DNA of 44,961 bases from a virus, in IMG/VR virus record IMGVR_UViG_3300042450_001096, positions 1 to 44,961 of that record, one strand, 5' to 3'. The notes below the pieces were generated by a model. It was not told the DNA's origin, did not search any database, and saw nothing but the letters and a program-made list of their open reading frames with translations. Numbering within the stretch: position 1 is the first letter of the stretch; each line of letters opens with the position of its first letter. The translations under genes and the position numbers were made by a program. Shown piece after piece: positions 1 through 44,961 of this stretch.

Positions 1-366
1 CATGCACATACATGCATACATGAACATTCATTACAAAATGTTACATATTTTGTTACAAATAATAATCTTTGGAAAATGTTGGTACTGTAGGCATATAGAG
101 AGAAAATGGTATGTAACAATATTATACTAATACCTATATAAAGTAATATAATCTATTATGATATAGTGTATTTAACACCTATATTTTACAATATATTATA
201 ATATATATTATTATGTTATAATAATAAATTATGCTATTTTTAACAATATGCTATAATATTTAATAATAATTAATAATATAATTTATTATAATATTATGTA
301 ATATATTTTATATAAAATTATTATATATTATTATTTTACATAAATTTGTAAAAAATAATATTAGCC
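1..366. other. AT-rich non-coding region at left end
   Basis: No credible gene lies here. Bases 120-355 are almost only A and T, with many short overlapping TTATAATA-like words. Bases 1-118 are more mixed and carry the word TGTTACA three times (39-45, 51-57, and inverted at 112-118). A possible -7 box TAAATTTG at 341-348 sits 18 bases before the ATG at 367, without a clear -33 TTTG. The composition would suit a DNA unwinding element, a replication origin or a genome-end region. This is inference from composition and position only. Confidence 0.5.
33..57. repeat. Inverted repeat and TGTTACA words
   Basis: ACAAAAT (33-39) and ATTTTGT (47-53) form a 7-base inverted repeat around GTTACAT. The word TGTTACA occurs at 39-45 and 51-57, exactly 12 bases apart, and as its complement at 112-118. 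This could be an operator or short iterons beside the AT-rich stretch. No protein can be assigned to it. Confidence 0.4.
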
Positions 367-567
367 ATGGCAAAAAAAGAAACGTTACAATGTTCGGTAA
401 AAACTGAAAATATTGTATATTTAAAATTACGAATGCAAAACGAAAATAGGTCATTATCTAATTTAGTAGACACGATATTGGATGCAATTAGAGAAAACGA
501 CGATACCGATTTTTTGGGAAATAAAAAGGTCAAATTTCCAATATTTACAAATTCAGAAACAATTTAA
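367..567 (+). CDS. Small ribbon-helix-helix-like DNA-binding protein
   Basis: This 66-residue protein opens with a short polar strand-like segment (LQCSVKTENIVYLKL), followed by two predicted helices with a turn around residues 29-32 (RSLSNLVDTILDAI). That pattern resembles MetJ/Arc ribbon-helix-helix regulators, which dimerise and insert a beta sheet in the major groove. It is the first gene of a short rightward pair, 11 bases before the SSB-like gene, and begins just right of the AT-rich region. It could regulate that region or the pair itself. The family call rests on pattern alone, since this fold varies greatly in sequence. Confidence 0.5.
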   Translation: MAKKETLQCSVKTENIVYLKLRMQNENRSLSNLVDTILDAIRENDDTDFLGNKKVKFPIFTNSETI

Positions 568-578
568 CCCTTATAAAT

Positions 579-1076
579 ATGCACATAGATGGCACACTGG
601 TGAGTTACACACAAATTGAAACAATTAACGGGACAAATGGCCCATTAAATAAATGTTTTATGATTATTCAAACACTTGGAAAATACCCGAAAAAGGTAGC
701 AATCCAGTTTATGAATGATAAAATTAACCTTTTGCAAGCGGTACGTTATACCGATGTAAGAGTGCATTTGGAATTATCTAGCACCGAAAAAGACGGACGT
801 TGGTTTTCTAACATTAATGGTTGGAAGGTTGAACAGATTCCAGCGGTAACAGTTGCACCTCAACAAGCGACAACACCACAACAACAATTTGGAGCATGGG
901 CAGCACCGACGCAAGCAATACCTACGACGGTAGCACCTCAACCTCAAGCATGGAGCCCAGCACCTCAACCGTTTTCCGCTCCTCAGACGTTTGCCGCTCC
1001 TCAACAACAAATGGCCGCTCCTCAGCAACAAGGAAATTTTTTCCCGCCGCAAATAGAGCAAGATGTCCCATTTTAA
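579..1076 (+). CDS. DUF3127 family SSB-like protein
   Basis: Residues 1 to about 88 match the DUF3127 pattern: a GPLNKCF segment, the YPKKVAIQF segment and the GRWFSNINGWKVE ending, which is a probable OB fold. The remaining half is a low-complexity tail rich in Gln, Ala and Pro, ending in IEQDVPF. That tip resembles the acidic hydrophobic tip of bacterial single-stranded DNA-binding proteins (DDIPF), which recruits replication proteins. I infer that this is the phage SSB, binding single-stranded DNA alongside the RecT, exonuclease and primase encoded nearby. The family match is fairly firm; the SSB role is inferred from domain, tail and context. Confidence 0.75.
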   Translation: MHIDGTLVSYTQIETINGTNGPLNKCFMIIQTLGKYPKKVAIQFMNDKINLLQAVRYTDVRVHLELSSTEKDGRWFSNINGWKVEQIPAVTVAPQQATTPQQQFGAWAAPTQAIPTTVAPQPQAWSPAPQPFSAPQTFAAPQQQMAAPQQQGNFFPPQIEQDVPF

Positions 1077-1101
1077 ATTACTTTTAGGTAATAGCTATAA
1101 A

Positions 1102-1140
1102 ACAAAAACATCCGAGAGAATCTTTCGGATGTTTGTTTTT
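1102..1140. terminator. Bidirectional intrinsic terminator
   Basis: A stem of 13 pairs including one G-T pair (1106-1118 with 1122-1134) closes a 3-base loop. It is followed by GTTTTT on the plus strand and by TTTTTGTTTT on the minus strand. It lies between the convergent SSB-like gene (ending 1076) and the primase gene (ending 1259), so it can stop transcription from both sides. Confidence 0.85.
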
Positions 1141-1258
1141 ATAATAAACGATGGCGAACTATCTGTTAAAATGTTTGAGGACATTGGCGAGCCATTACCC
1201 CGAATGATAATAAGGCCAGTTCAAGAAATTGACGATTTAATAAACCAAGGCAATCTCA

Positions 1259-3916
1259 TTATAATAAAACGCTAAGTGGTATTCCAACCGCACGCGATAC
1301 GCTATTTCCAAATCTAACAGACTCAAGAGCGACCGAGTTTTGCATTCTAGATAATATTTTATTATGATTACCAGATGCCCACGGCGACCCTCTTAAAATT
1401 TTGCTAATTCCTTTATGCTGATTTGCGATTATAATTAACATTCCAACGTCGTAACTACGTATCGAAATACCATAACGATTTAATAAACCAATGGCTTGAT
1501 TTTGAGTAATACTGTTACCTAATTCACTAACACCAGATGCAATTATACATAATTCACTAATAAGGCGGTCAACTTTAAAATTTAAGTCTGTTTCAACGTT
1601 TACCGTGTGCTGCATAATTTCATTAAAACATCTTGTTTCGTCTTTAGATGTGTCCAATGAGCGCTCCTCGTTCCAGTCTTTTGACCTTACCCACTCGAGT
1701 GCTTGCTCGTAAGAAATTTCCCCGTCATATTCTAAAGAAACAGCACCAGCTAACAATGGGCCAAGTTGGTCTCCATGTCGTTGTCCGCCAAGTACGGAAA
1801 TACAGGCACGAGAAAACGTTTCAGCGTTTTTTAATATGGTGGGTAATAATTTTATAGTGCGCGATTTTAGAGATTGAGTAAAATCCTCATTTACTAGGTT
1901 TGCATAAATACCAGACAATTTCTCAAACTTTTGTTTTCTTAATGTTTCCTCTGGAGCGTTTAAACCAAGTACGGTAATACGTGAGCGGTCACTTTGTTGA
2001 GACATGTGCATACCGATTGACCCAAATAATATCATTGTTCTAGTTTGTGAGGTTGCGGTTTTGCCACCACCAGCGGAGCCCTTGACAACGATTGCTCCAT
2101 TTTCGGAACTAGCCGAGCGGGCAAGTTCTAAAATAGATTGTATTCTCATTTGAGAGGATGCCGATTCGGCCTCGGCCTCGTCAAAAATTATGGGCATCGC
2201 GTCGTGGTCTAGCATTCGGCGAATCCCAGGTTCTGTCGTTGCACCCTCAATAAAATAACCCGAGTCACCAATTAACTCATTACAAAATTTTAATATCCAT
2301 GATTTACCAGTAGAGGCCCCGCCAGTTATCCAAATGTGAGGACGCCATTTTAATGCACCACAGACAGGAGCGATAACACACCAACCAGCTAACAAATAAG
2401 CGTTAATCGGCCGCTCCCAGTTCATAAGGTTAAATATGTCAATTAGTTTAATCGACTCTGGTGTTGACATCGGAACGCCTAATTTTATTCCTAGAGGAAA
2501 TCCTTGCTCGTATATGTATTTAGACTCAATGTTTTGTATTTCTATCCGTTCGGAGTCGATTATTAGGTGGTCACCGACATGTAAAACAGAACGACCGTTA
2601 TCTATCCATGCACCGCGACCACGTATACGAGACTCGGAAAACATGCCTTTTTTGATTGATTCAGAAATAAGAAATTCGGAAATCTGGTCAATATCTAAAT
2701 TTTTGCCATTTTTATATCTTTCCTCCCACCAATTAATGGAGGCAAGAGATAATATATTTTGTTTATTGATAGATGTATTAGATAGTACAATTATCATTTT
2801 GGAGGCGCTACTAAGAAAATAATAACGTATTGACTCGGCCTCCTTTTTAAATCCTAAAAACGAAAATGGTGAATCTGAAATAACACCAGCCGCGGAATAT
2901 GCGGAAATTCTTTTAATTGGCGGTACGATTATTTCGGGAGTTATAGTTGGTATTTTGCCTAAGTTATTCTCAATAAAATTATTTAGTTCGTTTGGCTCCC
3001 AAATTTTATCGGCCACATCCCAACCGCAAGGAGTGCCAGATAGTGGCGTAACCCATTTAATGGAGGGAACAAATGATTTTATAATTTCATAAATTCCGAG
3101 CATAGCGCGATTAGATGGCTGCTCATGAAATGGCATAAGTTCGCCTAATTTATCGGCCGACTTATATTCGTGAGTATAATCGTTATCTGGCAATAATAAA
3201 ACCTCATCTACGCCCTCAAGTATTTGCCAATTAATTTTAGAAAACGATTTGTCGCCTCCATGCCATGATATAACTGGATATGTTAAATTCGCTTGCGCGG
3301 CCTCTTGCGTTTTTTCACCCTCAACGATTAACACGCGTTTTTTATCTGTTGGGTTTTTTGAAAAAAAATTAGTTAGCCATTGAGCGCCGTAAACAGGACG
3401 CGGCTCGTCAAATCCTTTAAATTGCCAACGGCCAGAGGAACGATAAGTATATGGTAATACGGTTTTAGAGCCGTCTGGTTTTAAATATCGTAATGAGTAA
3501 CCATTAAGACGAAAATTAACATCCATAAACGTATGTACTGCTATAGGATTGCCATATTCGTGGTGGTAAAAATTAACCTCTGCTACGTTATCTGGAACAG
3601 GAATAATTGAGAAATTTGGCGGAGGGGTCGGCGGTTGTACTACATCTAATGTATGGCCTTCGTTAAGTTTTTCGACTGCTTGAATAAATGTAAGATTTTC
3701 AATTTTTTGGATAAATGTTATAACGTCTCCAGAGACGCCACATCCAAAACATTTAAAAATTTGTTTAGACTGACTAACAGAAAAAGAGGGCGTTTTGTCG
3801 TTATGAAATGGGCACAAACCAAGTCGTTCCGCGCCGATTTTTTTTAGTAAAACATACCGACCGATAACCTCAACGATGTTTAATCTGTTTTTAACATCTT
3901 GAGCGCTGGCTACCAT
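1259..3916 (-). CDS. Primase-helicase (CHC2 zinc finger, TOPRIM, AAA-type helicase)
   Basis: This 885-residue replication protein has three parts. Residues 35-59 hold a CHC2 zinc motif (C35, H38, C56, C59). Residues about 195-260 form a TOPRIM domain with VEGEK (198-202) and PDND (243-246), the metal-binding residues of DnaG-type primases. The C-terminal half has a Walker A GGASTGKS (532-539) and a Walker B IIFDEAE (576-582), as in phage superfamily 3-like helicases. It should prime and unwind DNA at the phage fork. It is the last gene of the leftward operon from 4877 and overlaps the VRR-NUC gene by 7 bases. The long middle region (about 260-520) is not assigned. Confidence 0.9.
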   Translation of the reverse strand: MVASAQDVKNRLNIVEVIGRYVLLKKIGAERLGLCPFHNDKTPSFSVSQSKQIFKCFGCGVSGDVITFIQKIENLTFIQAVEKLNEGHTLDVVQPPTPPPNFSIIPVPDNVAEVNFYHHEYGNPIAVHTFMDVNFRLNGYSLRYLKPDGSKTVLPYTYRSSGRWQFKGFDEPRPVYGAQWLTNFFSKNPTDKKRVLIVEGEKTQEAAQANLTYPVISWHGGDKSFSKINWQILEGVDEVLLLPDNDYTHEYKSADKLGELMPFHEQPSNRAMLGIYEIIKSFVPSIKWVTPLSGTPCGWDVADKIWEPNELNNFIENNLGKIPTITPEIIVPPIKRISAYSAAGVISDSPFSFLGFKKEAESIRYYFLSSASKMIIVLSNTSINKQNILSLASINWWEERYKNGKNLDIDQISEFLISESIKKGMFSESRIRGRGAWIDNGRSVLHVGDHLIIDSERIEIQNIESKYIYEQGFPLGIKLGVPMSTPESIKLIDIFNLMNWERPINAYLLAGWCVIAPVCGALKWRPHIWITGGASTGKSWILKFCNELIGDSGYFIEGATTEPGIRRMLDHDAMPIIFDEAEAESASSQMRIQSILELARSASSENGAIVVKGSAGGGKTATSQTRTMILFGSIGMHMSQQSDRSRITVLGLNAPEETLRKQKFEKLSGIYANLVNEDFTQSLKSRTIKLLPTILKNAETFSRACISVLGGQRHGDQLGPLLAGAVSLEYDGEISYEQALEWVRSKDWNEERSLDTSKDETRCFNEIMQHTVNVETDLNFKVDRLISELCIIASGVSELGNSITQNQAIGLLNRYGISIRSYDVGMLIIIANQHKGISKILRGSPWASGNHNKILSRMQNSVALESVRFGNSVSRAVGIPLSVLL

Positions 3917-4341
3917 ATTTTATGTTGTTTTAATATGGTTACTAAATCCTCAACAGAACGGGCGACGCCAGCAATACCTCCAACGGCAATTATACGATTA
4001 AGCCATGTAATTTGTTCTGGAGATTGTTTTGTGCGGTGTTTAACCTCAATTGAGGTAAATACGGCCACGGTTTTTCCAACCATTTCCTCGGTTATAATAA
4101 TTGGCGTGTAACCTATTTCGTCGGATGAGCCCTTAAATAGCCCAGCGTTTAATATTCTAGGGTTTTGGATATGTATAGAGCCGTCGGAAAGGCGTTTAAC
4201 GTCTCCTTGCCATCCAACTGCAACGTTATTTCTAAATAACGTAGTTCCTAATTTAGCGGCGGCTAATCGTATATCTGTTTCAATGTTCGTTTCTGTAGTT
4301 GCCGACGGTTTGCGTGGTGTTTTCGGGGGTGTTGGTCTCAT
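3910..4341 (-). CDS. VRR-NUC domain nuclease
   Basis: This 143-residue protein matches the VRR-NUC fold of the PD-(D/E)XK nuclease superfamily. It has an N-terminal acidic helix (TETNIETDIRLAA), a GLFKGSSDEIG segment carrying the catalytic Asp, EVK in SIEVKHRTKQSPEQ, and a QITWLNRI helix with the conserved Gln. Phage stand-alone VRR-NUC proteins are thought to cut branched DNA at replication or recombination intermediates. It sits directly before the primase-helicase gene and overlaps the preceding gene by 62 bases, so the three are probably co-translated. The first 20 residues are Pro- and Thr-rich and probably disordered. Confidence 0.85.
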   Translation of the reverse strand: MRPTPPKTPRKPSATTETNIETDIRLAAAKLGTTLFRNNVAVGWQGDVKRLSDGSIHIQNPRILNAGLFKGSSDEIGYTPIIITEEMVGKTVAVFTSIEVKHRTKQSPEQITWLNRIIAVGGIAGVARSVEDLVTILKQHKIW

Positions 4342-4705
4342 GTAGTTGCTGAATTAATTTGGGGTTGGCAAGGTAAAAGAAAAATTCAAGCGAATACTCA
4401 AATTTTTGATTATTGTGTTTTTTAGCTAAATAGTCTATTTCTGTTTTAGAATACATAACTGTTATGTTTGGGGCTGTATTAGGTAATTTAACCCGTGTTT
4501 TTATAGACATTTGGCGCTGGATTTCTATAGTTAATTTATTAATAGAAATCATAAACGACGCGGCTATATGATGTACTGGTATATGACCATTATTATCCCA
4601 CCAAAATTTACTAGCTGTTTGTAATATAGCGGAGTCGTTTTCTTTTGCGACTATCACTTGCAGACCATATATGGCCTCAAGTGAACGTTGTTTAATACCC
4701 GCCAA
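4280..4705 (-). CDS. Hypothetical protein of the replication operon
   Basis: This 141-residue protein is not recognised. The frame opens at a TTG (4705) that overlaps the end of the upstream gene by 14 bases, and no ATG occurs in the first third, so TTG or a nearby GTG must be used. The sequence is mixed alpha/beta with several basic helices and no signal peptide, membrane segment or Cys cluster. The tail is rich in Asn and Thr. It lies between an ExoX-C-like gene and a VRR-NUC nuclease, which suggests a part in DNA replication or repair. The coding call rests on tight packing in the operon. Confidence 0.6.
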   Translation of the reverse strand: MAGIKQRSLEAIYGLQVIVAKENDSAILQTASKFWWDNNGHIPVHHIAASFMISINKLTIEIQRQMSIKTRVKLPNTAPNITVMYSKTEIDYLAKKHNNQKFEYSLEFFFYLANPKLIQQLHETNTPENTTQTVGNYRNEH

Positions 4706-4877
4706 CTTTACTAATTAATTTATGTTTGTTTACTTGGATGTAATCGTAAACGTCTTTCCAAGATGTTAACCAACCTTGTTTCGAAAGGTATAGTAAATAA
4801 CTAGGTGGAATTTTGCCCATAGGGCGTCCCTCATATTTGCCAAAAGGCATAGGGGATAGGTCTGTAAATTTGCTCAT
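4692..4877 (-). CDS. DUF3820/ExoX C-terminal-like protein
   Basis: I choose the ATG at 4877, giving 61 residues, because it follows CAGCAAA as in two other operons and lies 21 bases after a good -7 box. The frame could extend to 4901, but that would run through the promoter. The protein carries MPFGKYEGRPMGKIPPSYLLYL, the motif of DUF3820 and of the C-terminal domain of exonuclease X-like proteins. The motif is likely to contact nucleic acid, though its function is not settled. It is the first gene of the operon that ends with the primase-helicase. Two other proteins in this window (15545 and 16853) contain the same motif. Confidence 0.75.
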   Translation of the reverse strand: MSKFTDLSPMPFGKYEGRPMGKIPPSYLLYLSKQGWLTSWKDVYDYIQVNKHKLISKVGGY

Positions 4878-4898
4878 TTTGCTGAATGATTTAGTTTG

Positions 4899-4926
4899 CA
4901 AATATAACTATTTTGGAATACCAAAA
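4899..4926 (-). promoter_or_regulatory. Leftward promoter with class I operator
   Basis: A -7 box TATATTTG (4899-4906, minus strand) fits the Bacteroidota consensus TAnnTTTG. The palindrome TTTTGG-AATA-CCAAAA (4911-4926) covers the -33 region. The spacer from TTTG to the -7 box is short here (15 bases). It should drive the operon from 4877 to 1259. The palindrome recurs at three other promoters in the window. Confidence 0.75.
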
Positions 4927-4930
4927 TAAA

Positions 4931-6508
4931 TTAAATTAAATATTCGTTAGAGGCGTTAGATAACTGCCCATAGTAAACTACTGAATCGTTATTAGGTAAT
5001 AATGGCTGTTGAATATTTATTTTATGTTTTTTCCATTCCCACATTTGGATAGCCCAGTACGGTTTATGTCCACGCGCGGCGGCAATTGCTTGAAAATCCT
5101 CCAACGAACGGGCGCGGGATATTTCTAATTTTTTTTCTTTTTTAAGTGAGCGAGCCATTTCGTCGGTAATTTCTACCAATTCACCGTCCTGTTTTTTTAC
5201 TTCTCGCGTTTTGGTTTCATAAACATGGCCGCAAATGGTCGGAAATGTATTTGGGCAAATCGGTTCTGGCTCGTGTATGTAATAACACGCTGGGCACTGA
5301 ACTGTTTTTGTTTTGGGAATTTTCTTCTCTAACAATTTTTTACTGTTTTTTACAGCACCGTCTAACGACCACGCTCTATCGTCCTTAGGTCTACCATGTC
5401 GCATGTAATTACCAACGTGGTCTAATATTATTGCAAATGGTTTAGGGCCGTTTTTAATTGCTAATAACCTCTGGGCGGCGGTTTCTATTGGATACCCATC
5501 GGCATGCATCGCTCGTAAAACTCGGCCAATTTGTTGAATGTGTAAACCTTCGGACGCTGTTGGGCGCAAACAGATGCCACAAACAACCTCTGGTAAATCG
5601 GTTCCCTCTGATATTAAATCGCAAGTAGTTAATACTTGGACGGTTTTGTCGGCTAACCCCGCTAATTTTCTATCTCTCTCGTTGTCCTTGTCTTTTCCGC
5701 TAACGGCCTCGCTAAGATAACCAGCGGCTCGAAATTGTTCGGCCACATGCTCGGCGTGTTCAATTGATATGCAAAATACAACACATGGAGCGCCAGCACA
5801 AATTTTAGTATAATGTGCAACGGCATCTCCTGTTATTGTCGGTTTATCGACTTTTGATAATACTTGGGCGCGGTCGTAGTCGCCTTGCACTATGTCTACG
5901 TCTGATAAATCTACGGGCGTCTCAGCGCCAAATAGACGGGCGGTTGTTAACCAACCCTCCTCCATTAATTCACTCATTTGAGGGCCGATTACCATATTTT
6001 CAAAATATCCGCCAGCATGTACACCGAGGCCAACGCCATCTCCACGGACAGCGGTGGCAGTAACTCCTAAAACTAACGCATTAGGGTAATGTTCGATAAT
6101 TTTACCAATTGTGTTGCCTTTTTTTGCGTGGTGACATTCGTCAATTATTATAAACCCAGGCTCTTGCAATTTATCCAACCTATTAATTATCGTTAATATG
6201 CTCGCAACTTGAATTCTCCTATTATATTGAGGCGTGTATCCACTGCCAATTATACCATGTTCCACACCAAATTTAAATAGAGATTTAGACGCTTGCGACA
6301 CTAACTCACGTTTATGGGCTAATATCCAAATAGTTTTAGAGGAGTTTGTTAAACTATAATTTTCCTCCACATTCATGGCAATATCGCAAAATGTCGCCGT
6401 TTTGCCTCCGCCAGTTGGCAGAACCGCTATAACTTTTTTACTGCCATTTTTAAACGCTTGCCTAACCTCATCTTTTAGTGTAAATTGATATGGGCGTAAT
6501 TTTATCAT
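4931..6508 (-). CDS. Superfamily 2 DEAD/DEAH-type helicase
   Basis: This 525-residue protein has the full set of SF2 motifs: Walker A LPTGGGKT (30-37), DECHH (123-127), GVTATAVRGDG as motif III, and QQIGRVLRA as motif VI. It resembles the phage branch of the XPB/RadD-like helicases. The C-terminal part has CPAC and two further Cys (VQCPACYYIHEPEPIC, then TICGH), a likely zinc ribbon. It probably remodels DNA during recombination-dependent replication. It is the last gene of the RecT operon, and its ATG overlaps the stop of the small HTH-like gene upstream. Confidence 0.9.
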   Translation of the reverse strand: MIKLRPYQFTLKDEVRQAFKNGSKKVIAVLPTGGGKTATFCDIAMNVEENYSLTNSSKTIWILAHKRELVSQASKSLFKFGVEHGIIGSGYTPQYNRRIQVASILTIINRLDKLQEPGFIIIDECHHAKKGNTIGKIIEHYPNALVLGVTATAVRGDGVGLGVHAGGYFENMVIGPQMSELMEEGWLTTARLFGAETPVDLSDVDIVQGDYDRAQVLSKVDKPTITGDAVAHYTKICAGAPCVVFCISIEHAEHVAEQFRAAGYLSEAVSGKDKDNERDRKLAGLADKTVQVLTTCDLISEGTDLPEVVCGICLRPTASEGLHIQQIGRVLRAMHADGYPIETAAQRLLAIKNGPKPFAIILDHVGNYMRHGRPKDDRAWSLDGAVKNSKKLLEKKIPKTKTVQCPACYYIHEPEPICPNTFPTICGHVYETKTREVKKQDGELVEITDEMARSLKKEKKLEISRARSLEDFQAIAAARGHKPYWAIQMWEWKKHKINIQQPLLPNNDSVVYYGQLSNASNEYLI

Positions 6509-6681
6509 TTTTTTAACCGCTCTAGTTCAGCCTCTAATTTTCTTAATTGCGTTATTTGGTTCGGCTCTTGTTTTCGCCACCAATAAACGGACGAAATTGG
6601 AACATCGGCTAGGGTGCAAATCTTATTAAGAGTAACTCCCGCGTTTTTACATTTTATTTGTAACTCTTCGAATACAGTCAT
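6505..6681 (-). CDS. Small HTH-like protein
   Basis: This is a 58-residue protein. It starts at ATG 6681, directly after the exonuclease gene, and its TGA overlaps the helicase ATG (ATGA), strong support for translation. Residues 5-38 (LQIKCKNAGVTLNKICTLADVPISSVYWWRK in outline) have the helix-turn-helix pattern of short phage Cro/XRE-like proteins, with the recognition helix near SSVYWW. The C-terminus is a short charged helix that may dimerise. It could be a regulator or a helicase partner. No close family is recognised. Confidence 0.65.
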   Translation of the reverse strand: MTVFEELQIKCKNAGVTLNKICTLADVPISSVYWWRKQEPNQITQLRKLEAELERLKK

Positions 6682-6682
6682 T

Positions 6683-7300
6683 TTAGAACGTTATTAGGTT
6701 TATGGTTTTTTGAACTTGAGTAAAAAATATTGTTAGTTTCGCCTCTAGCGCGTTTATGTCTGATTGAACGTCTTTGCGGTTAATGCGTTTAACCCATATT
6801 GGTTTATTAGTTATTTCTGGGCAATAGGAAATAAAATCAACGCAAAATATTTCTTTACACGCGACAAATGCCGATATATATTGCCAATAATATTCTTTAG
6901 GCGCTACGTTTTCGCGGATATATCTTATGTGAGTTTGTGGTTCTGGACATTTTATCTCTGGAATTATTACATATTGACCATTTGACGAAACGAGACCGTC
7001 TGGCGACATGCCAAAATACGGAAATTGCTCTGGTTGAATAAATCCAACCTCTTGAACTGGCAAACCTAATAGTTCGGAATATAAACGACGAGCGACGGGC
7101 TCTAGTTCGTTGCCGCGTTTCATTGCCTCAGATTTAAAACCTTCCGATTTTCTTTTGTTTGTAATCTGTTCTGCGGCTATTACGTCGGTATAATCTACCC
7201 AGTTGTTAGACATAACTTTTTCGGAAGATTTACCCGTAACTTTTCCGACACGATATTGTAGCCACTCCTCGGAACCTTGTTCAAAATTGTGAATAATCAT
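6683..7300 (-). CDS. YqaJ/lambda-type phage exonuclease
   Basis: This 205-residue member of the PD-(D/E)XK superfamily shows the order seen in YqaJ and lambda exonuclease: an N-terminal GSEEWLQYRVGKVTG, NELEPVARRLY, SPDGLV with the catalytic Asp, EIKCPEP with the catalytic Glu and Lys, and a later WQYISAF with the conserved Gln. It should resect double-stranded ends 5' to 3' and load the RecT partner. The gene overlaps the recT gene upstream by 4 bases (ATGA), a classical two-component recombinase layout. Confidence 0.92.
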   Translation of the reverse strand: MIIHNFEQGSEEWLQYRVGKVTGKSSEKVMSNNWVDYTDVIAAEQITNKRKSEGFKSEAMKRGNELEPVARRLYSELLGLPVQEVGFIQPEQFPYFGMSPDGLVSSNGQYVIIPEIKCPEPQTHIRYIRENVAPKEYYWQYISAFVACKEIFCVDFISYCPEITNKPIWVKRINRKDVQSDINALEAKLTIFFTQVQKTINLITF

Positions 7301-8067
7301 ATAGTCTCGGATAAATTAATTTTCATTTTATTTTTAGTTTCAACAACGCGAGGCGAGTTTTTTATTAATGGAGGCAATTCTAAAAATATATATTGTAACT
7401 GTTCTATTGAAAGGGCGGAGGATAAATAACCTATTGCTTTTTCTATATCTTCATTAGACGCCTCAACGGTCACTTTACCAACTGGAGGCAAGTCTCTAGC
7501 CTCATCTTCCGAATGCATGCCCATAATGACGTCGGGACAATGAACTCGGCCAAAAAATGACGCGGCACGGTATTGTAACATTTGTTCGGGCATGGTAACC
7601 CATTTAGAACCTTTTTTAGTATACCACCCCTCAAGAACTGCCATTTCTATAGATATCCAAGAGCCGTTAATAACCTCTCCATTTGATAAATATGTAGAAT
7701 TGGCTCTGCATCGTACGTCGTTAACCTGTGTTCCATTAATATTTTTTGGCCCCATTTGAACCATTTCAAATCTAAGGGGTGAAAACCGCCCACATGAGTT
7801 TATAGATGCAATTATAAACGAAGACGCCCACGAAGGTCGGCCATGTATAATATTTAAATTTTGCATAACTGCCATAACCGAAACGCCGATTCTATTAGAC
7901 ATCTCGAGGGCTATTAAACAGTTAGCTGGTTTGCCTCGATATAACTCTGGCACTATTTCGCTCGAGGATAATGCGACGGCCATTTGTTGAGCCAATTGGA
8001 ATGAATTTTGGGAGGAAAACGCTTGAATTCCTTGGTCTTGATTGATTTGCTGAATTTCTGTTGACAT
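7297..8067 (-). CDS. recT: RecT family single-strand annealing protein
   Basis: This 256-residue protein contains the RecT core: a helix with VPELYRGKPANCLIALEMSNRIG, then VMAVMQNLNIIHGRPSW, then EMAVLEGWYTKKGSKW and MPEQMLQYRAASFFGRVHCP. RecT proteins anneal complementary single strands and work with an exonuclease, here the downstream YqaJ-like protein. The N-terminus (about 20 residues) is Gln-rich and the last 60 residues are a separate, more variable segment. It is the first gene of the operon 8067-4931, 16 bases after its -7 box. Confidence 0.93.
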   Translation of the reverse strand: MSTEIQQINQDQGIQAFSSQNSFQLAQQMAVALSSSEIVPELYRGKPANCLIALEMSNRIGVSVMAVMQNLNIIHGRPSWASSFIIASINSCGRFSPLRFEMVQMGPKNINGTQVNDVRCRANSTYLSNGEVINGSWISIEMAVLEGWYTKKGSKWVTMPEQMLQYRAASFFGRVHCPDVIMGMHSEDEARDLPPVGKVTVEASNEDIEKAIGYLSSALSIEQLQYIFLELPPLIKNSPRVVETKNKMKINLSETI

Positions 8068-8083
8068 AGTTATTTATTTTTTG

Positions 8084-8113
8084 CAAATATAGCTTTTAAT
8101 TTGGGATACCAAA
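8084..8113 (-). promoter_or_regulatory. Leftward promoter with class I operator (recT operon)
   Basis: The -7 box TATATTTG (8084-8091, minus strand) lies 18 bases from the TTTG inside the palindrome TTTGG-GATA-CCAAA (8100-8113). The ATG of recT follows 16 bases after the box, so the leader is very short. A regulator bound to the palindrome would cover the -33 element. Confidence 0.8.
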
Positions 8114-8118
8114 ACAAA

Positions 8119-8154
8119 AAAAACCGTTAACTAAATTAATAATTAACGGTTTTT
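8119..8154. terminator. Bidirectional intrinsic terminator
   Basis: AAACCGTTAA (8121-8130) pairs with TTAACGGTTT (8143-8152) around a 12-base AT loop, with A and T runs on both sides. It ends the leftward operon 10246-8179 and insulates the recT promoter just beyond it. Confidence 0.85.
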
Positions 8155-8178
8155 CGTTGAAATTCAGCAAAACTACAA

Positions 8179-8544
8179 CTAAGAGCCCAAAGGTAAATTA
8201 ATTTCGTTAAATTCCTTTAAAAAATTTGCTGATTTTTTTAAATCTGTTTTTAATAATTCAAGGTTAGACATAAGTTTTTCGACGTCTAAGCGAAGTTCTC
8301 CGTTTTCCATAAACATCCTATCGGCTACTGATTTATTTAAAATGTTTTGTTTATATAATGCGTCAAAATCATTAGTTAACTTTGAATAATTATTAGTTAA
8401 TGTTTTACGATTATTTTCGTAAATCTCGCGGGTGTCGGCTAATGCCTTTTCGCGGTTACGGAGTTGTTTTTTTAAATCGTTAGTTATAAGAAAATGCGTG
8501 CCAATTACTACTAGTAACGCAGCGCAAACGATAATTATAATCAT
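8179..8544 (-). CDS. Membrane-anchored coiled-coil protein
   Basis: I take the ATG at 8544, which overlaps the upstream TGA (ATGA); an in-frame ATG at 8574 would add ten residues. From 8544 the 121-residue protein begins at once with a membrane segment (MIIIIVCAALLVVIG and on to about residue 20). It continues as a long charged coiled coil (about 25-100) and ends in LPLGS. An N-in anchor with a periplasmic coiled coil resembles inner-membrane spanins (Rz type). However, it belongs to an early-looking operon and not to the lysis genes, so the role is open. Confidence 0.7.
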   Translation of the reverse strand: MIIIIVCAALLVVIGTHFLITNDLKKQLRNREKALADTREIYENNRKTLTNNYSKLTNDFDALYKQNILNKSVADRMFMENGELRLDVEKLMSNLELLKTDLKKSANFLKEFNEINLPLGS

Positions 8545-9500
8545 TTTTTTAGTTCCTCCCATAATTCTGACCATTGCGGTTTAGTGTATTTATTTTCGGT
8601 ATTATTAAAATGAGCAATTACCGCGTCGATACCTTGGTTATAGGATATTATATTTATAAAATCCTCCTCCGACTCTGGGACGCTAACGTTTTCTACTATA
8701 AATACTGGTGTCGGAATAAACTCTGGTGACGTCTGAGCAATTGGAGTAAATGGCGGCTGAATAGTCGGAGCAAACTCTGTAGGTAAATTCCATTCGGCCG
8801 ACGGGGTATTTACGGCACTAACCGCTGGCTCTGCGTTTTTTGACGCTTTCCATGCTAGAAATTCTTGCATTTCCGCCTCGCTCTGTTTTAAAGCCGCTTC
8901 ACGAGCCTCGATTTGCGCTAACCTTGCGTTTTCCTCTGCGAGTCGTTTTGCTTTTAACTCAGCCTCTTGGCGGCCTTGTTCAACCCACAAATTAAGTAGA
9001 TTGTTATCTGCCGTTTCTAACTGGTCGAACATAATTCTATGAGGCCCGCATACGTAAAAACCGTCTAGAATTACCCAACCGCTATCCTGTAATAGTTTAA
9101 CTCTAGCTAATCGTTTTTCCTCGGCCTCTTTTTGGATTTTTATTTCCTCTGCGTTTATTTTGTTTTGTATTTCAATACGAACAATTGACGCGTCGGCTAT
9201 CCATGCATCGACTTTACTTTTTAAACTCGCTAAGAGGTCGCGGGCTGGTTTAGTATATTCTAACCTAACCTTATCAGCGCCTTTTTCGAAACGATTAATA
9301 CGTACTACTAAATCTAGCGCTCGGTCTAATGACATTTTATCATTAATAACAATTGATTGAGCCTCCGTTTTTAACGCTATTAATTGCGACTCGAGCGGAG
9401 AAATTGTTTCTAACGACTTTTTTTCGGTGTCAACGGGAATTAGTTCCGTCGTAATTGTGATGAGGTTGTCATCGTCTTGTTTTGCTGTTGTTTTTGCCAT
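8541..9500 (-). CDS. Coiled-coil phage protein
   Basis: This 319-residue protein is not assigned. Residues about 30-130 and 175-225 are long Glu/Lys/Ala-rich coiled coils (for example EAELKAKRLAEENARLAQIEA in part). A compact segment lies between them (SGWVILDGFYVCGPHRIMF). The C-terminal third is rich in Pro and Thr, then ends in a folded-looking stretch. Phage proteins of this form often lie beside recT genes, where some act as nuclease inhibitors (Gam-like) or replication accessories. I see no motif that proves this. It overlaps the membrane protein gene downstream by 4 bases. Confidence 0.75.
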   Translation of the reverse strand: MAKTTAKQDDDNLITITTELIPVDTEKKSLETISPLESQLIALKTEAQSIVINDKMSLDRALDLVVRINRFEKGADKVRLEYTKPARDLLASLKSKVDAWIADASIVRIEIQNKINAEEIKIQKEAEEKRLARVKLLQDSGWVILDGFYVCGPHRIMFDQLETADNNLLNLWVEQGRQEAELKAKRLAEENARLAQIEAREAALKQSEAEMQEFLAWKASKNAEPAVSAVNTPSAEWNLPTEFAPTIQPPFTPIAQTSPEFIPTPVFIVENVSVPESEEDFINIISYNQGIDAVIAHFNNTENKYTKPQWSELWEELKK

Positions 9501-9513
9501 TTGAATTTATTTA

Positions 9514-9810
9514 TTAAGGGTTATTTGTGTGATTTAAAAATTCACGCGCCAATTTAATAGAATTGCGCTCGTTGTGGTTTAATGACTTGAACGTAGGTCG
9601 GTTTTGAAGGTCTCCAAATGCTTTGCAAATGTTTGTTAACATTGTTTTTAACGCAGCGTTTTCCTCCATTAATTGCGTGCCTAATTGAACGCACTCTGTG
9701 GCCTGTTCAATTAATAACGCTGGATTTTCTACGTTTCCGCAAGCGTTAACACAATCTACGGCTCTATCAAAATCTGATTTAGTCCATAATTCTGGTGTGT
9801 GTGGGCTCAT
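9514..9810 (-). CDS. Hypothetical small early protein
   Basis: This 98-residue, mostly helical, soluble protein has three Cys in the N-terminal half (DCVNACGN, TECVQ) and one in the second half (NICKAFGD). A coiled-coil stretch (LGTQLMEENAALKTML) is typical of short phage early proteins. The gene starts at ATG 9810, 2 bases after the stop of the preceding 54-residue gene and 13 bases before the next gene. Function unknown; it is probably real because the operon is so tightly packed. Confidence 0.65.
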   Translation of the reverse strand: MSPHTPELWTKSDFDRAVDCVNACGNVENPALLIEQATECVQLGTQLMEENAALKTMLTNICKAFGDLQNRPTFKSLNHNERNSIKLAREFLNHTNNP

Positions 9811-9812
9811 AA

Positions 9813-9977
9813 CTAGTTACAGATTGCTAGTTTCCACTCCAACAACGCCTCCAACTGTAGGTCGTTAATATTAAACGCCTCAACTGAGTAAGTGGCGTTC
9901 ATTTCCATTTCCATGTTATGGATTAATATGTCTGACTCCATTTCAGCGAGGAGGGACGGGAGGTAAGTATTTATCAT
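9813..9977 (-). CDS. Very small hypothetical protein (54 aa)
   Basis: The frame runs from ATG 9977 to TAG 9813. The start is preceded by CAGCAAA, the same ten-base start context (CAGCAAAATG) as the genes at 10246 and 4877. Its neighbours lie 11 bases upstream and 2 bases downstream. The protein is acidic (LLAEMESDILIHNMEMEM), with a hydrophobic helical C-terminus (LQLEALLEWKLAIC). No family is recognised. Spacing and start context make translation likely. Confidence 0.6.
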   Translation of the reverse strand: MINTYLPSLLAEMESDILIHNMEMEMNATYSVEAFNINDLQLEALLEWKLAICN

Positions 9978-9988
9978 TTTGCTGTAAT

Positions 9989-10246
9989 TTATTTAAGAAT
10001 AGAAATTAATTTTTTAATATCTTCCGCGTCCATGTCCTCAAAAAAGAAACTAACCGAATCGCGTATTTTTGTTTTAAACTGGCGTTTTATTTTAGACAAC
10101 CGACCGCCTTTTATTATCCTATCAAACCTATGAACTTGTCCAGTTTGTTGGCTAAATAGTGCGACTTGGTCGGTTCTTCGTCCGATTGATATGTCCGTTC
10201 CTTTGGCGCGGATTAATGTGTTGGGTAAAATTGTAAGTGTTTCCAT
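9989..10246 (-). CDS. Small basic hypothetical protein
   Basis: I take ATG 10246 (85 residues); the frame opens eight codons earlier at a TTG without support. The first half is beta-like (LTILPNTLIRAKGTDISIGRRTDQVALF), then comes a very basic segment (KGGRLSKIKRQFKTKIRD) and a helical acidic end (DMDAEDIKKLISIL). The charge pattern suggests nucleic acid binding. It is the first gene of the operon down to 8179. It follows a structured leader of about 90 bases, which may control it. No family is recognised. Confidence 0.65.
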   Translation of the reverse strand: METLTILPNTLIRAKGTDISIGRRTDQVALFSQQTGQVHRFDRIIKGGRLSKIKRQFKTKIRDSVSFFFEDMDAEDIKKLISILK

Positions 10247-10335
10247 TTTGCTGAGTTTTTTTACCGCCAAAACCCCGCTACTTATGATAGCGGGGCGGTT
10301 AGCTACGAGTGTTTCACCACCCGTAGGAACGGCGA
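10247..10335 (-). promoter_or_regulatory. Structured mRNA leader with two hairpins
   Basis: Between the promoter and the ATG at 10246 the transcript can form two hairpins. The first pairs 10318-10326 with 10303-10311 (nine pairs, one G-T). The second is GC-rich, pairing TAGCGGGG (10288-10295) with CCCCGCTA (10273-10280), and is followed on the minus strand by TTTTGG. The second looks like a weak terminator, so the leader may attenuate the operon. No known riboswitch class is recognised. Confidence 0.5.
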
Positions 10336-10366
10336 CAAATGTAAAAATAGTTTTTGGAATACCAAA
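10336..10366 (-). promoter_or_regulatory. Leftward promoter with class I operator
   Basis: The -7 box TACATTTG (10336-10343, minus strand) lies 19 bases from the TTTG inside the palindrome TTTGG-AATA-CCAAA (10353-10366). It should start the operon 10246-8179 after its structured leader. The palindrome begins just past the stop codon of the gene upstream. Confidence 0.8.
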
Positions 10367-10367
10367 T

Positions 10368-10982
10368 TTATTTTTTTATTTCCGTGCTTTTTACCTCGAT
10401 TTGCCCACAATTACTAAAAACCTTAACAGATTGCTCTCGACCGTTAAACAACCTCCAGCCGAATAACCGCGAATTTTTACGCCGTTTGCCGTTATAAATA
10501 ATTGCATCGAGTGTTAAATTTAACCGCCCAGAGACAAATGCAAATTTAGAGGAGTCTCCACTAGGCTCGTAAACGTCAAAACTAAGGCAACTATCTGAAA
10601 ATTGAATAATGCGGCCTAAAAACGTTGTGTCTCCAAATATAAACGAGTCCCTCCAAAATGTTTTAACGTTGCTCCGCTCGTATTTTAAGTCAATCTCAAG
10701 CATGGAAATAACGCGCCTTAATTTTATTTTTTCGTTTTTGTGCAAACTGTTTAACGAGTCGAGTTTTTTCTTGTAAACGTTGGCAAATTGTTGCTCGGTT
10801 AAAATTAACGTTTTAGAAAACCCGTTGGCCAGAGATTTTTCTCGTTCAATCAAAATTTCCGAATTATCTCGCTCGCGTTCGTATTCGTCACGTAAATGCG
10901 AAAGTTTCGAAATTAAAACACCAATGGCGAACATTAGGATAATAATTATAATCAGTATAATAATAAGTGTTTTGTTTTTCAT
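10368..10982 (-). CDS. Membrane-anchored coiled-coil protein, spanin-like
   Basis: This 204-residue protein has one strong N-terminal membrane segment (residues 4-24, almost all Ile and Leu), a coiled coil (about 28-100), and then a beta-rich domain of about 85 residues (TTFLGRIIQFSDSCLSFDVYEPSG onward). It is transcribed alone and divergently from the holin/endolysin genes, from a shared operator region, so a lysis role such as an inner-membrane spanin is reasonable. The globular C-terminal domain is larger than in Rz. Its ATG lies only 4 bases after the -7 box, so the mRNA is probably leaderless. Confidence 0.65.
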   Translation of the reverse strand: MKNKTLIIILIIIIILMFAIGVLISKLSHLRDEYERERDNSEILIEREKSLANGFSKTLILTEQQFANVYKKKLDSLNSLHKNEKIKLRRVISMLEIDLKYERSNVKTFWRDSFIFGDTTFLGRIIQFSDSCLSFDVYEPSGDSSKFAFVSGRLNLTLDAIIYNGKRRKNSRLFGWRLFNGREQSVKVFSNCGQIEVKSTEIKK

Positions 10983-10986
10983 TTTA

Positions 10987-11037
10987 CAAATATAATTAAA
11001 ATAATATTTGGCATTCCAAAATATGTTTTTAGATTTG
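10987..11037. promoter_or_regulatory. Divergent promoters sharing one class I operator
   Basis: The palindrome TTTGG-CATT-CCAAA (11007-11020) lies between two promoters. Leftward, TATATTTG (10987-10994) serves the spanin-like gene at a 22-base spacing. Rightward, TAGATTTG (11030-11037) serves the holin/endolysin genes at a 19-base spacing. One bound regulator could control both directions. Confidence 0.78.
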
Positions 11038-11059
11038 CGAAAATTAATTTAGCAAACCT

Positions 11060-11554
11060 ATGAGAAAATACCTCGCATTTATAATCGCTGTATTAGCGTT
11101 TTTTAACTATTTATTTATTGCCATTTTTCAACTAACAAAAGTTGGAGCCGTCAACCTCTGGAAATGGTTGCGTGTGTCTAGTAAGAATTTTCCAGAATTA
11201 GTTACTTTGCCTATTTGTATAGTTGCCCTGTTAACTTACCCATATTTACTCGAGTATAGTGGCGTAAATGCAATTTTTGAGTATTTTCATGCAGACCCAG
11301 ACAAACCAGACCGAAGTATAAAGGCATTTCAAGTTATACTATTATCTCTTATTTACGTATTTTTGGCCAACGCAGCGAGTTACGCAGCAATAAAATATAA
11401 TAGGAGAGATTTATGGGAATTATACACTCAAAAATTAGAATTAGAACAAAAAGATTTACACTCCGCTATAAAAGATTTACGCTTTTACTGGGCGTGTTAT
11501 TTTATTGGTGTTTTAGTTGCGGTCTACTTAGCGCACAGTCTCATCCTCGTTTAA
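11060..11554 (+). CDS. Four-segment membrane protein, candidate holin
   Basis: This 164-residue protein has four hydrophobic segments: about 3-24, 44-66, 90-112 and 140-164. A charged loop lies between the second and third, and a Lys/Glu-rich helix between the third and fourth. It is the first gene after the shared operator, and its end overlaps the signal-peptide part of the endolysin gene by 142 bases, so the two are co-expressed. Position suggests a holin or other lysis membrane protein. Four segments is more than most holins have, and no family motif is seen. Confidence 0.65.
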   Translation: MRKYLAFIIAVLAFFNYLFIAIFQLTKVGAVNLWKWLRVSSKNFPELVTLPICIVALLTYPYLLEYSGVNAIFEYFHADPDKPDRSIKAFQVILLSLIYVFLANAASYAAIKYNRRDLWELYTQKLELEQKDLHSAIKDLRFYWACYFIGVLVAVYLAHSLILV

Positions 11555-12090
11555 ATCCAAAATATAATACGTTTAATACCTATCCAGAATTTATAACAGG
11601 ACATGAACTCACGGAATTTTATATTAACCAGTGCCTCCTCTACCTTGGAACAACCGAAGAGCCAAAGGGCTCAAACTGGGGCGAGGATGTTAAAAATATG
11701 CTTGCGGCCGTTGGAGTTAATTTTGCGGCTCCTTGGTGCGCTGGTTATACGGGGATTACTAATCGTAATGCTTGTATTAATTACCCTTTTAGTGGTTTTG
11801 TGCCTAATTGGAGCCGTGGCGTTTGGCAGAAAAACGTCGTATTCGACAAAAGAAAGGCCCAGAGAACCGTTTTGCCGTCAGAAATTAGACGGGGAGACCA
11901 GTGTACTATTTACTTTTCTAATCTTAATCGCGATGCACACATTTTCGTCGTCCTTGGTGTTACGCAGAAAGGAAATCTCGTCACAATTGAAGGAAATACA
12001 AACGATGGGGGAAGTAGAGACGGGTACGGAGTATTTGTACGAGTAAGGGAATTGTGGCAAGTCAGTAAGGTTATAAGATTAATTAACTAA
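11413..12090 (+). CDS. Endolysin with Sec signal peptide (CHAP-like peptidase)
   Basis: This is a 225-residue protein. Residues 1-23 are basic and 24-42 form a hydrophobic core ending in LSAQ, a plausible signal peptidase site. The mature part resembles NlpC/P60-CHAP peptidases: Cys109 in PWCAGYTG, His176 in DAHIFVVL, and EGNTNDGG near 193-200 for the third catalytic position. It should cleave peptidoglycan. Only one ATG (11413) precedes the signal, so the signal peptide is coded inside the holin-like gene in another frame. Export by Sec would make lysis timing depend on more than the holin. Confidence 0.85.
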   Translation: MGIIHSKIRIRTKRFTLRYKRFTLLLGVLFYWCFSCGLLSAQSHPRLNPKYNTFNTYPEFITGHELTEFYINQCLLYLGTTEEPKGSNWGEDVKNMLAAVGVNFAAPWCAGYTGITNRNACINYPFSGFVPNWSRGVWQKNVVFDKRKAQRTVLPSEIRRGDQCTIYFSNLNRDAHIFVVLGVTQKGNLVTIEGNTNDGGSRDGYGVFVRVRELWQVSKVIRLIN

Positions 12091-12107
12091 TAAATAAATA
12101 AACACAC

Positions 12108-12698
12108 ATGAAAAACGCACACTTAGACGTTAAAAACGTATTATTAACGGCAATTTTAACGTTAATTGCAATTGTAGCATTTACACAACCATGTTTACAA
12201 AAATGCGTAAACGATGGGGGTGGGTTTAGCGCCCAAAACCTTGCAACTGGAGCATTATTTACAGTACCTCAACACACAATAGTCTGGAACCAAGGTACGT
12301 TCCAAAACGCGTTTACAGGACAAGGCACAAATACAATTACTTGGGCTAGTATTTCGTCGGTTGCGGGTAATTTTACGGGCTCTTACACGGTTACAAACGT
12401 GGTATCTGGTTGCGATACTACGATTACATTTTGCGTCGATGTTATACTACCAACTCCTCCAACGTTAGATTTAACCGATATTTGTTTTTCTAACGCTACG
12501 GGTGTTCCAATTGGCGTAGGTGTTCCCGCTGGCGGAGTTTACACCGATGGCCTTGGAAACGTTATAACGCAAATAACGCCATCTATGGTCGGGCAAACAA
12601 TAACGTATACGACAGCGGGTGCTAATGGGTGCAGCGGGTCAGTTACTGACGTAGTAATCGGTTTGCCTTTGCCTAACGGTGGGATTTTAGGGTTTTAG
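12108..12698 (+). CDS. Exported PKD-like surface protein
   Basis: This 196-residue protein has an N-terminal hydrophobic stretch (about 10-26) ending near AFTQ, a likely signal peptide. After it come CLQKC and a beta-rich region with NTITW and SGCDTTITFCVDV. That style is typical of the PKD/Ig-like repeats in Bacteroidota gliding and T9SS surface proteins. A second beta region follows, and the chain ends in GGILGF. The protein at 14166 also ends in a Gly-rich stretch closing with IGF. The gene follows the endolysin by 17 bases. A role at the host surface is inferred, and the exact function is unknown. Confidence 0.6.
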   Translation: MKNAHLDVKNVLLTAILTLIAIVAFTQPCLQKCVNDGGGFSAQNLATGALFTVPQHTIVWNQGTFQNAFTGQGTNTITWASISSVAGNFTGSYTVTNVVSGCDTTITFCVDVILPTPPTLDLTDICFSNATGVPIGVGVPAGGVYTDGLGNVITQITPSMVGQTITYTTAGANGCSGSVTDVVIGLPLPNGGILGF

Positions 12699-12730
12699 AA
12701 TAGTTTTTTTTGGTCAAATAAAAAAAATAC

Positions 12731-12760
12731 TTGTTTATTAAAATAGTTGTGTTACATTTG
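12731..12760 (+). promoter_or_regulatory. Rightward promoter without a known operator
   Basis: TTG (12731-12733) and TACATTTG (12753-12760) are 19 bases apart, a good Bacteroidota promoter. The gene at 12794 starts 33 bases downstream. Neither palindrome family seen elsewhere in the window is present. Confidence 0.7.
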
Positions 12761-12793
12761 CATTCTAATATAACACACTAAAAACTATAAACT

Positions 12794-13069
12794 ATGTCAG
12801 CAGAACCAAAAAACATTATTGATATTCCTAGAATAGAGGACTATTCTAAGTATGAATCTAACCAAGAAAAAGCCTATAGCGAAAATTTCGAGGCATGCCC
12901 ATGCTGTGGACGCGCTATTAAAAACCCAAAGTATTTTTTTAATTCAATTTACGGAGGTAGCGCATACCCAGCGGCAGACAAAACCATATACGACGACGCG
13001 TGGGTTATGGGCGTGGGTACTGAGTGCCGTAAAAAATTTCCAGAGGGATATATTTTCGAAAAAAAATAA
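12794..13069 (+). CDS. Small Cys-motif protein of phage type
   Basis: This 91-residue protein has CPCCGR at residues 36-41 and a second conserved-looking Cys in VGTECRKKFP near the end. Spacing and sequence resemble small zinc-binding proteins common in actinobacterial and Bacteroidota phages and plasmids. Those have CxCCG, a variable middle, then GxxCxKK. Function of the group is unknown. It opens a rightward group with its own promoter and is followed after one base by a ribbon-helix-helix-like gene and then the methyltransferase. Confidence 0.65.
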   Translation: MSAEPKNIIDIPRIEDYSKYESNQEKAYSENFEACPCCGRAIKNPKYFFNSIYGGSAYPAADKTIYDDAWVMGVGTECRKKFPEGYIFEKK

Positions 13070-13070
13070 C

Positions 13071-13250
13071 ATGCCACACCAAACAATCACATTTAGACCG
13101 AGCAAGGAGAATAAAACTCTCCTTGCTCGTCTTGCGATACTTGCAAAGCAAGACAATCGCAAGTTAAACAATTACATTGAAACGGTATTATTGGCGCACG
13201 TAAATAGCGCCGCAAGCAAACCCCTAAAAACAAATAATTATGCAGTTTGA
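13071..13250 (+). CDS. Ribbon-helix-helix-like protein (59 aa)
   Basis: The frame starts at ATG 13071, one base after the stop of the preceding gene, and overlaps the methyltransferase start by 11 bases. The beginning HQTITFRPSKEN gives the strand, and two helices follow (KTLLARLAILAKQ and LNNYIETVLLAHV). This is the pattern of CopG/Arc regulators, with Leu-Asn-Asn-Tyr at the usual start of the second helix. It probably binds DNA. Its coding DNA contains two strong inverted repeats, possibly its own operator. Confidence 0.6.
   Translation: MPHQTITFRPSKENKTLLARLAILAKQDNRKLNNYIETVLLAHVNSAASKPLKTNNYAV
13099..13163. repeat. Two strong hairpins inside a coding region
   Basis: CGAGCAAGGAGA (13099-13110) pairs perfectly with TCTCCTTGCTCG (13118-13129) around seven bases. 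Directly after, CTTGCGAT (13131-13138) pairs with ATCGCAAG (13156-13163), enclosing a smaller CTTGC-AAA-GCAAG hairpin (13140-13152). Both lie within the ribbon-helix-helix-like gene. Such dense perfect symmetry is unusual inside coding DNA and suggests a DNA or RNA control site. Confidence 0.7.
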
Positions 13251-14169
13251 CTTATTTGGTAATCTCGTAGAAAAAGACGAGTTACTACGCGATAAATTTA
13301 TCGAGCCACCGTTTAGCATACTAGACACAAAGAGCGGCAATTGGCAAAAAAGAAAACGCCTTTGGATTCGCAAAGGGTTAAAAAGCGAAGTTGGAAGAGA
13401 GGTAAAAGGTCAAAAAGGTACTGGTCAAAAAAACACAATCAGAATAAATAGTCAAAAATATGAAGATGGCTTTTATACTAAAGAAGATGTGTCAAAAGAT
13501 TTATACATATCTGTTTTTGACCCAGCACTTTGCGAAGTATTATATCATTGGTTTTGCCCCCCAAATGGAACAATATTAGACCCATTTGCGGGCGGTTCGG
13601 TTCGTGGTATAGTTGCTAACTATTTAGGATATAAATACACGGGTATTGACATAAGACAAGAGCAAGTGGATAGTAATAGAGAACAAGCAATAAATATACT
13701 TGCTTTGAATAATCAGCCACAATGGTATGTTGGAGATTCTAATGAGATTTTAAAAGATTATGATAATAAACACCCATTTTTTAATTGTGCCGAGATGTTT
13801 GATATGATTTTTACTTGTCCACCGTATGCCGATTTAGAGGTTTATAGCGACTTAGAAGGAGATATTAGCAATAAGCCTTATGATGTATTTTTATCGCTTT
13901 ATGAAAGCATAATTGAAAAGAGTTGCAAACTTTAAAAAAAAGGAGGATATGCTTGTTTTGTAGTCGGTGAAGTTCGAGATAAAAATGGTAATTACATTGG
14001 CTTCGTTCCAGATACTATAAGAGCATTTCAAAAATGTGGAATGCAATATTATAATGAAGCTATTTTATTGAATGCCGTAGCAAGCGCAAGCATGAGAGCA
14101 AATGGCAATATGAAAAGTCAAAAACTAGTAAAAATTCATCAAAATATTTTAGTTTTTAAAAAGCCATGA
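13240..14169 (+). pseudogene. DNA methyltransferase interrupted by an in-frame TAA
   Basis: The first part (231 codons) has the SAM-binding motif DPFAGGSVRG, the sequence GIDIRQEQ and the catalytic TCPPYAD, as in phage N4/N6-type DNA methyltransferases. A TAA at 13933-13935 stops it after SCKL. The same frame then continues for 77 codons with the family's expected C-terminus (KKGGYACFVVGEVRD, later KIHQNILVFKK) and stops at 14169. A single T-to-A change of TTA to TAA would explain it. The complete protein would be about 309 residues. The short product lacks the C-terminal core strands and is probably inactive unless the stop is read through. Confidence 0.85.
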
Positions 14170-15464
14170 AAACCCTCCTCTTTGTTTTATTCCCTTGTTT
14201 GTTAACTGCCCAAAACCAAAACTGGACGTTTGGTAGAAATTTGAAATTTACGGCCCCAGGAACGTCTAACACTAGCGCTATTAATCATAACGAGGGTACG
14301 TCGTGTTTTAGTGACGCTAGCGGCCAAATTATGGCATATAGCGACGGTATTAATGTCTATGACAGAAACGACGTTATTATGCCAAATGGAGCGGGTTTAA
14401 CGGGCACGAATTCGACGGCTCAGTCGGCGCTTATTGTCGCACAACCGAACACCCCAAATATTTTATATGTTTTTACCTTGAATAACTCTGGTTTAGGCCC
14501 ATTATATTACTCGGTTGTTGATATGACACTAAACGCTGGGCTCGGCGCTGTTACGGCCGCTAAAAACGTCGTCCTTAACGCAGCGTTTAATATGCGAGAA
14601 TGCTTGTCGGCGGTTACTACATGCTCAGAGGACACGGTTTGGGTCGTTACAAAACGATGGCAATCGGCTAATTTTTACTCTTACCCATTAACGGCGACGG
14701 GTGTCGGTTCGGCGGTAATTTCGAGCGCGGGTTACGCTGGAGGAGTAACGGCGCAAGACCCTATAGGTACTCTTACGTTTCACCCAGATGGCAATCGATT
14801 GTCTGTTACTTATTACGGAAATGGACGCGTAGAAACGTATAGATTTAACAAACAAACAGGAGCCGTTCAGTTGTTAAACACTTATTTTTTTGGCGGAGTG
14901 TATGATAGTAAATGGGCTGAAAATTTATTATACATATTTCCAAATTCTGGTCAAATAAGCCAGTTAAACGTTTGCACTGGCGCGTCGGTTGTTATTGGTA
15001 ATACTCCAGAGGTCGTTGCTGCAATTGGAACTGGTTGGTATGCAAACGACGGCCGAATTTATATTTCTAGGGGAATCAATTCATTTTTAGCGCGTATAAA
15101 TAACCCGCTAGTCGCTGGCGTTGGTTGTGGTTTTGTGGCGAACGCTGTCGTTTTACCTCGTAATCCAATGTTTGGTCTCCAAAACATCTCTATGCCATAC
15201 ACTAGACCCGCGATGTTACCATTTACTTATACATCAAGTTGCGGTTTGGCTGCGTTAGCTTCTACCCCCCGTACATGTTTCGAGCCATGCATTTATCGGT
15301 GGAGCGGAACGTTTGGCTCGGTTGTGGGTCTAAATGCGACGGTAAATCTACCAAATGGAACGCACTCGGTGACCTTGGAACGGGTGTGCGACTGCGAGAC
15401 AACCTCCAGAGTGCAAACCGTTGTAATTAGCGGAGGGTTATTGGCTAGTGTAATAGGTTTCTAA
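14166..15464 (+). CDS. Exported beta-propeller protein, T9SS-adhesin N-terminal type
   Basis: This 432-residue protein has a short signal peptide (MKTLLFVLFPCLLTAQ). It continues with WTFGRNLKF, HNEGTSCFSDASGQIMAYSD, YDRNDVIMPNG and YYSVVDMTLNAGLGAV. This is the repeat style of the propeller that opens many Bacteroidota gliding and T9SS type B proteins. In the host proteins, PKD repeats and a sorting domain follow. Here the chain ends with a Cys-rich PKD-like part and SVIGF, without a sorting domain. The ATG overlaps the methyltransferase stop (ATGA). Likely acts outside the host cell; target unknown. Confidence 0.7.
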   Translation: MKTLLFVLFPCLLTAQNQNWTFGRNLKFTAPGTSNTSAINHNEGTSCFSDASGQIMAYSDGINVYDRNDVIMPNGAGLTGTNSTAQSALIVAQPNTPNILYVFTLNNSGLGPLYYSVVDMTLNAGLGAVTAAKNVVLNAAFNMRECLSAVTTCSEDTVWVVTKRWQSANFYSYPLTATGVGSAVISSAGYAGGVTAQDPIGTLTFHPDGNRLSVTYYGNGRVETYRFNKQTGAVQLLNTYFFGGVYDSKWAENLLYIFPNSGQISQLNVCTGASVVIGNTPEVVAAIGTGWYANDGRIYISRGINSFLARINNPLVAGVGCGFVANAVVLPRNPMFGLQNISMPYTRPAMLPFTYTSSCGLAALASTPRTCFEPCIYRWSGTFGSVVGLNATVNLPNGTHSVTLERVCDCETTSRVQTVVISGGLLASVIGF

Positions 15465-15482
15465 AAATATTTTTAATTATTT

Positions 15483-15523
15483 TTGATTTATGTTTGCATA
15501 TATCATAAACGGATGTATATTTG
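15483..15523 (+). promoter_or_regulatory. Rightward promoter with class II operator
   Basis: TTTG (15493-15496) and TATATTTG (15516-15523) are 19 bases apart. The spacer begins CATATATCATAAAC. Together with the upstream TTTGAT this forms the imperfect inverted repeat seen at two other promoters (16329 and 30894). It drives the gene at 15545. Confidence 0.78.
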
Positions 15524-15544
15524 CAGACCAAAAAATTATAAACT

Positions 15545-16297
15545 ATGGCACAAGCAATCGGATTCGCAAACAAATTTTATACTCTATGGAGTATTGACAC
15601 AGAGTCTGTTTACACTACTGACTCTCACGGTAACCACTGGTTAACTGGGTACAACACCAAATTTCATTACCACAAGAACATTTCTATCGATTTAGAAAAG
15701 GCAAAATCATTACATCCAGATTTAGATGTTATGGAAGATTTAAGAGGCAAAACCAGTTCTTGGACATCTGATAATAAAGAGGATTTATGCCCTCAAATTA
15801 TGAAATTTGGTAAGTACTGGGGACATAACCTAGACGAGTTAGTCATTTCCGATTTTCAATATGTAATTTGGATTTGCGAGAATCGTGGCGGCACTAAAAA
15901 TGGCTTATATGCGAGCGAGTTACCAGCAGTTGTAGCACATTACAAAGCGATTGACGATGCTACTCACAAAAAATTAAACGCTATAAGAAATATATTTAAC
16001 TCAATAGTTAGTGCGGGTAGTTATGAGTTTGTTGCTGAACGCAATTTGAGAATAAACGACAGTTTTGCAACTATGCAAGTTAATGTATCTGAGGAGTTCA
16101 ATACCTACGTTACTTTTGTATTTCCGAATGGTTCTTTTACTGAAAACTATTACAATGGGTTTACTTACGGTTTGCCGCTAGTTAAAGGCAAGGCAAAGAG
16201 GATTAAAGGCAAAACTATTGAGTTGTCGTTTATAAAGGAGGAATCAGACGAGGAGTGGGAGGTTCGTTTAATTGTAACTAGTATAACAATCAAATAA
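15545..16297 (+). CDS. Unknown protein with FGKY (ExoX C-terminal-like) motif
   Basis: This 250-residue soluble protein is not assigned as a whole. Residues 87-111 (KFGKYWGHNLDELVISDFQYVIW in outline) match the FGKYxG motif of ExoX-C/DUF3820-like domains, as at 4692 and 16853. The N-terminus is aromatic-rich and the last 90 residues are beta-rich (KGKAKRIKGKTIELSFIK), possibly an OB-like fold. It has its own class II promoter and a strong terminator, so it is a one-gene unit. The architecture resembles the gene at 16853, suggesting ancient duplication. A nucleic acid-related role is inferred. Confidence 0.65.
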   Translation: MAQAIGFANKFYTLWSIDTESVYTTDSHGNHWLTGYNTKFHYHKNISIDLEKAKSLHPDLDVMEDLRGKTSSWTSDNKEDLCPQIMKFGKYWGHNLDELVISDFQYVIWICENRGGTKNGLYASELPAVVAHYKAIDDATHKKLNAIRNIFNSIVSAGSYEFVAERNLRINDSFATMQVNVSEEFNTYVTFVFPNGSFTENYYNGFTYGLPLVKGKAKRIKGKTIELSFIKEESDEEWEVRLIVTSITIK

Positions 16298-16300
16298 CAC

Positions 16301-16329
16301 AGAGCGGCTAACTACCGCTCTTTTTTTTT
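16301..16329 (+). terminator. Intrinsic terminator
   Basis: AGAGCGG (16301-16307) pairs with CCGCTCT (16315-16321) around CTAACTA, followed by a run of Ts. It ends the one-gene unit starting at 15545, immediately before the next promoter. Confidence 0.9.
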
Positions 16330-16368
16330 GATATAAGTTTGCATATATCAAAACTCTTTGTATCTTTG
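16329..16368 (+). promoter_or_regulatory. Rightward promoter with class II operator
   Basis: TTTG (16338-16341) and TATCTTTG (16361-16368) are 19 bases apart. This copy has the clearest operator: TTTGATATA and TATATCAAA are perfect 9-base arms separated by 8 bases, centred on the -33 box. It drives the gene whose likely start is 16411. Confidence 0.8.
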
Positions 16369-16410
16369 GCCAATGTTAGCAACGTAGCTGACACAGCAAA
16401 ACTAGAAATT

Positions 16411-16794
16411 ATGACTACAGTACGCACAACCTTCAACCAGCACAACCTTAAAAAAGGCGACAAAGTGTTTTTATTTGGCTCTTGGAATGGATTCGAAACC
16501 CGAACAATTCAGTTTTATGTACAAGAGTACACAATCCACTCTATAGGTAAAAAACAGTGTTATTTAATCATTGGAGACGATGTATTATCGAGACAATCAT
16601 TTTACTGTGAGCATCCTTACGGTATCGCTACAACACAAGAAAAAGCGACAGAGTTATGCGCCCTATTAATGGATGAGATTATTTCTACCGAGATAGAAGT
16701 TGGTGAGCGCATAAACACCAGTTACTCTCAACTTATAGTATCAAATTGCAAAAATGGTAATCGTGAAATAATTTTTAATCCTCGCAATAAATAA
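16411..16794 (+). CDS. Hypothetical protein with class II promoter
   Basis: I take ATG 16411 (127 residues), because the in-frame ATG at 16339 lies upstream of the -7 box and would not be on the transcript. The N-terminal part (KKGDKVFLFGSWNGFETRTIQFYVQEYTI in outline) looks like a small beta barrel of the SH3 type. A helical part with two Cys (CEHP, ELCALLMDEI) and a final strand region follow. No family is recognised. It is flanked by hairpin terminators with similar loops. Confidence 0.6.
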   Translation: MTTVRTTFNQHNLKKGDKVFLFGSWNGFETRTIQFYVQEYTIHSIGKKQCYLIIGDDVLSRQSFYCEHPYGIATTQEKATELCALLMDEIISTEIEVGERINTSYSQLIVSNCKNGNREIIFNPRNK

Positions 16795-16806
16795 TAAACA
16801 TAACAC

Positions 16807-16831
16807 GGGCGGCTAAATACCGCCCATTTTT
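16807..16831 (+). terminator. Hairpin terminator
   Basis: GGGCGG (16807-16812) pairs with CCGCCC (16820-16825) around CTAAATA, followed by ATTTTT. The stem core and loop are nearly the same as at 16301-16321. The T run is short, so some read-through into the gene at 16853 is likely, which has no clear promoter of its own. Confidence 0.75.
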
Positions 16832-16852
16832 AACCCTAAAAAAATAGAAACT

Positions 16853-17644
16853 ATGAATTCAGCAACTAGAACACAAAAAAATTACTCAGACGAAACGTTA
16901 ACGCGTATCGAGGATTTATTTACAAAAGGTAACGAGCGTAAGTCTTGGAATATGGGATACTATATCATAGACACTACTGGCGACTACCAAGTATATTTTA
17001 CGCTATATAGATTTAAAAAGTCAGAGAGCGTTTACGTTAATCCGTATAAGTACATTAAAAACATTACATCAGATTTCTCCAAGTTGGAGGATATGGTTAA
17101 TAAATTTAATTCTCAGCCTATCCCTGTTATATTAGTAGGACATGATAATTTTTCTCCGAAAGTTTCTGAGTTTAGAAATAGAAAAAATACCTTAAATCCA
17201 TTTGTTAAATTTGGAAAATATATGGGCAAAACTATTGAGGAAATTTGGGCTATGGATAAAAATTATGTGTTATGGTTTGCTAAAAATTTTGACCCAAAAG
17301 ACAACGCTAATAACATCGAATTGTCAAACCAAGCAAACGAGTTTAAAAATTTGTTTTTTACTGAGTTAGCCGATAAAAACCGCGCTGTTGACACATCTAA
17401 TTACGTGGGTAAGATTAAAGAAAGAGTAACTCTAGACGCTAAAGTTACTAGCATAAAAACTAGTGAGGATTATTCGGTAATTAATTTAGTTACTAAAGAC
17501 GGAGACAACATTTATGTTTACGATAAGGAATACGGTTTAACCGTAGGAGACTCAGTTAATATTATCGGAACCGCTACAAAGCACGTTGAGAAACTTGGCA
17601 AGAAATACACGTATTTAAACAGAATTTACATTAACAAATTATAA
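16853..17644 (+). CDS. FGKY-motif protein with C-terminal OB-like domain
   Basis: This is a 263-residue protein. Residues 119-142 (KFGKYMGKTIEEIWAMDKNYVLW in outline) carry the ExoX-C/DUF3820-like motif. The final 75 residues (KERVTLDAKVTSIKTSEDYSVINL, then VGDSVNIIGTATKH) have the strand and glycine pattern of an OB fold, as in nucleic-acid binding proteins. It is followed after one base by the small GRGGK-type gene, so they form an operon with the next two genes. The role is probably in DNA or RNA metabolism; the enzyme activity, if any, is unknown. Confidence 0.65.
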   Translation: MNSATRTQKNYSDETLTRIEDLFTKGNERKSWNMGYYIIDTTGDYQVYFTLYRFKKSESVYVNPYKYIKNITSDFSKLEDMVNKFNSQPIPVILVGHDNFSPKVSEFRNRKNTLNPFVKFGKYMGKTIEEIWAMDKNYVLWFAKNFDPKDNANNIELSNQANEFKNLFFTELADKNRAVDTSNYVGKIKERVTLDAKVTSIKTSEDYSVINLVTKDGDNIYVYDKEYGLTVGDSVNIIGTATKHVEKLGKKYTYLNRIYINKL

Positions 17645-17645
17645 G

Positions 17646-17807
17646 ATGAGCAAAAAAGAAACACGGGGCGGAAAACGCCCCAACGCTGGGCGTAAAAAAG
17701 TGGATTATAAAACAGAGACTATTGCGTTTAGAGTCCGAGAGCAGTGGGTAGATGAGATTAAATTGTTAGTTAAGGAAAAAGTTAAAAGTTTAGCGGCTGA
17801 GTTATGA
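17646..17807 (+). CDS. Small basic RHH-like phage protein (53 aa)
   Basis: The frame starts at ATG 17646, one base after the preceding stop, and its TGA overlaps the next ATG (ATGA). The N-terminus RGGKRPNAGRKK matches a basic motif common in small phage and plasmid DNA-binding proteins. It is followed by a strand (TETIAFRV) and a helix (EQWVDEIKLLVKEKV), a ribbon-helix-helix-like layout. It probably binds DNA. A GC-rich hairpin (GGGGCG/CGCCCC near 17665-17681) lies in the coding DNA. Confidence 0.65.
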   Translation: MSKKETRGGKRPNAGRKKVDYKTETIAFRVREQWVDEIKLLVKEKVKSLAAEL

Positions 17808-18028
17808 AAAATAAAAAAGCGTATTTAATAAATATAGAACTCTCTATTTTATACGAATTGTCGGCCGTCAAACGAAAGGAACTAGAAAAAAAACACCCAA
17901 ACTGGTTCGACTACGATTTGGAAAAAAACGCCCCAGAGATATGGGAAGTTAATTTGTTTTTTGAAATCAACGGAACAGTTATAGGTTCGGCGTTTAGTAA
18001 AAATTTATTTGCTGGGTTTGTATCATAA
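17804..18028 (+). CDS. Hypothetical protein (74 aa)
   Basis: The start overlaps the stop of the preceding gene. The protein is short and soluble, with a charged helix (SAVKRKELEKKHPNW) and then beta strands (WEVNLFFEINGTVIGSAF). No family is recognised. It is the last gene of the small operon from 16853. The DNA after it (18029-18060) holds no clear promoter or terminator. Confidence 0.5.
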   Translation: MKNKKAYLINIELSILYELSAVKRKELEKKHPNWFDYDLEKNAPEIWEVNLFFEINGTVIGSAFSKNLFAGFVS

Positions 18029-18060
18029 AAACAGTTTTAAAATAGTCTATTTTTACAGCC

Positions 18061-18579
18061 ATGAAACTACTGGCTGTTTTGTTACTACCTCTTAAACTAT
18101 TCGGACAGTTTACCTATTGCGGAACAGACACGGTAATAAATCTCACAACTCAATCTGGGTTAATTTACGAGTGGAATGTGGATGGGTTTTTAAGTACAAA
18201 CCAAGACGCGCAACTTACAATAAATAGAACAGGAGCGTTTTTTGTCGAATTGACCGTACAAGACGCCAACGGTTGCGTTAACTCCGATAAAAAGGTGTTA
18301 GAGGTTGCCGAATGCAAAGAATGGACGTATTACGCTCCTAATGCGTTTTCGCCAAATGGCATTAATAAAACGTGGACTCCCGTCGGTGAAAATATTACTA
18401 TTGATTTAATACGAATATTTACTCGAGAGGGCCAAGTTATATTCGAGGGCATTGGTGTTTGGGATGGCAAATATTTAAACCGAGAGTGTATGGGCGGCGT
18501 ATATGTTTATACATGCGATTATACAACCGTATTCGGAACAAAATTACGAGACTTAGGGCGCGTTACATTAGTGCGTTAA
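18061..18579 (+). CDS. Exported protein with T9SS type B (CHU_C) sorting domain
   Basis: This is a 172-residue protein. Residues 1-16 form a signal peptide (MKLLAVLLLPLKLFGQ). Residues about 20-85 are an Ig/PKD-like domain (IYEWNVDGF, ELTVQDANGCVNSD). Residues about 92-172 match the gliding motility-associated C-terminal domain: YAPNAFSPNG, IRIFTREGQVIFEG, VWDGKYLN, GGVYVYTCDY and the final GRVTLVR. In Bacteroidota this domain directs proteins through T9SS after Sec export. The phage protein should therefore leave the host through T9SS and sit on or outside the cell. It is much shorter than most host proteins with this domain. Confidence 0.88.
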   Translation: MKLLAVLLLPLKLFGQFTYCGTDTVINLTTQSGLIYEWNVDGFLSTNQDAQLTINRTGAFFVELTVQDANGCVNSDKKVLEVAECKEWTYYAPNAFSPNGINKTWTPVGENITIDLIRIFTREGQVIFEGIGVWDGKYLNRECMGGVYVYTCDYTTVFGTKLRDLGRVTLVR

Positions 18580-18770
18580 ATACCCTTTTTTCGCTTAGTA
18601 TTTTTTTGTTTTCGCACCCATTCAACTAATTTTAAACATGCAAAAAACATTGCAATGGTTGCGGCAAAAAACTGAAATATTACCGTTGCCTCATGCAGAA
18701 ATGAAAGCAAAAAACTAATAAACATTATTACCCAACCAGTTACCCCAGTGCCTTCGTTATTTTGTTCCAT
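18576..18770 (-). CDS. Small two-segment membrane protein, candidate holin
   Basis: This 64-residue protein has two hydrophobic segments (about 12-31 and 33-54) and a very basic tail (RKQKNTKRKKG). Size, topology and charge are those of class II holins. It follows the tail fibre gene by 9 bases at the end of the structural run, a common holin position. It would be a second lysis membrane protein besides the one at 11060; which of the two is the true holin cannot be told from sequence. Its end overlaps the convergent T9SS-domain gene by 4 bases. Confidence 0.65.
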   Translation of the reverse strand: MEQNNEGTGVTGWVIMFISFLLSFLHEATVIFQFFAATIAMFFACLKLVEWVRKQKNTKRKKGI

Positions 18771-18779
18771 TGTAAAATA

Positions 18780-20480
18780 TTATCTAAAACTAGTTTCGTA
18801 TGAATATGTAATCATTGTGGGAACATTTGTTAACCCAGTTCCAGCGCCAACCATGTAAGCCTTATTATTGTGTATTACAATTGGATATAATGTAGAGGTA
18901 TCTGGTTCTGTACCTAAGAAAAAACTACCTGTACCAACTATACCTCTTCCATTTATTGCTGTATTAGGTATAGCTAAAGGTTGAAACCAACCATTTTGAC
19001 CAGCAACAACTAAACTAAAATCGACAAATACTTTTAAATATACTGTAACAATATTTCCATTAATTTTAAAAAATAATTCATCAAATCTTGCGCCTGTAAT
19101 ATAAGTTCCGTCCACAGTTAAAGCAGTAACAATACCACCCATAATACTATTGTTACCTTGTAATTGTACCCAAACCGCCGCTGTTGTACTAGCGTCAATG
19201 CATCTATATTCAATAGATGTATTATAATCTTGAACAATAAAACCAACTTGATAACCTAATGACTCATCTTGTGACGCTCCTGGTATTCCATTAAACGTTG
19301 AATATGGCGGTATTTGCACCATTGTAAATGCCGTAATTCCTAAATCTGTCTCTGCTTGAATTATTGAGGCGTTTCTTTCAACTGCTACTAGTTTTGTTAG
19401 AGCCGTGCAATCTTGAAGAAAACCAACACCTGTTGTAAGTTCTCCATAAAAAAAAACGGATGTTAAAGATGTACAATCTCTTAAAAATGTACCTGTTACA
19501 TTAACATTTCCTAAAAATGAAACAGATGTTAATAAACTTAAACTTGAAAATAAAGAAGAATTTCCTGTAATATTTCCTAAAAAAGAAAGAGTCGTTATAT
19601 ATATGCAACTTAATAAAAATTCGTCTCCAGTTGTTACATCAAAATCACATTTAAAACTTGTAACCTCTGTATTATTTGCTAGAAATGCATCCCCAAAATT
19701 ATCCAACCCATAAACCTCTATTCTAATTACTCCATTACTTAAATCAAAATTTATAACATTTAAGTTAGGATTAGTTATAGGGTCAAATGCGGCTATAAAT
19801 GCCGCTTTATCCGCTAATATTCCAGTAGGTGTTAATGTGTTTACTCCTATAAAAAGATTGTAGTTAGGTATAGTAACAATTGCCCAAATAGCGTCTCCAC
19901 TATTAGCTTGAGTGCATATATAAGTTACTCCTGTAACAAGATTAAATAATCTTGAGCCAACTTTCCAACCAATATCCTCGTCGTAATTACTATCTGGAAT
20001 AACATCGTTCATTGACATGCAATATACGTTATCTCCTATAGTTGGATAAAAATACAAGAATCCGTCTTCCCACTGCAATTCTTTATCATTCGCGCATACT
20101 TGTGATATTCCTCCCCCGTATCCATACGCTCTTGTTCCTTCACGAATTTTTGAACTATTAGCTAAAACAACCGCATCCCCGTTTGAAATATTTATATCGT
20201 TACCGTCTGTTGTATTACCTAATACTAACGTTTCCGCTAACGTGCCAGCACCACTTGCTGGTAAATCGTCTATCGTTGCAAATGGGTTAGTTTCCGACGG
20301 CGCGTTTGCATTTTGCACCGCTGCCAATTCATTAGAATTTAATTGTCCTCCAGATGACGGTATCTCGTCAACTCGCATTTTTTTAGTTACTCCATTTTGA
20401 GAAACTGGAAATACCTCAGCACCAGATAATGGTAAATTTACTGGGTCTAAATTTGGAATACTTGAGTCTTGTTCTGCCAT
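18780..20480 (-). CDS. Tail fibre with leucine-rich repeats
   Basis: This 566-residue protein opens with a phage fibre-type N-terminus (LPLSGAEVFPVSQNGVTKKMRVDEI in outline). Two middle parts share SxxYxxxxGxxVGSR-like and QDESLGYQVGF motifs for a repeated small domain. Between them lie at least three BspA-like leucine-rich repeats of about 24 residues (for example FLRDCTSLTSVFFYGELTTG, then FLQDCTALTKL). A C-terminal beta region with PNTAINGRGIVGTGSFFLG resembles fibre tips. It probably binds the host receptor. The repeat region looks poorer in CG dinucleotides than its neighbours, consistent with exchange of the binding part. Confidence 0.75.
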   Translation of the reverse strand: MAEQDSSIPNLDPVNLPLSGAEVFPVSQNGVTKKMRVDEIPSSGGQLNSNELAAVQNANAPSETNPFATIDDLPASGAGTLAETLVLGNTTDGNDINISNGDAVVLANSSKIREGTRAYGYGGGISQVCANDKELQWEDGFLYFYPTIGDNVYCMSMNDVIPDSNYDEDIGWKVGSRLFNLVTGVTYICTQANSGDAIWAIVTIPNYNLFIGVNTLTPTGILADKAAFIAAFDPITNPNLNVINFDLSNGVIRIEVYGLDNFGDAFLANNTEVTSFKCDFDVTTGDEFLLSCIYITTLSFLGNITGNSSLFSSLSLLTSVSFLGNVNVTGTFLRDCTSLTSVFFYGELTTGVGFLQDCTALTKLVAVERNASIIQAETDLGITAFTMVQIPPYSTFNGIPGASQDESLGYQVGFIVQDYNTSIEYRCIDASTTAAVWVQLQGNNSIMGGIVTALTVDGTYITGARFDELFFKINGNIVTVYLKVFVDFSLVVAGQNGWFQPLAIPNTAINGRGIVGTGSFFLGTEPDTSTLYPIVIHNNKAYMVGAGTGLTNVPTMITYSYETSFR

Positions 20481-20482
20481 GT

Positions 20483-21055
20483 TTATATAATTATTTTAAA
20501 CCCGTTATCTTGTAAAATGTAAAATCCATTGTCTTGTAATAAGTAACTAAAAGTAACCCCAACTGGTGGTTGTACATAATTATTACCTGTATTTAATCCT
20601 CCTAAAATTGCGCCTGTTGCTGCGTCCCAAATAAACTGAAATTGTAAATTTTGTAAATTAGACGGCTCATCAATTGAAACATCAATATTTAATTTATCGT
20701 CTGAAATAACCCGAACAGTAACGTTAACTACCGCAAAATCTTCCATAAAACTCAAATCTGCACGTACTAAGTTTTCAATTAAAATTCGTCCCTCTGACGT
20801 AATTGGTGTTCTAATTAACCCGCGTTCCGTTAACGAATTAAATTGCGATGCGGCGTCTATTAAAAAAGAGTTCCCCCAAAAATCAAAACGTTGCTCGTCG
20901 AATTCACCTACTTGAGAGGTTGATTGCTCAACGTTGCCGCCAAACATTCCTAAGTATGGCATATTTTCAAAACTATACACCGATTCCAAGTCGTTGCCTA
21001 ACACGTTAATGTCGCCACCGTTACCTGTTTCGTATATTTTTATATCTCTAGTCAT
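20483..21055 (-). CDS. GP46-like baseplate protein
   Basis: This 190-residue protein has FDFWGNS near residue 57, a helical stretch (TSEGRILIENLVRADLSFMEDF), and then beta strands (VVNVTVRVISDDKLNIDVSIDEPS). This is the pattern of phage Mu GP46-like baseplate proteins. The C-terminus repeats LLQDNGF and ILQDNGF in tandem. The gene sits between connector genes and the fibre gene and is 2 bases from the latter. It probably belongs to the baseplate wedge or fibre attachment. The family call is moderate; its separation from the other baseplate genes is odd. Confidence 0.55.
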   Translation of the reverse strand: MTRDIKIYETGNGGDINVLGNDLESVYSFENMPYLGMFGGNVEQSTSQVGEFDEQRFDFWGNSFLIDAASQFNSLTERGLIRTPITSEGRILIENLVRADLSFMEDFAVVNVTVRVISDDKLNIDVSIDEPSNLQNLQFQFIWDAATGAILGGLNTGNNYVQPPVGVTFSYLLQDNGFYILQDNGFKIII

Positions 21056-21671
21056 TAGCCCTTACCCATTTAAAACCTCTTGGCGTTAATTCAAAATTAA
21101 CCATTGTGTCGCTACCTTGCTCGACATTTGGTATAATTACCTCAACTGTTTCTATTGCAGTAACTTGAAATGTTAATCTACCAGCCTGGTCAAACGTTGT
21201 TGAGTCGTCTCCATTTGGTGGTCGTTTAGGGTCATAAACTTGAACCGAAACGACCTTACGATTTTTTACAATACCTAGACCAGTGTCTACAGTTTTATAA
21301 ACTGTTGCCATCAAAATAGCGCGAATCTTACCTATTACTTTTTGAACTATTAACGCCGCTCGTGTGTCGCCAATATTCTCAGCATTTGTATAAGACCTAG
21401 CGTATACATCCACAGCGTAACTATAAACCCCGTCAGCGTCTTTTGGGTCTTCATTTTGATAGTTGCCATCAATAAATGAAACGTTAATAACCGCTGGCGT
21501 CATTTCCGTTAAATCAAACGGAGTTGTTCGCTCTAGCCAAACATTACAGTCTAAATCTGGGTCGTAACTCATCGCAAACTGTTCCTCTAACTCAATAGCA
21601 ATAATCTCAACTATCTTATTACGGATAACCTCATAATTTTGCGGCGCTATAACTCCTAGTATTTTACTCAT
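21048..21671 (-). CDS. Tail terminator or connector-like protein
   Basis: This 207-residue protein has an N-terminal helix (YEVIRNKIVEIIAIELEEQ) followed by mixed alpha/beta. The layout suits tail terminator or neck proteins, with DVYARSYTNAENIGDTRAALIVQKVIGKIRAIL as the central helix pair. It overlaps its neighbours on both sides by 4 and 8 bases. The call comes mostly from the order capsid, connector, terminator, baseplate; no diagnostic motif is visible. Confidence 0.5.
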   Translation of the reverse strand: MSKILGVIAPQNYEVIRNKIVEIIAIELEEQFAMSYDPDLDCNVWLERTTPFDLTEMTPAVINVSFIDGNYQNEDPKDADGVYSYAVDVYARSYTNAENIGDTRAALIVQKVIGKIRAILMATVYKTVDTGLGIVKNRKVVSVQVYDPKRPPNGDDSTTFDQAGRLTFQVTAIETVEVIIPNVEQGSDTMVNFELTPRGFKWVRAND

Positions 21672-22051
21672 TGTTTATAATCTCCTAGCAAACATACTAA
21701 AACTCCAACAGTTTCGTCGGGGTGTGCTTGTGTAATTATGTAATTTTTTTCTATTCCTGTAGAGTCTGCGACTTTAATTATACAACCTTTAATATTTACC
21801 TCACCAGCCGCGTTTCGTGTCGGGAAATAGGCCGCAATAAGTTCCGCCTCTGAAATATTAATATGAGCGTTACGAGTATTTATAATCATGCCCGTTTCAT
21901 AGTCAACCTTAAACCAATGTTTAGTATTTAAACCAACAACTAGAGCCGTTTCTCCCGTTTCTGGACGTATAATTGTAATATCAACACTAAAGTCCTTTTT
22001 TGAACCTAGTATTAATTTCCAGTCAGAACGAGCAAAATCAAGAATTCCCAT
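21668..22051 (-). CDS. Head-tail connector-like protein
   Basis: This 127-residue, mainly beta protein starts MGILDFARSDWKLILGSKKDF. It contains paired strands around TALVVGLNTKHWFKVDYETGM and an ending HPDETVGVLVCLLGDY. Such small beta-rich proteins following the capsid gene usually form the neck or stopper (gpFII-like). Two Cys are present near 89 and 120. Placement and overlap with the next gene support the assignment, but no sequence motif settles it. Confidence 0.5.
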   Translation of the reverse strand: MGILDFARSDWKLILGSKKDFSVDITIIRPETGETALVVGLNTKHWFKVDYETGMIINTRNAHINISEAELIAAYFPTRNAAGEVNIKGCIIKVADSTGIEKNYIITQAHPDETVGVLVCLLGDYKQ

Positions 22052-22070
22052 TTATTTTTAGTTTAAATAT

Positions 22071-22102
22071 AAAAAAAAGACGGGGCCATTACAGCACCCG
22101 CC
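22071..22102 (-). terminator. Intrinsic terminator
   Basis: On the minus strand GGCGGG (22102-22097) pairs with CCCGTC (22084-22079), with one G-T pair, followed by eight Ts. It follows the small HeH-like gene and precedes the connector genes, so those may depend on read-through. Confidence 0.75.
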
Positions 22103-22127
22103 TCCCCCTATCCCAGTTGGCACTGTG

Positions 22128-22445
22128 TTAGATTGTATCCATGTTCGAGGGGTAAGCCAAGTCGAACAATTCTTGTTTGGTTGAATCTTTAGGAAATTTT
22201 ATTTCTTTTTCCGTAAGAGTTATAATTAAATCTCCTTTAGTAACAGAATCGTAATCTGGAACCATAGTCTCGGTTTTATCTGTCTCAGTTAATACCGTTT
22301 CGTCAGACTCTTTTAAAAATCCTTGCTCTACTAATTTATCAGCGTTACCACTTGGAAAATTAGACTCATTAACTATGTCTCCGTAATTAAAAATTTTGTT
22401 TCCTAATCCGCCAACCGTGAGTGAAATTACTATATATGTTTTCAT
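22128..22445 (-). CDS. Small head-region protein with HeH/LEM-like motif
   Basis: This is a 105-residue protein. The first 45 residues (TYIVISLTVGGLGNKIFNYGD, then LVEQGFL) form a small beta domain that also opens the glycan enzyme at 28096. Residues about 66-98 (SVTKGDLIITLTEKEIKF, PKDSTKQELFDLAY) have the helix-extended-helix (LEM-like) pattern found in small phage head-region proteins. The linker is Thr/Glu-rich. It lies between two terminators directly after the capsid gene, so its expression may be lower. It is probably a minor virion or assembly protein. Confidence 0.6.
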   Translation of the reverse strand: MKTYIVISLTVGGLGNKIFNYGDIVNESNFPSGNADKLVEQGFLKESDETVLTETDKTETMVPDYDSVTKGDLIITLTEKEIKFPKDSTKQELFDLAYPSNMDTI

Positions 22446-22457
22446 TATTTAGGGTAT

Positions 22458-22491
22458 AAAAAAAGGGGCTAGGCTATAAACCCGCCCCTTT
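22458..22491 (-). terminator. Intrinsic terminator after capsid gene
   Basis: On the minus strand AAAGGGGC (22491-22484) pairs with GCCCCTTT (22469-22462), followed by a run of Ts. It lies 24 bases after the major capsid gene, where a terminator can set a high ratio of capsid to later proteins. Confidence 0.85.
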
Positions 22492-22515
22492 ATGGTTAAA
22501 AATCAAAAATCAATA

Positions 22516-23556
22516 TTATACTACCGATGCTGTGTAGATTTGGTCTACCGCTGTAGGTATTGCAATACCAGCCGATTTAACGTCCATAATGTGAGCCGTT
22601 TTACGTGGGTCTGTGTATTGGTTCATTACATACATTCCTGTAGCCGCTGCAATTCCGCCATCGTTCATTAATCTAGGAACCGCTCCAAATGCTAATTTAA
22701 ACTTAGTTTGTTGTGGTAACCAAATCACATTCCCAGGCGTAATATATGGAGTTGAAACTCCGCTCTCGTTATCGTAAAATTCTGGGTAAGTCCAAAGGTC
22801 AAAATTATAAGACCCAGCCGCATATCTACCCATATAAGTCGCTCCAATTGAATCTCTTTGCGGAGAAACAATATTGTCTAAATGGAAATTACGCACCCAC
22901 GCTCTAGTCTGAACTAGTGTATTATTGATAAACGCAGCAAATGCAGTGTCTGACATAATACAGTTAATAGTCGCTCCTTGCACCTTACCTACTTGGCGTA
23001 AGAAATTTCCCGCTGCGATAAATGTTACCGCTGGGTCGTTTGCGTTATTTGTCCAAACTGGGGCAGAAACCAAAGAACCCGCTCTACGTTTGAAATCAAT
23101 ATTTGAACCAGCGTTCAATTGAACGATACCAGTTTGTAAAACTTGAGCGCACTGTAATTCGTATGCACGTTCGATTTTATCGCGAACCATTTGCACTTGG
23201 TCAGCAACTTGCTCTGTAAAATCGCGAAACATACCAGCGTCGATTTCTGTTGTATTCCACAAACGATTATATAAATCGAGTTGCGTCATATCAAAAAATT
23301 CATTATAGTATGGCGGTTCGAAAATTTTCTCAGTAGATTTACTGATAGAGTTTCTGTTTCCGTCTGCTCCACGTATTACGTCAACGGCAATTTTCTCAGT
23401 GCCGCGTTGTACCTCAATTGAAACTAATAGAGAGTTAGTTACTTTAGAGGGGAAAAATGAGCGGAGAAATGAGGTCGTTTGTGGACGCTCTTTATAAACG
23501 TCTACCAAAAATTTGGTAAATAGACCTTGCGCTTCGCGGGTTGTTATTGTAGCCAT
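22516..23556 (-). CDS. Major capsid protein, lambda gpE type
   Basis: This 346-residue protein matches the phage capsid E family. It begins with RPQTTSFLRSFFPSK, continues VSIEVQRGTEKIAVDVIRGADG and KIFEPPYYNEFFDMTQLDLYNR, and has the late motif NVIWLPQQTKFKLAFGA. It has the HK97 fold and builds the head. It follows the decoration gene by 34 bases, and a strong terminator lies just downstream. Length is typical for the family (about 340). Confidence 0.92.
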   Translation of the reverse strand: MATITTREAQGLFTKFLVDVYKERPQTTSFLRSFFPSKVTNSLLVSIEVQRGTEKIAVDVIRGADGNRNSISKSTEKIFEPPYYNEFFDMTQLDLYNRLWNTTEIDAGMFRDFTEQVADQVQMVRDKIERAYELQCAQVLQTGIVQLNAGSNIDFKRRAGSLVSAPVWTNNANDPAVTFIAAGNFLRQVGKVQGATINCIMSDTAFAAFINNTLVQTRAWVRNFHLDNIVSPQRDSIGATYMGRYAAGSYNFDLWTYPEFYDNESGVSTPYITPGNVIWLPQQTKFKLAFGAVPRLMNDGGIAAATGMYVMNQYTDPRKTAHIMDVKSAGIAIPTAVDQIYTASVV

Positions 23557-23590
23557 TTTTTAAATTGTTAAAATGTTTTTTTAAAATTAA

Positions 23591-24022
23591 TTATAGTGCG
23601 TTATCTGGGTTGTCAAACGTTGTAAGTTCTTGAGAACCTTGTACTAGTTTTACACCAACTGTATCTGAACCAATACGGTCAAATAATCTACGTCCGCTAA
23701 TTACACTGTTCATTGTAGTGCCAGATTTTAACACTACTTTGTCTTCTACCACATCTCCCTCAACGCATAGCGTTAATTGTTGCGTGGCTCCAGCCTCAAC
23801 TGTTTGTCCTTGGAATAAAATTCCAATTGGAAACTGTGAGCCGTCAGATGCCGCAGCGTCTAAAACAGCTAGTAACCCAGTTGCTGAAATTCTACCCATT
23901 AACGTTCCCGTCGCTAGGTCAATATCGGCATAAGTTCCGTTATTGAAATTAAATGTCGCCGTGCGGTTGTTCCAAACGAAAATTTTGGAGGTGTCTTGAT
24001 TTATAAATAATTGATTTGACAT
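23591..24022 (-). CDS. Head decoration protein, gpD type
   Basis: This 143-residue beta-rich protein has GTLMGRISATG and FPIGILFQGQTVEAGATQQLTLCVEGDV, the conserved core of lambda gpD-like decoration proteins that stabilise the expanded head. It sits between protease/scaffold and capsid genes, the usual order in lambda-type head modules. A short Asp/Asn-rich C-terminus closes it. Confidence 0.88.
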   Translation of the reverse strand: MSNQLFINQDTSKIFVWNNRTATFNFNNGTYADIDLATGTLMGRISATGLLAVLDAAASDGSQFPIGILFQGQTVEAGATQQLTLCVEGDVVEDKVVLKSGTTMNSVISGRRLFDRIGSDTVGVKLVQGSQELTTFDNPDNAL

Positions 24023-24053
24023 AGTCGTCGTTTTTAAATTGTTTTAAATTAGT

Positions 24054-25034
24054 TTAACCTACGTTAATTTCGTTGTATTTATCAGTTTTATTAGATAAAC
24101 CCTCTGCCGCCTCAGCTAAAAATGCAACTTTTTTATCTTCTACCTCTGTTATTGGAGACTCTGGAGCCGCTGCAACTGGTGTTACAACCGATGGCAAAGT
24201 ACCTAGAGTTTTAGCTTGTATAGCTTTTAATGAAAATTGCGACATTTGTGTGGCGCTCATTGCTTTACCAGATTCAATTCCCTCTTTAACCGCTACTGGG
24301 TCAATTTCGGAAAAAGCCATAAACGAACCAACTCGGTCACGTTCTGCCTCAACGGCTTCTAGTTGAACTTGCGCGAATAATTCTGGATGCGCGGCTTTAA
24401 ATTCTGCTACTGTTTTCATTTTTATGGGTTCTAAAGTTTTTATTTCTGATTCAAGTACCGCTGTAATTTCAGTCGGCAATTCTGATGTAAATTTATATTT
24501 ATCCGCTAACGCCTTAACTTTTTTAGCTTCGGTTACGGATAGCTTATTTATTTTTGAAACTAATCCTAGTTCTTTTGCTTGTTTAGCTGTTAGCATACAA
24601 TCTATACGCGTTTCTGGGTTAAACATATCGCTGTAAGATTTTCCCGTAACTTGTTTAAATAATGCATTTGGAATTTTCTCCTCCATTTTCTTACGAAAAT
24701 TTGCATTGATAGAATTTAAATAAGCCTTATCCTCATCAGTTGACACGTATCCGTCCGCACGGTGAAAAATAAATGAGGACGCATCTAAACACTCTACATT
24801 ATCGGCAAACAATAACATGAACGCAGCCATAGAGGCAGCAATACCGTCAACTTTTACTGATATGTTTCCAGAATACTCTTGCATTTTTGCAATCATACCC
24901 CAACCAGAAAATACGTCACCGCCTTGGCAGTTAATACGACACGTAATATCTTCCCCATCAAACTCGTTTAATTTTTGAATAAACTCCTCTGCTGAAAATG
25001 AATTAATACCTCCGTATAATAGTATTTCTTGCAT
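24054..25034 (-). CDS. ClpP-like head maturation protease with fused scaffold
   Basis: This 326-residue protein has two parts. Residues 1-165 are an S14 (ClpP-like) protease with Ser68 in GIAASMAA and His91 in FHRADG, the catalytic pair. Residues 200-326 are a helical, scaffold-like part (TVAEFKAAHPELFAQVQLEAVEAERDRVGSF in outline). Met206 (codon at 24419), preceded by ATAAAA, could be an internal start giving a separate scaffold of 121 residues, as with lambda gpC and Nu3. The protease should process head proteins during assembly. Confidence 0.9.
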   Translation of the reverse strand: MQEILLYGGINSFSAEEFIQKLNEFDGEDITCRINCQGGDVFSGWGMIAKMQEYSGNISVKVDGIAASMAAFMLLFADNVECLDASSFIFHRADGYVSTDEDKAYLNSINANFRKKMEEKIPNALFKQVTGKSYSDMFNPETRIDCMLTAKQAKELGLVSKINKLSVTEAKKVKALADKYKFTSELPTEITAVLESEIKTLEPIKMKTVAEFKAAHPELFAQVQLEAVEAERDRVGSFMAFSEIDPVAVKEGIESGKAMSATQMSQFSLKAIQAKTLGTLPSVVTPVAAAPESPITEVEDKKVAFLAEAAEGLSNKTDKYNEINVG

Positions 25035-25110
25035 GTGGCAAAATTCACACGTATTTATTTAATGTTAAAATTAATTACATTTAAAATGGAATTTATTTTA
25101 AATTTGCCGT

Positions 25111-25290
25111 ATGAGCGAGAATAAAAAAGTAATTGAAATTAGGATAACAGGAGTACCTAAAGACATAAAACAGAAACTTATTAATATACGCAAAAACATG
25201 GGCGTGTCGGAATCGGACATGTTAAAGCCAGTAATTGCGAAATGGATTTCTGAACAACCAGAAAATTTAAAAAGGGAGTATAAGGAGTAA
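25111..25290 (+). CDS. Small RHH-like regulator against the structural strand
   Basis: This 59-residue protein lies between the portal and protease genes but is coded on the opposite strand. KKVIEIRITGVPKDIKQKL gives the strand and first helix, and SESDMLKPVIAKWI the second helix, a good ribbon-helix-helix pattern. A possible -7 box TAAATTTG lies at 25099-25106, very close to the start. It could repress structural genes or produce transcripts antisense to the leftward head operon. It ends 5 bases from the portal gene's end. Confidence 0.6.
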   Translation: MSENKKVIEIRITGVPKDIKQKLINIRKNMGVSESDMLKPVIAKWISEQPENLKREYKE

Positions 25291-25295
25291 GGAAA

Positions 25296-26987
25296 TTAAT
25301 CCTCCTCCTCCTCGTCCTCTTCTATTTCAGTTTTACCATTTTCTTTAACTGGCATTGAAACCATTGGAGGAACCTCAGTCACTAAACCAGACTCCTCGGC
25401 TTCGTGTAACTCATTTGCAAACTGTTTAACGTTAGAAACAGCGTCGCCGCTATTTAACGCCTCTGTAGCATCCTCAACAGTTGTTAGCGGTATGTTTTTA
25501 CCACGCTCACCTAGTTTTAAACGCTCTGCTTGAACCTCCTTTACTGGGTCAATATGAGGCACATTATCTCCAATAAAACGCGATTGAGTGTAAGAGGTAA
25601 CTATTAAATCGTTGTTATTTAAAATGGCCTCTGTAAATCCGTCTGCCTTAATTTTACCCTCAAACACATTTACCATTAACCAAAATTCGTAAATGGGTTT
25701 GTAAAACTGTTCTGCAAATCTATCGCGTTCAACTTTTAATGTGTGTTCCCAGTCTTTTAACGCCGCGCGTGAGGATGAGTAACTGTTTTCATATTTTTGA
25801 AACGCAACATCTGGAGGAATTCCGAGCGCCGCGCAAATAATATCTATATTTTTGTTATAAAATTCCGCAAAATGTAAATCTGATTTTGTATCAACCGCGT
25901 TTATTTTTGCGCCAATTGGCATGTTATAAACTTGCTTATTAGTCGATGCGTAAACCTTGTTAGCTAGTTCCTCACCTTGTACCGTTTGCGGCAATCTTCC
26001 GTCTGCATTTCCTCCAATTACTGTTCCGCCCCTAGTCGCCTCGGCTAAACCTTTTAACAACGGGTTTTCACCGTCAGAATGCACTCCATGTTCAATGAAA
26101 TATGGTATTTTTGCCCGCTCTTCCGCACTACCTACTGTCGCCTCTTTGTAACGTTCTAGTTTTGCAAGTGTTTCAAGGACAACAGATATTAAAGGAATAC
26201 CCCTACAGTCTTGAGGGCGGTACATTGACCCCTTAACTAGGAATGCAACTTGATGTCCAGTTTTTGAACGAGCCTCAATACGCTCATATTTTAAATCTCT
26301 ATTTCTTATCCAATAGGCCACATCCTCGCCGTCTGGTGAAATTTCAACTCCATATCTTAACTCGTTGCCGTTTTCTAAAATATTAGGAAAATTCCCAGCC
26401 GATGTAATAACGGCACTAACAGAACCACCGTCTATCATTTGAACCCTAATGCCGCGTTTTTTATCGTAAAATAATCTAACCAACACATCTCCGCCAATTA
26501 ATGAGGATTTTAAAACCTCAGCGGCCATTGTGTTAATTGTAATCATACGAGAAACACTAGAGTTTTTAGAATTTAAAAACAAACGAAAAAGAGGTTCAAC
26601 TTTATTCGAAAAATCTTCCGTCTCGATATCTATTCCAAAATCGTTTAAAATTTTTTCCTCTGGCTTACTTTGTAACCTTAAACCAGAGCCAATAACCCAG
26701 CCAACAAAACGCCCTATTACCGTGCGAGTTATTTCAGACTCAGCGTAAGATTGCCAACTCCTCGCACGTAAACGAGGAAAATCCATCCAATATGTTTTTA
26801 TTGGCCCTATTTCCCCGAGGTTTTTTTCGCCGTCGTATGGCAGCGAAAAAGTATCTCCGTAATTTATATAACTAGCGTTACGTTCGGCCTTAATATTTTT
26901 AATTTCTTGGTCGAACTTTTCTGGAGGAACACCGCCAAACAATTCAATTACACGACCGCGAAAAGATAATTTTGTTTTATTTTCCAT
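25296..26987 (-). CDS. Portal protein, lambda gpB type
   Basis: This 563-residue protein matches the lambda-type portal family: FPRLRARSWQSYAESEITRTVIGRFVGWVIGSGLRLQS in outline, then GGDVLVRLFYDK, GSMYRPQDCRGIPLISVVLETL, and a core with IDIICAALGIPPDVAFQKYENSYSSSRAAL. It forms the dodecameric vertex for DNA entry. It ends in a very acidic tail (EEDEEEED). It is 2 bases from the gpW-like gene upstream; the DNA between it and the protease gene holds the opposite-strand small regulator. Confidence 0.93.
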   Translation of the reverse strand: MENKTKLSFRGRVIELFGGVPPEKFDQEIKNIKAERNASYINYGDTFSLPYDGEKNLGEIGPIKTYWMDFPRLRARSWQSYAESEITRTVIGRFVGWVIGSGLRLQSKPEEKILNDFGIDIETEDFSNKVEPLFRLFLNSKNSSVSRMITINTMAAEVLKSSLIGGDVLVRLFYDKKRGIRVQMIDGGSVSAVITSAGNFPNILENGNELRYGVEISPDGEDVAYWIRNRDLKYERIEARSKTGHQVAFLVKGSMYRPQDCRGIPLISVVLETLAKLERYKEATVGSAEERAKIPYFIEHGVHSDGENPLLKGLAEATRGGTVIGGNADGRLPQTVQGEELANKVYASTNKQVYNMPIGAKINAVDTKSDLHFAEFYNKNIDIICAALGIPPDVAFQKYENSYSSSRAALKDWEHTLKVERDRFAEQFYKPIYEFWLMVNVFEGKIKADGFTEAILNNNDLIVTSYTQSRFIGDNVPHIDPVKEVQAERLKLGERGKNIPLTTVEDATEALNSGDAVSNVKQFANELHEAEESGLVTEVPPMVSMPVKENGKTEIEEDEEEED

Positions 26988-26988
26988 T

Positions 26989-27318
26989 TTAATAATTGTT
27001 ACCAGTGAAGTTTTTGCCGTCCACTAATCTAAATCTCCGTCCTGTTTGTTGGTTAACGTAATACATACGCATTTTATTAAGACTTACTATTGAGGCATTA
27101 ATTCCCTCAACACCTCGATAAATGGCTCTAATTTTTGTTTGACCGTCGTCTAGAGAGTATTCAGAAATATATTGTTTTTCTATTACCTCTGGCTCTAGCA
27201 TTAACAAAAATAGCGCCTCGATAACTTTATCGATTGCAATAATTTTATCAGCTATACTGTTGGCTGATAAAAGGTATTGTTTGGTCGAGTTAAAATATAC
27301 TCCGTCTGTTGCGCTCAT
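26989..27318 (-). CDS. gpW-like head-tail joining protein
   Basis: This 109-residue protein has an N-terminal helical part (IADKIIAIDKVIEALFLLML), then SLDDGQTKIRAIYRGVEGINASI and NKMRMYYVNQQTGRRFRLVDGKNF. The DDGQTKI plus a helix pair is the usual form of small head proteins placed before lambda-type portals in Bacteroidota phages. The role, joining head and tail or aiding packaging, is by analogy with gpW. It is the first gene of the leftward head module, and its promoter region overlaps that of the divergent glycan genes. Confidence 0.65.
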   Translation of the reverse strand: MSATDGVYFNSTKQYLLSANSIADKIIAIDKVIEALFLLMLEPEVIEKQYISEYSLDDGQTKIRAIYRGVEGINASIVSLNKMRMYYVNQQTGRRFRLVDGKNFTGNNY

Positions 27319-27333
27319 ATTACAATAGAATTA

Positions 27334-27341
27334 TATATTTG
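27334..27341 (+). promoter_or_regulatory. Probable -7 box for the glycan island
   Basis: TATATTTG fits the Bacteroidota -7 consensus, 33 bases before the ATG at 27375. The nearest TTG (27309-27311) is 22 bases upstream, so spacing is slightly long. Neither operator family is present. The head module on the other strand must start in the same 56-base gap. Confidence 0.6.
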
Positions 27342-27374
27342 CAAAACTAATTAAAATTTTGTAAATCCGCCCCT

Positions 27375-28121
27375 ATGGAAAACAAAGTATTTGGAATCGC
27401 GTTGGAACCTTCGCGCATTACTGAACAATCTAGAATTTTGGCAAAACAAGTTAGAATCGCAGTGCTGATTCCAGACCGAGGCGACCGTCCTAATTTTACA
27501 AACAATTGTCTAAAATTAATTAATGAACAAACTTTATACCCTGTTAAAGTTTTTCATGTAAATGAGCCTCCGCAATCACAGCGAGCGGATATTACATATC
27601 GTTATAGAATAGGTTATAATTTATTGTCAAACTTAGCCAATGTTGACCTAATTGCATTTATTGAGAATGACGATTATTACGCGCCAAACTATCTAGAAAC
27701 CATGGCGGCTCATTGGATTGAGCAAGGTAGACCCGAGATGCTAGGCACTTGCTATTCTTGGTATTACCATATTGGTTTATTAAAATACACTAAACTAGAA
27801 CACTATTCGCGCTCTGCTGCAATGAATACTTTTATCGTACCTAATTTAAAAATTAAATGGTGCGCTGATTCTGAGCCATACACAGACATGCATTTGTGGG
27901 CTAATTGCCCAGAAATAAAAAAGGTAATTGTAAACCCAGAAAAAATAATTTCAATTGGAATTAAACATGGAGTTGGAAAATGTGGAGGAGGGTCGCACGT
28001 TGATAGGTTAAACAAATACCAATACAACGACTCATTAATGGAATGGCTATTTTCAAATGTTGAGTATTCGTTTCATGATTTTTATGTAAATTTATATGGC
28101 ATATTACAAAGTAAATATTGA
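27375..28121 (+). CDS. GT-A glycosyltransferase-like protein
   Basis: This 248-residue protein starts with a nucleotide-sugar binding type strand (VRIAVLIPDRGDRP). It continues LINEQTLYPVKVFHVNEPP and has an acidic motif in LIAFIENDDYYAPNYLE, the DxD-like site of family 2 (GT-A) transferases. Later DMHLWANCPEIKK and GIKHGVGKCGGG suit the acceptor side. No membrane segment is present. It is the first of five glycan genes, and its end overlaps the second by 26 bases. The substrate could be host surface glycan or the virion. Confidence 0.75.
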   Translation: MENKVFGIALEPSRITEQSRILAKQVRIAVLIPDRGDRPNFTNNCLKLINEQTLYPVKVFHVNEPPQSQRADITYRYRIGYNLLSNLANVDLIAFIENDDYYAPNYLETMAAHWIEQGRPEMLGTCYSWYYHIGLLKYTKLEHYSRSAAMNTFIVPNLKIKWCADSEPYTDMHLWANCPEIKKVIVNPEKIISIGIKHGVGKCGGGSHVDRLNKYQYNDSLMEWLFSNVEYSFHDFYVNLYGILQSKY

Positions 28122-28959
28122 ATCGCTTTCTGGGCGGTTTGGAAAAACATTTAAAAGCGGAGATACTGTTACCGATTTTGATTTTCAGCCTAATACTGTT
28201 CAAGTATTATTATTTAAAGGTTTTATAACTACTATGGAAACGCCTCGCGCGTACGGAGCGCCGCCACCAATTGATAAAAAAAACGGCCTTAAAATATATC
28301 AAATTTATTACGAGGAAAATCAGTTTAATAAATTAAATTATACGCCATATTTAAACGACAACTGTACTAAATATTTTGAGTCGCAAGTAATGGTAGATTT
28401 AATTAATGCTGGAGCCCACAATGATTATAGTTATTTTGGTGTTGTATCGCATAAATTACGCGAAAAATTATCGTTTGCTAAAACCTATTCAATTGTAAAT
28501 ATCGCTAATCGTTCGGTTAATGAATTTACGCCAGAAATGTTTGAGTTTGAATTATGGAACCAATTACCAGACGCATTTAGTTTTCAGCGCCATTTACCTC
28601 ACGACCCTATTTTATTTGCAGATAAATTTCACAGTAATTTTTCTGATTATTTTAAAAAAATAATGAACGAAATTGGATATAGTTGGACGCCGACATTATT
28701 TGATAATGTTTTTTATTGTAATTATTTTGTGGCGCGTTCAGAAATTTATGAACATTTTGTAAAAACAATGTTAGAGCCAGCGATTGAAATAATGGAACAA
28801 ATGCCAGAATTACTAAAAAACTCTGGCTATCCAAAAAAACTGCCGTTAAATTTACTAAGAAAATGGGGTTTTGATTATTATCCGTACCACGCATTTTTAT
28901 GCGAGCGAATGTTTTCGTATTATGCACACCTAAATAAATTAAGATGTTTGCACTATTAA
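28096..28959 (+). CDS. Glycan enzyme with phage-type N-terminal domain
   Basis: This 287-residue protein has two parts. Residues 1-48 (YYKVNIESLSGRFGKTFKSGD, then LLFKGFI) match in layout the N-terminal domain of the head-region protein at 22128. The rest (LKIYQIYYEENQFNKLNYTPYLND in outline, YSYFGVVSHKLREKL, LPHDPILFA, and a DNVFYCNYFVAR segment) resembles glycosyltransferase-like proteins found in polysaccharide gene clusters. The join suggests an enzyme tethered to a phage component. It overlaps both neighbouring genes, so it is translated with the cluster. The enzyme class is uncertain. Confidence 0.6.
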   Translation: MAYYKVNIESLSGRFGKTFKSGDTVTDFDFQPNTVQVLLFKGFITTMETPRAYGAPPPIDKKNGLKIYQIYYEENQFNKLNYTPYLNDNCTKYFESQVMVDLINAGAHNDYSYFGVVSHKLREKLSFAKTYSIVNIANRSVNEFTPEMFEFELWNQLPDAFSFQRHLPHDPILFADKFHSNFSDYFKKIMNEIGYSWTPTLFDNVFYCNYFVARSEIYEHFVKTMLEPAIEIMEQMPELLKNSGYPKKLPLNLLRKWGFDYYPYHAFLCERMFSYYAHLNKLRCLHY

Positions 28960-29531
28960 CTAGCTGCTCCCGCTACGATTTATTAAAACAAACTGTTGAC
29001 TCGTTGTTTGAAAATCAAACACACAATTTATCGCTGTTAATTAATGAGGATTCAACAGGAACGGTTAGCGAGGAGCGTGCTGTAATTAAATACAGCAAAG
29101 GTCTTGGGCAACATTTGGCAATTGAATCTGTAATTAAACATTTTGACGATAAATATTACCTCCATTTAGAGGACGACTGGTTTTTTAAAAATACTTACAA
29201 TTGGATTGCTAAGTCTGTTGAAATATTAAAAAACAACCCGCATATTATAAAAGTAATTTGTCGATTTGATTATGAACACCCATGCGAATTTAACGCCGAT
29301 GGGTGGGGTATATTGGAGCCGTGGAATGACCCGTGGAAGGGACACGAATGGTTTGGTTTTGGGTGGAACCCAGGGGTTACGAGATTAGATATTTTAAAAC
29401 AATTTGCGCCTTTTCCAGCAACTGAGCAAAAGTTATCAAAACAAATTTACGACGCTGGCTACAGGACGGCTCTTTTAGAACATGGCGTTTGTATTCATAT
29501 CGGAGGCGACCGCTCAACACATGAAATATGA
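28944..29531 (+). CDS. Glycosyltransferase (GT-A, short)
   Basis: This 195-residue protein starts FALLTSCSRYDLLKQTVDSLFENQ, the usual opening of family 2 transferases. It has YYLHLEDDWFF as the DxD-like metal site, then WFGFGWNPGVTRLDILKQF for acceptor binding and a final CIHIGGDRSTHE. It looks complete for the short type. It overlaps its neighbours by 16 and 4 bases. Donor and acceptor cannot be inferred. Confidence 0.75.
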   Translation: MFALLTSCSRYDLLKQTVDSLFENQTHNLSLLINEDSTGTVSEERAVIKYSKGLGQHLAIESVIKHFDDKYYLHLEDDWFFKNTYNWIAKSVEILKNNPHIIKVICRFDYEHPCEFNADGWGILEPWNDPWKGHEWFGFGWNPGVTRLDILKQFAPFPATEQKLSKQIYDAGYRTALLEHGVCIHIGGDRSTHEI

Positions 29532-30214
29532 AAATACATCTATATTTTATAAATTTTAACGATAGTTATTATTTGCCTTTTATCGCTAAACATTACGCGT
29601 TTTGTGAGCGAATAATTATGTTTGATAATTACTCAACAGACCACTCGGTTAATTTAGCTAAAAAATTAGGTTTTGAAATTCGGTATTTTGGTAAACAAGG
29701 AGAATTAAACGACCAACATTATTTAGATGTAAAAAACAACTGTTGGAAAGAATCGCGAGGGCACGCAGACTACGTTATTGTATGCGACGCTGACGAGTTT
29801 ATATGGGGAGATTACACTAGGTTAACTTGTTCGTTACCTAAGTCAGAGGGTTTTAATATGATTTCGGAAAAATTACCATTTGAACATATTACAGAAATTA
29901 AAACAGGAGCGCCAGATAAGTCATATTCAAAACAGATTATGTTTTGTCCTAATCGAATTAGTGAAATAAATTACGTTCATGGTTGCCATGTAAATAATGC
30001 CGTTGGGTTAATTACATCTAACGAAACTATGCAAATGCTACACTATCGAATGGTTGGAGGAGTTTATCGTATTATAAACAGACATCGAATTTACTTGCAG
30101 AGGATGTCTCAATTTAATCATAAACATAATATGGGCCACCACTATAAACACTCGGACGCGGCAAAACGTGAGGAGTGGAACTCGTTAATTTCAGCGGCTA
30201 AAATTGTTATATGA
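29528..30214 (+). CDS. Glycosyltransferase family 2-like with DADEF motif
   Basis: This 228-residue protein resembles the glycosyltransferase 2-4 type: YFINFNDSYYLPFIAKHYAFCERIIMFDNYSTDHS in outline, followed by YVIVCDADEFIWG, where DADE is the metal site. Later HGCHVNNAVG and LHYRMVGG follow the family pattern. It is probably soluble. The start overlaps the previous stop by 4 bases, and the next gene overlaps by 4 as well, so the whole set is one operon. Confidence 0.8.
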   Translation: MKIHLYFINFNDSYYLPFIAKHYAFCERIIMFDNYSTDHSVNLAKKLGFEIRYFGKQGELNDQHYLDVKNNCWKESRGHADYVIVCDADEFIWGDYTRLTCSLPKSEGFNMISEKLPFEHITEIKTGAPDKSYSKQIMFCPNRISEINYVHGCHVNNAVGLITSNETMQMLHYRMVGGVYRIINRHRIYLQRMSQFNHKHNMGHHYKHSDAAKREEWNSLISAAKIVI

Positions 30215-30879
30215 AAATAGAAATTAATCAACATGCTGGGCTCGGCGACATTCTTTTTTTAGAGCCAATTTTGAGAAAACTAGCAAAAAATAACGAGGTA
30301 ATTATGCCCGTTGTTGAGCCGTGGTTATGGCAAAAACATATCCCTTATGTAAATTTTACTAATTTTACTTTTCAGTTTGATGGGCGCGAGCAGAAATTTA
30401 CCTCAGATTATTACCCATTTAGATACGCTAACCCCATTTACAGAGGCTACGATTTAAACGACTGGCACGATTTTGAAAACTGTATGTTAGATAAATACCG
30501 CGTTCTTGAATTACCATTGGACATGTGGTTAGGTTTATCTGTAGTTCGCGACTATGAAAACGAGGCTAGATTAATTAAACTATTAAACTTACCAGAGAAA
30601 TTTATTCTAGTAAACGAATACTCGCGCGTTGGCGTAACACACATAAAATTAGAGGGCAACACACCTATTATTTACATGCGTCCTGTCGAAGGTTTTTCGG
30701 TTATAGACTGGTGTGGAGTTATGGAATTGGCGGTAGAAAACCACCACGTATCGACATCAACTTTTTACCTTTTGCACATGTTAGGTCTGGATGCGAAAAT
30801 TTACCCAAGGCCAGACGGTGACGGATTAAAAGGTATATCTCAATTATTGCCTATGACTCGGTTAGTGGGGCAAAAATAA
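30211..30879 (+). CDS. GT-B (heptosyltransferase-like) protein
   Basis: This 222-residue protein begins with INQHAGLGDILFLEPILRKLAKN, the opening of ADP-heptose transferase-like (family 9, GT-B) enzymes with the Gly-Asp motif. The C-terminal part (VIDWCGVMELAVENHHVSTSTFYLLHML) looks like the donor half, reduced in length. It is shorter than typical family members, so it may be a minimal or degraded enzyme. It ends the five-gene glycan operon; the next gene has its own promoter. Confidence 0.7.
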   Translation: MKIEINQHAGLGDILFLEPILRKLAKNNEVIMPVVEPWLWQKHIPYVNFTNFTFQFDGREQKFTSDYYPFRYANPIYRGYDLNDWHDFENCMLDKYRVLELPLDMWLGLSVVRDYENEARLIKLLNLPEKFILVNEYSRVGVTHIKLEGNTPIIYMRPVEGFSVIDWCGVMELAVENHHVSTSTFYLLHMLGLDAKIYPRPDGDGLKGISQLLPMTRLVGQK

Positions 30880-30893
30880 TTTTAAAATATTTT

Positions 30894-30933
30894 TGAAAAA
30901 AGTTTGCAAATATCAAAACAAGTTTTATATTTG
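30894..30933 (+). promoter_or_regulatory. Rightward promoter with class II operator
   Basis: TTTG (30903-30906) and TATATTTG (30926-30933) are 19 bases apart, and the spacer begins CAAATATCAAAAC. With the upstream TTTTGA this repeats the class II operator of 15483 and 16329, although 15 kb away. It drives the gene at 30976. Confidence 0.78.
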
Positions 30934-30975
30934 CACTCAGATAAGCAATTAAGCATATCTGTTAACTTTTTTTTT

Positions 30976-31233
30976 ATGGTTTCTTTTCCTGTTTTAATTA
31001 CCCGCTCAGTTTTAGTTTTAGATTCAAAAAAATCTAAGCAATTAGTGTCAGTTACTTTTATTGCCAAATTTTCTGACGGCTCAGAAAAGTTTTTAAATGA
31101 TAAAGGTTGGGAGCCTATAGGTTTGCTAAAGACTAGTTTCTTGGGTGAGCATGTATTGCCAAAAAATGAGTGTTGTTTATATTACAAAGATTGGAGTAAA
31201 AACCCAACTTATGGAACGTTTAGGGATAAATAA
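30976..31233 (+). CDS. Hypothetical protein with class II promoter (85 aa)
   Basis: I take ATG 30976, downstream of the promoter, and not the frame opening at 30904, which lies in the promoter. The start follows a run of nine Ts. The protein has a hydrophobic first strand (MVSFPVLITRSVLVL), a charged turn, then VTFIAKFSDGSEKFLNDKGW and CCLYYKDWSKN. No family is recognised. It shares its regulatory site with the genes at 15545 and 16411, so it is probably expressed at the same time as those. Terminator-like hairpins follow. Confidence 0.55.
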   Translation: MVSFPVLITRSVLVLDSKKSKQLVSVTFIAKFSDGSEKFLNDKGWEPIGLLKTSFLGEHVLPKNECCLYYKDWSKNPTYGTFRDK

Positions 31234-31254
31234 CCCTAACAAATAGTCAAAAGT

Positions 31255-31325
31255 AGTCGCTCGAAAAACGCGAGCGTCAAACCAGACAATTTTTAACTAC
31301 GGGTTAACGATTGTCTGGTTTTCGA
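31255..31325. terminator. Tandem hairpins, second a terminator
   Basis: A small hairpin (CGCTCG/CGAGCG, about 31258-31276) is followed by a long one: AAACCAGACAA (31279-31289) pairs with TTGTCTGGTTT (31311-31321), with an inner TTAAC/GTTAA pair and Ts after it. It ends rightward transcription from 30976. It overlaps the 3' end of the minus-strand lipoprotein gene. Confidence 0.8.
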
Positions 31326-31413
31326 ATTCTTTAGGTTTTGGTTCTGGTACGTTTGAACAAGTTTGAATTAACATCCAAAAACTGAAACCGAATGCAATAG
31401 CGAATTTACCCAT
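31297..31413 (-). CDS. Tiny lipoprotein (38 aa)
   Basis: The frame runs from ATG 31413 to TAG 31297 and begins 6 bases after the spike gene's stop. The sequence has a basic start (MGK), a hydrophobic core (FAIAFGFSFWMLI) and IQTC with Cys19 followed by Ser-Asn, a pattern usual for Bacteroidota lipoproteins. The mature part would be only 20 residues, rich in Pro and Lys. Such peptides act as outer-membrane spanins or block superinfection in other phages. The role here is inferred from form alone. Confidence 0.6.
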   Translation of the reverse strand: MGKFAIAFGFSFWMLIQTCSNVPEPKPKEFENQTIVNP

Positions 31414-31419
31414 GATTAT

Positions 31420-31956
31420 TTAATTTGTTTTTACATTATCAATCTTCGCGCCACTAATATCGGCCGTTGACGGGATTGCTGGAATTGAGTTTGGAATCGG
31501 CGTTGGAGGAGATGGCGGGCCAACTGCCGCGGTCGGGTGCAAATGTGTGTTAAATGCTGTTACTAGTTTATTGTGGTCTGATTTGAGCGTATCAAATGCC
31601 TCTTTTAATTTAGTAAATCTAACCATGTTATCCTCGGTTCCATTTATTTCAGCGTCGCCATTTGCTCGTAAATAAATAACCGATTGAACAACCCCATCGG
31701 CATCGGTTGAATAAATTCTATTTCCACCAACCTCTGCAATAGCGTCTATGTTAAGATAACCGATTATAACGGTTTTACCCATTTCCGAGGTTGGGGCATA
31801 AACTGCGACCATGTCTTTTACAGGATTTGCATCCGTGCCAAATGGTTGAGCCGATATACTTGTTTGGACGTCAGCATTACCGTAACGCAAAAACTTTACA
31901 ATCCTACGGCCTAGGTTTCCAGTTTCTGTAGATATAACTTTAACTAGCGTATTCAT
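31420..31956 (-). CDS. Baseplate spike protein (gp45/gpV-like)
   Basis: This 178-residue protein matches Mu gp45-type spikes: an N-terminal small beta domain (RRIVKFLRYGNADVQTSISAQPFG), then KTVIIGYLNIDAIAEVGGNRIYSTDADG, a helical stretch, and the ending THLHPTAAVGPPSPPTPIP typical of tail spikes, where HxH may bind metal at the tip. It pierces the outer membrane during injection. It overlaps the hub gene by 4 bases. Confidence 0.82.
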   Translation of the reverse strand: MNTLVKVISTETGNLGRRIVKFLRYGNADVQTSISAQPFGTDANPVKDMVAVYAPTSEMGKTVIIGYLNIDAIAEVGGNRIYSTDADGVVQSVIYLRANGDAEINGTEDNMVRFTKLKEAFDTLKSDHNKLVTAFNTHLHPTAAVGPPSPPTPIPNSIPAIPSTADISGAKIDNVKTN

Positions 31957-32999
31957 TCAAATATATTTTTAGGCTCTTTGGTGTTATGTACTTCTGGAAC
32001 TACACATTTTAACGTCGCAATTTGTTGCGCCTCGTTGCCAGTAAATTGAACCGACTCAATAAAAAACCTAGTCGGTTTATTTATCATTAATTCCGTGTTT
32101 TCAATTGTAATAATTGTATTTGGCCTCCAGATTAACCCTTCGTTATCCGTCCAAGTATCGACGTTTATATCTAATTGAATTGCTAACAACTCATCGGCGA
32201 GCGCAGATTTAGCAGCGAAACTCGTGCTATTGTCGTCACCCGAAGACTGTATTTTTACCGATGGGCGAAATTTTGTAACGTATGGGTTTTTAATTGTTGA
32301 TTGCCCAGCATTTCCTCCTCCAGAATCCGCTTGTTTTATTACCGTTATTTCTGAGTGCATACGCTGGCCATCAAATTTTAATACAGAGGATGTTATTGGT
32401 ATTTGCCGACCAAAATTATATTTAGGTGTAGCATCTGTACGAGATTTTGTTAATAATAAATTACCAGATGCATCGTGCGACAATAGAATGTTTTTTTGAT
32501 TTGCGATTTTTGCTAGATACGATTTTATAGTATCTGACGGTTCGGCCGTTGAAACATCTATAATCGAATTTGCTCTCGAGGCTACGTCAGCGGAAATAAT
32601 TAAATTAATACCAAACGGTTGTATTAATTTTTCAACTATTTGCCTTAATGTTTTACCGTCAGATTGCAGAGGATATAACGAAACTGGAATCTGACAATCT
32701 TCTAAAACTCCAGTTTTTGAATATCCAGAAATCCCGTTTAACCCTACCGCTGGCGTGTCGTCAAATCCATGGTTTAAAATTGTGCCAGTTATTAATAATT
32801 CTTTTGCGCCCGTTTCTGGGTTTACGTACTCTATACTACAATCTGCATAACTTGCGGGAGTGTTAAGTAATTTTAATTGAGTATCGTTTGGGTCATATCT
32901 ATATTGAAATGAAAACGTAGAGGCTACGGAGTCATATTTTAACTCAACGTTTACCTCGTTAAAATCAGTAATTTGTAATGTGCCAACTTTTAGTATCAT
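31953..32999 (-). CDS. Baseplate hub protein (gpD/gp44-like)
   Basis: This 348-residue protein has LLITGTILNHGFDDTPAVGLNGISGYSKTGVLEDC in outline, then KTLRQIVEKLIQPFGINLIIS, KIANQKNILLSHDASGNLLLTKS, and a final strand region. This is the layout of Mu gp44 and late control D hub proteins that hold the spike. It overlaps both neighbours by 4 bases within the baseplate operon. Length is usual for the family. Confidence 0.85.
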   Translation of the reverse strand: MILKVGTLQITDFNEVNVELKYDSVASTFSFQYRYDPNDTQLKLLNTPASYADCSIEYVNPETGAKELLITGTILNHGFDDTPAVGLNGISGYSKTGVLEDCQIPVSLYPLQSDGKTLRQIVEKLIQPFGINLIISADVASRANSIIDVSTAEPSDTIKSYLAKIANQKNILLSHDASGNLLLTKSRTDATPKYNFGRQIPITSSVLKFDGQRMHSEITVIKQADSGGGNAGQSTIKNPYVTKFRPSVKIQSSGDDNSTSFAAKSALADELLAIQLDINVDTWTDNEGLIWRPNTIITIENTELMINKPTRFFIESVQFTGNEAQQIATLKCVVPEVHNTKEPKNIFE

Positions 33000-34216
33000 A
33001 CGTAATATAATATTTTTCGTCCTTTTTTAATTTCTAAAATTTCAGAAAGTCCGATTAAATTGTTATCTACTAGTCGTTGAATATTTACGTCGTTTTGGTC
33101 GAGCCCATAAAAACGATGAGCCAACAAGATAACGTTAGTATCAGTATCGCAAAATATTGAGCGCTCTTGTTGTGCGCCTATTGCAATTTCAAACAATTGA
33201 GAAACTGTAAAATTTACAGCGTCGGTTACGTCGGTTACAAATTGAAAATTAGGAACATAACTATCCGTATTTCCTCCGTTATCTGTTTGTAACGTGTCTA
33301 ACGATTCAATAAATAATGTCTGAGTGTCTAGAATAATTTGAACAACATTTAACACATCTACCATATTTACGTAATCATTTGGTTGTGGTGTTGATGCCGC
33401 GCTACACATGGAGGATAAAACTGTTCCTGTAGTTGTTTCAAACTGTATTTTAGCCGCTTGTGAGGAAATGTTACCAAGAGTATTTATTAACCCAAGAAAT
33501 TGATTTACTAATATCTGTAAACGTTGGCGAACGGCAATACTAAACGCCGCTGGGGCTCCAATAACCGCTTGTAATGCTCTAATGGCTGCTAATGGTTGAG
33601 CCGTCGCGTTTAAAATAGCTGAGTTTGCGTCATTAAATAAGTTGAAATAATTTTCCGTTTGTAATTGAGGAGCGCCAGAATTAACTCCAGCGGAGTAAAA
33701 CGCGGAATTTGCTACAGCCATGTTTTGAGGTACGGGAGGCTCGGCAGCAAATAATAACGCTCCAGAGTCAAAAGATAAACGACATAGTTCCTCTATTTGG
33801 TCAACAGGATTTATTGTTACTGTTGGTAAACCTCGTAAAATAGTCTCTAATAATGTGCCCGTAATACGTGTAAAATTTAGCGTATTGTCATTAAAATTTA
33901 ACGATGCTGGCTGTACATTTAAACGGCCATATTTAGGGTGTTCTATAACCCATGGTCGACGGTCTTTTGCAGAACGCTCAAATCTTGCAACTTCGTTTAA
34001 GTGGTTTGCTCCTTGAAAAACTATATCCATGGAGTATCGGTTACCCTTGGCCAAACGACGGTCAATAAACGTACCTTCGATATTAGGAAAATTAAACTCC
34101 GTTAAGTTATACTCAACGTCTTTTACAATTGCCTTATCGTCATACAACGGCTGATAAACAGCACCGTCGCCACACGTAATTATAAAATTTTGTTTTATGT
34201 TATCTTCCCAACTCAT
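32996..34216 (-). CDS. DNA circularization/gp43-like baseplate protein
   Basis: This is a 406-residue protein. The N-terminus (FNFPNIEGTFIDRRLAKGNRYSMDIVFQG in outline; RRPWVIEHPKYGRLNVQPASL) is the typical opening of the DNA circularization N-terminal domain of Mu gp43-like proteins. These are despite the name part of the baseplate or tail end. The remainder is helical with long Ala/Gln stretches. It ends with HRFYGLDQNDVNIQRLVDNN, which is LysM-like in spacing. It overlaps the hub gene and the upstream gene by 4 bases each. Confidence 0.82.
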   Translation of the reverse strand: MSWEDNIKQNFIITCGDGAVYQPLYDDKAIVKDVEYNLTEFNFPNIEGTFIDRRLAKGNRYSMDIVFQGANHLNEVARFERSAKDRRPWVIEHPKYGRLNVQPASLNFNDNTLNFTRITGTLLETILRGLPTVTINPVDQIEELCRLSFDSGALLFAAEPPVPQNMAVANSAFYSAGVNSGAPQLQTENYFNLFNDANSAILNATAQPLAAIRALQAVIGAPAAFSIAVRQRLQILVNQFLGLINTLGNISSQAAKIQFETTTGTVLSSMCSAASTPQPNDYVNMVDVLNVVQIILDTQTLFIESLDTLQTDNGGNTDSYVPNFQFVTDVTDAVNFTVSQLFEIAIGAQQERSIFCDTDTNVILLAHRFYGLDQNDVNIQRLVDNNLIGLSEILEIKKGRKILYYV

Positions 34217-34962
34217 TTCATTAATATACCTAAGTAACGGTCAATTTGTTTTTTTGATTCTACCGCGTAAATATCGTTCATTTTTTTCTGTGAAATATCA
34301 GCGGACTTTTCCATAAATCCAGTAGCGCGAACTTTAACATTTCTATTTTTGTCGTAGGAATACATTTTAATTTTTTTAAATACAGTATTCCCGTTATCTC
34401 TTCTAATAGATGTAATTTTATATATACTTCCAACTCTTCCAGAGGTTGCTAGCATATATTTTCCTACTCCTGTAAAAACAGCCGTTTTAATTGCGCGTTG
34501 TTTCCAATTTGCTCCCTTAGCATTACTAACGTTTGGTAAATTTTTAAATCCAGAAATCCTTGCATTTGCTCTAACTGATTTTTTATAAGATTTTCCAATT
34601 CTTGCGTTATCTAATGGAATAAATGATTTACCGTCAATGTCTCCCCCATACTCTTGCTGCTCTAAATCCTTGACCGCGAAATTATTTCCTCCTTTTAATT
34701 TTTGAGAATTAAATCCAACGGCCGAACGCATCGAGTTTATGTCTTTACCTTTTGCAAAATCTACAACTGAATTGGCCTTAAAAAAATTTTTACGCCTATT
34801 TGTAAATAGCGTTTCCGCAGTTTGTGGCATCGTTTTCTGTTTGACATCTAACGCCGTTTTTGATAGCGTTTCGCGCACCGCGTTAGGTAGGGCAGATTTT
34901 CCAATTCGCTCTAAAATATCGCTAAACACGATAGCCGCGTCGGTGTTAATGTCAATTTGCAT
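34213..34962 (-). CDS. Minor tail protein-like basic protein
   Basis: This is a 249-residue, strongly basic protein. Residues 16-50 (LERIGKSALPNAVRETLSKTALDVKQKTMP in outline) resemble the N-terminal helix of gpZ/HK97 gp10-type tail completion proteins. The middle (KSFIPLDNARIGKSYKKSVRANARISG) is unusual in its basic charge. It lies between the gp43-like gene and a baseplate-adaptor-like gene. It may be the tail completion protein missing elsewhere in the module. Support is position plus the N-terminal pattern. Confidence 0.5.
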   Translation of the reverse strand: MQIDINTDAAIVFSDILERIGKSALPNAVRETLSKTALDVKQKTMPQTAETLFTNRRKNFFKANSVVDFAKGKDINSMRSAVGFNSQKLKGGNNFAVKDLEQQEYGGDIDGKSFIPLDNARIGKSYKKSVRANARISGFKNLPNVSNAKGANWKQRAIKTAVFTGVGKYMLATSGRVGSIYKITSIRRDNGNTVFKKIKMYSYDKNRNVKVRATGFMEKSADISQKKMNDIYAVESKKQIDRYLGILMK

Positions 34963-34965
34963 CGG

Positions 34966-35499
34966 TTACTCCACGTAATCGATTACAATGTATCCACGGT
35001 TTGCGCTGCCAGAATATGCGGCATCGTCGTAAACGCCAGCGGCTCTACGTGCTAATGTTACCGTTGTTGTGGATACTAATGGAGACGCGTCTGTAGCAAA
35101 CGTAACGGGGTTTAAACCATTAGTTACAAATGTTCCCGCGTCGTCAATTATTACAAATGAAACCGAGCGGATATTTGCCAACGTTAAACCATGAGACACA
35201 GCAACGTTAGCCGTCGTATCCATATTCCAAGTACCTATTGGAATAACTTTTTTTCTTACGCCTCCGAAAACGCCTTTTAACGCCTCGTATAATTGCCATC
35301 CAGAATATTCACTGTCGGGCAATCCGTTCGCAGTTAAACCAGCCTCGGCCATAATTTTGGCAAAAAACTGAGACCAGTCGCCAGTCATTGCCTCATTAAC
35401 ACGTGTTCCAGCATTTGCGCCGATTGTATTTTTAAATCTACCGTACGGAAAATCAGCATCTGGAGCCTCTGTATTTGGTAACGAAATTATTTCTCTCAT
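34966..35499 (-). CDS. Baseplate or fibre adaptor-like protein
   Basis: This 177-residue protein begins PNTEAPDADFPYGRFKNTIGANAGTRVNEAMTGDWSQFFAKIM in outline, a pattern seen in phage tail proteins just after DUF2313. It continues with a beta region (VIPIGTWNMDTTANVAVSHGL, VTLARRAAGVYDD, SANRGYIVIDY) like fibre-attachment domains. It probably joins fibres to the baseplate. No catalytic residues are visible. It is 3 bases from both neighbours. Confidence 0.55.
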   Translation of the reverse strand: MREIISLPNTEAPDADFPYGRFKNTIGANAGTRVNEAMTGDWSQFFAKIMAEAGLTANGLPDSEYSGWQLYEALKGVFGGVRKKVIPIGTWNMDTTANVAVSHGLTLANIRSVSFVIIDDAGTFVTNGLNPVTFATDASPLVSTTTVTLARRAAGVYDDAAYSGSANRGYIVIDYVE

Positions 35500-35502
35500 G
35501 TC

Positions 35503-36258
35503 TTATGTATAATTTATAAGTAAATAGCCAACGTTTTGAACTGGCTTCAAAGTTAATATTAATTTTCTAAACTCATCTCGACGAATTAATGGCACATTTG
35601 CAAAACTTCCAGCGGTAGGGCCACCAATAAAAAACGTAGCGCGTGCCGTTTGACCAATGTCAAAATATGAATCGGCCTCCGTCGGAATATTATTTACAAT
35701 TTTATTTAGGTAAACCTCCTCGTCCAAATTAAACTCTCCTAAATTAAACTCGTCTAGATTTGGTAACCCGAACAAATTTGGATAAACTGTTGTGGCGTCA
35801 CCTAAGTTAAACTCGTCTAAATTAGCCTCGTCTAACGATGCTATATCTGGTATTACAATAAAATCGGCTGGTAATAATTCTCCAAAATTCTCATAGACAT
35901 AAACATCAAATCCCGCCGCTTGTAATTGCCCCTCGATATATAAGTAGTGCTGTCTAGCCTTAATCGTCCCAGGGTGGTTCATTTTCCTTAAAATAGCCAA
36001 CTTTCTATCCGCCAACGGAACCAATGGCGAATTTATTAAACCTAATCTACGCTCCCAGTCCGTTGCATCGTCAGCGGTAAAATTATCGTTATCTGGTAAA
36101 ATTGAGTTTAATATTGCAATCGAATCGCTGTAAACACGCGCCTCCGATTGCGCTAGTCCTTTATGTAAACGTTCAAACCAGCTATTATTAAATAACTTCC
36201 ATGCCCGTCCGCGAGGATATAACTGTTTTGTAAGTGTTAAAAATTTATCCTCAAACAT
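35503..36258 (-). CDS. DUF2313 (Mu gp48-like) tail protein
   Basis: This 251-residue protein matches DUF2313: LTKQLYPRGRAWKL at the start, NDNFTADDATDWERRLGL, and LADRKLAILRKMNHPG. Mu gp48 is a wedge protein at the base of the tail. Residues about 150-180 hold short repeats of LDEFNLG/LDEANL. Repeats of this kind, whose role is unknown, lie in the variable part that contacts fibres. It overlaps the baseplate J gene by 8 bases. Confidence 0.82.
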   Translation of the reverse strand: MFEDKFLTLTKQLYPRGRAWKLFNNSWFERLHKGLAQSEARVYSDSIAILNSILPDNDNFTADDATDWERRLGLINSPLVPLADRKLAILRKMNHPGTIKARQHYLYIEGQLQAAGFDVYVYENFGELLPADFIVIPDIASLDEANLDEFNLGDATTVYPNLFGLPNLDEFNLGEFNLDEEVYLNKIVNNIPTEADSYFDIGQTARATFFIGGPTAGSFANVPLIRRDEFRKLILTLKPVQNVGYLLINYT

Positions 36259-37429
36259 AAGTTATACTGTTTAAATACGGGATATCTCCGTTCTGAAATA
36301 CATAACCACCAGAAACAGAATTGCCATCAATTGTAAACGTTAACGTATCGTACACCGATTGAGGGACGGCAACTTGAACAAAAAACGATAACCTTGGAAC
36401 TGAGATAATATCGTTTTTATTTGCTAGTACATTAGCAGAGGCCACAAACGGTCTAACATTTTTTAAATTTTCTGTTAATGCCGTAAATATTAGCGCTTCA
36501 ATAGATGGCGTTAATCCTTGGTAACCAGTAATAACAATGTCTACATTTTGCACTGTAATAGGCAAATAGTTTACAATCATTCCAAGTGGACGTCGACCGC
36601 GTTCGTTTAATGGTTTTGTTGTGTCGGGGTCAAAATTTACAACTGCCTCAACGTCTAATAAAATTGCGGCGCTAGGCGTTCCTTTTCCGTCTGTAGAATC
36701 GGCTAACGTAGCCTCAACAAATAAATTAACCTCGCTTGTGTATCCGCTTCGTGCGTAAGGATAAGACGTTTCTACACCTTGCGCGTCATTTGCCCATATA
36801 ATATAATCACTACCAGCACCTCCTTGCGGCTCTAGTTGATATGCTAGAATACCTTTCTGTCTGTAATCCTCAATGTTTTCTGGCTGTAATGGTTGCACCG
36901 CCTCCGATAATACCGTAGCGATAGAACTAACTAGAGCAATTGGTGAGGTTGCAGTTAGTTGGTCACCTATTTGTAATTTACTATTAGTGCCAGCCTCTAG
37001 GGCTCTTAGTGTAATTTGTCCTGTTGTACCTGTTAAAGTATACGGGGCGTCTAGTTGGTAAATTCTATTAGGGTTTAACGACGTATCGTTTGACTTAAAT
37101 GTCAATGGAATGTTGATAACCGCACCAACTTGACCCGTTACCTCAACAACGTACTGTCCAGCAACCGCTGGAAATGGGGGGCGTCCAAGTTTTACAATCC
37201 CAAAACGCTCTAAAGTACCGCCCATACTTGAGGGGTCTGCCGTATCAATAAATATATTTTTTTGGGTGAGTCCAATAGCCAAATAAATAAGTTTTAATTT
37301 AGCCGCTTGCACGAGAGTAATTGCCCATAAAACAGCCTTGCCAAAAACGGGGATAGTAACCTGTAAATTCGTTTCTAAATCCGATTTTATTTGAGTTCTT
37401 AACTCTGCTAATGTTGGTATAGTTATCAT
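36251..37429 (-). CDS. Baseplate J-like wedge protein (Mu gp47)
   Basis: This 392-residue protein has the baseplate J layout: N-terminal PTLAELRTQIKSDLETNL, then the long helix AVLWAITLVQAAKLKLIYLAIGL, ERFGIVKLGRPPFPAVAGQYVVEVTGQVG, SDYIIWANDAQGVETSYPYAR, and a C-terminal domain with NYLPITVQNVDIVITGYQGLTP. These proteins form the baseplate wedges that open at contraction. It is 3 bases from the tape measure gene. Confidence 0.92.
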   Translation of the reverse strand: MITIPTLAELRTQIKSDLETNLQVTIPVFGKAVLWAITLVQAAKLKLIYLAIGLTQKNIFIDTADPSSMGGTLERFGIVKLGRPPFPAVAGQYVVEVTGQVGAVINIPLTFKSNDTSLNPNRIYQLDAPYTLTGTTGQITLRALEAGTNSKLQIGDQLTATSPIALVSSIATVLSEAVQPLQPENIEDYRQKGILAYQLEPQGGAGSDYIIWANDAQGVETSYPYARSGYTSEVNLFVEATLADSTDGKGTPSAAILLDVEAVVNFDPDTTKPLNERGRRPLGMIVNYLPITVQNVDIVITGYQGLTPSIEALIFTALTENLKNVRPFVASANVLANKNDIISVPRLSFFVQVAVPQSVYDTLTFTIDGNSVSGGYVFQNGDIPYLNSITYV

Positions 37430-37432
37430 AAT

Positions 37433-39502
37433 TTACCAGTTCCCGAGTGATTTACTTGTGTTTACATTTACATTTGGCGAACTTGACGCACCCGCTAATC
37501 TAGGATTATTTAAGTTAATATCAACGGAGGATTTGAAACCACCTTGAAATTTTTCCATAAAACTCTCTTGTTCCGCTTGTTTTTGATTCATTGCTGGCGC
37601 TGGTGCGCTATCACTTTCGGACGATTTCATTTTAACTTGAAAATCTATTCCTTTAGACATTTCGCCAGCCGCCGTTTTAGCGATATCTACTTGCGATTTA
37701 ATTGCCGCAATTCTCGCGCTACTTTCGGCCGCTATGTTTGCTTTATCTTTTGCATATTGCTCATCTGAGAGCAATCCTATGGCGTTTTGTGCCCATTTCC
37801 ATGCGGAAACAATACCGTCAACCATGGTTAAAAATGCATGTTGAATACTAAGAAAATAAATTTTAACAGATGCGACAAAAAAATCAATAGCCGCTGTCAT
37901 AAATTGCATGGCAGAATCCCAAGTTTCACTCCAGCCAGTTGTTTTAGATGTAATCCATACAACTGCCGCAATTAACGCCGCAATAGCTACAATTACAAGG
38001 CCGATAGGATTTGCTGTCAAAATAAAATTTAATACCGTCTGTGCTGCGCTCCATGCCGCTGTTTTAATTGTCATCCACGCGGAAATCGCACCTAACCGTA
38101 AATATGCAATAGCGACGCGTGCCGTAACTAATAACTCTGTGTTTTTAATAGCTAACCACGCCGACGATATACTATTTGCAATTAACATGGCCTTGCTATA
38201 TACACCAATTGCAAACGATACCACTGCAATTGCTATAGCTAATGCTCCTAATGCGACAACAACTTTTAAAATTAATTCAGCTAACGATTTATTACGAGAA
38301 ATCCAGTCAGAAACTTTTGTAATAATTGGAGCCAAAGAATCAACTAAAGAATTGATAACTGGTAGTAACGCGTTTCCTACTTGAATAGCTAGTGCCGTCG
38401 TTGTGTTTTTTAACTTATCCATTTGAGCCGCTGTAGTTGCATTTTTTTTCTCATATTCAGCCTGTAACGATGTCGCCTCTGAAAATGATTTATTTGCAAT
38501 TCCTTGTAACTCTGTTAATCTTGCCGTCCCACTTCCTAATGCACCAATTACTTTTATTGTTTCTTGACTACCTAGTTTTAAACCTTTTAATTTTTCCGCC
38601 AAAACCTCTGGGGCTAATCCGTTAAATGACGTTGCGAATTTTTTTACAAATTCGGTCGGGTCTTCCGCTAATAATTTTTTAGCCGCCGCACTTGTCATAT
38701 CCATTTGGCTAGCAAATCCGTTAATTTCCTCTCCCGCAACTAATAATAAATTAGTTAAACCACCAGCACCAATTTGGGCATTAATACCTAATTCCTCCAA
38801 ATACGTTCCAAGGGCTAAAGTATTTTGAACAGAACTTTTTAAAGCGTCTGGTAACGCGCCCATGCGTAATGTAAAATCGGTAATATTTCCAGACGTACCA
38901 GCACCAACCGCCCCGAGTTCATTTATTGCTGAACCAGTAGCAGTAATAGCCGAGGCTATATCTAAATCCCTTGTTTGAGAAAATAATGTTTTAATTTTTC
39001 CAATTGACGAAACAGCCTCCTCGACTCCGCCTTGAAAATCTGCACCTAATGCAACGTTAAACTGATTTGCGGCGTTTGTAAATGACAATAAATCTTTCTG
39101 AGCAATACCTAATTGTCCACCTATCTCCGCAATTTTTTGTAACTCTTCTATTGATGTGCGGGTTTTGGGAGCCATTTTTAGCAAATCTTGACCAAATTGC
39201 GATAGAGCGGAACCGCTTAAACCTGTAGTTTTTGCTACGTCAGCCATTTTATCCTCAAATTTAACCGCCTCGCGGCCAGCTAAAACTAACGGCCCTATTA
39301 TAGCAGCGCCAGCAATTGCAGCATTTTTAGACATCGCAAACGCTGACTCTGACATTGCACGATATTTTCTATTACTTCGAGCAATTGCCTCCTCCGAACG
39401 ATTAGCAAACGCAACAACAGAGTTAGTCATAGCCCTAACTGGAGCCGTCAATTTATCGACTGCCGTAAAAATTGTAGGAATAATAGCTGCTCGTGTTGCC
39501 AT
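37433..39502 (-). CDS. Tape measure protein
   Basis: This 689-residue protein has the TP901 core: EDKMADVAKTTGLSGSALSQFGQDLLKMAPKTRTSIEELQKIAEIGGQLGI in outline. Two hydrophobic helices follow, about 410-445 and 495-525, the second with ANPIGLVIVAIAALIAAVVW. The last 100 residues are polar and repeat-poor. The family rule of about 0.15 nm per residue gives a tail near 100 nm. It starts 24 bases after the stop of the frameshifted chaperone and a hairpin terminator. Confidence 0.9.
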   Translation of the reverse strand: MATRAAIIPTIFTAVDKLTAPVRAMTNSVVAFANRSEEAIARSNRKYRAMSESAFAMSKNAAIAGAAIIGPLVLAGREAVKFEDKMADVAKTTGLSGSALSQFGQDLLKMAPKTRTSIEELQKIAEIGGQLGIAQKDLLSFTNAANQFNVALGADFQGGVEEAVSSIGKIKTLFSQTRDLDIASAITATGSAINELGAVGAGTSGNITDFTLRMGALPDALKSSVQNTLALGTYLEELGINAQIGAGGLTNLLLVAGEEINGFASQMDMTSAAAKKLLAEDPTEFVKKFATSFNGLAPEVLAEKLKGLKLGSQETIKVIGALGSGTARLTELQGIANKSFSEATSLQAEYEKKNATTAAQMDKLKNTTTALAIQVGNALLPVINSLVDSLAPIITKVSDWISRNKSLAELILKVVVALGALAIAIAVVSFAIGVYSKAMLIANSISSAWLAIKNTELLVTARVAIAYLRLGAISAWMTIKTAAWSAAQTVLNFILTANPIGLVIVAIAALIAAVVWITSKTTGWSETWDSAMQFMTAAIDFFVASVKIYFLSIQHAFLTMVDGIVSAWKWAQNAIGLLSDEQYAKDKANIAAESSARIAAIKSQVDIAKTAAGEMSKGIDFQVKMKSSESDSAPAPAMNQKQAEQESFMEKFQGGFKSSVDINLNNPRLAGASSSPNVNVNTSKSLGNW

Positions 39503-39517
39503 TTTTTTATTTTATAA

Positions 39518-39539
39518 AAAAACCCCTACTTTTTAGGGG
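39518..39539 (-). terminator. Hairpin terminator before tape measure
   Basis: On the minus strand ACCCCTA pairs with TAGGGGT around AAAAG, followed by seven Ts. It covers the stop codon of the frameshift extension and lies 15 bases before the tape measure ATG. It probably lowers transcription of genes further on relative to sheath, tube and chaperone. Confidence 0.8.
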
Positions 39540-40124
39540 TTTTCATGTCTTCTATTTCTTTGCAAATGTCATCGTACCAATAAATCAAACCCGTGTAATC
39601 TATGTCATCTAAATTTAATTTTCCTATCGTTTCGGGCGTCCATTTGGTTGACCGTACAACGGTTAAAATCATGTTATTAATTGATTCGCTGTCTTTTTCT
39701 GGGTCGGAGTTTAAAGAAAAAAAATGATAATTTCGTTTGCAATACTTGTATCAGATGTATCTAGTTTACCTTGAAAACCAATACTTTGTCCACTAATTGC
39801 ACAAAAATAACCTGTTAACCTATTATCTGTTGCGTCACCAGTTTTTAAATTTGCCAATTTTTCTCTCAATTCTCTAGCCTCTATTCTCGGTTTATATTTT
39901 ACCTCGGTAACTGCTCCATTACTTCCGCCCATTTCAATAGGAAAATTTAGTTTATGAGTAATTGAGAAATCCTCATTTACACTCAGTACACCGTCTTGAA
40001 CTAGAGAAATTAAATTATCAATACTAGATTGATAATCTTCGCGTTTTTTATTTCGGATTTTTTTGTGGTCTAACCACTCGTAAATTTCTTTACGAGCAGT
40101 TTCAAAATTTACTAATTCTGCCAT
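39526..40124 (-). CDS. Tail assembly chaperone, -1 frameshift fusion product
   Basis: The chaperone frame stops at 39711, but a shift of -1 at the T run (39717-39724) opens a frame of 63 more codons to TAG 39526, giving a protein of about 199 residues. The added part is acidic (LNSDPEKDSESINNM, LNLDDIDYTGLIYWYDDI). Paired G and GT-like products are common in tailed phages: they coat the tape measure during tail assembly and are later lost. The extension contains no start-supported gene of its own. The frame is seen directly; use of the shift is inferred from position and slippery sequence. Confidence 0.78.
39711..40124 (-). CDS. Tail assembly chaperone, short product
   Basis: I take ATG 40124 (137 residues); the frame reaches back to 40169, but that start lies within the end of the tube gene. 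It begins AELVNFETARKEIYEWLDHKKIRN and has a conserved-looking helix REKLANLKTGDATDNRL. It ends with Ile and Phe residues coded by the T run. Position between tube and tape measure, together with the -1 frameshift, identifies it as the gpG-like chaperone of a contractile tail. Confidence 0.78.
   Translation of the reverse strand: MAELVNFETARKEIYEWLDHKKIRNKKREDYQSSIDNLISLVQDGVLSVNEDFSITHKLNFPIEMGGSNGAVTEVKYKPRIEARELREKLANLKTGDATDNRLTGYFCAISGQSIGFQGKLDTSDTSIANEIIIFFL
39717..39724 (-). promoter_or_regulatory. Programmed -1 frameshift site
   Basis: Eight Ts on the minus strand are read as ATT TTT TTT CTT TAA. The heptamer T TTT TTT (39723-39717) fits the X XXY YYZ slippery rule in the correct frame. 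After slipping one base back, reading continues TCT TTA AAC into the 63-codon extension. The normal-frame stop lies only one codon further, typical of such sites. Confidence 0.75.
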
Positions 40125-40143
40125 TTTTATAGGGGTTATTAAA

Positions 40144-40545
40144 TTACAGTACTTGTAAAACACCACCACCAGACAATTTTAATGTCATTTGTGAGGTGTT
40201 TCCGTTGTTTGTTTGGTCGCCTACTGGCTTGCCATTACCCGCATAAACTTTACCGTTTATATTTGTAATAGTCCAGTCTGCCGTTTCTGGAGAACCAGCC
40301 AACGCGGTTATTTTTTCTTGAGTGCCGTCACCAACACCAGCCGAAATAACAACCTCAAACATCCAACGAACTCGGCTCAATTGGTCTATGATTCGTCCGC
40401 CACCGTCAATCATTGCAGTGTCGTCCGCGGCTCTGATTCCACCTAAATCATAGGTTGAATCTTCGCCCGCTTTTGGTAATAAAACACCACTCCCTAGTGT
40501 TGGGTGGTTATAAGTGATTTCGATTATATCTCCTCCAGTTGGCAT
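40144..40545 (-). CDS. Tail tube protein
   Basis: This 133-residue, beta-rich protein follows the sheath gene by 15 bases, the normal tube position in contractile tails. It has a long loop region (GIRAADDTAMIDGGGRIIDQL), then FEVVISAGVG and a Gly/Asn-rich C-terminal half (GKVYAGNGKPVGDQTNNGNTS). Sequence similarity to known tubes is not obvious, but length and order fit. It precedes the chaperone gene directly. Confidence 0.75.
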   Translation of the reverse strand: MPTGGDIIEITYNHPTLGSGVLLPKAGEDSTYDLGGIRAADDTAMIDGGGRIIDQLSRVRWMFEVVISAGVGDGTQEKITALAGSPETADWTITNINGKVYAGNGKPVGDQTNNGNTSQMTLKLSGGGVLQVL

Positions 40546-40560
40546 GGCTAATTATTTATT

Positions 40561-42072
40561 TTAAAGTGAACCAAAATTAAACCCAGCGCTCGCTGTGGTT
40601 GATGCTATGCGTGTAAATCCAGAACGTTTGTAATCAAAAGTAGTCTCTAATCTATCTGGATTTATTGCTGAAATGTTAACTCTTAATGACGCAGACGAGA
40701 ACGCTGGTTGTACAATCAATCCGCGCTGTGACAATGTAACAAAATATTTATTTAACACTGCCTTCCATGTCTTAGGTTTTACAACTGTGTTTACAATTAC
40801 CGTATCCTCGTCCGCAGCAATAGCGTGGTCTACTACGTTAATTTGCTCTAACAAATAATAGCCATAACGTACATTATAATCTATCATTAAGTTACGGCAA
40901 TATCTGTACTGTGGCGGAACCTCGCCGTCTGGGTGGTACGTAGTTACAAAATCAGTAATTCTGTATTGTCCAGCCAATAACTCAACACATGAGTTACCTT
41001 TTTTAACATACAAATCTCTGTTATCATAACTTGACATTGTACCGATAACCGTTGGTGTTGGCATGTCTGGGTAGTATAATCCAGAAACGTCCAAATGTGG
41101 TGTGTCTTGAGATACTCTTGCAAATAAAACCGACATATTAGCCGACGCCTCTAATGGTAAACCTTTTGACAATGGCGCTGGCGCAACTGCTACAGTTACT
41201 TGTAATTTCTTAGTATCTGTAAACGAAGAGTTGTTATCTACAACCGAACCGCAAACAGCGATAAACGGTTTAAAAATAATTCCAGCATAACGTCCCGTAG
41301 GTATTGTTTGCGGAATTCCGTTAAATTGTTCAAGTTCAGTTATTACAGATGCATTCATTCCGTAACCATTAGAAACAATTGTGTTCCACTCGTTTTGGAA
41401 TTTTTCAAGTGAACCCGTAACTGTTGGAGTACCAGAACCACTTTGGGTTGAATTCGTTGCGTATGTTATTCCTAAATCGTTACCGTTAGTATCAATAGAC
41501 ACCGTTAAATCTTCCGCTGTTAATCCCTTCCATTTTGATGTCAAAATAGCCTCGTAACTTGTAGACGTTGCCGTTACTGGGCAACCTAAAACGTTATTTA
41601 TAGCGTCCTCAATTTTTTGAGTAATTTCATTTGATGTGTCACCTACAACTAAATTTATGTTATAGCTACCTCCGTCTAATGAATATCTACCGCCAATTAC
41701 AACCGTATGAGTTCCGTTAGCGTTAACTGTTCCTGTTGGTGTTATCTCAATTTCTTTAGCAGTGGCTCCAACTGGCTCCGCTTGCGGGTAGATAATTGTA
41801 GGAATTCCGCCAGCACCTCCTCCAGAGGTAGGGCGTAAAATTCTCATTTGTAAAAATATAGGCGAACCAAAACCGTAACGCTCTCCCGCTTGTTGTGCGC
41901 TTGTACACTCAAACGGCTCTAGGTCTAGCGAACCTTGATTAGCTGTATTAGCCTCGCCAATAACAGCGATTCTTTGGGGTAAATTAGGGGTTGATTCTGC
42001 GAAATTTCCTTTAGCCAGTTTATAACCGACGATTTTCGCTATTCTTTCACTACCTACTGCATCGCTTGCCAT
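40561..42072 (-). CDS. Contractile tail sheath protein
   Basis: This 503-residue protein has the Mu L-type sheath layout: an N-terminal VGYKLAKGNFAESTPNLPQRIAVIGEAN in outline, a central beta insertion (about 115-205, TVNANGTHTVVIGG, DTSNEITQKIEDAINN), then a domain with PFIAVCG. The C-terminal core (YRITDFVTTYHPDGEVPPQYRYCRNLMI in outline) carries the handshake strands. It shows that the tail contracts. It is the first tail gene after the terminase. Confidence 0.9.
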   Translation of the reverse strand: MASDAVGSERIAKIVGYKLAKGNFAESTPNLPQRIAVIGEANTANQGSLDLEPFECTSAQQAGERYGFGSPIFLQMRILRPTSGGGAGGIPTIIYPQAEPVGATAKEIEITPTGTVNANGTHTVVIGGRYSLDGGSYNINLVVGDTSNEITQKIEDAINNVLGCPVTATSTSYEAILTSKWKGLTAEDLTVSIDTNGNDLGITYATNSTQSGSGTPTVTGSLEKFQNEWNTIVSNGYGMNASVITELEQFNGIPQTIPTGRYAGIIFKPFIAVCGSVVDNNSSFTDTKKLQVTVAVAPAPLSKGLPLEASANMSVLFARVSQDTPHLDVSGLYYPDMPTPTVIGTMSSYDNRDLYVKKGNSCVELLAGQYRITDFVTTYHPDGEVPPQYRYCRNLMIDYNVRYGYYLLEQINVVDHAIAADEDTVIVNTVVKPKTWKAVLNKYFVTLSQRGLIVQPAFSSASLRVNISAINPDRLETTFDYKRSGFTRIASTTASAGFNFGSL

Positions 42073-42160
42073 GATATAATTTTATTTGTGGAACTTTTTG
42101 TGGAGACAAAACTAAAAACAACTTATGTTCTAATAAAACATTTTCCATTTAAAATGTAAA

Positions 42161-44164
42161 TCAATACGCAAGTAGCAGTTTTACGTAATCTGGCCAAGAG
42201 GTTTCCTTGGATTTTGAGTTTATACAAACCTCGTAAGCGAGTATATCTTTTAACGCCATGTTATAAATTCTAACATCCCAAAAGTGATTCTGTAAAGATG
42301 AGGATTTTTTTACCCACTTAAACCGAACGTCGAGCCCATCTTTATCAGATTCTAAAATTCTATGCTCCGCCTCAAAATGTTTAAAATAATCCTTGTAACT
42401 ATATTTGCCGTCGCTTTGTTGAGGATAATTCATAAATCCAACTGGTTGCGCGTCATCTTGGTGCGCGTCCCAACGCAATAACATCAAATCCGAGAGCGCG
42501 TCTTTTACTTTATTTACCTCAATTAAATATAATTTACTCCTAGCTAATCCTTTTTTAAACACCCTTAAATCTTTTTCAGCCGTGGTAAATTTAAAAACGT
42601 CCTTACCTTTTAAACCTATACACCAAAAACCAGTAACAGAATCAATATATTCGAATACCTCTTTCTCAAAAAACCCCGAATCGATGCCTACAATTTGAGG
42701 TCGCATGCTTGTTCCCGTGTCCTTTGGATATATCTTAGAGGCAATTTTAGTAATCTCTGGCCAAACTGAGTTCTGGGCTCTTAGGTCATAACTCCACGCC
42801 GCCCTGTCGGCTTTATATTTCATAGAGTTTTCCTTGTTCACAAACGTGCCGACGGAACCTTGGTCTACCGAGTACGGAGTTCCGCTCTGTGACCACGCCA
42901 CAATTTCCCAGTCTACACGACCGTCCTCAACAAAACCTCCAAGGTCGCACGCCATCGTTAACCCAACGATAATTCCATTACCGTCTCTTATTGAAACTTT
43001 TTCTGGTATAACACCTATTGGATAATCCCTTATGTTACTCAATAATGGACTTGCTGAGGTTGTTTTAGTTTTACTTTCGTAAGTTATACCGAGACATAGG
43101 TTTGTAAATGTCTGCATTAACTCGGGTTTTGCCACCCCTTTTGGGTTGGCTGCGATGTAATCTCGGACGTAATGCGTCCAGTTAAACATGCCTGGGGCGG
43201 CATAGAGGGCACTCAACTGATACGAAAAATAATCTGGAGCCGTAGGTTCTGCCGTTGGAACCCATAAACCATTCAGATTCATTTCGTATTTATTTTTTTC
43301 TGTAAAAAACCCGCCACATTTTTGGCACAAATACCCGACTGACTTATCAATAAGACGACCATTTGTGTCGGTTTTCCAAGTAATACCCGCCATGTTATAC
43401 TCATCAACCTCATGTGTCCACTCCAATGTTATTGGCTCATGGCAACACGGACAATGAACGTTATACCTCCGCTGGTCTCCTAATTTATAAACTGGCTCAA
43501 TGTTCGACGTTTGTTTTACCTCGGGAGTAGATATAAAATACAATTTCATTTTAGATTCACTCGAGGCAAACCTCTGCTCTATCATTTTAAAAGTCGACCC
43601 CGACTCTTTTGTTAAACCTTTTGCGGCCTCAAAGTCATCTATAAAACCCGCTTGAACTGTTCTCTGTCTTAATAATTTGTGGTTACCAGCCGACCCAGCA
43701 GTTATTGAGCCGTCGGGAAATTCTTTCGCTTTGCTTGTGTCTCCTGTTCTTTGGTTTCGTTTCCTTAACGAGTTGGCTTTAATCAATGGCCTTAGTCCAC
43801 AACTATCTATCATTTCGTCCACACGCCCGCTCATAGACTCCTCCGCTAAATCAGCGTGTCCAGTTAAAAATAAAACGTGTTGCGGCCGCTGGTCAATTAT
43901 CCAACCTAACCCATTTTCAATTACCCCAGCCGATGCTCCAATTTGTGCGCCTTTCATAAACGCAATAATTCGAGCGGGTGACTCTGGAGATAAATGGTCG
44001 ACAATTTCTTTAAAATATGGAGTCTTGTCGTAACTATATGGGCCAGGGAATGGCGTTCCTTGCGGCATAACTCTGTTTTTTTCTGCCCACTCCGACGGTT
44101 TCATGTTCGATAAAAACACATTTCCCGACCTCAGAGCCTCCAGTATTTGTTCTTTATAAATCAT
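42161..44164 (-). CDS. Large terminase subunit, lambda GpA type
   Basis: This 667-residue protein matches the GpA terminase family: PSEWAEKNRVMPQGTPFPGPYSYDKTPYFKEI in outline, a deviant Walker A in MKGAQIGAS, QHVLFLTGHADLAEE, a zinc motif (CPCC, later CQKC) and the nuclease part beginning MACDLGG. It cuts concatemers and drives DNA into the portal with ATP. GpA enzymes usually make cohesive ends. It overlaps the candidate small subunit gene by 4 bases. Confidence 0.93.
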   Translation of the reverse strand: MIYKEQILEALRSGNVFLSNMKPSEWAEKNRVMPQGTPFPGPYSYDKTPYFKEIVDHLSPESPARIIAFMKGAQIGASAGVIENGLGWIIDQRPQHVLFLTGHADLAEESMSGRVDEMIDSCGLRPLIKANSLRKRNQRTGDTSKAKEFPDGSITAGSAGNHKLLRQRTVQAGFIDDFEAAKGLTKESGSTFKMIEQRFASSESKMKLYFISTPEVKQTSNIEPVYKLGDQRRYNVHCPCCHEPITLEWTHEVDEYNMAGITWKTDTNGRLIDKSVGYLCQKCGGFFTEKNKYEMNLNGLWVPTAEPTAPDYFSYQLSALYAAPGMFNWTHYVRDYIAANPKGVAKPELMQTFTNLCLGITYESKTKTTSASPLLSNIRDYPIGVIPEKVSIRDGNGIIVGLTMACDLGGFVEDGRVDWEIVAWSQSGTPYSVDQGSVGTFVNKENSMKYKADRAAWSYDLRAQNSVWPEITKIASKIYPKDTGTSMRPQIVGIDSGFFEKEVFEYIDSVTGFWCIGLKGKDVFKFTTAEKDLRVFKKGLARSKLYLIEVNKVKDALSDLMLLRWDAHQDDAQPVGFMNYPQQSDGKYSYKDYFKHFEAEHRILESDKDGLDVRFKWVKKSSSLQNHFWDVRIYNMALKDILAYEVCINSKSKETSWPDYVKLLLAY

Positions 44165-44862
44165 GATAAGCGTTCTCCTTTCCCTCTCTTCTCGCTATAC
44201 TCATCCACAATATTATCAACCATATCTATCGCATTTTCGTACGCCTCGTTTATTGCTTTGTTTACAATTACGTTCAGTTTTCCACGCATCGCTGAAACTT
44301 GTTCTCTACTTATGTCTGCCATGGTCGAAAACTCAACTAGTAAATTATCTGCCGCGTTGTTAAACGAACGAGAAACAGAACGAGAATAAACCGAGATAGT
44401 ATTTTTAACTAGGTCGGTCGGCATCGATTCGCCAGCCATTTTTTGCCGCTTAAGTTTTGCTATTTCCAAGTCCTCGAGTTTTCTCTCTAGTTCAACCTCC
44501 TTAATTTGTGCGTCGAGTTGGTTTCCCGCGTACATAAATTCACTAGGAGCCTCAATATTTGGCCCCTTGCGTGGTGGTGGTGGTTTCGGTTTTTCAATTT
44601 TAGGCGCAACTATTTCACTAACCTCAGATGTTAATTTTTTTTCTGGCTTAATTCTAACAGTTACCTCTTGAACTTTCTTAGGTTCTGGTTTAATTCCTCT
44701 TGTTTTGTGCTGCCATTTTTCTATAAACTCTCGGTTTATTGGTAACGTGTCGTCTATTACGTCGCCAGAACAAACTACTTTGCCGCGTGTAATATAAACT
44801 GCCAACTTGTTTTTTTCAATGCCGCACAGCGTCGCAAAATGCGCTTTAATGTGGTATGCCAT
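44161..44862 (-). CDS. Candidate small terminase subunit
   Basis: This 233-residue protein has an N-terminal Nu1-like part (HFATLCGIEKNKLAVYITRGKVV) that could be a winged helix. A Pro/Lys-rich linker (KPKPPPPRKGP) follows, then a long helical half with DAQIKEVELERKLEDLEIAKLKRQ, a layout close to lambda Nu1 (DNA-binding head, linker, coiled oligomer). Position directly before the large subunit supports it. Its ATG is only 7 bases from the -7 box, so its mRNA has almost no leader. Confidence 0.7.
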   Translation of the reverse strand: MAYHIKAHFATLCGIEKNKLAVYITRGKVVCSGDVIDDTLPINREFIEKWQHKTRGIKPEPKKVQEVTVRIKPEKKLTSEVSEIVAPKIEKPKPPPPRKGPNIEAPSEFMYAGNQLDAQIKEVELERKLEDLEIAKLKRQKMAGESMPTDLVKNTISVYSRSVSRSFNNAADNLLVEFSTMADISREQVSAMRGKLNVIVNKAINEAYENAIDMVDNIVDEYSEKRGKGERLS

Positions 44863-44869
44863 AGGTCAA

Positions 44870-44899
44870 CAAATGTAATATTTATTTTGAAACCCAAAA
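44870..44899 (-). promoter_or_regulatory. Leftward promoter of the structural genes
   Basis: TACATTTG (44870-44877, minus strand) lies 17 bases from the TTTG in TTTTGGGTTTCAAAA (44885-44899). The latter looks like a decayed class I palindrome, lacking one C. It should drive the small terminase gene and the long run behind it. Weaker operator symmetry would fit a different, perhaps later, timing. Confidence 0.65.
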
Positions 44900-44961
44900 C
44901 ATCGTGGTCAACAAAACTCAAATGTGTGTCACCCCCCCATTTTTTGGAGATTTGCATCCTT

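Follow-up and report, generated by a model that had tools for sequence, protein, structure and literature searches.

The open reading frame at positions 18061 to 18579 on the + strand of the window, i.e., the whole 44,961-base virus contig analyzed here, encodes a protein of 172 aa (open reading frame list and translation) that, judged from its sequence, is phage-encoded and built of a signal peptide, one Ig/PKD domain, and a complete type B sorting domain (CHU_C) of the type IX secretion system (T9SS). Its gene appears to be one part of a three-gene unit that looks new and comprises a head, a spacer, and this CHU_C anchor, each with its own predicted signal peptide. In our view it is rather probable that the protein anchors a type B T9SS surface complex of three parts that the phage itself encodes; this complex would be produced late, exported by the host T9SS, and assembled by strand donation, and its displayed head would alter the cell surface. 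The first-pass annotation described the gene by itself; rather than a lone cargo, its product would be the anchor of a unit with the genes at 12108–12698 and 14166–15464.

The signal peptide MKLLAVLLLPLKLFGQ (18061–18108, + strand) is of the classical Bacteroidota type by sequence and was assigned with a simple heuristic rather than SignalP. It is followed by an Ig/PKD-like domain (18118–18315, + strand), which is recognized by PKD_4 of Pfam (E = 3e-4, residues 32–79) and by strands in the AlphaFold model, and, at the extreme C-terminus, by the sorting domain (residues 92–172; 18334–18576, + strand). The latter is matched by PF13585 (CHU_C) of Pfam with E = 7.1e-6 and 26.5 bits (cut-off 27) across residues 92–155 and by TIGR04131 of NCBIfam with E = 1.7e-4 and 21.7 bits (cut-off 35). 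Both matches are significant, yet lie under the curated cut-offs; the CHU_C matches of anchors from other lineages exceed the Pfam cut-off. Because our own profile from 11 host CHU_C tails covers the full domain length (positions 2–89 of 89, E = 1.5e-14), we consider the sorting domain of the anchor divergent but complete, and in the AlphaFold model its pLDDT is mostly 86–91 from residue 111 onward. A C-terminal type B sorting domain behind a signal peptide and one Ig-like domain had been proposed in advance, with a search by these two HMMs as the check, and this architecture was thus recovered, though with HMM scores below the curated cut-offs. The nearest solved-structure sequence to the anchor profile A5 is the C-terminus of Aureispira GhpA (PDB 9flp, E = 2.4e-21), a CHU_C-type end like that of the anchor, but on a bacterial rather than phage chain of 5,898 aa. 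Fold searches with the anchor returned mostly generic Ig- or cadherin-like matches, among which only the named viral entries and PorU were informative: In BFVD, two proteins from uncultured Caudovirales, with 187 and 199 aa, bear the name 'Gliding motility-associated, C-terminal domain'. With T9SS type B cargo as in SprB–SprF or PG1035–PorP (TIGR04131/PF13585), the anchor shares the Sec-type signal peptide, the Ig/PKD domains, and the complete CHU_C C-terminus. Whereas the usual type B cargo is one protein of many hundred to thousands of residues, the anchor has 172 aa within a three-gene split, is phage-encoded, and has no carrier gene nearby.

The contig carries genes for tail sheath, terminase, and tape measure as well as, by family profiles, a lambda-type portal and a ClpP-like head protease, in agreement with the phage origin assumed at the outset. 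Amid its – strand structural genes lie five + strand genes (27375–30879), some of them glycosyltransferase-like by eye. Relatives of the anchor occur in seven IMG/VR contigs (60–66% identity) and retain the signal peptide, Cys20, Cys72, and Cys85 as well as the sequence blocks APNAF, WDG, GGVYxY, and GRVTLVR; all matches are metagenomic records, and none was found among phage records with a stated host. The dN/dS values among these relatives range from 0.04 to 0.20 where calculable, pairs involving the window anchor itself being saturated at synonymous sites; by this estimate, the anchor gene is under purifying selection. The host-type domains and a sorting-domain match below curated cut-offs would also suit a captured fragment of a host gene, or misassigned host DNA, that has no function in the phage. 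This is extremely improbable and largely refuted by conservation: The gene sits in the same place in the seven relatives and is under purifying selection, mini anchors form 12 lineages, and the contigs bear phage structural genes, including a circular genome of 38,451 bp.

The two partners of the anchor are encoded upstream on the + strand. The spacer (alpha; 12108–12698, 196 aa) starts with a signal peptide or membrane segment, continues with two Ig-like domains, and ends in the tail PNGGILGF; its relatives are 74–84% identical. It was not reached by our first spacer profile; homology to the spacers of other phages comes instead from pairwise comparison (BLASTP with the L161 spacer, 2e-13) and profile–profile comparison (96.7%, E = 3.6e-10). 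The head (beta; 14166–15464, 432 aa) consists of a signal peptide, an NWxFG-type domain, and a C-terminal Ig-like part that ends in the tail GGLLASVIGF. Its relatives share 66–79% identity and conserve the C-terminal GG.LA..IGF; Pfam yielded no match for the protein, and its structure model was poor (mean pLDDT 35.6) and left out of the analysis. Within the unit of the window, the CHU_C sorting domain is found in the anchor only, not in head or spacer. The three genes are spread over 6.5 kb and are not adjacent. A DNA methylase gene (13240–13935; PF01555, E = 1.8e-9) lies between those of spacer and head, and two genes between head and anchor (15545–16297 and 16853–17644) each encode a motif at the C-terminus that resembles exodeoxyribonuclease X (PF20600, E = 0.0017 and 1e-7). 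Ahead of the spacer are genes for a membrane protein (11060–11554, + strand) and the endolysin next to it (11413–12090, + strand; phrog_21357, E = 5.8e-6). Behind the anchor, a small membrane protein of 64 aa (18576–18770, – strand; conserved in L002, L003, and L007) separates it from a convergent tail-fibre-like gene (18780–20480, – strand), so named only from its position and because its N-terminus resembles that of the counterpart in other unit-bearing phages. In L002 (5337–6044) and L003 (2637–3407), an extra signal-peptide gene overlaps the end of the anchor gene; its product ends in YDLAGRLIR, which might be a shortened type A sorting domain, an idea that no family match supported.

The circular genome mentioned above (G001, with L021/L022) derives from a contig of 38,574 bases whose terminal repeat spans 123 bases, and it carries a relative of the anchor. 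Most of its genes for structure and replication have no relation to those of the window; common to both are the membrane protein (58% identical), the endolysin (67% identical), counterparts of the genes at 12108, 14166, and 18061, and a portion of the fibre-like protein, along with a distant match to the window gene at 4931–6508. Since two otherwise mostly unrelated phages share them, the unit and the lysis genes seem to travel as a group among distinct phages.

When DNA was scanned for the canonical CHU_C motif, 29 viral contigs were identified, many of which encode small proteins of about 166–196 aa with signal peptide, Ig domain, and CHU_C domain; for three host genomes, the listed CHU_C proteins mostly comprise several hundred to thousands of residues. 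Beside these mini anchors, which represent 12 lineages at 50% identity from uncultured phages, signal-peptide proteins are encoded, one with two Ig-like domains (the spacer) and one of variable kind (the head), and heads differ between lineages. When only spacers served as queries, relatives of them were recovered at 79 viral loci. The spacer pattern stems from phages in which anchors had already been recognized, so that the number of lineages is a lower bound and the frequency of adjacency is biased: In 29 of 29 loci with separate spacer and anchor genes the two overlap or abut (gap –73 to +2 nt), and where a separate spacer has no anchor beside it, the locus runs out at or close to a contig edge. 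In 43 loci the unit is fused into one open reading frame of 637–820 aa in the order head–spacer–anchor, and in T4-like phages the position behind the tail-tube gene is taken by either a split (L185–L192, L198) or a fused form. The fused form is also present in the 634,780-base phage record LR745206 (L169), and several large phage records (among G057, G059, G061, G062, and G065) hold two CHU_C proteins each. In the viral contig L150 (2228–4105 and 1383–2231), a 625 aa signal-peptide protein with the metalloprotease-like motif HELGHYLTLYHTF and a C-terminus that resembles a type A sorting domain is encoded by the side of endolysin and CHU_C genes.

The comparison of split and fused forms suggests how the parts may be joined. 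A C-terminal tail of the form I.H[NDYF] is present in 32 of 35 spacers, in all 29 heads (selected by signal peptide and position only), in none of the 34 anchors, and in 7 of 584 background open reading frames, which by position look like further heads. The window lineage lies outside this form and ends in GGILGF (spacer) and ASVIGF (head), both conserved in relatives. In the fused proteins, the tail aligns with the segment 'NPxPxLxxI' and with the opening strand of the Ig domain that follows; the mature N-terminus of the split anchor aligns just past this segment, where the fused proteins run on into the Ig domain. The strands predicted for the anchor by AlphaFold with moderate confidence comprise residues 24–27, 35–40, 43–45, 51–54, 58–67, and 73–82, and none precedes residue 24. 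As the first of them begins just after the mature N-terminus, strand A of the anchor Ig domain seems to be missing. The proposed donor strands are NGGILGF of the spacer (12675–12695, + strand), based on the split/fused junction alignment and kept in relatives, and GGLLASVIGF of the head (15432–15461, + strand), based on conservation in relatives and the similarity between spacer and head tails. Within one phage this similarity gives a permutation p of 0.0003–0.0015, mostly from two divergent lineages, without which it is weak (p = 0.015–0.12). Taken together, the junction looks as a strand-donation joint would, and both the alignment and the predicted strands fit. An unlikely alternative is that the tails are short sorting signals, not docking strands, which take spacer and head, both devoid of a sorting domain, to the destination of the anchor. 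For this, one can adduce that heads of quite different kinds share the IxH[NDYF] end and that the CHU_C-bearing anchor never has it; that the tail aligns with the opening strand of the following Ig domain in fused proteins speaks against it, and the strict form of the tail is rare in hosts. In 42 genomes it gave 22 matches versus 17 for the control, and in 395 genomes 7 versus about 3, with none of the 7 ending an open reading frame of at least 60 aa. The tail motif is not supported as a general host signal.

Whether the unit belongs outside the cell or on the virion is addressed by its export signals and genomic context. Signal peptides were assigned by the same heuristic to 34 of 34 anchors, 34 of 35 spacers, and 41 of 43 fused proteins, compared with 54 of 584 background open reading frames, and cysteines number 22 in the 800 aa of the unit, against 32 in the roughly 5,600 aa of the structural proteins. 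It appears quite improbable that the unit is a virion part, e.g., a tail adhesin, with merely incidental signal-peptide-like starts. Both tail sheath and tube genes do lie beside it in 44 of 79 loci, the window unit faces a tail-fibre-like gene and is itself close to the endolysin, and Ig domains are common on virions. However, nearly all members carry Sec-type signal peptides, separately on each of the three proteins, the unit is cysteine-rich, and the T9SS domain is kept complete under purifying selection; moreover, the unit elsewhere adjoins unrelated genes such as Hsp20 or thymidylate-synthase-like ones and also occurs in phages with unrelated structural genes. Routing via the host T9SS, as first suggested for the anchor, is retained as the best reading of its sequence.

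Type B cargo usually comes with a dedicated carrier, whose gene is usually close by, although this is not defining. PF11751 (the PorP/SprF carrier) was not detected in 25 viral records including the window, many of these contigs being fragments; two host genomes contain 10 (9 over the family cut-off or near it) and 7. Type B cargo needs PorP-like carriers and stays bound to them, and a shared carrier can serve orphan cargo (PMC9143113, PMC12618676); since none was found in the phage records, the phage would depend on a carrier of the host. Furthermore, five conserved motifs (A–E) of the type B domain are needed for secretion, and when type B cargo is overproduced, its carriers become limiting (PMC12618676). 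In 2 of 42 host genomes of one order, IFHN-tailed proteins are followed by a CHU_C protein of 332 aa with spacer-like domains and then by PorP/SprF (G041:C7, similarly G047:C128; L302:7371–12378 and L303:7711–10239), a locus that might be a cellular counterpart of the phage unit. As in the phage unit, tail-bearing signal-peptide proteins lie directly by a CHU_C protein; unlike it, the locus is cellular, its spacer-like domains are fused to the anchor, and a PorP/SprF gene follows.

From these findings we propose the following course of events. The three proteins would be made late in infection, as suggested by the endolysin adjoining their genes in the window and in the contigs L165 and L150, and by the tail genes beside them in T4-like phages. 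Head, spacer, and anchor would be exported to the periplasm and there may join non-covalently in this order from head through spacer to anchor, each Ig domain that lacks its first strand receiving it from the C-terminal tail of the protein before it. The anchor would then carry the complex out through the SprA translocon of the host and hold it on the cell surface via a PorP/SprF-like carrier, presumed to be that of the host because no such gene was found in the phages. In the weakest step of this scheme, the displayed head would change the surface of the infected cell, most likely such that progeny or rival phages are kept from adsorbing to it. Superinfection exclusion as the purpose is a guess, and PADLOC returned no defence-system match. 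Adhesion, gliding interference, and release are together at least as likely. That T9SS export is right and the role is a different one, i.e., a change in adhesion or aggregation, a gliding block through competition for SprF-like carriers, or an aid to release, deserves slightly less than even credence: Heads vary between lineages, the endolysin is adjacent in the three contigs named above, carriers limit overproduced type B cargo (PMC12618676), and the receptors of Flavobacterium phages are presumed to belong to the gliding machinery (PMC7345892).

The view that no phage system of this kind had been described does not hold, as phage T9SS cargo as such is already known, both from type A proteins reported in 2020 and from the similar 187–199 aa proteins in databases (BFVD). 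For Cryophage, Bellas et al. described three T9SS cargo proteins of type A and proposed superinfection exclusion (PMC7468147). Those, too, are phage genes for proteins routed through the host T9SS; they are variable genes, and their type A domains are carried by enzymes and by a PA14 protein, whereas the unit described here is of type B, has no recognized enzyme domain, and is conserved in three parts. T9SS sorting domains in Bacteroidota phages, as here, are likewise mentioned for crAss-BACON phages (cluster 2), whose proteins near the head genes contain BACON repeats; the parts of that report available to us do not describe a three-part unit (PMC6949934). For the three-part unit, its fused and split forms, and the tails, our searches of an open-access library yielded no description. 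More tentatively, and with rather more doubt than confidence, we suggest that many unrelated Bacteroidota phages may share an undescribed split surface fibre in which heads can be exchanged, the spacer is conserved, and a mini type B protein serves as anchor; its parts would be joined by C-terminal strand donation after the natural split of a T9SS protein, and the fibre would be displayed late in infection via the host T9SS to control adsorption.

In the papers that we found, the use of the T9SS by phages has been noted only in passing and mainly for single type A cargo genes. A widespread conserved unit that also occurs fused in the same slot makes it testable whether phages routinely remodel the Bacteroidota surface via the T9SS, and raises the question of what the head proteins bind. 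Moreover, a very small natural type B cargo of about 170–190 aa would be useful for studies of secretion and carrier recognition.
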